Below, piece by piece: positions 1 to 42,826 of a DNA stretch of 42,826 nucleotides; within the stretch, counting starts at the first letter, position 1, and the number at the start of each line of letters is the position of its first letter. A program made the position numbers and the translations under genes. Location of the stretch: positions 1-42,826 of the forward strand of contig MHVH01000001.1 of assembly GCA_001825155.1 (NCBI GenBank). Reading direction: 5' to 3'. The notes under the pieces are model-generated. The model was not told the DNA's origin. It saw nothing but the letters and a program-made list of their open reading frames with translations, and did no database searches. The stretch is from Candidatus Zambryskibacteria bacterium RIFCSPHIGHO2_01_FULL_46_25. GTDB lineage: Bacteria > Patescibacteriota > Minisyncoccia > Phycocordibacterales > Zambryskibacteraceae.

Positions 1-1141
<1,141 letters not shown>

Positions 1142-1303
1142 TCCTATTAGGAAACTTACAAACCATTCATTTCTGTCCTGCTAAATGAAATCAACTTCAT
1201 TTAGCATTGCGAATCTCCCGCCTTACAATACAAGCGAGAAATTCTTCCACATCCACCTCTAAACCCGAAAAGACCCACTTGGTCTAAAGTTCAGGGTGGT
1301 ATT

Positions 1304-1319
1304 AAGTTTTCAAAGAACT
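1304..1319 (-). promoter_or_regulatory. boxA-like antitermination element in the 23S leader
   Basis: Minus strand reads gagttctttgaaaacttaat, resembling rRNA leader boxA elements. Confidence 0.4.
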
Positions 1320-1347
1320 CCGCCAGCTGGCGGACCTAGAAACGAAG

Positions 1348-1380
1348 ACCCCCGCTCCTTTCGAAGCGGGGGTCTTTTAG
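1348..1380. other. Strong hairpin in the 23S leader (GACCCCCGCT..AGCGGGGGTC)
   Basis: Perfect inverted repeat gacccccgct cctttcga agcgggggtc followed by tttt on the + strand. Confidence 0.5.
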
Positions 1381-1456
1381 ACCTCAATAGCCGACCCTAA
1401 GGCCGTCCAAACCGCTTTGATTGATTAAGGTTTATTAACATTTCTAGATAACGGCT

Positions 1457-1485
1457 ATTCTATACCCCTTCTATAGACGTGTCAA
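1457..1485 (-). promoter_or_regulatory. Sigma70-like promoter for 23S: TTGACA-N17-TAGAAT
   Basis: Minus strand ttgaca cgtctatagaaggggta tagaat; hexamers spaced 17 nt. Confidence 0.6.
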
Positions 1486-1499
1486 ACTTGTGTATTCAT

Positions 1500-1528
1500 T
1501 TGACTATCCAGGCTCTAGAGCGTAGATT
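1500..1528 (+). promoter_or_regulatory. Sigma70-like promoter TTGACT-N17-TAGATT
   Basis: ttgact atccaggctctagagcg tagatt upstream of the 1559 CDS. Confidence 0.55.
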
Positions 1529-1558
1529 CAACTTAGAATGTTTTCAAGGAGGAAGGCA

Positions 1559-1828
1559 ATGATTATTGTCGAGAACGGCAGGCGGACCAGGCTCCATGCC
1601 GGAGACGAGGTCACATGGACATTGTCCAGAAGGGGCATCACCGCCAGAACGCGTGCGGGCATGGCCATGTCGTGGGACAACAGCATCAACGAATTCTTCG
1701 GCCACTGCTACACCGTGGCGGAGTTCGAGAACATGGTGAATTTCGCCGCGCACGCCGCCAATCTGCGAATCCAGCTCGTAGAGAACAGCCCCGAAAAGAC
1801 GACCTTCCGTTTCATCGCCTGCGCATAG
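1559..1828 (+). CDS. Small hypothetical protein (89 aa, MIIVENGRR...)
   Basis: ATG preceded by aaggagg 6 nt upstream; own promoter and downstream terminator hairpin; the ORF track's longer start lacks an SD. Confidence 0.6.
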   Translation: MIIVENGRRTRLHAGDEVTWTLSRRGITARTRAGMAMSWDNSINEFFGHCYTVAEFENMVNFAAHAANLRIQLVENSPEKTTFRFIACA

Positions 1829-1891
1829 TCCAAGACCCGGCTTTGGACTACGCTACCAATTCCTCTGATTTCGTTCCCGCCCCGCCTAACA

Positions 1892-1922
1892 ACGGCCTCG
1901 CACCAGCGAGGCCGTTTGAATT
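1892..1922 (+). terminator. Rho-independent terminator-like hairpin after the 89-aa CDS
   Basis: aacggcctcgc acca gcgaggccgtt tgaatt. Confidence 0.6.
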
Positions 1923-2213
1923 ATCCACACCTTACCAAGCCCTCTCCTTGGTAAACCATTCGTAATAGCTTAAATCCAAGAATTCCCCACAATGGGATTA
2001 TTTATTACGTACCAGAGAAAAATTATTACAACAACAATCAATACAACTAGTATTTTTTTTATAACTTAAATTATAACTTACCATTTGCAATGGATAATCC
2101 TTTGTAACAACTAGAAACGAGGAGCGAGATTGCCTGCGGAGTAGAGAAGATATATGACAAAAGTTACTAATAGAATAATAATCAGTATTTTGAATGACCT
2201 GTTCATAATTTAA

Positions 2214-5200
2214 TTATAACCTACTTTTAATCCAAGACCACAGCTTTTTAAATACGCCACCCACTTTTTGGGTAAGAGATTTATATACTGTTGCCGTATT
2301 CTCGGTTGCGGGTTTTTCTATGACATTTTCTTCTTCACCAGACAAAGGCAGCTGTGAGACTGCAGCCACGGGAGCAGTTTCAATAATTGGCGTTGTGGTT
2401 GCAACTCCTAATACTTCGGGAGAACTGGTTGCTTCCTGTTCCCGACTCTGTACAGCTGGCTTAGAGTTGGCCCTGTCAGAAGTTTCCGTTACAGCGGTTT
2501 CCACTATCACCGATATTTTGCCAGTAGATTCCAGGAAGCCTTGCGTCGTCGTAGATACAACGTAACTTGATTCGAAGACACCATCATTTCCACTGTCTAG
2601 ATAAATTTGCGAGGGAATATTCGAATTTAAATCGAATTGCGCTTGAGTCGTCGAACTTAATGGTATATCGGCAAATATTGTCGTCGTAGCCACTTCCCCA
2701 TCAACCACTTCCTGAATGCGAGCATCGAAGCTGCCTTCGCTTGTGGCACTACCCTTCACAGTATAATCCGTCCCGACCGGCAAATACGCAAACTTATTTC
2801 CGTCAATCACTTCATATACAACTCCTGATATATCATTTTCTATATCGCCGTTCCCGTCCGGACCAGCATGATTACCAGAACTGTCATAAATATGAAGGTC
2901 GATTGGACTGTGGAAGCTTACAATGCGGCCGTCAGGAATGGTGCAGCCCGTCGAATCTGTTGCGATGTTGGAATAAGCGGAAATATCGAGAGATTGTGTG
3001 CTTGTGGAAGTAAGAATTTCCGCTATCAGATCCCTTACACCAGAAGTGCTTGGCATGATGGCATGTTGAGCACTTCGCACATAATAAGTAGAACTTGCGG
3101 TAATGGCTTCCGCGCTTTTGAGAGGTACGGTGCCGTCGCCGTTAATCATCCGGATGTTGTATATAGGATGCACACCGTCTTCGAGAATATAGAATTGGCC
3201 TATAGTCGGAGTGCCACAGCCGACAAAATTATAAGTTCTTACCCCGTAATCGGCCGGATTCAGATTGTCTATCTCCTGGTGGAATTCGTCTGCCCTGTCT
3301 ACCAAAGTGTTGTTTCTTCCTTGAGATTTTAGATAATCCTTAGTTTCTTCATAATCCAGCCTATTTGTCCCATTTGTCATATCTGACACATAGTATTGCG
3401 TATCGTCGAAATAATTTCTGCTCGGCAACAGCTGATAAATTGAAGGCATGTTTTGAGAAATAATCTTTACTCTATCGCCATCTAATCCAAGAAGTTTAAA
3501 GAAGAAGGTGGCATCTAAGTTATCTCCATAATTTAGAATCTTAAACGCCTTAGGCGAGCCTGTATGCGGAGTGCCAATATCTAAAAAGACGTCAACAGAA
3601 TCTCCTCCATAATCTTTAAGATACTTCTTAACCAAGAGCCCACCCATACTGTGGGCAACTAAATCAACTTTTTCTGCTCCAGTTAAAACTTTTATTTGTT
3701 CTATTTTTTCTTTCAGACCCAGAGCCAATATTTGTAAATCTAACCGCCAATCGTATGGAAACATGAATAAATCACTATTTTCTTGATATCCTTGTGACTC
3801 AATTAAATTACTTAAGCCCAAGAAAAAGTCTGAATCTCCGATTGAATCTATCAGATTCCCCACTTGTATATCAGACGAGGGAGTTACTCCGTCTTCTAGT
3901 AGAGAAAGCTGATTCAAATGTAAATCCAGTGGAGAAAGTAGCAACACTCCTGCTGGCCACACCTCTGAATTTACTGCATTAACCAGTTGACTACTTAATA
4001 TCCCCGGCACGATGATGACGGGATTGGGTAAGCTGGGGTCACGACCAATCCATGGTTCATACAAAACATTTTCGGTTATCCTTGGATTCGGACCTATAGG
4101 TTGACTTGGAATGGTCGGCCCGGCATTACTTCCCCACCAATTTTCGCGAGCATCGACCACATCTGTACCGGCATTAAAGATAGCGTAAGTAGTGCTGGTT
4201 GAGAATTGCGAATGCGTGATGACTGCCGAGCCGGCATTCTGATAGATATCATTCGCATAGTTGTTGGAAAATTTAATATTATTAAACGTCAAATTCCCGC
4301 CAAGATTGTAAATCACCGCCCTGCTTATGCCGTTGAAGCCGCCAGCATATTGCATGACCGCATAAGATATATTCCCCGTGGAACCGCTCTTAAATTCGAC
4401 CCCATTCCAATCCATAGGAGCAGGAGCGGAAACAACTCCGTCGTTATTGGTATCTCCGCCAATCGAGTCATCTTTAAGCGAAGTTAGATAAACTTTTGCT
4501 GATTCTGTGCCGTTGATTACCAAGCTCCCTTCCACTATCATTTGCCCCGCCGTTCCAAATTTTATGATACTCCCCGGACTGATATTCAAAGTACTGCTAG
4601 CGCCAATCCATACGATATTGCTATCAGCTATAATCAGAGGAAGATCACTGCTGTGCCACGACACATCGCCTTGAACTATGCCGGTTATTTCGAAACCCCT
4701 GTTCGTCGTATCATAACTTGTATTACCACTATGATTGAAGATTGCTCCAGCACCCACTCGACCAGTTTTTGTATTGTTTGAGAAATTGTTGTTTAGAAGT
4801 GTAAGAGAATTAACTCCATAGGCATCGAACCCGAATATGGAGTTGTTCGTAATCGTCGAATTATTGATCGTCACATCTCCTGCCATAACCTGAATGCCGT
4901 ATTGCTGATTTTGGAGAACCGAGTCTGCGACAATAATTGTGCCGCTACCGTTATAAATGCCCCTGATGTAATTGTCGGTGATTGTGGAGTGATTAATCTG
5001 TATCGTGCCACCCTCATTTTCAATACCGCTCTGAGCACCGGCCCCAACATACCCCGCATAGCGTAAAGTCACATAATTTAAGTTCCCGCTTGAACCCGGT
5101 TTAAAGTGGATTCCTCTCCAATCTTTCACTGCCCCAACCGCACCTTCGATTCCGTCGCTGTCTCCGCCAAGCGAATCATCGAGAAGCGAGGTGAAGTAAA

Positions 5201-5921
5201 TTTTATTCTCGGCCATTCCGGTCGCTACCAAATTTCCTTCCACAACAAGTATCCCCGCACCGCCGTGCCTCGCCTTCACGATAGTGCCGGGCTCAATAGT
5301 AAGCGTCGTGCTGGCGGAAACGGTGACAGTATTTTCGAGAATATAAACTCCTTCGCCGGGAGACCATGTCGTATCGGCAGAAATGATGCCAGAAATGCTG
5401 ACAGTAGGAGAAGAAGATGCTGACTCGATAATATTGGCTACGCCGGGAGTTGGCGTTGTAGCTAACCATGTATCATCCGTTTGACGCTGAAGAGAGTTCC
5501 CGTCACCAGTAGCTCCTGTCGATGATGCATATGTAACCGTGTCCGTAGTAAAATCGCTAAGCGTAATTGAGATCGTTTCTCCATCATTACTTAATGAGTT
5601 CCATGAGCTGTCGAATAGTCGGCCACTATAACTTGGATAATCAATCAGGAATTGACTGCTATCGTCGGCGATAACAGCATACTCGCCGGTAAGCATGATG
5701 TCCCCTCCTTGTATATGAGCGATGCCGTGACTGGTGCCATCCTCAAATAATCTATGCGACGACAAGGTACGGGCCGGGCCGTCGTTACGCACCTCAATCC
5801 ATTCATGCCCTTCGTCAACGCCCGGTTCAGGGAGATCATACATGATTTCATTTATGATGATGTTGGCATGCGAAATAAGCGGAAGAGATATTAGCAGTGT
5901 GATTAAAAATAGCTTCTTCAT
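2214..5921 (-). CDS. Secreted multidomain protein: signal peptide, lamin-tail-like domain, duplicated beta-helix segments, LCAT/lipase-like alpha/beta hydrolase
   Basis: N-terminal MKKLFLITLLISLPLISHA; NIIINEIMYD..GHEWIEVRNDG (lamin-tail style); repeated beta-helix-like segments; PVIIVPGILSSQL, FPYDWRLD, VDLVAHSMGGLLVKKYL (GxSxG-type nucleophile elbow, AHSMG). Confidence 0.75.
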   Translation of the reverse strand: MKKLFLITLLISLPLISHANIIINEIMYDLPEPGVDEGHEWIEVRNDGPARTLSSHRLFEDGTSHGIAHIQGGDIMLTGEYAVIADDSSQFLIDYPSYSGRLFDSSWNSLSNDGETISITLSDFTTDTVTYASSTGATGDGNSLQRQTDDTWLATTPTPGVANIIESASSSPTVSISGIISADTTWSPGEGVYILENTVTVSASTTLTIEPGTIVKARHGGAGILVVEGNLVATGMAENKIYFTSLLDDSLGGDSDGIEGAVGAVKDWRGIHFKPGSSGNLNYVTLRYAGYVGAGAQSGIENEGGTIQINHSTITDNYIRGIYNGSGTIIVADSVLQNQQYGIQVMAGDVTINNSTITNNSIFGFDAYGVNSLTLLNNNFSNNTKTGRVGAGAIFNHSGNTSYDTTNRGFEITGIVQGDVSWHSSDLPLIIADSNIVWIGASSTLNISPGSIIKFGTAGQMIVEGSLVINGTESAKVYLTSLKDDSIGGDTNNDGVVSAPAPMDWNGVEFKSGSTGNISYAVMQYAGGFNGISRAVIYNLGGNLTFNNIKFSNNYANDIYQNAGSAVITHSQFSTSTTYAIFNAGTDVVDARENWWGSNAGPTIPSQPIGPNPRITENVLYEPWIGRDPSLPNPVIIVPGILSSQLVNAVNSEVWPAGVLLLSPLDLHLNQLSLLEDGVTPSSDIQVGNLIDSIGDSDFFLGLSNLIESQGYQENSDLFMFPYDWRLDLQILALGLKEKIEQIKVLTGAEKVDLVAHSMGGLLVKKYLKDYGGDSVDVFLDIGTPHTGSPKAFKILNYGDNLDATFFFKLLGLDGDRVKIISQNMPSIYQLLPSRNYFDDTQYYVSDMTNGTNRLDYEETKDYLKSQGRNNTLVDRADEFHQEIDNLNPADYGVRTYNFVGCGTPTIGQFYILEDGVHPIYNIRMINGDGTVPLKSAEAITASSTYYVRSAQHAIMPSTSGVRDLIAEILTSTSTQSLDISAYSNIATDSTGCTIPDGRIVSFHSPIDLHIYDSSGNHAGPDGNGDIENDISGVVYEVIDGNKFAYLPVGTDYTVKGSATSEGSFDARIQEVVDGEVATTTIFADIPLSSTTQAQFDLNSNIPSQIYLDSGNDGVFESSYVVSTTTQGFLESTGKISVIVETAVTETSDRANSKPAVQSREQEATSSPEVLGVATTTPIIETAPVAAVSQLPLSGEEENVIEKPATENTATVYKSLTQKVGGVFKKLWSWIKSRL

Positions 5922-7018
5922 TATTTTGATCTAAGGAAAAATTTTTTTAGAGTTTGAAGCCAGCCGAACTTCACGGCAGTAGCAGTCTGCAACTCCGCCA
6001 CTTCTGTTTCTCCCGGCTCAGCCGGTAATTCCCCACTTAGCTGTCCAACAGCTAAGTGGGGCGGAGGGATATTTGCCATTTGTTGTCTCAAGAGAGCAAT
6101 CTGATTTTGGAGATACGCGGCGCGCTCGGCCTTATCCTTCTCAATTTTTACCAGAATATCCTGCGTCTGCTGGCTTTCACCTATAGTCATGATAGTGACG
6201 CCATATACATTCGTCGGAGTAAGGCCGGTCGTCTTGGAACCGAAGGAAATACTCTGTCCGGGCCTAATGATGGTATCCCGGGGGAAAGCAAAAATCTTTT
6301 CACCCGACACAAGCGCCCGGCCAAAGAGATTTACTTCTTGCCCGGAACCATTTTCTATCTCAATCCTTTCCGGCAAAGCCGACTTTATAGAGAGTTTGGG
6401 ATCGATAATCCTTACATTCACGCGAGAGATAATTTCTCTGTCTTTTACCGATGCGGACAAAACGACGACGTATTCTCCGGGATAATCATATGTGTGGTTT
6501 AAAAGTGGTCCGCCGCCTTGCGTGCCGTCGCCGAAGTTCCAGGAGAAAATATTTTGCCTGCTGTATGTTAAATTAGTTTCCACTCTGAATTCAATCGGGC
6601 TGCCCACCGCTCCGACCCTGTCTCTGCCGGCGCTGAACTCGATTTCTTCCGCCGTGTCATCAGTAGGAATAGATACAGGTGAAGCACTGTAATGCGCCGA
6701 TGTTTGAGTGATAGTGGCAGTAGTTGCGCCTGTTTGGGCAGATCCTACGGTAATGCTGTCTTTTATTTTCGAGAAAGTTGCGTCACCTATGCCGCTGACA
6801 TTCTTTATATCTTCTATTTTTTGAAAAGGGCCGTTCGTATTCCTATAGTCCACAATCCGCTGGGCATATGCCGGACCGATACCGTCGAGCGTATCCAGTT
6901 CCGCCACACCGGCGGTGTTTATATTTATAAGAGTTTGCGCGTATACAAAAACCGGCAGAAGCGCTAGTACGAATGTTATGAAAAGAAATTTAAAAAATAC
7001 CTTGTCGAAAAAGCGCAT
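5921..7018 (-). CDS. Secreted ComEA-like helix-hairpin-helix plus PKD-like domain protein
   Basis: Signal peptide then ININTAGVAELDTLDGIGPAYAQRIVDYR..VSGIGDATFSKIK (HhH) and SWNFGDGTQGGGPLLNHTYDYPGEYVVVL (PKD-like). Confidence 0.75.
   Translation of the reverse strand: MRFFDKVFFKFLFITFVLALLPVFVYAQTLININTAGVAELDTLDGIGPAYAQRIVDYRNTNGPFQKIEDIKNVSGIGDATFSKIKDSITVGSAQTGATTATITQTSAHYSASPVSIPTDDTAEEIEFSAGRDRVGAVGSPIEFRVETNLTYSRQNIFSWNFGDGTQGGGPLLNHTYDYPGEYVVVLSASVKDREIISRVNVRIIDPKLSIKSALPERIEIENGSGQEVNLFGRALVSGEKIFAFPRDTIIRPGQSISFGSKTTGLTPTNVYGVTIMTIGESQQTQDILVKIEKDKAERAAYLQNQIALLRQQMANIPPPHLAVGQLSGELPAEPGETEVAELQTATAVKFGWLQTLKKFFLRSK
6987..7018. repeat. 32-bp direct repeat, copy 1 (5' end of the ComEA-like gene)
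   Basis: aatttaaaaaataccttgtcgaaaaagcgcat, identical to 7891-7922. Confidence 0.9.
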
Positions 7019-7053
7019 GCATTTAATTGTATGCCCCCACTGTTAACATTGAG

Positions 7054-7731
7054 TTATCCACAATTTACCAAGGCGTTGCCTTGGGGATCTGTTGATAGCC
7101 AGTCAAAGAGATTAGATTTAAATTCTTCGCTACTCAAAAAATATTCGGGAAAGGCGAGTTTATTTATAACGCACGATTCCTCTCGGTCAAAACCAGCGTA
7201 ATCCAGATAACTTGAGCCGAAATAGCTTTCAAGAAAAGACTCTGTCTTTTTCTTGTCAAGATTCCCTTGACGCCACTCCGGCTCCTCCACCTTAACGGGA
7301 TTCAAGTGAATATAAGAAAAAATGTACTTGAGATATACGTCAGAATTCAGATGGGATGATTTAAATTCGCTACCAAACAAAGACCCGGTCCTTTCGTATT
7401 TCTTATTGAAATAAGAGGAATAAGCAGTAAGAAGCTTACTCATAAACTTGGTTATTCCACCTTCCTTGGTCTCTTTAACCAGAATATGAAAATGGTTCGA
7501 CATAAGGCAATACGCACCGATTGCCGTGACACACTCCCCTTTCTCTACCGAAACTAGCGGCAATTCCTTGATATCCCGGTAAATTATGGGGACACTACCA
7601 TTGCACAAGAACAAAAGACGAATGAATCTTTTCTCGTCTTGCGAGTCTAAGAATATGGTTCTCTTGTCCACGCCGCGACTATACAAATGATAATATTCAT
7701 CCTTAGCAAAGGAGTTTTTTCTAATAGCCAT
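7054..7731 (-). CDS. REP-associated tyrosine transposase-like protein (Y1_Tnp / RAYT-type)
   Basis: YHLYSRGVDKRTIF..., AYCLMSNHFHILVKE, YIFSYIHLNPVK typical of Y1 HUH-type transposases; surrounded by short palindromes. Confidence 0.8.
   Translation of the reverse strand: MAIRKNSFAKDEYYHLYSRGVDKRTIFLDSQDEKRFIRLLFLCNGSVPIIYRDIKELPLVSVEKGECVTAIGAYCLMSNHFHILVKETKEGGITKFMSKLLTAYSSYFNKKYERTGSLFGSEFKSSHLNSDVYLKYIFSYIHLNPVKVEEPEWRQGNLDKKKTESFLESYFGSSYLDYAGFDREESCVINKLAFPEYFLSSEEFKSNLFDWLSTDPQGNALVNCG
7067..7084. repeat. REP-like palindrome accaaggcgttgccttgg at the RAYT 3' end
   Basis: Preceded by TTATCCACA (7054-7062); shares core with the copies at 7742, 7786 and 7966. Confidence 0.7.
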
Positions 7732-7741
7732 GACAATAAGT

Positions 7742-7764
7742 CTACCAAGGCAAAGCCTTGGTAG
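7742..7764. repeat. REP-like palindrome ctaccaaggcaaagccttggtag
   Basis: Inverted repeat just upstream of the RAYT start. Confidence 0.75.
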
Positions 7765-7785
7765 ACTGTATCAAGTTATCCCCAG

Positions 7786-7820
7786 CTCACCAAGGCAAGG
7801 CCTTGGTGAGCCTTGGTGAA
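7786..7820. repeat. REP-like palindrome ctcaccaaggcaaggccttggtgag plus partial copy ccttggtgaa
   Basis: Near-perfect inverted repeat preceded by ttatcccca. Confidence 0.75.
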
Positions 7821-7922
7821 CTACAAATAAATCCGCGCATAAGCGATTAGTCCAATGCCAATAGCAATAAGGCAAAGAAACACAAACAGGAATTTAAAAA
7901 ATACCTTGTCGAAAAAGCGCAT
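7821..7922 (-). CDS. Possible 33-aa single-TM peptide MRFFDKVFFKFLFVFLCLIAIGIGLIAYARIYL
   Basis: Begins with the same 32-bp segment that encodes the N-terminus of the ComEA-like protein; stop at 7821-7823. Confidence 0.35.
   Translation of the reverse strand: MRFFDKVFFKFLFVFLCLIAIGIGLIAYARIYL
7891..7922. repeat. 32-bp direct repeat, copy 2
   Basis: Identical to 6987-7018. Confidence 0.9.
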
Positions 7923-7965
7923 CTATTTATTCTATATAAAAGATCATCAAAGTTATCCCCAATCT

Positions 7966-7986
7966 ACCAAGGCCTTGCCTTGGTGA
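7966..7986. repeat. REP-like palindrome accaaggccttgccttggtga
   Basis: Preceded by ttatcccca (7952-7960) in the same context as other copies. Confidence 0.7.
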
Positions 7987-7995
7987 ACGCGCAAT

Positions 7996-8024
7996 ACAAA
8001 AACCCCGCCGAAGCGGGGTTTTTG
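7996..8024. terminator. Bidirectional terminator hairpin aaaaaccccgc cgaa gcggggttttt
   Basis: Perfect GC stem flanked by A5/T5 downstream of the 8079-10043 CDS. Confidence 0.85.
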
Positions 8025-8078
8025 TATGCTTGTCCTAACTTAGCCTAAGCCAGCCGGGATTCGCAGTCCGTAATTGGA

Positions 8079-10043
8079 TTACGGGAAGGAAACGTCAGCA
8101 GTTCTCCAGTCAGTCAAACCAGCCATGAAGGTGGTTTCCTGTACTGCGCTTGTAGTGGTATTCCAGTTGAATCTTTCAAGTCCTACGGAGTAGAGACCTG
8201 TAGTTGCATCAGCGGAGGTTCCATCTGCAAGTCTTCCAGGGACCAAGTACGTAACTTCGATATCAACAGAAGCACCTTCTGCCAATGTACAACTATTTGT
8301 TGTAGATGTGACACAGGTCGAAGGAATGGTGTAAGAAGTCGAGGTAGCGTGGTTTACTGCCGCTGCTACGCCTTCTTTGTACACCGTGAAGCTGTTGACA
8401 GCGAGAGTCTTGGCAAAGGCTGGAGTGGTCGAAGCGGAAGTACCAAGAGAAAGATCAGCCCCAAGTGCTTTGACCCTAACATTGAATTTAGCGGTCAGAG
8501 TAGAGGTGCTAGTACCACCAGAGAATGGTGAACCCATAGGCACACCGTCTGTGGTAATAGACTTTGAGAGCAGAGTTAGTTCAGGACCCTCCTTTCTAAT
8601 AGTAATCGTCTTAGCATCGGCAGAACCAGTTGCAACGACAGCGGTACCAGCAGAGTTCTCCGCGGTAGTGTCACCAGCGTCAGTACTTGCAATGAACGTG
8701 TCAGCAACAAGTACAGCATCAATGATGTCAAACTTGACCGACAGAGTCTTGGTAGTATCCGCAGGGATAATCCAATCAATATCAGAGAAGGTTGCCGTCA
8801 TAGTGTTAGCGTCTGTGCTGGCAACTGATGCTGAACCTACGAGAGATGAACCATCGTAGAGGTAAGCGGTTGACGATGTGGCTGCAGCGCCTCCGGCTCG
8901 AGCGATATCAAGGACAAAGTCAGTGACTTTGATCTGATCCTTTTCTGCCTTGAAATCAATCTTCGCAACCTCTAGACCATCACACTCGTCGCTACTTGTG
9001 CCTGTTTGACAGATTACCTGCTGAGTAGCAGGAGTACCAGAGTTGAGGGAGATTGCGAGAGTAGCGGAATCTACGAGATCAGCCGTAGAGGAGAAGGTGC
9101 GAGTGAAGGCCGTTGAAGGGCCGTACTCATTAACACCAACACCATCTACGCCACGAACGCCGTCAACTTGAATACCAAGTGACCAGCTGTCGTTGTCGTA
9201 AGTCGAGTCCCAAGACGAACGAGCATCAAGAGCGATGTAAAGCACCTTGATGGTCTGAGCAGGAACAATGAAACCGAAGCCAGAGAGGGTTATGAAGTAA
9301 TCAGAACCGTCTTTAACTACAGTGTCGCTGTTGAGGTCAGAAGAAGCCAGTACGGTTGAACCGTCCATGACGTAGATCTTCTGAGCAATCTTGGTGTAGG
9401 TCAAGTTATCACCAGTGTTGGTGATGGAATCAAGGTCAACCTTGATTCTTTCAACCTTGATGTCAGACTGCTGGGCCTCGAGCTTGATGCCGAGAACCTG
9501 TTTCTTGCTGTCACCTTCGTAGAGCTTCACACCGGAAGCGGGAGAAGGATTGAGGGAAACAGTGATGGTGCCTTCGACACCAGGGGTGCCGATAGTTCCA
9601 CCTACTGTACCACCACCCACGGTGCTACCAGGAACGGTGCCAGTCGCGCCAGAAGCGTTAAACTTCGCTCGCGAGAGAGGACCGAAGTAACCGGTGTTAG
9701 GCACGCCGTTGGCTGCCTGCCACTTTATTACAGCGGCTTTCGTAAGAGAGCCAAAGTAACCCATGGCTACACCTGCCGGCATGACGAGATGTCCCTGAGC
9801 AACAAGCGCGCTCTGAAGAGCGACAACCTGTGCGCCGGTCGAACCAATCGTCAAATCGGAAGTGATGCTAGCGCCCGCAGGAACAGAGCTACCCTGAAGG
9901 GAAGCAAGCTGTGCCATAAGAGCGTTGATCTGTGCCTGCAACTCGGCAATCGTCACAGCACCTGCCGTGTCAACGGAGAAGCTGAGAGCGAAGGTCAAGC
10001 CGACTGTGATGGCAGCGATCTTTGCAATTCTTGTTTTTAACAT
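8079..10043 (-). CDS. Secreted/surface protein with N-terminal peptidoglycan-binding-like domain
   Basis: Signal peptide MLKTRIAKIAAITVGLTFALSFSVDTAGA; LTIGSTGAQVVALQSALVAQGHL..GYFGSLTKAAVIKWQAANGVPNTGYFGPLSRAKFN (PG_binding_1-like); Ser/Thr-rich remainder. Confidence 0.75.
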   Translation of the reverse strand: MLKTRIAKIAAITVGLTFALSFSVDTAGAVTIAELQAQINALMAQLASLQGSSVPAGASITSDLTIGSTGAQVVALQSALVAQGHLVMPAGVAMGYFGSLTKAAVIKWQAANGVPNTGYFGPLSRAKFNASGATGTVPGSTVGGGTVGGTIGTPGVEGTITVSLNPSPASGVKLYEGDSKKQVLGIKLEAQQSDIKVERIKVDLDSITNTGDNLTYTKIAQKIYVMDGSTVLASSDLNSDTVVKDGSDYFITLSGFGFIVPAQTIKVLYIALDARSSWDSTYDNDSWSLGIQVDGVRGVDGVGVNEYGPSTAFTRTFSSTADLVDSATLAISLNSGTPATQQVICQTGTSSDECDGLEVAKIDFKAEKDQIKVTDFVLDIARAGGAAATSSTAYLYDGSSLVGSASVASTDANTMTATFSDIDWIIPADTTKTLSVKFDIIDAVLVADTFIASTDAGDTTAENSAGTAVVATGSADAKTITIRKEGPELTLLSKSITTDGVPMGSPFSGGTSTSTLTAKFNVRVKALGADLSLGTSASTTPAFAKTLAVNSFTVYKEGVAAAVNHATSTSYTIPSTCVTSTTNSCTLAEGASVDIEVTYLVPGRLADGTSADATTGLYSVGLERFNWNTTTSAVQETTFMAGLTDWRTADVSFP

Positions 10044-10236
10044 TTTGTAATTTTATTTCTAATGCGCTTGCGTTTCCCCATAATTTCTAATGTTGTCGGA
10101 GTCGCGCTTGCGGGTACTAATTTTTTGCCGAGAACGGATAAGCCTTTCCCGGCAAGCCACAGCTAAGATTATAAGGGAATAAACCCCAAAAACCTAAATA
10201 CGCTGTGGATAACACTATTTTACCCCTTTTGACCAT

Positions 10237-10857
10237 TTAAGCAAGGGTATAGCGGCTCCAGCGCTTCTCCCCTATTTTCCGGAGAATACCGGCCTGTACC
10301 ATGGCTAGAAGCTCCCTCTGGATAGTTTTCTCACTACACCCTTCTATAAGAGGAGAAACGTCCTTTATCATGATTTCTTTCTTACGCCTAAGGAGACCAA
10401 TGATAATACTCTGACGGCTGTTTTTCTTGACTGATACTGCTCCGAACTCCTTAAGTTCTCTGGGTGCCGGTTTAGGCAATTCCTTCTTTTCCATCCTTTC
10501 TACAAATTTGTCCTTTATCCTATCCAGCTGTTCCGGGCGCGGAAGAGCTTTTTCTTCTGGTACCCTATCTTCCAAAAACATTAATTTCAAAGGACTTTCC
10601 ATACTTTGTCCGAACTTGGACAATTCCTGCGCTATGATTTCGTAATTAGATTCAGAAACAAGTCCTGCCATTCTAGCAATGGAGAGTAAAGATAGAATTT
10701 CCCTGATTATATTAAATTTGTCTTTTACCCTCTCCGAAGCCAAGTCTAGAGACATGACTCTGATCTCCCATTTCAAAGGTTCCTGATCAGAGAAAAAACT
10801 GGTCAGAAGATAGAGGGCGGAAGCTATTTTTTCGGTTTTTTGAGAGATATTGGACAT
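10237..10857 (-). CDS. Hypothetical protein with C-terminal winged-helix/HTH-like region
   Basis: RQSIIIGLLRRKKEIMIKDVSPLIEGCSEKTIQRELLAMVQAGILRKIGEKRWSRY resembles a wHTH. Confidence 0.6.
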   Translation of the reverse strand: MSNISQKTEKIASALYLLTSFFSDQEPLKWEIRVMSLDLASERVKDKFNIIREILSLLSIARMAGLVSESNYEIIAQELSKFGQSMESPLKLMFLEDRVPEEKALPRPEQLDRIKDKFVERMEKKELPKPAPRELKEFGAVSVKKNSRQSIIIGLLRRKKEIMIKDVSPLIEGCSEKTIQRELLAMVQAGILRKIGEKRWSRYTLA

Positions 10858-11025
10858 TTGCTTAGACTGTCTTTTTATTATGTCTTTTATCTTTTACCAC
10901 AATTTGTCCCTTATTGCAAGCATGACCATTATGGGCATCAGGGACAAAATTTGCAAGACCCCACACCTGATTTTCAGTTCACAATTTATGAATGGCCCCG
11001 TGCTATTATTGAATAAAGAATTTAC

Positions 11026-13266
11026 ATGGCGAAAAAACATAAAAGAAAAGATAGGGCATTTGAAAACGGCTCTTCCTCTACAGGCATAATTTCAAGAGAA
11101 ACTCTCAATACCATTCTGGGAGTCTTCGCTTTGGTTATTTCAATCTTTCTTTTGCTTGGAGCATTTGGCTTGGCAGGACGGGTCGGCACGCTCGCGTACG
11201 AATTTTTCTCATATCTTTTCGGCATCGGATACTACCTTATGCCGCTAGTCTTCCTCCTTCTTTCCATATCGTTCTTCCATGAACGCAAGCGTGACCCGGT
11301 CGGCGCGCAAATTTTCGGCTCCGCACTTCTCTTCGTATCGTCGCTTGGCCTCGTGAATCTTATTTCGAGCAAGGGCGGCATCGTGGGCGGGGTAATCTCC
11401 AAGCCACTCATTTCCCTATTCGATATCTACCTCTCAGCCATCCTTCTTGTTGCCTTAATTACCATATCGGTATTAGTAATCTTCGATATAAATATCAGAT
11501 TAAATGTCTTCGCGCTCATAAAGAATCTATTCTCCAGGGGAAATGGGGCCGAGGTCGCGCGCACTCAGAACGAGGAGGCGATGATTAATAAAGCTGTAGA
11601 GAAAGTAGAGCATCAAGATACAAGATACAAAGGACAAGATACAAACAAGAAACAAGAAACAAGAAACAAGAAACAAATGGATGAGAATGAGGGCTTCACT
11701 CCGATGATGTTGAGGCGAAGCGGCAAACCTTGGTCCCCGCCTCCGCTCTCGCTCCTTGAGGGCGACAGAGGCAAGCCGGGTGTTGGCGACATTAAGGCAA
11801 ACGCCAATCTTATCAAGCGTACCCTCTTGAATTTCGGCATTATGGTTGAGATGGATGAGATTTCTATCGGTCCATCCGTCACTCGATACGCGCTCAAGCC
11901 GGCGGAGGGCGTCAAACTCTCAAAAATTCTCGGTCTCCAAACCAATCTCGAACTCGCGCTCGCCGCTCACCCGGTAAGAATCGAGGCGCCCATCCCCGGC
12001 AAATCGCTTGTCGGCATTGAAGTGCCTAACACGCAGAAAAGTACTATCGGGCTCGGCTCGCTTGTCTCCGATCCGGCATTCATGGAGTCCGAGAAGCCGC
12101 TTTACGTGGCGCTCGGCCGCGATATCGCCGGCGCTTCCCGCTATGCCAACCTCGACAAAATGCCCCATCTTCTCATCGCCGGTGCCACCGGTTCCGGCAA
12201 GTCCGTAAGCATCCACGCCATCATTACTTCCCTTTTGTACAGGAACCCGCCGGAGAACCTCAAATTCATCATGATCGACCCCAAGCGCGTCGAGCTCACT
12301 ATGTACAACAATATTCCCCACCTTCTTACTCCCGTCATTACTGACCCGAAGAAGGCGATCCTCGCCCTCAAGTGGGTGGCGAAGGAGATGGAGCGCCGTT
12401 ATGACATATTGGAGAAAAACAGCTCTCGCGACATAGACTCCTATCACAAAAATATTTTGCAACCTTCCCTTGAAAATTCTAAATTGAAAATTGAAAATTC
12501 TGAGGCGCAGTCTCCGGATCCCATGCCTTATATGATAATTATCATCGACGAACTGGCAGACCTTATGCAGTCCTACCCGCGCGAACTTGAAAGCGCCATC
12601 GTGCGCCTGGCGCAGATGAGTCGCGCCGTTGGCATCCATCTCATCCTCTCGACTCAAAGACCTTCCGTCAATATCATTACCGGCCTCATCAAGGCGAACA
12701 TTCCGGCAAGAATAGCACTGCAGGTGGCATCCCAGATCGATTCCCGCACCATCCTTGACGCCGCCGGAGCCGAGAAGCTTCTCGGCTCCGGCGACATGCT
12801 CTACCAAGGAGCCGAAATGTCTAAGCCTGTGAGAATCCAGTCCGCCTATATTTCCGAAAGAGAGGTCAAAGCTGTGACAAAATATCTCCGCGACGCGTAT
12901 GCCGACGAACTTTCGGATGAAATTAATTTCTCCGCCGAGAATGTCTCCAACGCCATCTTCTCCGCGAACCTAGGCGAGAATTCCGACGATCTTGATGACG
13001 ACGAGCTCTATGAAGAAGCGCGCGAAACCATCACACAGGCGGGCAAAGCATCGACCTCATTCTTGCAACGCAAATTGCGCATCGGCTACGCGCGCGCGGC
13101 ACGACTTATGGATATGCTCGAGGAACGCGGAGTTATTGGCGCCGGATCCGGCGCCAAGCCAAGAGAAGTTTTGAATGCCCCCCGCTTTGATGATTCTGTG
13201 GAAGCTCGGCTTCCACAAGAGGAAGCCGAGCTTCCAGACGACACGAACGATGGCGATGAGAATTAA
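11026..13266 (+). CDS. ftsK: DNA translocase FtsK/SpoIIIE
   Basis: N-terminal TM segments; HLLIAGATGSGKSVSIHAII (Walker A); IIIDELADLMQ (Walker B); C-terminal gamma-like wHTH. Confidence 0.95.
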   Translation: MAKKHKRKDRAFENGSSSTGIISRETLNTILGVFALVISIFLLLGAFGLAGRVGTLAYEFFSYLFGIGYYLMPLVFLLLSISFFHERKRDPVGAQIFGSALLFVSSLGLVNLISSKGGIVGGVISKPLISLFDIYLSAILLVALITISVLVIFDINIRLNVFALIKNLFSRGNGAEVARTQNEEAMINKAVEKVEHQDTRYKGQDTNKKQETRNKKQMDENEGFTPMMLRRSGKPWSPPPLSLLEGDRGKPGVGDIKANANLIKRTLLNFGIMVEMDEISIGPSVTRYALKPAEGVKLSKILGLQTNLELALAAHPVRIEAPIPGKSLVGIEVPNTQKSTIGLGSLVSDPAFMESEKPLYVALGRDIAGASRYANLDKMPHLLIAGATGSGKSVSIHAIITSLLYRNPPENLKFIMIDPKRVELTMYNNIPHLLTPVITDPKKAILALKWVAKEMERRYDILEKNSSRDIDSYHKNILQPSLENSKLKIENSEAQSPDPMPYMIIIIDELADLMQSYPRELESAIVRLAQMSRAVGIHLILSTQRPSVNIITGLIKANIPARIALQVASQIDSRTILDAAGAEKLLGSGDMLYQGAEMSKPVRIQSAYISEREVKAVTKYLRDAYADELSDEINFSAENVSNAIFSANLGENSDDLDDDELYEEARETITQAGKASTSFLQRKLRIGYARAARLMDMLEERGVIGAGSGAKPREVLNAPRFDDSVEARLPQEEAELPDDTNDGDEN
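13200..13235. repeat. Double palindromic unit inside ftsK: ggaagctcggcttcc acaaga ggaagccgagcttcc
   Basis: Two perfectly complementary 15-nt arms with a 6-nt spacer. Confidence 0.9.
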
Positions 13267-13600
13267 GCTTTCAACCAGAAGCTGGGCCGCTGTGGGAATA
13301 TTCGTCTTTTTGGCGCTTTATGTCCTCTTCCAGGCGCGCTTTCTCATACTTGGTCCGAGAGTCTATATAGATAACCCTCACGACGCCGAAGTGCTCGCAA
13401 GCGCTCTAGTGACAGTAAGAGGAAGTGTGAGTAATATCGCATGGATTACACTTAACGGGAAGCAAATATTTACCGACGAAGAAGGTCTGTGGGAAGAGAA
13501 ATTGCTCGTCTCCGCCGGCACCAGTATAATGACCGTGCGGGTGCGAGACCGATTCGGCCGCGAGAGTGAGAAGAGCGTACGCGTAATTTATAATCCATAA
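13250..13600 (+). CDS. Membrane-anchored small protein with Ig-like/Glucodextranase_B-like domain
   Basis: [20 protein letters not shown] then [53 protein letters not shown]. Confidence 0.6.
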
Positions 13601-14631
13601 TGCTTAAAAATAAAAAAAACAAAGAAGCCAAGCCTACTATCCCCACGGAAGCCAGTCCCAGAAACATCGACTCGACACTCGATGCTATTCGCACGAAGTT
13701 CGGTGAGGATTCGATAATGAAGCTGGGTGACAAACCGCGAGTAGGAGTGGATGCCATTTCAACCGGTTCCATAGGACTCGATGCCGCGCTCGGCGTCGGC
13801 GGGCTTCCCCGCGGACGCATCATAGAAATCTTCGGTCCAGAATCGTCCGGCAAGACTACCCTCTCGCTCCACGTCATAGCGGAGGCGCAGAAGCTTGGCG
13901 GCATTTGCGCCTTCATAGACGCGGAACACGCCATGGACCCGGAATATTCAAAGAGGCTCGGGGTAAAGATAGATGAACTTCTGATTTCCCAACCAGACAC
14001 CGGCGAGCAAGCGCTCGAGATAGTCGACTCGCTGGTACGTTCGGGCAAGCTCGATGTCATAGTCATAGACTCCGTCGCGGCCTTAACGCCCAAAGACGAG
14101 ATCGAGGGCGACATGGGCTCATACCACGTGGGCAAGCAGGCCCGCCTCATGAGCCAGGCTCTCCGCAAATTGACAGCGATTGTGGCGAGGTCGAAGACCA
14201 TAGTTATTTTCATCAACCAGATTCGCATGCAAATAGGCGTTATGTTCGGCAATCCGGAGACAACGCCCGGAGGCAAGGCGCTCAAGTTCTACACCAGTGT
14301 ACGCCTCGACATACGCCGCATAGCGCAGATCAAAAAGGGAGAGGAGGTAATGGGTGGCAGAACGCGCGTGAAAGTAGTCAAGAACAAGGTGGCGGCTCCC
14401 TTCCGCCAGACCGAATTCGACCTCATGTATAACGAGGGTATCTCTCGCGAAGGCGAGCTCATCGCGCTCGGCGAGAAATTCGGCCTCATCCAGAAGTCCG
14501 GCAGCACCTACAAATACAATAATGAAAAGCTTGCGGTGGGTTACGACGCCACTCGCACCTACCTTCGCGAGAACAAACCAATCGCGAATCAGATTCTAAA
14601 GGATATTAGACAAAAACTGAAAGATGCGTAA
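13600..14631 (+). CDS. recA: Recombinase RecA
   Basis: [67 protein letters not shown]. Confidence 0.98.
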
Positions 14632-14643
14632 AATGACTGGGCT

Positions 14644-15204
14644 ATGTTGGACTACAGCGAAGTTACGGTACACAAATACATCATCTACGAGAACGAGCCG
14701 TGGGAAGTAATCGGCTCGCACGTTTTTCGTAAACAACAGAGAAAGCCCGTCAATGCAACGAAGTTGAAGAATCTAATGACCAGTCGTATCACCGAAGTCT
14801 CTTTCCATGTATCGGAAAAAGTAGAAGAAGCCGAGATAGACAAGAAGGAGGTCAAATATTTATACACCAACCGCGGAGAATTTTGGTTCTGCGAGTCCAA
14901 GGACCCAAGCAAGCGCTTCGAACTCCCAGAGGAGATGATCGGCTCCGGTGCCAAATTCTTGAAGCCGAACACGATTGTCGATGCCATGCTATTTGATGAT
15001 AGAATCATCGGCATCAAGTTCCCCATCAAGATGGAGCTTAAGGTTGTCGAAGCGCACGAGGCAACCCGCGGCAATACTGCCCAGGGCGCTACAAAGTCGG
15101 TGAAGCTTGAGACGGGGGCTGAGATACAGGTGCCGATGTTTGTGAAGGAGGGAGATGTGGTGAGGGTGAATACTGAGACTGGACAGTATACGGATCGCGT
15201 TTAG
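14644..15204 (+). CDS. efp: Elongation factor P with noncanonical KOW loop
   Basis: Full-length EF-P-like protein; conserved TKLKNL; loop FRKQQRKPV in place of PGKG; C-terminal OB ETGAEIQVPMFVKEGDVVRVNTETGQYTDRV. Confidence 0.9.
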   Translation: MLDYSEVTVHKYIIYENEPWEVIGSHVFRKQQRKPVNATKLKNLMTSRITEVSFHVSEKVEEAEIDKKEVKYLYTNRGEFWFCESKDPSKRFELPEEMIGSGAKFLKPNTIVDAMLFDDRIIGIKFPIKMELKVVEAHEATRGNTAQGATKSVKLETGAEIQVPMFVKEGDVVRVNTETGQYTDRV

Positions 15205-15469
15205 GCCAGAGATCAAGGATTAGCCCTATCAAGAAACCCAGAACTGCCCAGTAGAGCAGGATGAAAAGGAATTCCTGCCCCCTGGTGATGTCGACGCCAT
15301 CGAATATTTTATAAACCGCTATTAGAGGCAAGAAAATAGGCGTAGAAAACTGGTCAGCAAAGCACATGTTCCCCGCCGAAGCGGGGCAAAATGTTTTTAA
15401 TAGAAAAAATAACCCGACAACAGCTGGAGCAAAGAGCGCACCCTGAACGCAGGAAAGAACATGTCGCAT
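15089..15469 (-). CDS. Small membrane protein, 3' end antisense to efp
   Basis: Two or three hydrophobic segments; Pro/Ser-rich tail overlaps the efp 3' end by ~116 bp. Confidence 0.5.
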   Translation of the reverse strand: MRHVLSCVQGALFAPAVVGLFFLLKTFCPASAGNMCFADQFSTPIFLPLIAVYKIFDGVDITRGQEFLFILLYWAVLGFLIGLILDLWPKRDPYTVQSQYSPSPHLPPSQTSAPVSQPPSQASPTL

Positions 15470-15488
15470 GCCTAAATTATAAACCTTT

Positions 15489-15689
15489 TTATCTCGAAAC
15501 GTAGGGCAACAATCCCATGAATCGAGCTCGCTTGATAGCTTCCGCGAGTTCTCGCTGGTTTATCGAAGGGACACCGGAACGCTTGCGCGACTGGATACGG
15601 GCGTGAGGAGTAAGAAACTTCTTCAGAGTCTCCACATCTTTGTAATCGATGTGCTCAATCTTATTTTCCTTGAAATAATTCTTTTTCAT
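15489..15689 (-). CDS. rpsR: 30S ribosomal protein bS18
   Basis: IDYKDVETLKKFLTPHARIQSRKRSGVPSINQRELAEAIKRARFMGLLPYV. Confidence 0.93.
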   Translation of the reverse strand: MKKNYFKENKIEHIDYKDVETLKKFLTPHARIQSRKRSGVPSINQRELAEAIKRARFMGLLPYVSR

Positions 15690-15711
15690 TACTTGTAATG
15701 AGCCTGTCGAA

Positions 15712-16158
15712 CTAAAATGGTATATCGTCGGCGTTAATAACCTCTTCCGGATAATCAATGGCGTCGATGGGTGGAGCGGGCTGGTCCTCCGTTTTCGCTA
15801 CAGGCGTGGCGACTGCGGGTGCGCCAGAACCAGGTCTGGGACCGAATTGAACTCTGTCTGCGACAATCTCGGTGCGATAGTTCTTCTTGCCGTCTGGACT
15901 CTCCCAGCTTCTGGTCTGCATGCGACCCTCAACCAGTACACTTGAGCCCTTGCGAAGGAATTGCGCCGTGGTCTCCGCTTGGCGGCCAAAAACAACGATG
16001 TTGTGATACTGCGTATCCTCTTTCTTGGACCCGTCTTTATCCTTCCACACACGATTAGTAGCAATACCCATAGTTGCGACCTGAAGACCGGATGGCAAAC
16101 TCTTGAGCTCCGGATCGCGTGTAAGGTTGCCAATAATGATTGCTTTGTTTAAATACAT
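15712..16158 (-). CDS. ssb: Single-stranded DNA-binding protein
   Basis: MYLNKAIIIGNLTRDPELKSLPSGLQVATMGIATNR; C-terminal DDIPF tip. Confidence 0.95.
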   Translation of the reverse strand: MYLNKAIIIGNLTRDPELKSLPSGLQVATMGIATNRVWKDKDGSKKEDTQYHNIVVFGRQAETTAQFLRKGSSVLVEGRMQTRSWESPDGKKNYRTEIVADRVQFGPRPGSGAPAVATPVAKTEDQPAPPIDAIDYPEEVINADDIPF

Positions 16159-16162
16159 ATAT

Positions 16163-16576
16163 CTATTCTACCGCCACCTTCTCCTCAACTCCAGCTTCCG
16201 GAGAAGAAGATTCTTCCGCCACCTCAAGAGCCTTCTTCATGGACTGGGTGAAGGTGAAGGAGGTCTCTTTCGGCGCCTTGATGAGCAGAAACCGGAGCAC
16301 CTCATTCATCTTCTCCACCCCAACTTTGACACCACCAAGCTTCTCGGGTTCAAGCTCAAACTTTACCCATCCGATATATGCTTCGTTTACCACGTATTTG
16401 CTGGCCCCGACAGTCTTACTCATGGTGTAGGCCAGATCAATCTTGATGGGATCTTCGCCGGCGAAAACACTGCCGTCATTGGCGGAGACCAGAGACTTGA
16501 TAGCTTCCGCCGCCTGAAGCACTCTGTCTTCGGCAAGGCTCGGCAATATGAGATAGCCCAGTTCGTAAATTTGCAT
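16163..16576 (-). CDS. rpsF: 30S ribosomal protein bS6
   Basis: Position before ssb-rpsR; bS6-like MQIYELGYLILPSLAEDRV...VNEAYIGWVKFELEPEK...LRFLLIKAP. Confidence 0.85.
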   Translation of the reverse strand: MQIYELGYLILPSLAEDRVLQAAEAIKSLVSANDGSVFAGEDPIKIDLAYTMSKTVGASKYVVNEAYIGWVKFELEPEKLGGVKVGVEKMNEVLRFLLIKAPKETSFTFTQSMKKALEVAEESSSPEAGVEEKVAVE

Positions 16577-16582
16577 GTTGCG

Positions 16583-17371
16583 CTACATTATCATACTAAG
16601 GGCATTACTGACAAGAGCCGCTCTGACACGCTCCGGGTCTTCTCCTCGAATCTCGGCCAGCTTCTTCGCCACTTCCACAACATAGCTGGGCTCGTTCCTT
16701 TTACCCCTATAAGGCACGGGGGCCACGTACGGAGCGTCCGTCTCAACCATAATGGACTCCAGAGGAACTGACCTGATAACTTCGTCATAATTCCTGGCGA
16801 AGGTAATCACTCCGGTAAAGGATAGAGTGAAGCCAAGCTTCAGGAATCTCTTCGCCGTTACTAAATCGCCGGCAAAAAAGTGCACATTCCCCCGCAACTT
16901 GGAAACTGAGTTTCCAAGTGGAAACTCAGTTTCCAGGATTTCAAGAATTTCGGGGTAAGCGTCGCGGGCATGGATCATAATAGGTTTGTCGTGCGCGAGT
17001 GCGAAATCAATTTGCTCGAGGAAGAGTTTCTTCTGCCTTTCGAAATCTCTTTCCTTGTCCTGATGGAAAAAATCCATGCCGCATTCCCCTATGGCAACGA
17101 CCTTGGGATGCTTGACCAATTCACCCCACCCTTGCCCTCCCCTTATTAAGGGGAGGGTTGGGAGAGGTGAATCTACGGGATGAATCCCGATACACGCGTA
17201 AATTTCCGGATACCTCTCCGCAAGCTCCACAGCCCGTTTCGATGACTCATAATCCGTGCCAACAACTATGGTGTACGTCCCTGTTTCCCGCATCCGGCCT
17301 ATTACCTCGTCCCAATCCTTATCATAGTCGCCAAAATTGAGATGCGAATGAATATCAAAATATTTAGGCAT
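16583..17371 (-). CDS. tatD: TatD family hydrolase
   Basis: FDIHSHLNFGDYDKDWDEVI, ACIGIHPVD, AIGECGMDFF, PIMIHARDAY, MVETDAPYVAPVPYRGKRNEPSYV. Confidence 0.92.
   Translation of the reverse strand: MPKYFDIHSHLNFGDYDKDWDEVIGRMRETGTYTIVVGTDYESSKRAVELAERYPEIYACIGIHPVDSPLPTLPLIRGGQGWGELVKHPKVVAIGECGMDFFHQDKERDFERQKKLFLEQIDFALAHDKPIMIHARDAYPEILEILETEFPLGNSVSKLRGNVHFFAGDLVTAKRFLKLGFTLSFTGVITFARNYDEVIRSVPLESIMVETDAPYVAPVPYRGKRNEPSYVVEVAKKLAEIRGEDPERVRAALVSNALSMIM
16901..16934. repeat. Double palindromic unit inside tatD: ggaaactgagtttcc aagt ggaaactcagtttcc
   Basis: Two perfectly complementary 15-nt arms, each itself nearly palindromic; related to the ftsK unit. Confidence 0.9.
17121..17170. repeat. 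Palindromic element inside tatD (ccctcccctta t taaggggaggg core)
   Basis: 11-bp perfect arms extended by imperfect flanking complementarity. Confidence 0.8.
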
Positions 17372-18789
17372 TAATTTTTGCGGAGGAATAGAGGCTCTGA
17401 CGGCTTTTTGTTTGTTTTTATCAGTTCTTTAATCTTGGCGGAAGTTTCCGGCATGAGCGGATTGAGCATGCGGGCAATAGAATAAAGTTTCACTACCAGT
17501 CCAGATATCACATCCTTGTTTTTCGATTCCCATGGCTTCTTTTCCTGAATCTCTTTATCCAGTTCCCCGATTTTCTCCCAAACATAATTCGCTGCGGCAT
17601 TCGTCTCAAATTTGTTCAGGAAAGCAAAATACTCGCCCATATCTTCCCATTCCGCTATCTTTGCCGGCTCATCCAAGTATGTCTGGGCAAGCTGCATAAT
17701 CCTTGAAACCAGATTGCCAAGACCGTTTGCTAAATTGGCATTATAACTTTCTCTGAACCGTTCAATGGTAAAGGGACTATCATCGAATGAAGAGATCTCG
17801 CGCAAAAGGAAATAACGCAAGGCGTCCGTACCGTACTCTTCTACAATTTCGACGGGGCTCACGACATTGCCGAGCGATTTAGACATTTTTACGCCGCCTT
17901 CACCGGTAATAAACCCATGGTAAACAATATGATTAGTGGTTGGTAAACCCGCAGACATGAGCATCCCCTGCCACATGGCCGACTGGAATTTGACCATATC
18001 TTTCCCGGCTGTTTGCACCGTCTCGGCATCTTGCCAAAATTTTTCAAAGAGTTCTTTATTGCTCGGCCACCCCAACGTTGAGATGTAATTAATAAACGCC
18101 CCAAACCAAACATACATTACCTGGGTAGCATCTCCCGGTACCGGTATACCCCACGAGAGACGCTCCTTGCTACGGGAAATCGAAAAATCTTCCATAACGT
18201 TCGCATATTCAATCGCCTCTTTTCTGCGCCAATCAGGGAAAACTGTCTTCTCATCGGAAAGATATTTCAAAATCTTTTCCTTATAATTACCGAGTTTGAA
18301 AAAATAATTCTCTTCCTCCACCATTTCCGGCATCTGACTAGGATGAAGCGCACACTTGCCATCCACCAAATCTTTTTCTGTTAAAAACTTCTCACAGCCG
18401 ACGCAATAAAGACCCTTGTATGTTTTTTTATAAATATCCCCCTTCTTGTCGCATAATCTCCAGAATTCCTGTGCCGCAAAGATATTTTCATCACTAGTAG
18501 TTCTAATAAAATTGTTGTAAGAAAGATTGAGTTTGTCCTTTAAATCCAAATATTTTCCCGCATAAAAATTAACGTATTCCTGGACGTTCTTGCCTTCTTT
18601 TTGGCTTGCTTCCCAGATTTTCTGGCCATATTCATCAGTCCCAGTACTAAAGAAAACTTCTTCCCCAATCAAGCGCCTATACCTTGCTACCGCGTCAGAC
18701 TGTACAAGCTCCAGCGCAAAACCAATATGCGGCTCGGCATTCACATAAGGAATCGTTGTCGTGATGTAAAAGCTTTTTTTCTCCTCCAT
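17371..18789 (-). CDS. metG: Methionyl-tRNA synthetase
   Basis: TTIPYVNAEPHIGFALELVQSDAVARYRRLIG, STGTDEYGQKI, KMSKSLGNVVSP. Confidence 0.96.
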   Translation of the reverse strand: MEEKKSFYITTTIPYVNAEPHIGFALELVQSDAVARYRRLIGEEVFFSTGTDEYGQKIWEASQKEGKNVQEYVNFYAGKYLDLKDKLNLSYNNFIRTTSDENIFAAQEFWRLCDKKGDIYKKTYKGLYCVGCEKFLTEKDLVDGKCALHPSQMPEMVEEENYFFKLGNYKEKILKYLSDEKTVFPDWRRKEAIEYANVMEDFSISRSKERLSWGIPVPGDATQVMYVWFGAFINYISTLGWPSNKELFEKFWQDAETVQTAGKDMVKFQSAMWQGMLMSAGLPTTNHIVYHGFITGEGGVKMSKSLGNVVSPVEIVEEYGTDALRYFLLREISSFDDSPFTIERFRESYNANLANGLGNLVSRIMQLAQTYLDEPAKIAEWEDMGEYFAFLNKFETNAAANYVWEKIGELDKEIQEKKPWESKNKDVISGLVVKLYSIARMLNPLMPETSAKIKELIKTNKKPSEPLFLRKN

Positions 18790-18794
18790 TAGAA

Positions 18795-19850
18795 TTATTG
18801 ACCGGTTTGTGAAAGCTTGGCGATTTTCCTCTCCTCCATGTCGTTAACGAATTCCATGACTACTGCCGCGACCGGCACGGCGATAAGGAGACCGAGGAAA
18901 CCGGCCAGCTCACCACCTATGACTAGGGCAAGGATTGAGACGATGGCTGGCACACCAACAAGCTTCTTTACCACCAAGGGATACACAACGTGGTTTTCTA
19001 GCTGCTGGATAAGCAAGTAGAGTATCGCCACTACTATGGCCATGGTCATACCACCCGCCGTATAGGCGATAAAGAGGGCTGGAATGGCCGCAAGCACCGG
19101 ACCGAATAGCGGTATAAGTTCGAGCACCCCGGCAAGAAACGCGAGAAGGAGTGCGTGTGGCACCCCGATAATAAGCAAGCCGGCGTAAACAAGAACCATA
19201 ATAAGCACGGCAAGGAGTAGCTGACCTTGCATCCAGTAGCCGATTTTCACCTGCGAGCGGCGCCAGAGACCTATGGCGTAATTCTCGTGCTTCAAGGGAA
19301 CAATAATACGAAGAAGCTTGGCGATGCCATCATCTTGCACGGCGAGATAGAAGGAGAGGACAATCATGAGGATGAAGCTCATCACTCCTCCGAAGATAAA
19401 CGAGGCTGTGGAGAAAATGCCCTGGGAGAGGAAGGACGAGAAATTGTTGAGATAAGAATTGAGGTCGCTCAAGAGCCCCCGAGTATCAATTCGGCCGAAG
19501 ATATCCTGAGTCTCGAACATGCCGGAGAGGACGCTGTCATTGACAATCGAGTTCGAGTAGATGGTAAGAGTTCTGATGAAACTCGACACCTCGCCGATAA
19601 GCGGTAGAAGCAGGAAGTAGAAGAAACCCGCGAGGAAAAGGGCCCCGATGACGTATACAAATATGACGGTGGGCAGGCGCGGGACTCTCCTCCTCTTGGC
19701 CCATTGGGTAAATGGCTCTATGGCTGAAGCGATAATAATGGAAGCGACGACAACCAAGATGAAGTCGCTTACCTGGAAGAGGGCGTACGCCAAAACTATG
19801 ACCATAACCCCCCTTGCCCAACTCTCGGTGGTGATGGAAAGTTTTTCCAT
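18795..19850 (-). CDS. AI-2E family transporter-like membrane protein
   Basis: Multiple TM segments; GVLELIPLFGPVLAAIPALFIA; QQLENHVVYPLVVKKLVGVPAIVSILALVIGGELAGFLGLLIAVPVAAV. Confidence 0.85.
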   Translation of the reverse strand: MEKLSITTESWARGVMVIVLAYALFQVSDFILVVVASIIIASAIEPFTQWAKRRRVPRLPTVIFVYVIGALFLAGFFYFLLLPLIGEVSSFIRTLTIYSNSIVNDSVLSGMFETQDIFGRIDTRGLLSDLNSYLNNFSSFLSQGIFSTASFIFGGVMSFILMIVLSFYLAVQDDGIAKLLRIIVPLKHENYAIGLWRRSQVKIGYWMQGQLLLAVLIMVLVYAGLLIIGVPHALLLAFLAGVLELIPLFGPVLAAIPALFIAYTAGGMTMAIVVAILYLLIQQLENHVVYPLVVKKLVGVPAIVSILALVIGGELAGFLGLLIAVPVAAVVMEFVNDMEERKIAKLSQTGQ

Positions 19851-19865
19851 AGGATTATAGTATCA

Positions 19866-21137
19866 TCATTTAAACGTCAGTACCTTTTTTACGGATTTCT
19901 GGTCGGCGATATTCCCCACAATGGCCAGATTGAGTTTCTCGTTTTTGAAAATATCCCGAGCTACTTTCATCACATCTTTGGCGGTAACTTTGCGGATTTC
20001 CCTCTCAATCTCGCTTGGATTCTTGGGCTTCCCAGTGCCAATCTCCTCCGAGGCATAGAACTCTGCCAGCGAGTCCGTCGTCTCCAAATCCATGTATAGA
20101 TGACCTATGTGATGCTCCTTGGCCTTCAATAATTCTTCGTTGGATACAGGCGTCTGAGCAAGCTTCTTGCATTCCTCCAAAAGAATTTTAATCACTTCCT
20201 TGGTGCGAGAGACATTGATGCCTGTCGAGATGGCAAAAATGCCATGGTCAGTGTATTGGTCATGCCCTGCGCGAACGTAGTAACAGGCGCCCATCTCATC
20301 ACGCAGTTTGGTAAAGAGGCGTGAGGACATACCCTTGCCCAATATCTCGGCCAGTACGGCAGCGGTAGAAGATCTCTTATCCTTTGCTCCGTAGGTCGGG
20401 AAGGCCATGACCATGTGAGTTTGGTCAGTCTTCTTTTTGTGCACGAGAAGCCTCGGCAAGCTTTGCTTTACCCTTACCGCCGGCTTGGAAAGTTTTTTGC
20501 CCTTCGGAATATCTTTAAATCTTTTCTTCGTTTCCCTAAGCACCGCATCCACACTCATATCTCCCGCGACAACAACAATAGTCTTCGGCGCCACGTAGTG
20601 CTTGCCTCTATAGTCGACAAAATGCTTGCGGGTAAATTTCCTGATATTTTCCCGCGGGCCAAGAATACTTCTGCCAGCCGGCACATCGCCGTAAAGAAGT
20701 TCCGAGAGAACATACCAGACCTTCCTCTGTGGCAAATCTTCGTACATGCTAATCTCCTCGAGTATCACCCCCCTTTCTTTCTCCAAATCTTCTGCTGGCA
20801 AAGTAGGGTTGAGATATAGGTCGGAAATAATTTCAAATAGTTTTGGAAAATGTTTCTTGGCCGCCTTGGCGTAATAGCCGGTCATTTCGTGGGAGGTAAA
20901 GGCATTGTTTTCGGCGCCCAAAGCATCCAACTCCACGGCAATATCCTTTGCTTGTGGCCTGTTGGTCGTACCCTTAAAGCACATATGCTCGAGGAAGTGT
21001 GACAGGCCATTTTGCTCCTTGGTCTCGTAATTAGAACCGGTCTCCACCATGACCAGGACCATCACCGATGGGTTGCCCTTGACTGGCACGGTTATCACTC
21101 GCAAGCCATTCGGCAAAGTAGTCTTTTTGAAATTCAT
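19866..21137 (-). CDS. M16 family zinc peptidase
   Basis: LSHFLEHMCFKGT (HxxEH motif), NGLRVITVPV N-terminus, ERGVILEEISMYED. Confidence 0.92.
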   Translation of the reverse strand: MNFKKTTLPNGLRVITVPVKGNPSVMVLVMVETGSNYETKEQNGLSHFLEHMCFKGTTNRPQAKDIAVELDALGAENNAFTSHEMTGYYAKAAKKHFPKLFEIISDLYLNPTLPAEDLEKERGVILEEISMYEDLPQRKVWYVLSELLYGDVPAGRSILGPRENIRKFTRKHFVDYRGKHYVAPKTIVVVAGDMSVDAVLRETKKRFKDIPKGKKLSKPAVRVKQSLPRLLVHKKKTDQTHMVMAFPTYGAKDKRSSTAAVLAEILGKGMSSRLFTKLRDEMGACYYVRAGHDQYTDHGIFAISTGINVSRTKEVIKILLEECKKLAQTPVSNEELLKAKEHHIGHLYMDLETTDSLAEFYASEEIGTGKPKNPSEIEREIRKVTAKDVMKVARDIFKNEKLNLAIVGNIADQKSVKKVLTFK

Positions 21138-21153
21138 AGATGTATAGACTACC

Positions 21154-22365
21154 TTACTGAAGTTTTTCTTTCAAATCATCAATCCTAACCCTCTCCTGCT
21201 CGCCGGTGTCGCGGTCGCGGATGGTAACCATGTCATCGGTCAGAGTGTCGAAGTCGATGGTGATGCAATGTGGCGTGCCGATTTCGTCTTGCCTTCTGTA
21301 GCGCTTGCCGATATTGCCGTTGTCGTCGAATTCTATGTTGCCGAATTCTTTTTTAAGCATCAAGTAAACCTCGCGAGCTTTGGAGACCAGTTCCGGTTTG
21401 TTTTTGAGTAGCGGGAAAACCGCCGCGCGCACCGGCGCGATGTTTTTGTTCAGTTTTAGATAAACTCTTTTCTCCCCGCCTAATTCATCTTCGGTATAGG
21501 CCGAGGCTAGAACAGCAAGAACCGTTCTATCTACGCCCAGGGAAGGTTCTATTACGTGCGGGGTTAATCTGTCTCCAGTTTCTTCATCAAAGTATTCGAG
21601 GTCTGTGCCGCTTCTGGCAGAATGAGCCCTGAGATCATAATCGGTACGATACGCTAATCCCCACAACTCTTTGCGGCCGAACGGGTAATCGAATTCGAAA
21701 TCGATAGTGCGCTTGGAATAATGCGCTCTGTCTTCTGGCGGAACATCAAGTTCGACAATTTGTGTGATACCGATTTCCTTGCCGAATTCTCTCATTTTTT
21801 CGAGCCATTCCTGAAAATACTTTTCCCAATCTTTCTCCCTCACAAAATATTCAAGCTCCATCTGCTCGAATTCGCGCGAACGAAAAATGAAGTCACGCGG
21901 CGAAATCTCGTTACGGAAAGCTTTGCCTATTTGAGCAATACCAAACGGCAATTTTGGGTGGAAAGAATCAATTGTATTTTTGAAATTAACAAACATGCCT
22001 TGGGCAGTTTCCGGCCGAAGATAAGATGTGGTCGCTTCTTCCCCGGCGCCCACAGAAGTTTTAAACATTACGTTAAATCTCTGTCCGTCTTCCATCGGAT
22101 CGTCGAAGGTTGTTGCATGACCGGAAGCTTCCCACACCTGAGGATTCATGACAATAGAGGTCCTTATCCCGTATATATCTTCGCGGCTGGAAACAAAATT
22201 TCTCCACCAAAGTTTTTTGATATTATCCAGCAATTCATTGCCGTAGTGTCCGTAATCCCAGAAACCGGACATTCCTCCGTAGATTTCCGAACTCGGATAT
22301 ATAAACCCTCTTCGCTTGCAGAGCGAAACAATCTTCTCCATTAAATCTCCGTTTTTCTCGGTCAT
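21154..22365 (-). CDS. glyS: Glycyl-tRNA synthetase (single-chain class II)
   Basis: VSLCKRRGFIYPSSEIYGGMSGFWDYGHYG, TSYLRPETAQGMFVNFKN, PSLGVDRTVLAVL. Confidence 0.96.
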   Translation of the reverse strand: MTEKNGDLMEKIVSLCKRRGFIYPSSEIYGGMSGFWDYGHYGNELLDNIKKLWWRNFVSSREDIYGIRTSIVMNPQVWEASGHATTFDDPMEDGQRFNVMFKTSVGAGEEATTSYLRPETAQGMFVNFKNTIDSFHPKLPFGIAQIGKAFRNEISPRDFIFRSREFEQMELEYFVREKDWEKYFQEWLEKMREFGKEIGITQIVELDVPPEDRAHYSKRTIDFEFDYPFGRKELWGLAYRTDYDLRAHSARSGTDLEYFDEETGDRLTPHVIEPSLGVDRTVLAVLASAYTEDELGGEKRVYLKLNKNIAPVRAAVFPLLKNKPELVSKAREVYLMLKKEFGNIEFDDNGNIGKRYRRQDEIGTPHCITIDFDTLTDDMVTIRDRDTGEQERVRIDDLKEKLQ

Positions 22366-24293
22366 TTTTTTACCACTATATCATCCCCTTGGATAAATGC
22401 GGGGTCTTGCGTAAGCCGTGTGGTTAAGGGCTGGTTCGCGACCGTTACCGTATTGCCGGTCTCCAAATCCTTGCCCGAGAAGACAATACCCGTGACAAGG
22501 ACCGGCGCCGTGCCAAGCTGGCTCAAGGACGGCGTGAGAGCCACCTGGAACGAAGTTTCCCTGCCCGAAGTGGAGAACCCAGACCCGGCAGAAAGACTGC
22601 CGAGATTCCAGGTAAGAGTGTTCGTACCCCCGTCATAAGATAGTGTATCGCTCCCAGCGCTCTGGGCGGAAGCCATGGTAACACCCTGCCCAAGCTTGGC
22701 GACAACCTTCGCCTCGGCTATGTCATTTCTGGTATTGCCGATGTTCCAAACGACAGTGTAGGTAGTCTTGCTCTCCACCTTCGGCGGCATGGGTCCGGTA
22801 TTATCGAAAGGGCCGGTAGAATAAAGCGCTTTGGAAGAAAAGGTGACTTGCGAAGCGATTTTTATAGTGCTTGATTCGCTCACGGAGACAGCCGATGAGC
22901 CCACGGGCGTGCCTGTAAGCGAAATTCTCACGGTAATATCGCGATTGCCGATAGGCAAAATATTTTCTGGAAAGGAAGCGAGGGAGAAATTGAGAGTCCC
23001 TCCGTCGCCCGGCAGAAGTTCTGAAGCTCCGGCGGAATTCAGAATGTTCCAGGAGATAGTATTGCTACCGGAGTTGTAGAACCCGTCTTGCTGTACTCGA
23101 ACGCTCAACTTGTCGAGAGCCGCTCCAGCAAGATTTACTTCCACGCGCGGATTCACGAGCTTGTCCGGCAAATTATTTTGGAATCTTACCGACGCAGAAA
23201 TGGCTTGTCCCGCCGGCGCGACATAGGTAGGTGCTGCATCGCCGTTGAAGCTCGTTATAATAGCGATTGATGGGCGCTCTATAGCGATGGTCTCCTGTGC
23301 CGCCACTATAACCGATCTGAAATTGGGATTCACGCTTCCATTGTCGGAAACCCCGGCGTAGAAGCGAAACGTCCGCTCATCCAGATTCTCCCCCGTAAGG
23401 CGGCCCCTTATCTCAATTGTCTTTTCCGCTCCCGGGGATAAATCGCCAAGCGACCAGATATTGTTCTCCGATACCGCCGCCGGGCTCGCAGATACGGCGC
23501 TGTAACCGTAAGGATATTCCGCCCTAAGCATTACGTTTTTCAATATTTCGGTCGAACTTAGTTTGAGCTTCACTTTCGTAGTGAAGGTATCGCCCGAAGT
23601 TACGGAGAGTGGGCTTTCGACCGAAATAGTCATGGGAGCGCTGCCGATGGTTATCTCGTAGACCTTATCTTTGTAAAAAACGGCGTTTGAGCCCTTAACC
23701 TTGTACTCGACCGAGAACTTAATCTCCTTGACCTCGCCTGTCGTGCCTATGAGAACAAGGCGCACATTCCTCGCCACCTCATCACCGGCTTCTATGGCGC
23801 CGAGCTCGGTCTTGGTAAAGGTGAGACTATTTGCGGTATCGGTCGGGTCACGACTACCGGTGGGATATTGCACCGAGAAATTCGCCACCTCTAGGTCGGA
23901 GTTATTCGAATTCTTCACAGTCACGCCAAGCTCAAGTACTTCTCCGGCGGCGACGGTCGTGGGTCCGAGGACCGAGATGCCGACATTTTTCGAAGAGATG
24001 AAGTTCGACCCGCCGAGGAAAATTACTCCGGCAACTACGATAGTCGCCGCGAAGAAGAACAGGGCAAAAGCAAAAAACTTTTTCATGAATGGATTTATCT
24101 CCGGCACCTCTCTCTCGTGCATTAAGAGTTCGTTGAGTTCCGGCGATTGCCACTTCTCGCTCACCTCCGCGGCGGACGCATCCGCGTCCGCCGCTCGCAT
24201 AGCGGGCCTCTTGCCCAGAGGGTCGTGATACCGCGTCCGCGAATAAAGAGTATCGTCCAGACTGTCCACACTGCTTTTGTTGTCTTCTGACAT
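22362..24293 (-). CDS. Single-TM protein with repeated DUF11-like/Ig-like extracytoplasmic domains
   Basis: TM FAFALFFFAATIVVAGVIFLGG after ~70 aa; repeated VxVKNxSxxxLxN..V / WxLGxLxPG patterns. Confidence 0.6.
   Translation of the reverse strand: MSEDNKSSVDSLDDTLYSRTRYHDPLGKRPAMRAADADASAAEVSEKWQSPELNELLMHEREVPEINPFMKKFFAFALFFFAATIVVAGVIFLGGSNFISSKNVGISVLGPTTVAAGEVLELGVTVKNSNNSDLEVANFSVQYPTGSRDPTDTANSLTFTKTELGAIEAGDEVARNVRLVLIGTTGEVKEIKFSVEYKVKGSNAVFYKDKVYEITIGSAPMTISVESPLSVTSGDTFTTKVKLKLSSTEILKNVMLRAEYPYGYSAVSASPAAVSENNIWSLGDLSPGAEKTIEIRGRLTGENLDERTFRFYAGVSDNGSVNPNFRSVIVAAQETIAIERPSIAIITSFNGDAAPTYVAPAGQAISASVRFQNNLPDKLVNPRVEVNLAGAALDKLSVRVQQDGFYNSGSNTISWNILNSAGASELLPGDGGTLNFSLASFPENILPIGNRDITVRISLTGTPVGSSAVSVSESSTIKIASQVTFSSKALYSTGPFDNTGPMPPKVESKTTYTVVWNIGNTRNDIAEAKVVAKLGQGVTMASAQSAGSDTLSYDGGTNTLTWNLGSLSAGSGFSTSGRETSFQVALTPSLSQLGTAPVLVTGIVFSGKDLETGNTVTVANQPLTTRLTQDPAFIQGDDIVVKK
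24169..24194. repeat. Perfect hairpin in the 643-aa membrane protein CDS: gcggcggacgc atcc gcgtccgccgc
   Basis: 11-bp perfect arms, 4-nt loop. Confidence 0.9.
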
Positions 24294-24305
24294 ATATTTA
24301 CCTAA

Positions 24306-25154
24306 TTATATCATTTGTTTAAGTTTGTAAGCATTCCCATGCTTGAGCATTCCTAAATACGAAGCTCTCGATTCTTCAGACGGATTGATACTTAAATTCT
24401 TCCTCATTCTTCTCTTCGTCACCGTTCTCAAGACTCTATGGTCTGGAAAATGCACCCAACCCAAAAAATCTACACCAGAAGAAAGAGTTTTAATAAAAAC
24501 TTTATCGGGATGAAGTTGTAGTTTTAATTTTTCATTTAGGAATAGTTCGATATATCGAACTATTCCTACCAGATGATTTTTGTCGTGAGATAGAAAAACA
24601 AAGTCATCGGCGTATCTAATGTAATACCTTATCTTCAGTTTATGCTTAACGAACTGGTCAAATTTGTTCATGTAGACATTAACCAAAAGTTGAGAAGTGA
24701 GGTTGCCCAGAGGTAATCCTTTACTAGGAGCAGTTTCAAAGCTTTCGATAATCTGAGTTAGAAGCCAAATGACATTCTCGTCCTCGATGTAATTCAATAC
24801 GATATATCGTAGTGAATCGTGGTCTATGGAAGCGAAGAATTTTTTGATGTCACACTTCAAAATCCAGTATTGTTTGGTGTTGTTTTTAGACACTTTGCCT
24901 GCAAAATACTTGAATCTTTCCAGAGCTTTGTGCGTGCCTTTGTTTATACGGCAAGAATATGAGTCGGAGATGAACTTTTTATCGAAATAGGGATAAAGAA
25001 CTCTGTAGATAGCATGATGCAAGAGTCTATCTCGGACGGAAGCTTTGTGGATGTTTCTGGGCTTGGGGTCAGAAATGTTGAAGGCGTGATAAGGACCGTG
25101 GGTGTAGGTCTTATTTTTTAAATCCTGATGGAGAGCAAGGATATTGTCCATCAA
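24306..25154 (-). CDS. DGR-type reverse transcriptase; homologous sequence continues upstream in frame to ~25276
   Basis: DPKPRNIHKASVRDRLLHHAIYRVLYP, ILKCDIKKFFASIDH, GLPLGNLTSQLLVNVYMNKFDQFVK (DGR-like GxxxSQ motif), YIRYADDFVFLS (YADD). Upstream in-frame FNRFCHTYEHIISVENLLEAWKEFLNGKRGKRDVQEFHLNL fits an RT N-terminus. Confidence 0.92.
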   Translation of the reverse strand: MMDNILALHQDLKNKTYTHGPYHAFNISDPKPRNIHKASVRDRLLHHAIYRVLYPYFDKKFISDSYSCRINKGTHKALERFKYFAGKVSKNNTKQYWILKCDIKKFFASIDHDSLRYIVLNYIEDENVIWLLTQIIESFETAPSKGLPLGNLTSQLLVNVYMNKFDQFVKHKLKIRYYIRYADDFVFLSHDKNHLVGIVRYIELFLNEKLKLQLHPDKVFIKTLSSGVDFLGWVHFPDHRVLRTVTKRRMRKNLSINPSEESRASYLGMLKHGNAYKLKQMI

Positions 25155-25276
25155 ATTTAAATGGAACTCTTGGACGTCTCGTTTACCACGCTTGCCATTT
25201 AGGAATTCTTTCCAGGCTTCAAGCAGATTCTCAACCGAGATGATATGCTCATAGGTATGACAGAACCTATTAAAAG

Positions 25277-25286
25277 CCCCCCCCCC
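25277..25286. repeat. 10-nt homopolymer C/G tract between avd and RT 5' ends
   Basis: + strand taaaag(C)10aacggg. Confidence 0.95.
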
Positions 25287-25294
25287 AACGGGTT

Positions 25295-25660
25295 TTGCCC
25301 GGAGTTTTGGAAAAGATTAAGTGTGCTTATGTTGTCTGGCATAAAACTCATATAATTCTACCCCAAGTAAACCGATATACACTCGGAAACAAGATCGATA
25401 AGTTATTTATCGAGATAATAGGAAATGTCAGCGCTGCATCTTTCCTGCCGAAAGAGGAGAGGTTACCGGACGTGAGAAAATCAATCAGGAAACTGGACGT
25501 ACTTAAAATCTTGCTAATGGTCTTATGGGAGACAAAATCGATTACAAACAAAAAATATATTGAAATTTCTTCATTCCTAGATGAAATCGGAAGAATGCTT
25601 GGAGGTTGGCGTAATCAAATTTTAAAACAAAACTCCCAAACCGAAGTCTGGGAGAAATGA
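25295..25660 (+). CDS. avd: DGR accessory protein Avd-like (four-helix bundle)
   Basis: LPQVNRYTLGNKIDKLFIEIIGN...RLPDVRKSIRKLDVLKILLMVLWETKSITNKKYIEISSFLDEIGRMLGGWRNQI; start TTG as given or further upstream across the C tract. Confidence 0.85.
   Translation: MPGVLEKIKCAYVVWHKTHIILPQVNRYTLGNKIDKLFIEIIGNVSAASFLPKEERLPDVRKSIRKLDVLKILLMVLWETKSITNKKYIEISSFLDEIGRMLGGWRNQILKQNSQTEVWEK
25628..25655 (-). terminator. Rho-independent terminator after the TR (UUCG tetraloop)
   Basis: Minus strand ctcccagac ttcg gtttgggag ttttgtttt; 9-bp stem with one G-T wobble; embedded antisense in the avd 3' end. Confidence 0.7.
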
Positions 25661-25670
25661 GAGATTTGCG

Positions 25671-25766
25671 CACGCCCGCGAAGCGGTAGTTCCGGTTCCA
25701 CCTATTGTCGTTCCGGTTGACGTTCACCCTACGCTTGCCGTCGTTGCGGTTGAAGATCGCGTAGCA
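25671..25766 (-). repeat. DGR template repeat (TR)
   Basis: Aligns without gaps to 26091-26186 (offset 420). In frame it reads CYAIFNRNDGKRRVNVNRNDNRWNRNYRFAGVRK with AAC/AAT codons at variable positions. Confidence 0.88.
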
Positions 25767-25986
25767 TTGTACAATAAGCCATCTTTGCCACTGCCCCTCG
25801 AATACTCTTGGAGCTGTACAGTATTCCGCATCATAATGCGTTAGCTTACCATACCAAGTATCTTCATTTTTTGAGTTTGCATGCGCTACTCTTTCCGAAA
25901 CCTTGGTCGCGGAAATTCTCGGCGCATGGATACTGGATTCGGGGACTGGAAACCTTGGTCGCCAATACTTCCCTACTACCACGAAT

Positions 25987-25992
25987 ATTATA
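25987..25992 (-). promoter_or_regulatory. Candidate -10 (TATAAT) for TR RNA
   Basis: Minus strand tttttgtataat between the target-gene terminator and TR; no convincing -35. Confidence 0.3.
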
Positions 25993-26002
25993 CAAAAATT
26001 CA

Positions 26003-26030
26003 GGGCGAGCATTCTTGCGAATGCTCGCCC
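26003..26030 (-). terminator. Rho-independent terminator of the DGR target gene
   Basis: Minus strand gggcgagcattc gcaa gaatgctcgccc tgaattttt; perfect 12-bp stem. Confidence 0.8.
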
Positions 26031-26081
26031 AAGAGCTAGAGCCAAAGGATCTAGAAAACCCAGAAGCCCAAGCTCTAAGAA

Positions 26082-26696
26082 TCACTTGCGGACGCCCGCG
26101 AAGCGGTAGTGCCGATACCACCTGCTGCCGCGCCGGCGGACGTCGACGCCGCGCCTGCCGCCGCCGCGGCCGAAGATCGCGTAGCAAGCACGACCCCGCT
26201 TGTCTCGCCACTGAACGGCAACAGGTCGCTCGTCGGCGAAGGCGGGATCGTCGGCCATGACTTGTGCCACAGCGGCGGGGTCGGGGCGAAGACCGTGGGC
26301 TTCATACTCGCGGTCAAGTTCGTCGACTGTCGGGTCGTAGTCGAGTTCGAAGAACTCGACTCTATCCTTCGCCAGCCCCTCGAGCGGCATCTCGGCGAGG
26401 ACTTCCTCGTCGATGTACCACTTGATGCGACCGGTGGCATCAACCACCTGTGCCGCCGTCTTGGTGCGGTCGACCTTGACCGCCCGACGAATGATGTTCG
26501 ACACCATCTCGACGCGCTTCTGGAACAACGCGAACATTTCGCTCGCGAGCTCCTGCATGCCGAGAACCGTTTGCACAGTCTCCGCCTGGAACTCTCCGGC
26601 ATGCTTCTCGAGCAACGCCCGGTAGTTCGCGACAGCCTTGTTGATCTGTCCCGCCGTTGTAACCTGCTGTTCGGACGGGATCATGGTTTTAGCCAT
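26082..26696 (-). CDS. DGR target protein with C-terminal variable region
   Basis: MAKTMIPSEQQ...; C-terminus CYAIFGRGGGRRGVDVRRRGSRWYRHYRFAGVRK matches the TR translation at fixed positions and differs at every TR Asn codon; ATG at 26696 has an SD (gggag). Confidence 0.85.
   Translation of the reverse strand: MAKTMIPSEQQVTTAGQINKAVANYRALLEKHAGEFQAETVQTVLGMQELASEMFALFQKRVEMVSNIIRRAVKVDRTKTAAQVVDATGRIKWYIDEEVLAEMPLEGLAKDRVEFFELDYDPTVDELDREYEAHGLRPDPAAVAQVMADDPAFADERPVAVQWRDKRGRACYAIFGRGGGRRGVDVRRRGSRWYRHYRFAGVRK
26091..26186 (-). repeat. DGR variable repeat (VR)
   Basis: Paralogous to TR; 16 of 21 mismatches lie at TR coding-strand adenines. Confidence 0.88.
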
Positions 26697-26758
26697 GGCG
26701 TCGTCTCCCAAGCTGCGCTGGCATGCGGTAAATCCGCACCCATCAGCTTCTGTTTTCA

Positions 26759-26787
26759 ATTATACACCCAAATTAGATTTATGTCAA
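26759..26787 (-). promoter_or_regulatory. Consensus sigma70 promoter TTGACA-N17-TATAAT of the DGR target gene
   Basis: Minus strand ttgaca taaatctaatttgggtg tataat. Confidence 0.85.
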
Positions 26788-26852
26788 TGCTTCGCATCGC
26801 TTAAGGTTCGCTCGGGCTCTATGTGAGCAAGCTCCCATATTCCCTCGCTGCC

Positions 26853-27338
26853 TTAAGTCAAGTGACTATTTTGTAACCCTTCATTTATGGCTTTAACTAG
26901 CGATTTTTTTGGCAAATTCAAGTCGTCTAATTTTAGATAGCCCAAATGATAGAGAATTTGGGCGACGAAATCAATTTCTGCAACACCGAGTGTTGCAGAT
27001 TTTTCCACGACATCGAAGAGTTCGGGGTGTATCGCTTCGCCTTGGACAAGCTTCTCAAGGAGAGCGAGCGGTCGAGCAATTGCTTCTTCGGCGGGAATTT
27101 TCTTTATAAGTTCGGCTGAGGTCAGACGCCAGCTATCCTTCCCTCTCACCAGAGAAACGCTCGAGAGAGAAACCGGTTCTATATTGCCGCGCAATTTTGA
27201 CGCAGCTTTCCTCACGCCCAAAGCGGAGGCTCTGACGAGACCGAGATCGCGCGTGAGAATATTGTAAACGCGGTCAGCTTCCCGCACAGGTTGCGCGGAT
27301 AGAATAATCCCTTTTGTCGTATATATGTGATAGGACAC
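26853..27338 (-). CDS. recO: DNA repair protein RecO (short)
   Basis: MSYHIYTTKGIILSAQPVREADRVYNILTRDLGLVRASALGVRKAASKLRGNIEPVSLSSVSLVRGKDSWRLTSAE. Confidence 0.85.
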   Translation of the reverse strand: MSYHIYTTKGIILSAQPVREADRVYNILTRDLGLVRASALGVRKAASKLRGNIEPVSLSSVSLVRGKDSWRLTSAELIKKIPAEEAIARPLALLEKLVQGEAIHPELFDVVEKSATLGVAEIDFVAQILYHLGYLKLDDLNLPKKSLVKAINEGLQNSHLT

Positions 27339-30300
27339 TAGAATTCGATATTTGTTGCCTTCTTTATTTCCTCCGCATGTTTGGAGAAAAATTCTTTTTC
27401 CGCTTCGGGTACTTCGTAGCGCGCGGTCTCGCCAGGCTTGAGCCCTCTTTCCTTCCTCCAGTCCTGAACAGCGCGCATCGCATCACGCACCCTCCCCTCT
27501 TCTTCGAGTTTCGGAGTAAGAGTTGTATCGAGGCAAACGTCGCCCTCGAGCGCATTGTTTACTACAACTTCTTTCACATTCAATTCATCTTTGATTATTT
27601 CCAGATATTCCGACCCAAGCGCGTCTGTCCTGATCTCGAGCTTGGCGAGCGGCTGACGCACCTTGATACCGGCTTTCGAACGCGCTTCGAGAGCAAGCGA
27701 CACGATTTTTCTCGCCTCTTCCATATTCTCAAGTATTTTCTGGTCAACGCTGCCGGCCTTGGGCCAATCTTCCAAATGCACGCTCTCCTTGCCGCCCTTC
27801 AGGCGTCGGTAGATATCTTCGGCTATGAAGGGCATGACCGGAGCAATCAGTTTGGAGAACTCCTGGAATACATGGCGCGCCGTGCCAAGAGCTTCCTGGT
27901 CTCGAACTTTGAACCTGTCTCTCGAGCGCCTGATATACCAGGTTGAGAGGTCCGAGACAAAATCCTTTATCGGTCTGGTAGCCCGAACCATGTCATATTT
28001 TTCCATAGCTTCCGTAACTTCTCCGATAAGCTGGTCCAACCGCGCCAGAATCCAGCGATCTAGTACATGTTTAGTTTCGAGTTTCGAGTTTCGAGTTTCG
28101 AGCTTACCATCAGCGTACAGTTCGTAGAAGCTGAAAGAATTCCAGAGAATGTTGATAAGCCTATTGTGCACATCTTTGATTTCCTCATCCTTGAAGAGCA
28201 TGTCCTCTGCCTGCATGACAACGGAAGACATGAGGTAATAGCGGAAAGCGTCCGCACCCATACTGTCGATAAGCACCAGAGGGTCAGTATAGTTGCCCTT
28301 CGACTTGCTCATCTTCGAGCCGTCCGCAGCCACGACATTGCCCGTCGTTATCACATTTTTGAAAGCGATGTTGTCGAAGAGGGCTGTCGCTATGGTGTGC
28401 ATGTAGTAGAACCAGGTCCTCGTCTGGGCAATGTACTCCGCCACAAAGTCTCCCGGAAAACGGTTCTCGAATTCTTTCTTATTCTCGAAAGGATAGTGAT
28501 ACTCGGCGAAGGGCATCGAGGCCGACTCCACCCAGCCGTCAATTACTTCCGGAATTCTCTTGAGTGGCTCGCCGTCTTCGGAAATCAATTCGATATCATC
28601 GATATACGGGCGGTGAAGGTCGAGCTCGAAATTTTTATTGTGAGGCAGCGGTACAAAATCAAGTTTCCGAAATTCTCCCGTTTTTATCCACCTGTTGTTG
28701 GGTATAAATTTTTCGGCATTCTCTCCCTCTGTCATCCTCTCAAGCCACCAGATCGGCTCTCCGTGTGATATAACAAGAATTTTCTTGTTCTGATATTTAT
28801 TTTCAATATCGTAGATGAAATCCCCCATCCTGCGTCTTGCTGATGATCCTTCTTCATTCTGACCTATTTCGCGTAGCCTTTCATCGACGACAAAATCTCT
28901 GCCAATTATTTCCGCTGATTCGCGCGCTCGAAGGAAGGGTGAACAGAAAACAAGATCAAATTCTTGCCCCTTAATCTGTTCCACTTCTTGCTTACCCTTC
29001 TCCGTCAAATGATTCTCGGGATCTCCGGTTAAATCAAGAATGTTTTTAACATTGCTCTCTGCCTGCCCGTGTCGCATTACGAAATATTTGTTGCCGGATT
29101 TTTTCGTATGCTTCTTAAGCTCATCTATTGAGCCGATGAGATAAATCTTGCCACTTGCGTCTTTCCAGATTGGCAAAGGAGAAGCCCAATAGCGATTGCG
29201 GGAAATCGTCCAATCAGGCGCATTCTCGACGATGTTCAAGAATCGACCATGCTTCAGGTATTCTGGCACCCAGTTAACCTTCTCGTTGAGTTTAATCATG
29301 CGGTCCTTCACTTTCTGAATGTTAATAAACCAGGAAGTCAGGGCGTTGTAGACAAGCGCCGTGCCGCAACGATGACAGTGCGGGTAGGAGTGGGTATGAT
29401 TCTCACGTTTGAACATTAGACCCCTCTTTTCCAAATCGTCTTTGATTGCTTTTTCCGCTTTTTTGAAATACTGACCGCGAACAAGTTCCGGTGCGGCGTT
29501 ATTGAAGTGACCTTTCTCATCAAGAAGCGGCACTTGAGGCAAATTTTCGCGAAGACCCAACTGGTAGTCATCTTCGCCGTAGAGAATTGCCGTATGAACA
29601 ATGCCGGTGCCATCTTCCGTCGTTACGAAATCAGCCGCGTATACGTGATATGCTTTTGAATCGTCTGTAATTCTATAGAGTGGCTCATACTCAAGACCTA
29701 CAAGCTCCGTACCCTTCATTTCTCGCACAACCTTATAATCATCATTGCCAAACACGGTCTCCAATCGAGCCTTCGCCAAGACAAATCTCACAAGCTCCCC
29801 ATCCCCCATGTCTTTCTTCTCAATCTCGACATAATCAATATCCGGATGAACGGCTAGCGCAACATTGCCTGGCAAGGTCCACGGCGTGGTTGTCCATGCC
29901 AGAAAGGATTTATTCTCTTGTCCCTTGATTCTAAATTCCACCGTAACCGATTCTTCCGTAACGTCCTTGTAGCTGTTATCCATCGCCACTTCCGCCTTGG
30001 CAATCGGCGTCTGGCAATGCGGGCAATACAGGAGCACCTTGCGACCTTCGTAGAGAAGGCCTTTTTTATTTATCTCACTCAAAGCATGCCAAACACTCTC
30101 GATGAACGTGTTGTCCATCGTTTTGTAGGCATTGTCATAATCAACCCAGCGTCCGACACGATCCACATACTGTTTCCACTCACGCACGTAGCGCAGAACG
30201 GAAGAGCGGCAAGCTTCGTTAAATGCTTCTATGCCAAACTTGGATTCGATTTCGAGCTTGTCTTTAATGCCTAGCTCCTTCTCAATCATATTCTCGATCG

Positions 30301-30562
30301 GCAAACCGTGGCAATCCCAGCCCCAGCGGCGACGAACGTGGAATCCTTGCATGGTCTTGTAACGCGGGATGACGTCTTTGATAATCGAGGAAAGCAAACT
30401 TCCCGCATGAGGCAAGCCAGTGGCGAATGGTGGCCCGTCGTAGAAAATAAATTCTTTTTTCCCCTTCGACTGACTCAGGGTCTTCGAGAAAATTTTGTTG
30501 TCTTGCCAGAATTGGAGGATTTTCTCTTCCTTTTGTGCTCTTTCGGACTTCATTTTGGTCAT
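27338..30562 (-). CDS. ileS: Isoleucyl-tRNA synthetase with inserted histidine-phosphatase-like domain
   Basis: YDGPPFATGLPHAGSLLSSIIKDVIPRY, WGWDCHGLPIENMIEKELGI, KMSKSKGNYTDP; insertion contains YFVMRHGQAESN..DLVFCSPFLRARESAEII..ILVISHGEPIWW. ATG at 30562 preferred to TTG at 30610. Confidence 0.93.
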   Translation of the reverse strand: MTKMKSERAQKEEKILQFWQDNKIFSKTLSQSKGKKEFIFYDGPPFATGLPHAGSLLSSIIKDVIPRYKTMQGFHVRRRWGWDCHGLPIENMIEKELGIKDKLEIESKFGIEAFNEACRSSVLRYVREWKQYVDRVGRWVDYDNAYKTMDNTFIESVWHALSEINKKGLLYEGRKVLLYCPHCQTPIAKAEVAMDNSYKDVTEESVTVEFRIKGQENKSFLAWTTTPWTLPGNVALAVHPDIDYVEIEKKDMGDGELVRFVLAKARLETVFGNDDYKVVREMKGTELVGLEYEPLYRITDDSKAYHVYAADFVTTEDGTGIVHTAILYGEDDYQLGLRENLPQVPLLDEKGHFNNAAPELVRGQYFKKAEKAIKDDLEKRGLMFKRENHTHSYPHCHRCGTALVYNALTSWFINIQKVKDRMIKLNEKVNWVPEYLKHGRFLNIVENAPDWTISRNRYWASPLPIWKDASGKIYLIGSIDELKKHTKKSGNKYFVMRHGQAESNVKNILDLTGDPENHLTEKGKQEVEQIKGQEFDLVFCSPFLRARESAEIIGRDFVVDERLREIGQNEEGSSARRRMGDFIYDIENKYQNKKILVISHGEPIWWLERMTEGENAEKFIPNNRWIKTGEFRKLDFVPLPHNKNFELDLHRPYIDDIELISEDGEPLKRIPEVIDGWVESASMPFAEYHYPFENKKEFENRFPGDFVAEYIAQTRTWFYYMHTIATALFDNIAFKNVITTGNVVAADGSKMSKSKGNYTDPLVLIDSMGADAFRYYLMSSVVMQAEDMLFKDEEIKDVHNRLINILWNSFSFYELYADGKLETRNSKLETKHVLDRWILARLDQLIGEVTEAMEKYDMVRATRPIKDFVSDLSTWYIRRSRDRFKVRDQEALGTARHVFQEFSKLIAPVMPFIAEDIYRRLKGGKESVHLEDWPKAGSVDQKILENMEEARKIVSLALEARSKAGIKVRQPLAKLEIRTDALGSEYLEIIKDELNVKEVVVNNALEGDVCLDTTLTPKLEEEGRVRDAMRAVQDWRKERGLKPGETARYEVPEAEKEFFSKHAEEIKKATNIEF

Positions 30563-30593
30563 TCTAACACACTCACTCGTCTGCTCAGTAGTC

Positions 30594-30619
30594 GCCCTCT
30601 CCTTGCTCAAGGAGAGGGC
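30594..30619. repeat. Palindromic element between argS and ileS: gccctctccttg ct caaggagagggc
   Basis: 12-bp perfect arms; similar in style to the tatD element. Confidence 0.85.
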
Positions 30620-30628
30620 TGGGTGAGG

Positions 30629-32203
30629 TTACATCCTCTCCGGCGCTGGAATACCCAGAATATTGAGGCCGTTTTTCATCACTATTTTAAATGCTTCAAC
30701 AATAGCTAGACGATAACCAGATTCTGGAGAACCATCTAAGACCTGCTCGTGCGCGTAGAAATTGTTGAAGCTTGCCGCAAGCTCGGTAAGATAAGTTGTA
30801 ATATAGTTCGGCGCGTATTCCGCCCCAGCTCGCTCCACGATTTCTGGGAATCGGTAGAGCAGACGTTCGATTTCGTGAGTATTTCTTAAGGCCGGGCCTT
30901 GGGAATCGATACTTAAGGTCCGGCCTTGGACTTTCGCTTTCTCCAGTATCGAATTCGCCCTCGCGTGCGCGTACTGGAGATACACTCCAGAATCTCCTTC
31001 AGTAGAAACAGACTTTTCGAAATCAAAGACGATATCGTTCCCTATCGCCTGCCTTAGAATCATGTACTTGATAGCCGCAATAGCCACCTGCTCATCGCCC
31101 TTGGTTCTCTTCTTCACCTCTTCAATGAGCGCCTCGGCGGTGATGACATCTCCAGTTCTCGAAGACATTTTGCCGGACGGTAGCCGTAGCATGCCGTGTG
31201 ACAAGTGCGTTAACTTGCCCTTGAGCTCGGGGAAAACTTCTCCGATTGCCACCTCAACAACATCGAAGAACGCGTCCTGCTCGTTGGCGGTAACAGTTAT
31301 CGATTGACCGAAATTGAATTTCTCCTTCTTTATTTTCGCCAAACCAACCTCCTTGGCCTCATACGTCGGAAGTTTGTCGGAATTGAGAAAAACTCTGGTA
31401 TGAAGTCCGGCCTTCTCGCCCCTAAAGACAGTTGCGCCCTCGCTTTCTTCAAAAACCTTGCCCACGTTTTGCAATACAAGCTCCTTGCCAATCCCGGCGG
31501 CCTCACTCTCGAAGAAATTGAAATCAAATTTTGTATCAAGTTTCTCATAAATTTTCCGGAACTCTTCCATCGACTTCTTTTTGCCTTCTTCGTAGCGAGC
31601 ATTGAGCTCCGGGTCGGATTTATCGTAAACTTTTCTATTTATCTCCTGTATTTCCGCCTTGGCTTGCGGGTCTTCCTCAAAAGCTTTTGCCCCGGCGGCG
31701 TAATCGCCCTTCCATAAAGCCTTGGCTACGTGCATACCGATATCGCCGTGATAGCTTGCGGTCCTTACCTCAGCACCATTGGCCTTGATAATCCGCGCCA
31801 GCGCCTCACCAATGGCATTGTTCATCATATGCCCGATGTGAAAGGCTTTGAAAGGATTCGGCTGGGTGTGTTCAATCATTACCTTGAAACCTTTGGCATG
31901 CTCGCCTCTGCCGAAATTTTCTCCCTTTTCGATAATTTCTTCCAAACTATTTTTGAAAAATTCTCTCGAGAGATAAAAGTTGATAAATCCCGGGCCGGCG
32001 AGCTCAATCCTTTCGATTCCACTTAGCTGTCGGACAGATAAGTAATTATAAATCTCCCTTGCCTTGCCGGTCTTGATACCGGCATTGGTCGAATAGTCCC
32101 CCATCTTCAAATCGGTCGGATGCTCAACGGAAAATTTCGTATCGCTAATTCCAAGCGACACCAAAGTTTCTTGTATTAATTTTTCTAATTTTTCTTTCAT
32201 CAA
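30629..32203 (-). CDS. argS: Arginyl-tRNA synthetase
   Basis: VMIEHTQPNPFKAFHIGHMMNNAIGEALARI, VYLQYAHARANSIL, C-terminal DALR-like FNNFYAHEQVLDG. Confidence 0.95.
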   Translation of the reverse strand: MMKEKLEKLIQETLVSLGISDTKFSVEHPTDLKMGDYSTNAGIKTGKAREIYNYLSVRQLSGIERIELAGPGFINFYLSREFFKNSLEEIIEKGENFGRGEHAKGFKVMIEHTQPNPFKAFHIGHMMNNAIGEALARIIKANGAEVRTASYHGDIGMHVAKALWKGDYAAGAKAFEEDPQAKAEIQEINRKVYDKSDPELNARYEEGKKKSMEEFRKIYEKLDTKFDFNFFESEAAGIGKELVLQNVGKVFEESEGATVFRGEKAGLHTRVFLNSDKLPTYEAKEVGLAKIKKEKFNFGQSITVTANEQDAFFDVVEVAIGEVFPELKGKLTHLSHGMLRLPSGKMSSRTGDVITAEALIEEVKKRTKGDEQVAIAAIKYMILRQAIGNDIVFDFEKSVSTEGDSGVYLQYAHARANSILEKAKVQGRTLSIDSQGPALRNTHEIERLLYRFPEIVERAGAEYAPNYITTYLTELAASFNNFYAHEQVLDGSPESGYRLAIVEAFKIVMKNGLNILGIPAPERM

Positions 32204-32205
32204 AG

Positions 32206-32799
32206 TTATTTCGCCCCGCGCTTGCTCCTAACCCATTTGCCAGTCAGCTTTTGGTGCCACGCATTCGGATTGGTTTTTTGGATTTCATCCCACATTTTCT
32301 TCGCGGTCTTAGTATAGAGCTTCTGGGCCCTGACGTGGGGACGGTGGTCCTTCAGCATCCCTATAGCGGAGGTATCACCGATCTTCGCCAATTCATTCAG
32401 CTCTAGGTCAACGTCCAAATTATCCGCATCTTTAACTATCTTAGCTTCAAGGGATTGTCTTTCATTATATTCCTTGAGAAGAGTGACAGTCTCTTTTTCA
32501 AGCATGGTGTTCTTGAAAATATGCTTCTCGGCCAACTCTTCGTGCCTGGTAACATACTCCCGATGCATGAAAGCGATATCCCCTGCCCTCGATTCGCCAA
32601 GGTCGTGTACCAGGCACATCTTAAGAACCTTTGCCGTGTCGGCTTTCTCCGCCGCGGCGATTATCCACGCGATCATTGTCATTCGGAAAATATGCTCGGC
32701 AATGTTCTGCACTCTTCCAGTCAATACTTGTTGCCAAGCTCTCGGCACATTGCGCAGAGATCCTATCTCGAATAAAAAATCTATATCTCTTTTTGCCAT
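32206..32799 (-). CDS. HD-domain hydrolase (YfbR/5'-deoxynucleotidase-like)
   Basis: RVQNIAEHIFRMTMIAWIIA, MCLVHDLGESRAGDI, KDADNLDVDLEL. Confidence 0.8.
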   Translation of the reverse strand: MAKRDIDFLFEIGSLRNVPRAWQQVLTGRVQNIAEHIFRMTMIAWIIAAAEKADTAKVLKMCLVHDLGESRAGDIAFMHREYVTRHEELAEKHIFKNTMLEKETVTLLKEYNERQSLEAKIVKDADNLDVDLELNELAKIGDTSAIGMLKDHRPHVRAQKLYTKTAKKMWDEIQKTNPNAWHQKLTGKWVRSKRGAK

Positions 32800-32800
32800 A

Positions 32801-33985
32801 TCATTTTCTTAAGACCCTGTTGATCTTTCTCGCAATCTTAATCATATCCTTTTCTTTCTTGCCTCGGGTAGTTTCCGCTGGAGGACCGAGACGAATGCCG
32901 GATGGGTCGAAGGGCGAGCGGGTTTCCCCCGGAATGGTGTTCTTGTTCACGATGATACCAGCCTTCTCGAGTTTAGCTTCCGCCTCTTTCCCAGGAATAC
33001 CCTTGCCTCCCATCCATGTGTCCACCAGAAGCAAGTTCGACTCCGTTCCGCCAGAGACTATGCGCCAGCCCAATCTCGACAATTCTTTTGCGAGCGCCTG
33101 CGAATTTTTTACCACCTGCTTGGCGTATTTCTTGAAGGCCGGAGTAGATGCTTCTTTGAGCGCCACAGCTACGGCCGCAATCTGCCCCAAGTGAGGGCCT
33201 CCCTGCAAACCGGGGAAGATTGCCTTATCTATCAAAACGGAAATATCCTTGTCTCCTATTTTCTTGTCTTTGCGAGAAAAAATAATTGCGCTTCTCGGAC
33301 CACGCAGAGTCTTGTGCGTAGTGGTCGTAACCACATCCGCATATCGAAATGGTGAATTATAGACCCCGCCAGCCACCAGTCCGGCAAAGTGCGACATGTC
33401 TACCATAAAAAAAGCTCCACATGAATCTGCAATTTCACGAAATTTCTTAAAATCAATCATGCGCGGATAAGCAGTGAAGCCCGCCACGATGAGCGCTGGT
33501 TTCTCTTTCTTGGCTAGAGCCTTAAGCGCCTTGTAATCAAGCACTTCGGTTTTCGGGTCAACCCCAAATGGCACTTGCTGCCAAGCCTTGCCCGTCATGG
33601 AAACCTTCTGCCCGTGCGTTAAGTGCCCGCCGGCAGTAAGCGTCATGCCCATAATCTTCCCGCCCATGGGAACGAGCCCCAGATAAACGGCAAGGTTTGC
33701 CGGCGAACCGGAATGGGGTTGGACGTTGACATGCCAAAGCTTTTCGGAGAGCCGAAAAGCTTTCCTCGCTCTCTTTTGGCATAAGATTTCCAATTCGTCG
33801 GTGACAGTATTTCCACCGTAATATCTCTTGTGCGGATATCCTTCGGCGTACTTGTTGTCGAAGATGGAGCCAAGAGCGGTGAGCACGTCCTTCGAGGCAT
33901 AATTCTCGGACGGGATAAGATTTATGACGCCCTTCTGCCTCTTGGTCTCCTTTTCTATTAATCTCTGGATTTCTTTGTCTTTCAT
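32801..33985 (-). CDS. glyA: Serine hydroxymethyltransferase
   Basis: LIPSENYASKDVLTALGS, YAEGYPHKRYYGGN, DVVTTTTHKTLRGPRSAIIF, FPGLQGGPH. Confidence 0.97.
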   Translation of the reverse strand: MKDKEIQRLIEKETKRQKGVINLIPSENYASKDVLTALGSIFDNKYAEGYPHKRYYGGNTVTDELEILCQKRARKAFRLSEKLWHVNVQPHSGSPANLAVYLGLVPMGGKIMGMTLTAGGHLTHGQKVSMTGKAWQQVPFGVDPKTEVLDYKALKALAKKEKPALIVAGFTAYPRMIDFKKFREIADSCGAFFMVDMSHFAGLVAGGVYNSPFRYADVVTTTTHKTLRGPRSAIIFSRKDKKIGDKDISVLIDKAIFPGLQGGPHLGQIAAVAVALKEASTPAFKKYAKQVVKNSQALAKELSRLGWRIVSGGTESNLLLVDTWMGGKGIPGKEAEAKLEKAGIIVNKNTIPGETRSPFDPSGIRLGPPAETTRGKKEKDMIKIARKINRVLRK

Positions 33986-34023
33986 GTTGTATTTTTACGA
34001 CCAATTTTGCCACTTATGGTAGC

Positions 34024-34950
34024 ATGGAGAGCAACATGATGAAACCAGCTTCCGAACGCGTCCCGGACAGCCAGTACCAGAACCTTCTTAGAAACATTTT
34101 AGAAAAGGGTGTGCGCACCCCAAGCCAGCAGGGGGTAGATGCTATCACCCTCATGGCGCCGGGACCTATACGCTTCAAGTTTGAAAACGGGTTCCCTATC
34201 ATCAATGAGCGTAATATGGCGCCCAAAGAATCTGAGAGACTCCCGGTCACCGTCTGGCAACAGGCTATTGGAGAAATCTGCGGCTTTATTAACGGTGCCC
34301 ACACCCAAGAAGAGCTGGAGAAATTCGGCTGCTACTGGTGGAAGTCGTGGGTAACACCGGAGAAATGCGGCAAGCGCGGCCTCGAAACAGGAGACCTTGG
34401 ACCAGGTTCTTATGGAGCAGCCTTCCATGACTTCCCCACTGCCGATGGTGGACATTTCAACCAATTCCAGCACATAGTCGAGCAGATTATCGAGGAGCCT
34501 CAACTTCGCACACACTTCGTATCTCCTTGGATTCCACAGTACATCGGACGAGGCAAAGGCAAACAGCAGAAAGTTGTGGTAGCGCCATGCCACGGCTGGG
34601 TTCACATAAGAATCATCGACAACAAACTTACGCTTCACATGATGCAACGCTCAGGTGACACTCCGGTCGGTGTGCCATCGAACATGGTCCAGTACGCGGC
34701 ACTCACCATGATGCTCGCCCACGTTACCGGCACTGAACCTTATGAATTCATCCACAGCATTTCCGATGCCCACATCTTCGTTGATCAAATACCAGCGGTA
34801 GAAACCATGCTCTCGAGAGAGGCACGACCATTTGCCACCATGACTCTCAATACGGAAAAGAAAAATCTATTTGATTTCCGCAAAGAAGATTTCACTCTCT
34901 CGGATTACAACCCTCATCCGGGCATTGCGGGTATACCTGTTGCTATATGA
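34024..34950 (+). CDS. thyA: Divergent thymidylate synthase
   Basis: NGFPIINERN, GDLGPGSYGAAF, VVVAPCHGWVHIRI (PCH active site), RSGDTPVGVPSNMVQYAALTMMLAHVTG, FIHSISDAHIF. Confidence 0.85.
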   Translation: MESNMMKPASERVPDSQYQNLLRNILEKGVRTPSQQGVDAITLMAPGPIRFKFENGFPIINERNMAPKESERLPVTVWQQAIGEICGFINGAHTQEELEKFGCYWWKSWVTPEKCGKRGLETGDLGPGSYGAAFHDFPTADGGHFNQFQHIVEQIIEEPQLRTHFVSPWIPQYIGRGKGKQQKVVVAPCHGWVHIRIIDNKLTLHMMQRSGDTPVGVPSNMVQYAALTMMLAHVTGTEPYEFIHSISDAHIFVDQIPAVETMLSREARPFATMTLNTEKKNLFDFRKEDFTLSDYNPHPGIAGIPVAI

Positions 34951-35438
34951 TTTCTATTATTGTTGCGATTGCTGACAATGGTGTCATCGGGGACAAAAAT
35001 AGTTTGCCCTGGTACCTGCCGGCAGACCTCAAGCGTTTCGCGGAAATCACCAAACCTCACACGGTAATAATGGGGAGGAAAACTTATGAATCTATAATTT
35101 CACGCCTGGGTAAACCGTTGCCGGAAAGAACAAACATTATCATCACCAGACAAAATGATTTTAAGGCGCTAGGATGCAATGTGGTTAATTCGATAGAAGA
35201 AGCTCTGAAACAGCCGGGTGAGGAAAAATTTGTCATCGGCGGAGAAGAGATATTCAAGATTTGCATGCCATACACGGAAAAACTCTTTATTACCGAGGTC
35301 CATGCGCCAATTGCTGGAGATGTCAAGTTCCCAGAATTTGATAAATCAGAATGGGAAGAAATTTCCCGTGAGGATCACGATAAAGACGAGAAAAATCAGT
35401 ATAATTACAGCTTTGTAATATATGAGCGGAAAAAATAA
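34947..35438 (+). CDS. folA: Dihydrofolate reductase
   Basis: MISIIVAIADNGVIGDKNSLPWYLPADLKRFAEITKPHTVIMGRKTYESI; overlaps the thyA stop by 4 nt. Confidence 0.95.
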   Translation: MISIIVAIADNGVIGDKNSLPWYLPADLKRFAEITKPHTVIMGRKTYESIISRLGKPLPERTNIIITRQNDFKALGCNVVNSIEEALKQPGEEKFVIGGEEIFKICMPYTEKLFITEVHAPIAGDVKFPEFDKSEWEEISREDHDKDEKNQYNYSFVIYERKK

Positions 35439-35919
35439 ACATATCAACCTCTCTGCCGTGAGGAGGGAGGACCAGGCCAAGGTCATGGAAGAAATAGACA
35501 AAGCTAATGAATGCCCTTTCTGCCGTGAGAATTTGGAAAAATATCATAAGAATCCAATCATCAAAGAGGGAAAATTCTGGCTACTGACGAACAATCAGTG
35601 GCCTTATGAAAAAATAAAACATCAACTACTCGCCATTTATAAAACACATATCGAGCACCTAAATGAAATGGAGCCGGAAGCCGGCAAAGAACTTATTGAA
35701 ATGTTTTCCGAGGAAACCAAGAAGAGGAGTATACCCGGTGGCGGACTCGCCATCCGCTTCGGCAAATCGGAAGACGGCAACTATGGCTCGAGTGTGCTTC
35801 ACATCCACGCGCACCTCATTGAGCCCGACCTCAAGACCTTAGCCCCGGATGAAGCTTGGAAATTCAAATTCGGCCAACCGAAAGATTACACAAAGAAGCA
35901 TCGCTCTCAAGAATCCTAG
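35422..35919 (+). CDS. HIT-like protein with CPFC motif
   Basis: ANECPFCRENL and SSVLHIHAHLIEPD. Confidence 0.75.
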   Translation: MSGKNKHINLSAVRREDQAKVMEEIDKANECPFCRENLEKYHKNPIIKEGKFWLLTNNQWPYEKIKHQLLAIYKTHIEHLNEMEPEAGKELIEMFSEETKKRSIPGGGLAIRFGKSEDGNYGSSVLHIHAHLIEPDLKTLAPDEAWKFKFGQPKDYTKKHRSQES

Positions 35920-35922
35920 TAT

Positions 35923-35951
35923 TTGACGCTTGTAGGCAAAAAGCGTATAAA
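35923..35951 (+). promoter_or_regulatory. Sigma70-like promoter TTGACG-N17-TATAAA
   Basis: ttgacg cttgtaggcaaaaagcg tataaa upstream of the 35995 CDS. Confidence 0.65.
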
Positions 35952-35994
35952 GTTTGCCAGACCGTAACACAACTTCCCCAGAAAGAGGTTCAGA

Positions 35995-36570
35995 ATGTCA
36001 GAAGCGACACTCGTCATCGACGGTATCACTGACAGCGGCACTCTCGCCTGTATCGCCCGTGCCCGCACGTACAAGCAGTACTGCCAGATGGTGCGGGACG
36101 CACTCGCGGGTCGCTGTCCGTTCTGCGAACCCGACCCGGAAGTCAACAAGGTTGTTGCCCAGAATACACTTTGGCGGGCCTGGCAAAGCCCATTCCCAGA
36201 GAAAAACACGCTGTACCACTTCATCGTCGTGCCTAAACAGCACCACGTCGACACTCAACAGTTGAACGCTGGTGAAAAACTTGGACTGTTCGACATTCTG
36301 AAGGGACTGAGGGATGCCTACTGCTATCAGAGCCGCGGCATTCTCATCCGCGATGGCGATGCCACCCTCTCGGCTGGCACAATCCAGCATCTCCACGTCC
36401 ACGTGATGGTGCCCGACGGCAAGGGCCGGGTCGAAAGTCCGTTCTACAAGGGAGCGGACGAGGAGGAAGCTGGCATCCGTCGTGCAGTGATCTACGAGAA
36501 ACTGCGACAAGGAACGTTGGTCGACGATCTTTCCCCCGACGAGAAGGAGCTCGTCAAAGGAAGGATTTGA
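35995..36570 (+). CDS. HIT family protein
   Basis: AGRCPFCEPDPE; NTLYHFIVVPKQHHVDT; GTIQHLHVHVMVPDGKGRVES; SD aaagagg. Confidence 0.85.
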   Translation: MSEATLVIDGITDSGTLACIARARTYKQYCQMVRDALAGRCPFCEPDPEVNKVVAQNTLWRAWQSPFPEKNTLYHFIVVPKQHHVDTQQLNAGEKLGLFDILKGLRDAYCYQSRGILIRDGDATLSAGTIQHLHVHVMVPDGKGRVESPFYKGADEEEAGIRRAVIYEKLRQGTLVDDLSPDEKELVKGRI

Positions 36571-36582
36571 CCGACGGAAGAA

Positions 36583-36616
36583 CACGGGCACGTGCTTCGC
36601 GCGTGCCCGTTTAATT
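36583..36616 (+). terminator. Terminator-like hairpin after the HIT gene
   Basis: acgggcacg tgcttcgcg cgtgcccgt ttaattattt. Confidence 0.6.
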
Positions 36617-37460
36617 ATTTGTCATCAACGTAAATTATCTCTATACCCTTGCTTTTTAGAATTCGTTCTTGGTCAAGCATTTGATAGCCCCCGCCATAAT
36701 AGATTCTCTTGATGCCGGAAAAAGCAATCTGTTTCGCACAAAGTGAGCAAGGAAATACTGTTACATACAAGGAAGCGCCATCAAGAGATACACCCTTCCG
36801 CGCCGCTTCCGCGATAAGCCTTGCCTCGGAATGAATGGCGGTGGCGATATCCGTCCCAATACCTTTGTGAAAATTATTGCGAGGATCGCCATCCGAGTAA
36901 GGAGAGTGCTGCGAGGGCAAATGTTCGTTGTGCGCGATCAAAAGAATTTCGCCATCCCTAACAATCGCTGACGCGATTCTCCGCCACCAGTCAGAACTTT
37001 TTTCAGCTTCCGTTTTCAGTTTTTGTATTACTTCTCTGTCGAATTCTTCTCTTGAGATTTTTTGATCGGCTTCAACAGGCTTCTCTTCCATTGATTTGTG
37101 CTTATCCCAACGCAAAAAAACCTGATCAAAACTTGTTTTCTTGTCCTTGAAGTACTTTTCAGCCAGTTCCCTGCTCACATCCTCGTCGGGGAAAACGATT
37201 TCTATATCTTCTTTTCCCAATTCTCCCAACTTTTTTATATCCAAGATTTCCACATGGTTCACACTGGGCAAAACCTTAAGAACACTCATCATCACTTCCG
37301 GCTCAAGCGCGCGAATTTCTTTCTGAAGATACGGGAATTCCCTTTCTACAATATCTTTGCCGAATATATACAAGGTGTCTGCACCAGAATTCTTCTCTAA
37401 AAATTTTCGATAACCTTCATGTAGCACGGGGACAAAAGCGATGATAATTTTTCTCGGCAT
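36615..37460 (-). CDS. dCMP/cytidine deaminase-like protein with an extra N-terminal domain
   Basis: AIHSEARLIAEAARKG and VFPCSLCAKQIAFSGIKRIYYGGGY; the N-terminal ~130 aa is outside the deaminase fold. Confidence 0.8.
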   Translation of the reverse strand: MPRKIIIAFVPVLHEGYRKFLEKNSGADTLYIFGKDIVEREFPYLQKEIRALEPEVMMSVLKVLPSVNHVEILDIKKLGELGKEDIEIVFPDEDVSRELAEKYFKDKKTSFDQVFLRWDKHKSMEEKPVEADQKISREEFDREVIQKLKTEAEKSSDWWRRIASAIVRDGEILLIAHNEHLPSQHSPYSDGDPRNNFHKGIGTDIATAIHSEARLIAEAARKGVSLDGASLYVTVFPCSLCAKQIAFSGIKRIYYGGGYQMLDQERILKSKGIEIIYVDDK

Positions 37461-38026
37461 TATTTCTTTTTCTTAGAAGCCCCACCCTTAAGTTCGCTGA
37501 AAACTTCTTCTATCGCGCTTAGAACCTTTGGCGTGAGGGCTTGACCTATCTTTTCGGCAATATTGATCTGGAGCAGTCTTATTTTGGCACTGGTGGAGGT
37601 AGTCGCTTGGCGCGGCATAACCACAACTTCTTTGCAATGTGTTTTCAAAGCCTCGCGCTGGCCATCGCTATAAGTTTCCTTAATAGTAATAAGAATATCC
37701 GGCTTTACAGCCTTGATTAAAGCCCATTTCGGGTCACGCAGTCGTTTGAGAACCACCAGATCTACAGATCGCAAATGTGTAAGCATTTCCAAGCGCTCAC
37801 CTTCCGGCACAACTGGTCGATCAGGACCTTTTCGATATCTAACCTTTTTATCCTCATCAACACCCACAATCAAAATATCCCCGTATTTTTTTGCGTTCTC
37901 TAGATAACGCGCGTGCCCGACATGCACCATATCCCAAGTTCCTTGGGCCAATACTATTTTACGCCCCAAATTGCGGTAGTAATCGACAAATTTCTTAACT
38001 TTTTTATAATCCTTGCTGATCTTCAT
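37460..38026 (-). CDS. Cytidylyltransferase-like nucleotidyltransferase
   Basis: IVLAQGTWDMVHVGHARYLENAKKYGDILIVGVDEDKKVRYRKGPDRPVVPEGERLEML (HxGH variant HVGH). Confidence 0.82.
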   Translation of the reverse strand: MKISKDYKKVKKFVDYYRNLGRKIVLAQGTWDMVHVGHARYLENAKKYGDILIVGVDEDKKVRYRKGPDRPVVPEGERLEMLTHLRSVDLVVLKRLRDPKWALIKAVKPDILITIKETYSDGQREALKTHCKEVVVMPRQATTSTSAKIRLLQINIAEKIGQALTPKVLSAIEEVFSELKGGASKKKK

Positions 38027-38049
38027 TTCGCATGAGCAAAAAGCAAAAT

Positions 38050-38472
38050 TTATTTCACGTCTACGCCCATCGATCTCGCCGTCCCCGCGATAATTTTTGA
38101 TGCGGCGTCGAGGTCGTTGGCATTGAGGTCGGGCATCTTCTTCTCGGCGATTTCTTTGACTTGCGCCTTGGAAAGCGTGCCTATCTTCGCGGTATTGGGA
38201 GTGCCTGAGCCCTTCTCCTTGCCGAGAGCCTTGAGAATAAGCGCGGCGGCCGGTTCGGTCTTGTATGAAAGCTTATAAGTGCGGTCCTCGTAAATATCGA
38301 CAACCGTGGGCACAGTTTCTCCCCTGCGATCCTTGGTCTCCTCGTTGAAGCGCTTGACGAATTCGCCAATGTTTATACCGGCGGCGCCAAGAACAGGACC
38401 AAGCGCCTGGCCCGGAACAGCCGCTCCGCCTGGGATTTGGAGCTTCAATACTTTTGTAACTTTCTTAGCCAT
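38050..38472 (-). CDS. rplK: 50S ribosomal protein uL11
   Basis: [39 protein letters not shown]. Confidence 0.97.
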
Positions 38473-38490
38473 TTGAACCGTTAGAATACC

Positions 38491-39036
38491 TTAAACTTTC
38501 TTAACTTGCAAAAAATCTAGTTCGACAGGGGTTTCTCGGCCGAACATGCTGACCAGAACTTTTACCTTGCCTCTCTCTTCATCAATGCTTGAGACTTTGC
38601 CCTCAAGGTCTTTGAACGGGCCATCAACTATGAGAATTGCGTCATTCTCTATGAGATTGATAGTGTGTGTAACCTTGTCGGCATTCATGCGAGCAAAGAG
38701 AGTGTCCACCTCCTTCTTGTCCAAGGGCACTGGGTAAACTCCAGAGCCGACGAAACCCGTTACTCTTGGTGTGTTTCGAACCACGAACCACGAGTCGTCG
38801 GTCACAACCATCTCGACCAAGATATACCCTGGGTAAATTTTCTCCTCCTCCTCGACCCGCTTGCCAGCCTTAATCTTGACCTTCTTCTCCGTCGGCACGA
38901 TGACGCTGAATATCTTGTCCTGCATGTCGTAGGACTCGATCCTCTGCTTCAGGTTCCTCATAACGGCATTCTCGTAGCCAGCATAAGTGTGGACCACGTA
39001 CCAATTCCTTCCTTCGGATATAGTTTGCTTTGCCAT
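38491..39036 (-). CDS. nusG: Transcription termination/antitermination protein NusG
   Basis: RNWYVVHTYAGYENAVMRNLKQRIES, PGYILVEMVVTDDSWFVVRNTPRVTGFVG, VDGPFKDLEGKVSSID. Confidence 0.97.
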   Translation of the reverse strand: MAKQTISEGRNWYVVHTYAGYENAVMRNLKQRIESYDMQDKIFSVIVPTEKKVKIKAGKRVEEEEKIYPGYILVEMVVTDDSWFVVRNTPRVTGFVGSGVYPVPLDKKEVDTLFARMNADKVTHTINLIENDAILIVDGPFKDLEGKVSSIDEERGKVKVLVSMFGRETPVELDFLQVKKV

Positions 39037-39137
39037 AATATTACTCGATACTAATATACTAATAACTCAGCGAATTACACAAATTGAATTCCATTTGTTT
39101 CATTCGTATGCCATTCGTTGATTGGTATCGCATTTCT

Positions 39138-39323
39138 TTAGAGGATGAATTTCTGCAGAATAAGAGAAAGAACGTAGTCGAAGAGGCCGAGATATGCCGC
39201 GACGACAATAGAGACCACAATGACAATTGCGGTAAAAACTATGGCTTGCCTCTTTGTCGGCCATGAGACATGGCTCATTTCCCCTCTTGTATCCTTAACG
39301 TAGTTAATGAATCTATTCATCAT
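39138..39323 (-). CDS. secE: Preprotein translocase subunit SecE
   Basis: FINYVKDTRGEMSHVSWPTKRQAIVFTAIVIVVSIVVAAYLGLFDYVLSLIL. Confidence 0.95.
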   Translation of the reverse strand: MMNRFINYVKDTRGEMSHVSWPTKRQAIVFTAIVIVVSIVVAAYLGLFDYVLSLILQKFIL

Positions 39324-39325
39324 GT

Positions 39326-39353
39326 TTTAAAAAACACCCCTTCGGGTGCTCTT
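39326..39353 (-). terminator. Terminator between the SIMPL gene and secE
   Basis: Minus strand gcaccc gaag gggtgt tttttt. Confidence 0.75.
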
Positions 39354-39393
39354 TAAAGCTACCATGCTTCAGTAGAAGAAGTCAAATGTCGGT

Positions 39394-40182
39394 CTAGCGG
39401 ATTTCGTAGGTAACGTTCACGACAATCTTGACCTTATTTTCTCCCGTAGGAAGAGTAGGCGCCTTCTGCGCGACCGCCGTGTCCCCGCCGCCCATGCCAA
39501 GAGTCTCGCGGGCATAGTAAGGCATCGGTCCGCCATCAGTTGAGTCGGAGAAACTAACGACCCTGACGAGCTTAACATCCAGTTCGTCCGAAAGCAGTTC
39601 AGCTTTCTCTCGGGCATCCGAGATGGCAAGCGCCCTGGCTTCCGCGGCGAGAGCATCCGGGTCATCGATGGTAAAGGAGATACCCGAGAGATTAGTGGCT
39701 CCGGCAGAGCCGGCGGCGCCAAGAACTTCGCCCGCCCTTTCTGTATCTCGAACCTTTATCGTAATGGAATGATTGGCAGTATAACCGTCCTGCGTCTGCC
39801 GCAAGGGAGGGCAGTACGTTGCCGTACACGCGATAGGCACATAAACGTATTTCGGATAGACAGAGTAGTCGGTCGTCTTTATGTCCTTCTCCTCGATGCC
39901 AAGCTTCTTTACTGCTTCCAAGATACCATCGACCTTGTCTGTTACCTGCTTCTGCGCCTCGGTTACGGTCTTCGCGTCGGCTGAGACAGTGAAGGAGAAC
40001 GAGGCTACGTCAGGCACGGCAAAAACTTCCCCCTCTCCCGAAACGCTTATGGTGTTATAGGAAGGAGAAACGTCGCGAAGGTCCTTGAGGGAGCCAAGCG
40101 TCTTTACTCCCAGGAAAACGGCCAGAATAATCAGCACAATCCAAGTCCACTTGTAAATATTTTGCATTTCTTGTGTTTGCAT
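39394..40182 (-). CDS. SIMPL (DUF541) domain membrane-anchored protein
   Basis: TM then ISVSGEGEVFAVPDVASFSFTVSADAKTVTEAQKQVTDKVDGILEAVKKLGIEEKDIKTTDYSV; ATG at 40182 preferred. Confidence 0.85.
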   Translation of the reverse strand: MQTQEMQNIYKWTWIVLIILAVFLGVKTLGSLKDLRDVSPSYNTISVSGEGEVFAVPDVASFSFTVSADAKTVTEAQKQVTDKVDGILEAVKKLGIEEKDIKTTDYSVYPKYVYVPIACTATYCPPLRQTQDGYTANHSITIKVRDTERAGEVLGAAGSAGATNLSGISFTIDDPDALAAEARALAISDAREKAELLSDELDVKLVRVVSFSDSTDGGPMPYYARETLGMGGGDTAVAQKAPTLPTGENKVKIVVNVTYEIR

Positions 40183-40241
40183 GCGAGAGATTTTATCATG
40201 GATTCGATGTTTCTCACCATGACCCTGAGCCCGTCGAAGGG

Positions 40242-40907
40242 TCACAGGTTCAGTCTTTTCCTCAAAGAGCGGTTTTCTTCTAGGAAAATATTAAAAAGGA
40301 GAATGGTAAGACTTACCGAAATGAGGCCCAGGGCAATACCAGCGAGGATATCGAGCGTCCAGTGCGCGCCGAGGTAGAGCCTGGAGAAACAGATCAGGAG
40401 AGTGCCGACAATCGAGCCGATGATAAGAATTGTCTTGCTCCGCAAGCTCTTCATTTTGCCGAAGAAGATGTAGGGGAGGAGAAAGAAGAATGAAGTGGCG
40501 AGCGTGGCATGGCCAGAGGGGAAGCTCCATCCGTCCGCGGCATAAATGTCCGAGACTGGACGACTAATCTGAAAAACATTTTTCAGTATCGTAAGCGAGA
40601 CTACCGTCACAATGAGCGCCGTGAGAAAAAGAGTGGCATCATACGCGTTTCTCTTCACAACAAGTATGACAGAAATAAAGACCGCGACCGACGCGAACAC
40701 GAAAGGATTTCCTATGCGTGTAATCCAAACGAGAAGAGTTGTAAGAATCGGCGTCCTCATGTGTACCACTGCGCTTTCGATAACAGCGTTAAGAGGCTCA
40801 AGATCGCTTCCGGAGAGAAGTCCCCCGATAATAATCACGAGCACGAGTCCCGAGATCATGTAGACCAGGAGAAAAAGAATATTCTTCGCCCAATTCGGAA
40901 ATCCCAT
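40242..40907 (-). CDS. PAP2 family phosphatase
   Basis: GWSFPSGHATLATSFFFLLPYI and SRLYLGAHWTLDILAGIALG. Confidence 0.9.
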   Translation of the reverse strand: MGFPNWAKNILFLLVYMISGLVLVIIIGGLLSGSDLEPLNAVIESAVVHMRTPILTTLLVWITRIGNPFVFASVAVFISVILVVKRNAYDATLFLTALIVTVVSLTILKNVFQISRPVSDIYAADGWSFPSGHATLATSFFFLLPYIFFGKMKSLRSKTILIIGSIVGTLLICFSRLYLGAHWTLDILAGIALGLISVSLTILLFNIFLEENRSLRKRLNL

Positions 40908-40924
40908 GGTATATGATTATAACA

Positions 40925-41326
40925 TCATTCACTTGTAACTCCGTCGAATTCAGCTTCGTTTGCCACAGCTTTTTCTTTTGTCGCGCGGACTATGCCATCA
41001 GCGTGGTGGGCCGGAGAGTAAATAGTGTAGAGCTTGAGGTCTTCCATCTGGGAAGTGTTGATAACGTTGTGCTCGGCACCACGCGGTACGACCACTGCAT
41101 CGCCGTCGCTTACTTCGTACTCGGTATTGTCGATAATAACCTTGCCACTCCCCTTCTCGAAGCGAAAGAACTGGTCGTTGTCCTCGTGCACCTCCGCGCC
41201 AATTTCTTCACCCGGCTTGAGGCTCATAAGCACGAGCTGGGAACGTTCACCGGTGTAAAGCACTCGACGAAAATCAGTGTTCTCTATCGTTAATTTCTCT
41301 ATATTGTCCTTGAATCCTTTTTTCAT
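40925..41326 (-). CDS. Cupin domain protein
   Basis: LKPGEEIGAEVHEDNDQFFRFEKGSGKVIIDNTEYEVSDGDAVVVPRGAEHNVIN. Confidence 0.9.
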   Translation of the reverse strand: MKKGFKDNIEKLTIENTDFRRVLYTGERSQLVLMSLKPGEEIGAEVHEDNDQFFRFEKGSGKVIIDNTEYEVSDGDAVVVPRGAEHNVINTSQMEDLKLYTIYSPAHHADGIVRATKEKAVANEAEFDGVTSE

Positions 41327-41334
41327 TTTTTAAT

Positions 41335-41859
41335 TTAATAAGATTTGAAATGGATATTCTCGCGCGAGGCAAACATTTTCCCGTAGAAGCCAAGCTCGGG
41401 ATTAATCTCTCTTGAAGTGAAGAGGAGTAAATCTGAACCCTCCCAAAGCAAAAACCATGACGCCGGCTCTAGAAAGACCACCAAGAAGGACTTGAGCATA
41501 TCCCCTTCCGCGCTGCCAGAGAGTATAAAAGTGGCAAGTATCATGGATATTACACCGAGAACGACCATGAGAACTCCCTGACCCATCGTCTTTCTCTTTT
41601 CTTTGAGCACCAAGCCATAATGTTTCTCGAAGTGGCCTGCCAGGCGTTCCTTGATGGTAACCTCGTGAGATTCGCTCCTCGCGTCCGCCGGCACAGATAT
41701 GGAAAGGTCTATGCCCGACTCGCTCTTGTCGAGAGACGCCCGCCTAATCTCGTCGACGAAGTCGACCGAGAGAGCCCTCTTGGAATAAGGTCGCATGTCA
41801 AAATCGGAGAAAATGTCGTCGTAATGCTCAAGCTTGAGAGATATTTCCTGCGTTGTCAT
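41335..41859 (-). CDS. Hypothetical membrane protein
   Basis: Two hydrophobic segments; ATG overlaps the upstream gene's stop. Confidence 0.65.
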   Translation of the reverse strand: MTTQEISLKLEHYDDIFSDFDMRPYSKRALSVDFVDEIRRASLDKSESGIDLSISVPADARSESHEVTIKERLAGHFEKHYGLVLKEKRKTMGQGVLMVVLGVISMILATFILSGSAEGDMLKSFLVVFLEPASWFLLWEGSDLLLFTSREINPELGFYGKMFASRENIHFKSY

Positions 41860-42239
41860 ATGTCTTTCTTTTTACTCAACTCAATAAGCATCTTCTCGAT
41901 TCTGTCCACCTTAGTTTTGAGGTTCGAGAGGAACATCTCCTCGTCTTCAATCTCCTTCAAGGTCTTCTCCTCGAGCTTTTTGTCACCGCGAAGTCCCGTA
42001 ATGATGATTCTATTGCCTAGAAACTCGGTAACGAGTATGCCGACAGACATCATGATAAGGGTCCCGAAGACGAGAGAGGCCTGGGGCGTAATACCTAAGA
42101 GGTCAGATGTCTCCCACACCCCGCGCCAGAAGGAAACCACGGCCACTCCTCCGAGGAAGGCATAGAACATGGGGAAATGGCTCAAAGCCCCGCGCACCTT
42201 GTCCTCAAACCGGTCAAAGAATCTCAAAATCTTTCTCAT
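41856..42239 (-). CDS. Hypothetical membrane protein with C-terminal coiled coil
   Basis: Two TM segments; KKLEEKTLKEIEDEEMFLSNLKTKVDRIEKMLIELSKKK. Confidence 0.65.
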   Translation of the reverse strand: MRKILRFFDRFEDKVRGALSHFPMFYAFLGGVAVVSFWRGVWETSDLLGITPQASLVFGTLIMMSVGILVTEFLGNRIIITGLRGDKKLEEKTLKEIEDEEMFLSNLKTKVDRIEKMLIELSKKKDI

Positions 42240-42257
42240 ATACTAAAAGTATACCAT

Positions 42258-42518
42258 TTAGAATAAAAGAGTTTTTCTAAGTTTATCTTTGATTTGCTGA
42301 TGCCCAGCCCCACTCTTTAGGAAAACTTCTCTAGCCCTGGCATCTGATTCGTTAATAAAATATTCATAATGAATTAATTTAAATGGTCTGCGATTCTTGG
42401 TGGAAATTACTTCCCCTTTGGCATGCTGGGTTAGTCTTCTTTTAAGATTGTTAGTAAATCCTATATAAAGCTTATTATCTTTTTTGCTTAATAAAATATA
42501 TACATAGAAATGTTCCAT
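42258..42518 (-). CDS. GIY-YIG nuclease family protein
   Basis: MEHFYVYILLSKKDNKLYIGFTNNLKRRLTQHAKGEV. Confidence 0.93.
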   Translation of the reverse strand: MEHFYVYILLSKKDNKLYIGFTNNLKRRLTQHAKGEVISTKNRRPFKLIHYEYFINESDARAREVFLKSGAGHQQIKDKLRKTLLF

Positions 42519-42627
42519 AGACTAGTTCAAAACGTCAGACGTTTTGAACACATCTTAATTATATATCTTAACAGCCGGGCCTCGTCGAACGAGGCACGTC
42601 TGCACGGGCAAAGCCACGTTTGACGTG

Positions 42628-42699
42628 GGTGACTACTGGGAGTTGAACCCAGACTAAAAGCTCCACAAGCTTTTGTGCTACCGCTACACCATAGCCACC
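42628..42699 (-). tRNA. tRNA-His (anticodon GTG)
   Basis: Minus strand GGTGGCT..AGTCACC acceptor; anticodon arm AAAAGC TTGTGGA GCTTTT; T arm CTGGGTTCAACTCCCAG; CCA not encoded. Confidence 0.9.
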
Positions 42700-42826
42700 A
42701 TCTTGGTAAAACGGCGGCGGGATTCCACCGTCGTTTTACCCTTGTGCCTTTATTTTACCAAATCCGAACCTATTTTCAAAATCGGTAATGTATCGCACGC
42801 GCGAAGCGCGTGGTGGCTTTGACCAA

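Follow-up and report, generated by a model that had tools for sequence, protein, structure and literature searches.

We found that the 42,826-nt window of DNA analysed here carries a diversity-generating retroelement (DGR) of a CPR-restricted clade in which hypermutation is, on comparative grounds, very likely under a simple-sequence-repeat phase switch. The evidence consists of the anatomy of the locus, the conservation of the repeat, the conservation of the start codon and the statistics of the reading frames. We also consider it likely that stochastic phase control, of Avd alone or of both Avd and the reverse transcriptase (RT), extends across this CPR clade and that paralogous DGRs in one genome can write each other's targets. 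The genome, 582 kb in seven contigs, includes the window as its contig C1.

The initial annotation had proposed a DGR with an RT, an Avd-like gene, a template repeat (TR) and a target gene with a variable repeat (VR) at 24306-26787. All four were found there, and all DGR components lie inside this interval (Table 1). The locus is a genuine DGR of a type known from CPR bacteria, with RT, Avd, TR, VR and target. It had also been called complete; all the parts are present, but in the assembled sequence a G tract puts the bodies of both Avd and RT out of frame with their putative start codons. The annotation was right about the DGR and missed the antisense Avd, the repeat tract, a second DGR in the genome and a mismatch between template and target.

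Table 1. Features of the DGR in the window and of its paralogue (window positions, unless a contig is named).
Feature	Position	Strand	Remarks
DGR RT body, GLPLGNLTSQ and YADD	24306..25274	-	conserved from FNRFCHTYEHIIS motif to stop
Probable Avd start ATG 25257 and short leader before C tract	25257..25276	+	ATG antisense to RT His codon
Homopolymer tract, proposed phase switch	25277..25286	.	G10 on RT strand, C10 on Avd strand
Putative RT leader 5' of G tract	25287..25351	-	ATGs at 25351 and 25342; MSFMPDNISTLNLFQN...
Avd body after tract, LPGVLEKIK...	25287..25660	+	antisense to RT; from Pfam bAvd and phase analysis
Terminator-like hairpin just after TR1	25633..25654	-	
Template repeat TR1	25666..25766	-	101-nt match to VR1, adenine-biased mismatches
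Promoter-like site for TR RNA	25830..25857	-	TTGGTA-16-TATGAT, consensus match
Terminator-like hairpin after target gene	26003..26030	-	
Target gene, MAKTMIPSEQQ...FAGVRK	26082..26696	-	VR at C-terminus
Variable repeat VR1	26086..26186	-	3' end of target gene, ending at stop codon
Predicted target promoter	26759..26787	-	TTGACA-17-TATAAT, 12/12 consensus matches
DGR2 (L034, L004)	C6:118694-120238, continuing C3:1-899		split over two contigs sharing a 70-base overlap

The RT scored 84.4 bits against Pfam RVT_1 (cut-off 29.6), and its best match among solved structures in the PDB was 8ub7 (E 1.4e-42; next best 2.8e-22), a chain which we take to be the RT of Bordetella phage BPP-1. The DGR type that had been assigned to this RT was upheld by the RVT_1 score and the PDB match. 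By RT, the closest named relatives are Candidatus Zambryskibacteria, where RTs 75% identical to that of the window occur, and other CPR bacteria. A collection of viral contigs yielded only two relatives, in line with a cellular element. A third RT of the genome, at C5:174607-175293 (L002, 418 aa), is unlike a DGR RT.

TR1 and VR1 form a gapless pair of 101 nt, and the adenine bias in their mismatches that had been described was confirmed: 16 of the 27 adenines differ, compared with 6 of the 74 other bases (Fisher p = 3e-7). With these six non-A mismatches, the neighbouring TR is an imperfect template of this VR. Across the 95 related loci with a detectable TR/VR pair, VR always lies upstream of TR, and 1602 of 2727 adenines were changed versus 99 of 6645 other bases. 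Mutagenic retrohoming by the DGR of the window is predicted from comparative evidence of this kind.

The same genome carries DGR2, a diverged paralogue that is laid out in the same way and has a tract of G9 (C6:120064-120072). When VR1 was compared with TR2, 18 of 29 adenines and 0 of 72 non-A positions differed (p = 9e-13). The chance of finding 0 of 72 non-A mismatches is about 1e-9 at 25% divergence and 2.6e-3 at the divergence between TR1 and TR2. Because VR1 fits TR2 perfectly and has six non-A mismatches to TR1, VR1 was probably last written in trans by DGR2 and not by its own TR1. It is less probable, though worth serious consideration, that TR1 wrote VR1 and drifted afterwards. The related locus G004 agrees with such a drift, as TR1 is derived at five of the six sites that discriminate between the two templates. 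However, the base of VR1 at the sixth site is the one found in TR2, whereas TR1 and G004 have another, and VR1 equals TR2 at all 72 non-A positions despite only 67-76% identity between DGR1 and DGR2 outside TR. We therefore favour writing in trans by DGR2. At the second locus, VR2 (C6:119156-119259) fits its own TR2 less cleanly than VR1 does, with three non-A changes as well as an insertion of 3 nt.

A promoter-like site lies upstream of TR and a terminator-like hairpin downstream, and this arrangement suggests that TR would be transcribed as a discrete RNA. The same promoter-like site was found 92 nt before TR2, and a similar hairpin 3' of TR in most of 28 loci tested. An Rfam search gave nothing above threshold. 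The target of DGR2 is 65% identical to that of the window and is preceded by an equivalent TTGACA/TATGAT site; homologues also occur in other genomes of the genus. The target matched no Pfam family, and its AlphaFold2 model, built with five sequences, had a mean pLDDT of 38.6 and was unusable. Weak PDB matches of residues 107-151 to protein A fusions were taken as chance. The target gene is GC-rich (0.64 around 26001-26500, contig 0.48), as if acquired or under a different codon pressure.

RT and Avd are arranged head-to-head, and their 5' ends overlap across the G10 tract. For comparison, 80 CPR loci were fetched with the RT of the window as a discovery set, 76 of which have Avd. The order target, TR, Avd, RT and similar spacings are common to the 80 loci, and the DGR in the window has this standard layout of the CPR clade in order and spacings. 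Avd was antisense to RT in 75/76 discovery loci and in 42/42 loci with Avd of an independent replication set. The suggestion that layout and target might be undescribed is only partly right, as the layout itself is common in the CPR-restricted clade. As the loci share ancestry, the p-values given here should be read as nominal; the best protection against this dependence comes from the replication set and from the sister pair L130/L131.

The Avd of the window scored 40.1 bits against Pfam bAvd (cut-off 40) and 52.6 bits against NCBIfam DivGenRetAVD (NF033474), under the cut-off of 80. Its start codon was examined in the related loci. The RT contains a motif H-T/S-Y/F, and the codon CAT of its first His reads ATG on the Avd strand. 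At this antisense His codon, the discovery loci used CAT 59 times and CAC never, against 663 CAT and 484 CAC at other RT His codons (p = 2.6e-14). The replication loci showed the same bias (CAT 34, CAC 0; others 389/278; p = 2e-8), the share of CAT at other RT His codons being about 58%. Some loci without that His retain an out-of-frame CAT close by. In the related loci, the repeat separates the antisense ATG from the Avd body downstream. The frame was open from this ATG into Avd in one tract phase in 57/63 discovery loci, the six exceptions being mostly misassigned ATGs, and in 31/31 replication loci. The peptides read from it resemble M..PPP..LPxLxKxKxAYxLWH. All 109 repeat loci had an ATG before the tract in one or more phases, whereas shuffles gave a mean of 56 and a maximum of 69. 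Avd of the window therefore probably starts at 25257, the ATG antisense to the conserved RT His codon, rather than at 25295. From 25257, the Avd body is out of frame at the assembled G10 and in frame at G11 or G8. At the junctions of L037, L047, L052 and L053, a short inverted repeat stands beside the G tract at the Avd start.

We then looked at the tract itself. Related loci amounting to 718 kb contained 68 G/C runs of at least 8 at the Avd/RT junction and 3 at other places. When simple repeats in general were searched for, 109/118 related loci proved to carry one at the junction, of the types G(7-12) in 92, GA in 15, CT in one and ATTG in one. In two pairs of sister loci the repeat type was swapped at the same spot: (ATTG)7 in L165 against G9 in L194 (85% identical), and (GA)12 in L134 against G8 in L184 (84% identical). 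Repeat type follows the RT tree, with 17 changes against 24.9 for shuffled labels. Across these loci, it is repetitiveness that is conserved at the junction, and not sequence, strand or unit length. Roles of the G run as a polypurine tract, a Shine-Dalgarno sequence or a G-quadruplex were discarded, as the tract can be CT or ATTG. Two other runs were seen in this genome. A G10 run at C5:40146-40155 follows the MTKLLR of a secreted beta-helix-like protein, which would be in frame at G8 or G11, and a C9 run at C7:3684-3692 lies within short overlapping ORFs of doubtful coding status. The organism may use poly-G switches at further genes, for example at the possible surface gene at C5:40146.

The phase of the tract was next scored. 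With any in-frame ATG counted as ON, a liberal definition, Avd was ON as assembled in 32 of the 109 repeat loci (29%), consistent with the one third expected at random phase (p = 0.42). Under a stricter definition, with the antisense-His ATG only, the counts were 12/63 in the discovery set and 5/31 in the replication set, below one third. All 77 OFF loci were restored to ON by one repeat unit more or less. ON/OFF state changed 26 times on the RT tree, no fewer than with shuffled labels (27.7), and carried no phylogenetic signal. The sisters L130 and L131, the one clean pair of this kind, are 92.6% identical over 900 nt and have a single internal indel, a difference of two GA units in the tract that leaves RT and Avd OFF in L130 and ON in L131. 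In the genome studied here, DGR1 (G10) and DGR2 (G9) are both OFF as assembled and both would be ON at G8 or G11, homopolymer lengths in assemblies being subject to possible off-by-one errors. A repeat between start codon and gene body, random phase and a length difference between near-identical loci were thus all found, as at contingency loci.

The tract might instead be a site of programmed frameshifting or transcription slippage that gives constant low levels of Avd and RT with no inherited switch. Long G/C runs are plausible slippage sites, and 77/109 loci are out of frame as assembled. We regard this as improbable, since the shifts needed go in both directions, 29% of the loci are already in frame, and GA, CT and tetranucleotide ATTG repeats are not typical slippery sites. 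Moreover, 8 of the 9 repeat-less loci are ON (p = 7e-4), and the ninth, L132, has kept a GA remnant.

A structural or regulatory role of the tract, as an R-loop, G-quadruplex, binding site or promoter spacer, with non-AUG starts downstream and a length irrelevant to the frame, is also quite improbable. The tract does lie between two divergent genes, and in many loci, including the window (25295), a TTG or GTG is found in the Avd frame downstream of it; such a codon could give tract-independent Avd. However, about 21 loci have no ATG, GTG or TTG in the Avd frame after the tract. Nor does this role explain why the antisense ATG ahead of the tract is completely conserved, and the repeat varies in sequence, strand and unit length while only its repetitiveness is kept. 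A decaying or mis-assembled cassette, with the G10 frame break as a pseudogene mutation or assembly error, is hardly credible: homopolymers are error-prone and TR1 has drifted from VR1 by six non-A mismatches, but the repeat is position-specific in 109/118 loci with frames otherwise intact, and 40/63 OFF loci have TR/VR pairs free of non-A mismatch, which were therefore written recently. OFF loci were not staler than ON loci by non-A TR/VR mismatches (1.00 versus 1.12, p = 0.50). This null result, which counts against the phase switch, would be explained by fast reversible switching, but also by a tract without importance.

Whether RT is switched together with Avd depends on the subtype. In most related loci an RT ATG is present downstream of the tract, which would leave Avd as the only switched gene. 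The second subtype, to which DGR1 and DGR2 both belong, has no RT start codon after the tract and carries a conserved RT leader before it, MP.NI..LNLFQN or M..NI.PNQISLFD. The RT of the window does not begin at the TTG at 25154; its conserved N-terminus extends up to the G tract, and the RT frame downstream of the tract contains no ATG, GTG or TTG. Only a tract of G11 or G8 would join the putative leader to the RT body in one frame; the leader is kept in relatives, and its phase is the same as that of Avd. RT and Avd were in frame at the same tract length in 28 of the 32 loci with an RT start before the tract. As assembled, RT was in frame in only 2 of the 32 loci of this co-switched subtype (L100 and L131), fewer than at random. 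This deficit might reflect selection for the OFF state or an unrecognised start codon, such as a non-AUG one.

In the DGR cycle, RT and Avd copy the TR RNA with errors at adenines, and the cDNA replaces VR. Here, RT with Avd would copy a short TR RNA made from a promoter of its own and ended at a terminator of its own, adenines would be mutated, and the cDNA would overwrite VR of the target gene, following the established DGR mechanism. RT and Avd would be transcribed head-to-head. Their 5' ends overlap, and within this overlap the G10 tract separates the putative start codon of each gene from its body. Replication slippage would lengthen or shorten the tract and so shift the reading frame. 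Avd alone would switch in most relatives; Avd is essential for cDNA synthesis (PMC6642488). In the subtype of the window, where the same tract lengths bring both RT and Avd into frame, a single slippage event could turn hypermutation on or off. From the sequence comparisons we infer both that the tract slips in living populations and that its frame affects expression and mutagenesis.

DGRs are widespread in CPR, and it is a puzzle how such small genomes afford a standing hypermutator. If the phase switch operates, a heritable random switch would at any moment confine mutagenesis to a minority of the cells, and the populations that diversify VR should be predictable from reads across this short tract. 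A DGR of the CPR clade that appears broken may be in a reversible OFF state. Automatic annotation is affected too: at the tract, gene callers will cut Avd and RT short or break them in two.

CPR DGRs form their own clade, DGR clade 2 (Roux 2021, PMC8144416), and clade 2 DGRs show lower than average activity in metagenomes (Roux 2021, PMC8144416), for which the switch, if true, is one explanation. The DGR of the window shares with clade 2 (PMC8144416) the host group, RT relatives throughout CPR, adenine-biased TR/VR differences, a C-terminal VR and a target with no known domain. The descriptions of clade 2 that were consulted mention neither an antisense Avd nor a conserved repeat tract nor frame switching. 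No title or abstract in the literature searched described a DGR phase switch. Relative to known DGRs, we provisionally regard the repeat-gated head-to-head overlap of Avd and RT as new. With the BPP-1 DGR, the prototype with Avd and brt, the element shares the nearest RT structure (8ub7), an Avd-like bundle and A-to-N mutagenesis. In BPP-1, Avd runs in the same direction as the other genes, whereas Avd of the window is antisense to RT, and no repeat switch is known in the BPP-1 DGR. The poly-G and short-repeat contingency loci of Neisseria, Campylobacter and Haemophilus share with this DGR a repeat close to the start codon that is prone to slippage, an ON/OFF phase that is random among isolates and several repeat types. 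Unlike at those loci, the switched genes in the window would be the hypermutation machinery itself, and one tract here could switch two overlapping divergent genes.

Follow-up and report, generated by a model that had tools for sequence, protein, structure and literature searches.

The window, i.e. the whole 42,826-nucleotide stretch of Candidatus Zambryskibacteria DNA that was analysed, carries a complete DGR in which target, variable repeat (VR), template repeat (TR), avd and reverse transcriptase (RT) are all present (Table 1). As judged from sequence, it is with strong confidence a phase-variable DGR, chromosomal and patescibacterial, with three separate transcription units, a discrete TR RNA, a divergent avd and a repeat tract that would switch both Avd and RT. 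This reading draws directly on the layout, the RNA covariation, the conservation of the tract, the frame statistics and the shared switching register. DGRs diversify proteins fast. If the reading is true, the conserved tract at the 5′ ends of the two genes would show directly how cells restrain them, the mutator being placed under phase control.

Table 1. Features of the DGR locus, with positions in the window.
Feature	Position	Strand	Remarks
DGR reverse transcriptase	24306..25351	-	Candidate starts ATG 25351/25342
-10 element (TGA-TATGCT) of putative leaderless avd promoter	25244..25249	+	avd ATG follows 7 nt on; antisense, inside the 5′ coding part of RT
avd	25257..25660	+	Conserved ATG 25257; Avd domain ORF 25295-25660
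C10/G10 contingency tract	25277..25286		Read by avd (+) and RT (-)
TR RNA (predicted transcript, ~355 nt)	25625..25980	-	Leader, TR, 3′ pairing segment, terminator; both ends predicted
UUCG hairpin of TR RNA intrinsic terminator	25633..25654	-	9 bp; T-tail 25632-25624
3′ strand of long-range helix	25655..25662	-	TCTTCATTT in relatives, one base shorter in window
Template repeat (TR)	25664..25766	-	
Structured 5′ leader of TR RNA, conserved	25767..25980	-	Helices 25964-25945, 25928-25880, 25854-25769 and inner ones
5′ strand of long-range helix closing TR	25861..25869	-	AAATGAAGA
TATAAT, -10 of putative TR RNA promoter	25987..25992	-	Predicted start ~25980
12-bp GCAA hairpin with T-rich tail	26003..26030	-	Between target and TR promoter
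DGR target gene	26082..26696	-	ORF from ATG 26696; C-terminus is VR
Variable repeat (VR)	26084..26186	-	420 nt offset from TR; mismatches chiefly at TR adenines
Perfect TTGACA-17-TATAAT ahead of target gene	26787-26759	-	

The RT core matches RVT_1 (Pfam, E 9.5e-24), and the sequence contains an LGNLTSQ motif and resembles annotated phage DGR RTs. The plus-strand ORF 25295-25660 is identified as Avd by Pfam bAvd (PF22296) with 40.1 bits, the cut-off being 40 bits. In the best ungapped stretch of TR and VR, 17 of the 23 mismatches fall on TR adenines, the adenine-specific pattern expected of a DGR; in relatives nearly all mismatches are of this kind, and the six non-A mismatches of the window are the highest number in the set. 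The GCAA hairpin, which lies ~53 nt downstream of VR, is probably the terminator of the target and may also be a DGR target hairpin. In published phage cases, such hairpins or cruciforms are located 4-34 bp downstream of VR and carry GRNA loops (PMC3240598).

RT, Avd, adenine-directed TR/VR mismatches and a target with a C-terminal VR are likenesses to the DGR of Bordetella phage BPP-1. There, mtd, avd (bbp7), TR and brt lie on one strand, with avd directly 5′ of TR and 144 bp between TR and brt, and the spacer 3′ of TR folds and recruits bRT-Avd (PMC12875486). Conversely, avd is divergent in the window, pointing away from RT and opposing TR, the folded element lies 5′ of TR, and the RNA 3′ of TR measures ~40 nt; a cassette of BPP-1 type, in which avd is codirectional and a folded 3′ spacer separates TR from RT, is not what is found. 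By analogy, the leader may do the job of the BPP-1 spacer. A sequence-only reading of this DNA had assigned TR and RT to the minus strand and avd to the plus strand and had contrasted this arrangement with the codirectional target-avd-TR-RT layout. The TR/VR search and Pfam confirm the strands, and the contrast is right, BPP-1 and the other examined phage records with an annotated or detected Avd being all codirectional. Among 80 named Patescibacteria loci, avd is divergent from RT in all 79 with intact flanks, and a phylum-wide sample of 185 unique loci comprises 179 divergent, three codirectional and three otherwise arranged ones. Divergent avd is the norm of the clade and not a peculiarity of this genome.

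The TR RNA would be delimited at its 3′ side by the UUCG hairpin CTCCCAGAC-UUCG-GTTTGGGAG, followed by the tail TTTTGTTTT; the hairpin (folding z -4.1) comes immediately after TR on the 3′ side, in the final codons of avd. A GC-rich hairpin, a T-run and strand specificity, the properties of an intrinsic terminator, are all observed: under strict definition, 111 of 177 unique relatives have a terminator at this place on the TR strand and six have one on the opposite strand, dinucleotide shuffles yield one in 39 of 885 cases (4.4%), and the stem covaries (score 0.484 vs 0.266). The hairpin was also considered as a by-product of Avd coding, and this was rejected. Indeed, the avd stop codon shifts among relatives and falls before the hairpin in 17 loci, inside it in 49, or beyond it; the hairpin keeps its place while the stop moves around it, so it does not follow from the coding of Avd.

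At the other end, many relatives have a -10-like element ~230-250 nt upstream of TR, and the proposed 5′ end agrees with the conserved RNA start, GGTAGTAGG at 25980. Between this point and TR, ~215 nt are conserved throughout the phylum, and 29 aligned loci fold into a multi-helix leader in which 49 of 55 predicted pairs show compensatory change, and for the whole structure 53 of 64 pairs have changed on both sides. Leader and long-range helix together reach 94.5% paired cells as compared to 76.9% after shuffling, and slid structures reach 40-53%, a control over which the structure has an advantage as it derives in part from the same alignment. For this reason, safer support is given by the shuffles and by loci found with the covariance model of the leader, which matched at full length in 47 of 86 further Patescibacteria loci and in none of eight phage controls. 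No Rfam family matches the leader, a relaxed threshold giving chance hits only. The long-range helix AAATGAAGA/TCTTCATTT was first proposed by eye and afterwards counted; 91.1% of its cells are paired vs 83.3%, and its covariation of 0.268 vs 0.129 exceeds all shuffles. This helix closes TR into a loop next to the terminator. Since a leader segment pairs just 3′ of TR, the TR RNA looks discrete and closed. As modelled, this is a new covarying RNA whose closing helix is specified, for use in in vitro work on cDNA priming. Two copies of GCGACCAAGGTTTC are found in the leader (~25895-25960 of the window, minus strand), each capping a conserved hairpin (motif GAYYAMGGTTT). Extra matches to the leader RNA, several kb from the known TR, were observed in L053 (7915-8031) and L095 (7498-7628) and possibly indicate that each of these loci encodes a second TR RNA.

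The sequence-only reading had foreseen this terminator, a start of the TR RNA near 25980 and a short transcript convergent with avd. The terminator stands, the start agrees with the TATAAT and with the conserved RNA start, and the short discrete transcript is supported by the promoter-like element and by covariation in both leader and terminator. An alternative is that the 3′ hairpin is a structural or RT/Avd-binding element only, with no terminator function, TR and RT being cotranscribed. It is unlikely, although some weight must be granted to it: the interrupted tail TTTTGTTTT is conserved and the hairpin adjoins the TR-closing helix, which hints at an added function, and RT lies downstream of TR on the same strand. 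The strong strand bias of the T-tail (111 vs 6 of 177) speaks against it. The same sequence-only reading had further raised reciprocal interference between TR RNA and avd. The two transcripts would be convergent and overlap by ~30-40 nt, and each might control the other through antisense pairing or collision of polymerases. This is a rather doubtful proposal, as the overlap is short and not conserved, avd ending before the hairpin or inside it in the loci counted above.

The likely regulatory feature of avd, as its sequence suggests, is instead the hypermutable tract at its 5′ end. A simple-sequence tract separates the avd start codon from the Avd domain, and it is found at the avd/RT junction in 77 of 79 loci, G/C runs of at least 7 occurring elsewhere in the same loci five times in 721,554 bases. 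In the enlarged set, 155 of 178 divergent loci possess the tract. Its unit size is 1 (134 loci), 2 (18), 4 (one) or 5 (two) and never 3 or 6; most tracts consist of C, and the others are CT, CA, GA, AACC and AGGAC repeats. A non-triplet repeat in the 5′ coding region is the mark of a contingency locus. In tract-bearing loci, the frame of the upstream ATG agrees with that of Avd 41 times and is one of the two others 65 and 47 times (112 of 153 out of frame), whereas in tract-less loci it is in frame in 23 of 23 (Fisher p 3.8e-12, an optimistic value because the loci are related and their independence is overstated). All three frame states occur among the alleles, which are compared between species, each represented by one genome.

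In the window, the avd start is probably the conserved ATG 25257 upstream of C10, which at this tract length is out of frame with the Avd domain ORF, and TTG 25295 is an unlikely start. A TGnTAnnnT element ends exactly 7 nt before the avd ATG in 50 of 150 loci, and a Shine-Dalgarno-like sequence is seen in one of 150. The fixed -10 distance and the near absence of Shine-Dalgarno sequences suggest a leaderless message, so that avd is probably translated without a leader. Between tract and Avd domain, 74 of 155 loci have no start codon, 70 have GTG or TTG and 11 have ATG; in the first group, Avd cannot begin after the tract by an ordinary codon.

These data bear on the other ways in which the tract may be explained. 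Homopolymeric C/G runs of 8-14 can slip in transcription, and programmed transcriptional slippage or ribosomal frameshifting could let every allele make Avd (and RT) steadily in small amounts, with no heritable switching. Frameshifting could tolerate assembled alleles that are mostly out of frame (112/153). Nevertheless, this is quite improbable, given that the tract's place may be taken by di-, tetra- and pentanucleotide repeats, which suit slippage of DNA replication and not polymerase stuttering, and that the ATG frame relative to the Avd domain is not fixed. Still less credit is due to a transcriptional switch in which Avd starts after the tract, at TTG 25295 in the window, and the tract merely tunes promoter spacing or the 5′ UTR. 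The position of the tract does follow avd, and the TTG/GTG codons of 70 loci and the ATG of 11, as well as the TTG of the window, could bypass it; however, 74 of 155 loci offer no such codon, every upstream ATG of the tract-less loci is in frame with Avd, 7 nt separate the conserved -10 from the upstream ATG, and no ribosome-binding site is seen ahead of TTG 25295. Finally, it is scarcely credible that the DGR is a pseudogene whose tract and broken frames stem from misassembly or decay: the six non-A mismatches of the window fit it, but independent assemblies across the phylum have the tract at the same position, background G/C runs are extremely rare, the Avd and RT ORFs are otherwise intact, and out-of-frame loci retain clean adenine-specific VRs.

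The tract is also read by RT in the opposite direction. The RT frame of the window contains no in-frame ATG, GTG or TTG upstream of 25154, although DGR-RT homology runs to ~25276, and this is due to the G10/C10 tract at 25277-25286. An ATG of its own after the tract is available to RT in about two thirds of the loci (100/152); in the others, the window among them, RT has to be read across the tract from its far side unless an unusual start is used. Of the loci where RT has no ATG of its own beyond the tract and has one at the usual 45-75 nt before it, 25 out of 25 bring RT and Avd into frame in one common register (both off in 20, both on in five), as compared to three of 13 control loci. In the window, tract lengths of 8, 11 and 14 put both Avd and RT in frame, and 10 puts neither. 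With C8 or C11 the products would be 133-134 aa (Avd) and 344-348 aa (RT), and with C10 they would be 32 and 47-50 aa, respectively. Non-A TR/VR mismatches do not differ between in-frame and out-of-frame loci, as is expected if switching is fast. Near-identical loci with unlike tract lengths were sought, and the single pair with >90% identity had the same length. The same genome contains a second DGR at G000:C6:119156-120238 (L240) and G000:C3:1-887 (L241), two contigs sharing ~70 bp at the 5′ end of RT; it has the same arrangement with nine G, by reading of the sequence, and is likewise out of frame. Elsewhere, the RT match is split near query residue 142 in L103, L122 and several distant genomes (e.g., G593:C5, G643:C9, and G465:C12), which suggests an insertion or a frameshift inside RT.

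In the phase-variable reading, the TR RNA would start at ~25980 on the minus strand with its structured leader, fold the leader/3′-flank helix that closes TR and end at the intrinsic terminator overlapping the avd 3′ end. avd would form a divergent, probably leaderless unit on the plus strand, and RT a separate unit on the minus strand, beyond avd. Slippage in the tract would bring Avd, and in this subgroup also RT, alternately into and out of frame, and mutagenic homing would thereby be toggled on and off as a phase-variable trait; the assembled C10 allele would be OFF for both proteins. The tract at the start of avd probably switches the whole mutation machinery. From the sequence data we infer the transcription boundaries, slippage in living populations and the loss of homing when the frame is broken.

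Simple-sequence repeats control the contingency loci of Haemophilus, Neisseria, and Campylobacter. The DGR tracts resemble them in their non-triplet repeats inside the 5′ coding region and in frames spread over three states, and differ in that a mutagenic retroelement is what is switched and that two overlapping divergent genes may be switched together by a single tract. Retrons, too, have a short structured non-coding RNA beside RT, as the DGR does; unlike in retrons, the TR RNA carries a TR whose VR copies differ from it in an adenine-specific manner, and Avd is present. No report of a DGR tract was found in the literature as far as titles, abstracts and word counts reveal. Patescibacteria are among the groups richest in DGRs (PMC8144416). 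DGR clade 2 of Roux et al. 2021 (PMC8144416) comprises Patescibacteria only, a host group that fits the window DGR, which probably belongs to this clade. The main text of that paper contains none of the terms avd, orientation, opposite, and gene order, and the passages searched report neither a tract nor a separate TR RNA.

Extended to the phylum, it appears fairly safe to propose that the cellular DGRs as a whole are phase-varied: one slippery tract, read from both strands in some lineages, would co-switch Avd and RT, hypermutation would be a bet-hedged, heritable ON/OFF trait, and the free-standing template RNA would be a permuted form of that of BPP-1. The tract is absent from the three codirectional Patescibacteria loci and from codirectional phages. 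It is also absent from five viral-labelled contigs (L216-L220, IMG/VR) which have the same divergent avd/RT layout and in which, by inspection, ATG reads directly into Avd, as if locked on. This comparison of few loci hints that phase variation is restricted to cellular DGR copies. One locus, L074, has its best VR (5918-6041) on the strand opposite to TR, just after RT, unlike all others examined.

Follow-up and report, generated by a model that had tools for sequence, protein, structure and literature searches.

The window, a 42,826-nucleotide stretch of DNA, is contig 1 of a Patescibacterial genome of 581,808 bases (0.58 Mb) in 7 contigs, whose closest named relatives are Candidatus Zambryskibacteria and further Parcubacteria/Patescibacteria, and it carries a reverse transcriptase (RT) gene, an avd gene, a template repeat (TR1) and a small target gene (T1) with a variable repeat (VR1), the coordinates of which are collected in Table 1. 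The best PDB match of the RT is 8ub7, the BPP-1 DGR RT. Between TR1 and the RT gene, on the opposite strand and head-to-head with the latter, lies avd, whose product matches Pfam bAvd at 5.8e-10, just over the cut-off, and NCBIfam DivGenRetAVD at 4.7e-14, below the cut-off of that model. The Avd model is a four-helix bundle (pLDDT 92) that fits BPP-1 Avd (4dwl) with a TM of 0.79-0.89. T1 is homologous to the target of a second element in the same genome and to many Patescibacterial DGR targets, and its predicted structure is confident (pLDDT 90.7), with weak C-type-lectin-like matches, none of them significant; comparing profiles of Avd and of the target with PDB sequences gave no informative match. 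The presence of adenine-confined TR/VR mismatches, an RT with YxDD and LGxxxSQ motifs, Avd, a C-terminal VR and a hairpin past the VR indicates that the repeat pair is part of a genuine diversity-generating retroelement (DGR), here called DGR1.

Table 1. Features of the DGR1 locus, in window coordinates
Feature	Position	Strand	Basis or remark
DGR RT body	24306..25276	-	Pfam RVT_1; phrog_1423 3.2e-97; YADD and LGNLTSQ in translation
Extended -10-like TGATATGCT	25241..25249	+	7 nt before avd ATG, leaderless-type spacing; antisense within RT codons
Proposed avd ATG	25257..25259	+	ON form MTEPIKSPPPQRVLPGVLEK...; out of frame with avd body at C10
C10 tract (G10 on RT strand), proposed phase switch	25277..25286	+	in 5' coding end of avd, just upstream of RT body
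avd body	25295..25660	+	in frame from TTG 25295 to stop 25658-25660; antisense to RT and TR; Pfam bAvd
RT ATG codons (first bases 25342, 25351)	25340..25351	-	inside antisense avd; RT opens from them only if the tract is 8 or 11 long
UUCG hairpin, then T-run	25633..25654	-	fold -14.3 kcal/mol, z -3.3; also in the second DGR
TR1 (template repeat)	25666..25766	-	homology to VR; 6 substitutions on own branch, with TR2 and a congeneric TR as reference
12-bp perfect stem, GCAA tetraloop	26003..26030	-	fold -24.9 kcal/mol, z -5.7
Target gene T1 (204 aa)	26082..26696	-	ORF and translation; VR at extreme C-terminus
VR1 (variable repeat)	26086..26186	-	adenine-only differences relative to TR2

The GCAA hairpin, 55-82 nt downstream of the VR, is predicted to act as the target terminator and/or as a DGR-type hairpin, and it lies farther from the repeat than the hairpins of phage DGRs, which are found at 4-34 bp (PMC3240598). 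The UUCG hairpin with its T-run is likely the terminator of the TR RNA, and it overlaps the 3' end of the antisense avd. Among relatives, the recurring Avd C-terminus KQNSPxKAGEK (window 25620-25660) is antisense to this terminator-like hairpin, and what keeps it conserved may be the hairpin instead of the protein. An Rfam search of the locus gave no meaningful match. The T1 region (window 26100-26700) has a G+C content of 59-67%, against 34-54% in its surroundings, as though it had a different origin or were under a different codon pressure. Elsewhere in the window, the gene for IleRS (27338-30610, minus strand) encodes a His_Phos_1 (histidine-phosphatase) domain inserted in the catalytic region at about residues 505-650, and a query spanning this insert matched 40 of the 41 relatives searched, nearly always inside IleRS-size open frames.

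A sequence-only reading of this region had proposed a TR/VR pair at an offset of 420 that bears the mark of adenine-specific mutagenesis. Pairwise alignment confirmed the offset and the coordinates and extended the homology to 101 nt, with the minus strand as the coding strand. On that strand, mismatches are enriched at TR1 adenines, affecting 16 of 27 as compared with 6 of the 74 other positions (Fisher one-sided p=2.7e-7), essentially the counts obtained earlier by hand (about 16 of 25 and 5 of 61). The adenine changes comprise 12 to G, 3 to C and 1 to T, and no VR1 adenine stands opposite a TR1 non-adenine. All 8 TR Asn codons in the segment are indeed altered in the VR. The 3' end encoding RFAGVRK, described as untouched, is unchanged as a peptide but not wholly so as DNA, since silent positions have changed. 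Because adenine-specific transfer from TR to VR beside a DGR-type RT and Avd is what a DGR predicts, the mutagenesis reading is supported, and the signature is even cleaner in relatives, whose pairs usually have 0 non-A mismatches. Application of the same search rule to the surrounding 7 kb yielded no pair beyond TR1/VR1.

The six non-adenine mismatches acquire a probable source when the second, paralogous DGR of the genome (DGR2) is considered. VR2 and TR2 lie on contig 6, and the DGR2 RT spans the end of contig 6 and the beginning of contig 3, two contigs that overlap by about 70 bases. When VR1 is compared with TR2, 18 of 29 adenines differ together with 0 of 72 other positions, and all six non-adenine mismatches are gone. 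With a congeneric TR (L021) as outgroup, TR1 has 6 derived substitutions that are absent from VR1. Given the identity of VR1 and TR2 at 72/72 non-A positions and the 6 non-A mismatches with TR1, the most recent writing of VR1 probably used a TR2-like template and not the adjacent TR1; in the simplest view, the TR RNA of DGR2 would have written VR1 in trans. It is possible, if rather doubtful, that these mismatches arose because TR1 wrote VR1 long ago and then drifted, with no cross-talk from DGR2: an ancestral TR1, minus its 6 derived substitutions, would fit VR1 at all non-A positions but one. That one is a derived C at position 42, common to VR1 and TR2, where TR1 and the outgroup have G, and the preference for a TR2 template over an ancestral TR1 rests on this single site. 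The complete non-A identity of VR1 and TR2 also counts against drift, as the two elements are elsewhere only 75% identical in DNA over about 1 kb, with saturated synonymous sites. VR2 (L014:5157-5260) differs from TR2 by a 3-nt in-frame insertion and 3 non-A substitutions, unlike most pairs.

A further feature of the locus is the C10 tract. At a length of 10, both avd and RT are out of frame from their ATGs, whereas at 8 or 11 avd opens from its proposed ATG and RT from the ATGs within avd. DGR2 has a tract of 9, at which avd is out of frame, and its two genes likewise open from an ATG at 8 or 11. DGR1 as assembled is thus predicted to be OFF for both genes. At C10 the RT frame itself is open but has no ATG, GTG or TTG before residue 54 or so. 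The idea that the RT is a decayed gene lacking a start codon was rejected, because an ATG opens it at tract 8 or 11 and pN is far below pS: between DGR1 and DGR2, pN is 0.22 for Avd and 0.12 for RT, with pS about 0.77, a pattern indicating that both proteins are conserved under selection. The genome's third RT (L005:5329-8222, on C5 of this genome, G000) is unsupported as a DGR; its best matches are UG17/UG4 defence-type (UG/DRT) RTs, and a large serine recombinase follows directly. On the same C5 (L260, 40146-40155), a G10 tract stands directly after ATGACAAAATTGCTG, and beyond it, in a different frame, comes an open frame of 381 aa that starts with a signal-peptide-like stretch; this gene is assembled OFF and is a candidate for a second kind of phase-variable gene.

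The generality of this arrangement was examined in two collections. The first comprised 80 loci from RT similarity plus congeners, in which VR, TR, antisense avd and RT almost always follow one another in this order and C7-12 occurs in the avd 5' end of 75/80. The second was an independent sample spread evenly over the phylum, in which 110 of 380 genomes had Avd and 90 loci were read; here avd is antisense to RT in 86/86 loci with an RT nearby and the repeats are polyC, CT, AG, CA or AGGAC. After deduplication, 129 of 162 avd loci show one of these repeats in the 5' end of avd (polyC 112, CT 10, CA 4, AG 2, AGGAC 1); unit lengths are only 1, 2 and 5, with no unit-3 or unit-6 repeat at the avd 5' end in any of the 162. 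Of the 74 G/C runs of at least 8 in 679 kb of loci, 70 fall within a 120-nt spot at the avd 5' end. In L064 and L103, which have avd and RT set apart, the tract accompanies avd and not RT; because of this, and because CT/CA repeats substitute for the tract, roles of the G-tract as promoter spacer, ribosome-binding site or polypurine RT primer were rejected. Among phage DGRs in IMG/VR, taken as a negative control, 53 loci (45 with sense avd, 8 with antisense avd) are without the repeat, and the two IMG/VR loci that carry it look Patescibacterial.

Reading frame separates the two classes of loci. Of the repeat-bearing avd genes, 38/129 share the frame of an upstream ATG, as expected if one third did so by chance (p=0.40), in contrast to 32/33 of the repeat-less ones (Fisher p=2.8e-13), of which only L155, a locus that lacks a nearby RT, is out of frame. 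The same picture emerges from the evenly drawn sample by itself (17/52 versus 27/27 in frame, p=8e-10), and avd is in frame in the tract-less or interrupted cases L039 and L079 and in the sense-avd case L092. In 111 of the 112 polyC loci, some tract length brings an ATG into frame with the avd body, where shuffling of the upstream sequence predicts 55.6, and a recurring ON-form N-terminus results, e.g. MSxLNFHK...[TS]PPP. Upstream of this ATG, an extended -10-like TGNTAWNNT is placed at exactly 7 nt in 39/128 loci, a spacing that suggests a leaderless avd mRNA and is confounded by the RT codons on the opposite strand; since ATG and -10 are antisense to conserved RT codons (H.Y..II), their conservation could partly be an RT constraint. 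On the avd tree, the repeat is inherited (14 changes against 29.4 for shuffled labels), whereas the ON/OFF state is scattered as if at random (28 changes against 30.6). The avd bodies of repeat-bearing relatives are intact while their phase differs. Near-identical locus pairs came from the same genome or shared the same tract, one genome being taken per species.

These lengths were taken from assemblies, in which homopolymer lengths can be wrong, and the random phase might in principle be an assembly or sequencing artefact, as metagenome assemblies and homopolymers of 8-12 are error-prone. Such an explanation is highly improbable, however, because phase is random for dinucleotide repeats as well (6 loci in frame, 10 out) and the one pentanucleotide locus is out of frame, and because errors would neither give 80% of loci a repeat at the same position nor co-phase two genes. 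This co-phasing is seen where RT has no downstream ATG of its own: RT then gains an ATG in the avd-ON frame in 31/40 cases as compared with 12/80 for the other frames (p=2e-11), while control loci whose RT has its own ATG show no link between RT and the avd-ON frame (p=0.55). In 49 of the 126 repeat loci that have an RT nearby, about 40% and the present locus among them, RT too would be made only at the ON length.

Among OFF loci with a TR/VR pair, 41/46 have zero non-A mismatches in the best 70-nt window, and these adenine-only pairs imply that the elements were mutagenic recently, so that OFF is not dead. Recent activity at some OFF loci, and the ability of homopolymers to promote slippage, could also fit a tract that serves programmed ribosomal or transcriptional slippage, supplying Avd at a low, unvarying ratio that does not depend on how long the tract in the genome is. 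This is very unlikely, as the shift needed varies (-1 in 39 loci, +1 in 37, none in 20) instead of being fixed, and CT, CA, AG and pentanucleotide repeats do not promote slippage of that kind. Avd might otherwise be made constitutively from a non-ATG start past the tract in an ordinary DGR, the repeat being incidental and of no regulatory significance. At 25295, 8 nt past the tract, the present locus has a TTG, a possible alternative avd start, and about half of the loci checked (35/75, this one included) have a GTG, TTG or ATG between tract and avd body, through which avd expression could leak. Yet 40/75 have no such codon, repeat-less loci keep avd in frame with the upstream ATG, differing repeats, all of unit 1, 2 or 5, recur at one site, and the tract follows avd when avd is displaced, which together make constitutive expression improbable.

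The preferred reading, held with considerable confidence on the strength of these comparisons, is that DGR1 is an element whose mutagenic machinery would be under translational phase variation through the avd/RT repeat. Slipped-strand mispairing in the C/G tract would alter its length by one, a small fraction of cells would gain or lose in-frame Avd, and at this locus RT too, and target hypermutation would be ON in the in-frame cells and OFF in the rest. In the characterised DGR, Avd is required for cDNA synthesis and retrohoming, which is why hypermutation would be expected to follow the Avd frame. Nonsense mutations in avd bring retrohoming to background in reconstituted BPP-1 (PMC12875486), and the requirement for Avd in Patescibacteria is extrapolated from that system. 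We infer that slippage should switch hypermutation on and off here and in most related Patescibacteria. It is also reasonably likely, judging from the sequence comparisons, that one repeat in the avd/RT antisense overlap serves a targeted mutator as its bidirectional ON/OFF switch, with hypermutation silent in most cells and stochastically released in a few across much of the Patescibacteria, so that two localized hypermutation systems would be stacked.

The anatomy of the locus is that of an ordinary DGR, and what would differ is its control. It resembles the BPP-1 DGR (brt, avd, TR, mtd-VR) in its related RT, the same Avd fold, adenine-specific transfer from TR to VR and a hairpin downstream of the VR, and differs in that avd is antisense and head-to-head with RT, the TR RNA carries a terminator-like hairpin of its own, the target is small and unrelated-looking, and the avd and RT frames cross an unstable repeat. 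Patescibacteria were already known to be DGR-rich, and the Patescibacteria (CPR) elements of DGR clade 2 in the 2021 global survey are similar in host group, in being cellular DGRs and in having targets without recognisable extra domains; the text of that survey makes no mention of avd, frameshift or phase variation (PMC8144416). The repeat resembles those of SSR contingency genes, such as the polyG/polyC tracts of Neisseria, Campylobacter, Haemophilus and Bordetella, in that units of 1, 2 or 5 lie in the 5' part of the coding sequence, one of the three frames is ON and the phase is random among genomes. Known SSR contingency genes mostly switch surface structures or restriction-modification, whereas the product switched here would be a targeted mutator, and one repeat would serve two divergent overlapping genes. 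A search of the open literature, outside which Paul 2017 and Wu 2018 lie, returned no report of a repeat-switched avd/RT layout, an earlier mention in either of the two being possible; on that basis, DGRs and SSR contingency loci are each known, and what appears new is their combination in the avd/RT head-to-head overlap across a phylum.

The regulation of DGR activity in nature has been described as an open frontier (PMC12875486). If the proposed switch is true, it would represent a concrete, widespread and testable form of such control, namely a reversible DNA switch on the mutator itself, and it would explain how a DGR stays clean and intact though mostly silent. Tract length would then be a marker of DGR activity in metagenomic reads of these mostly uncultured organisms, and a population could keep its target sequence steady yet seed variants.
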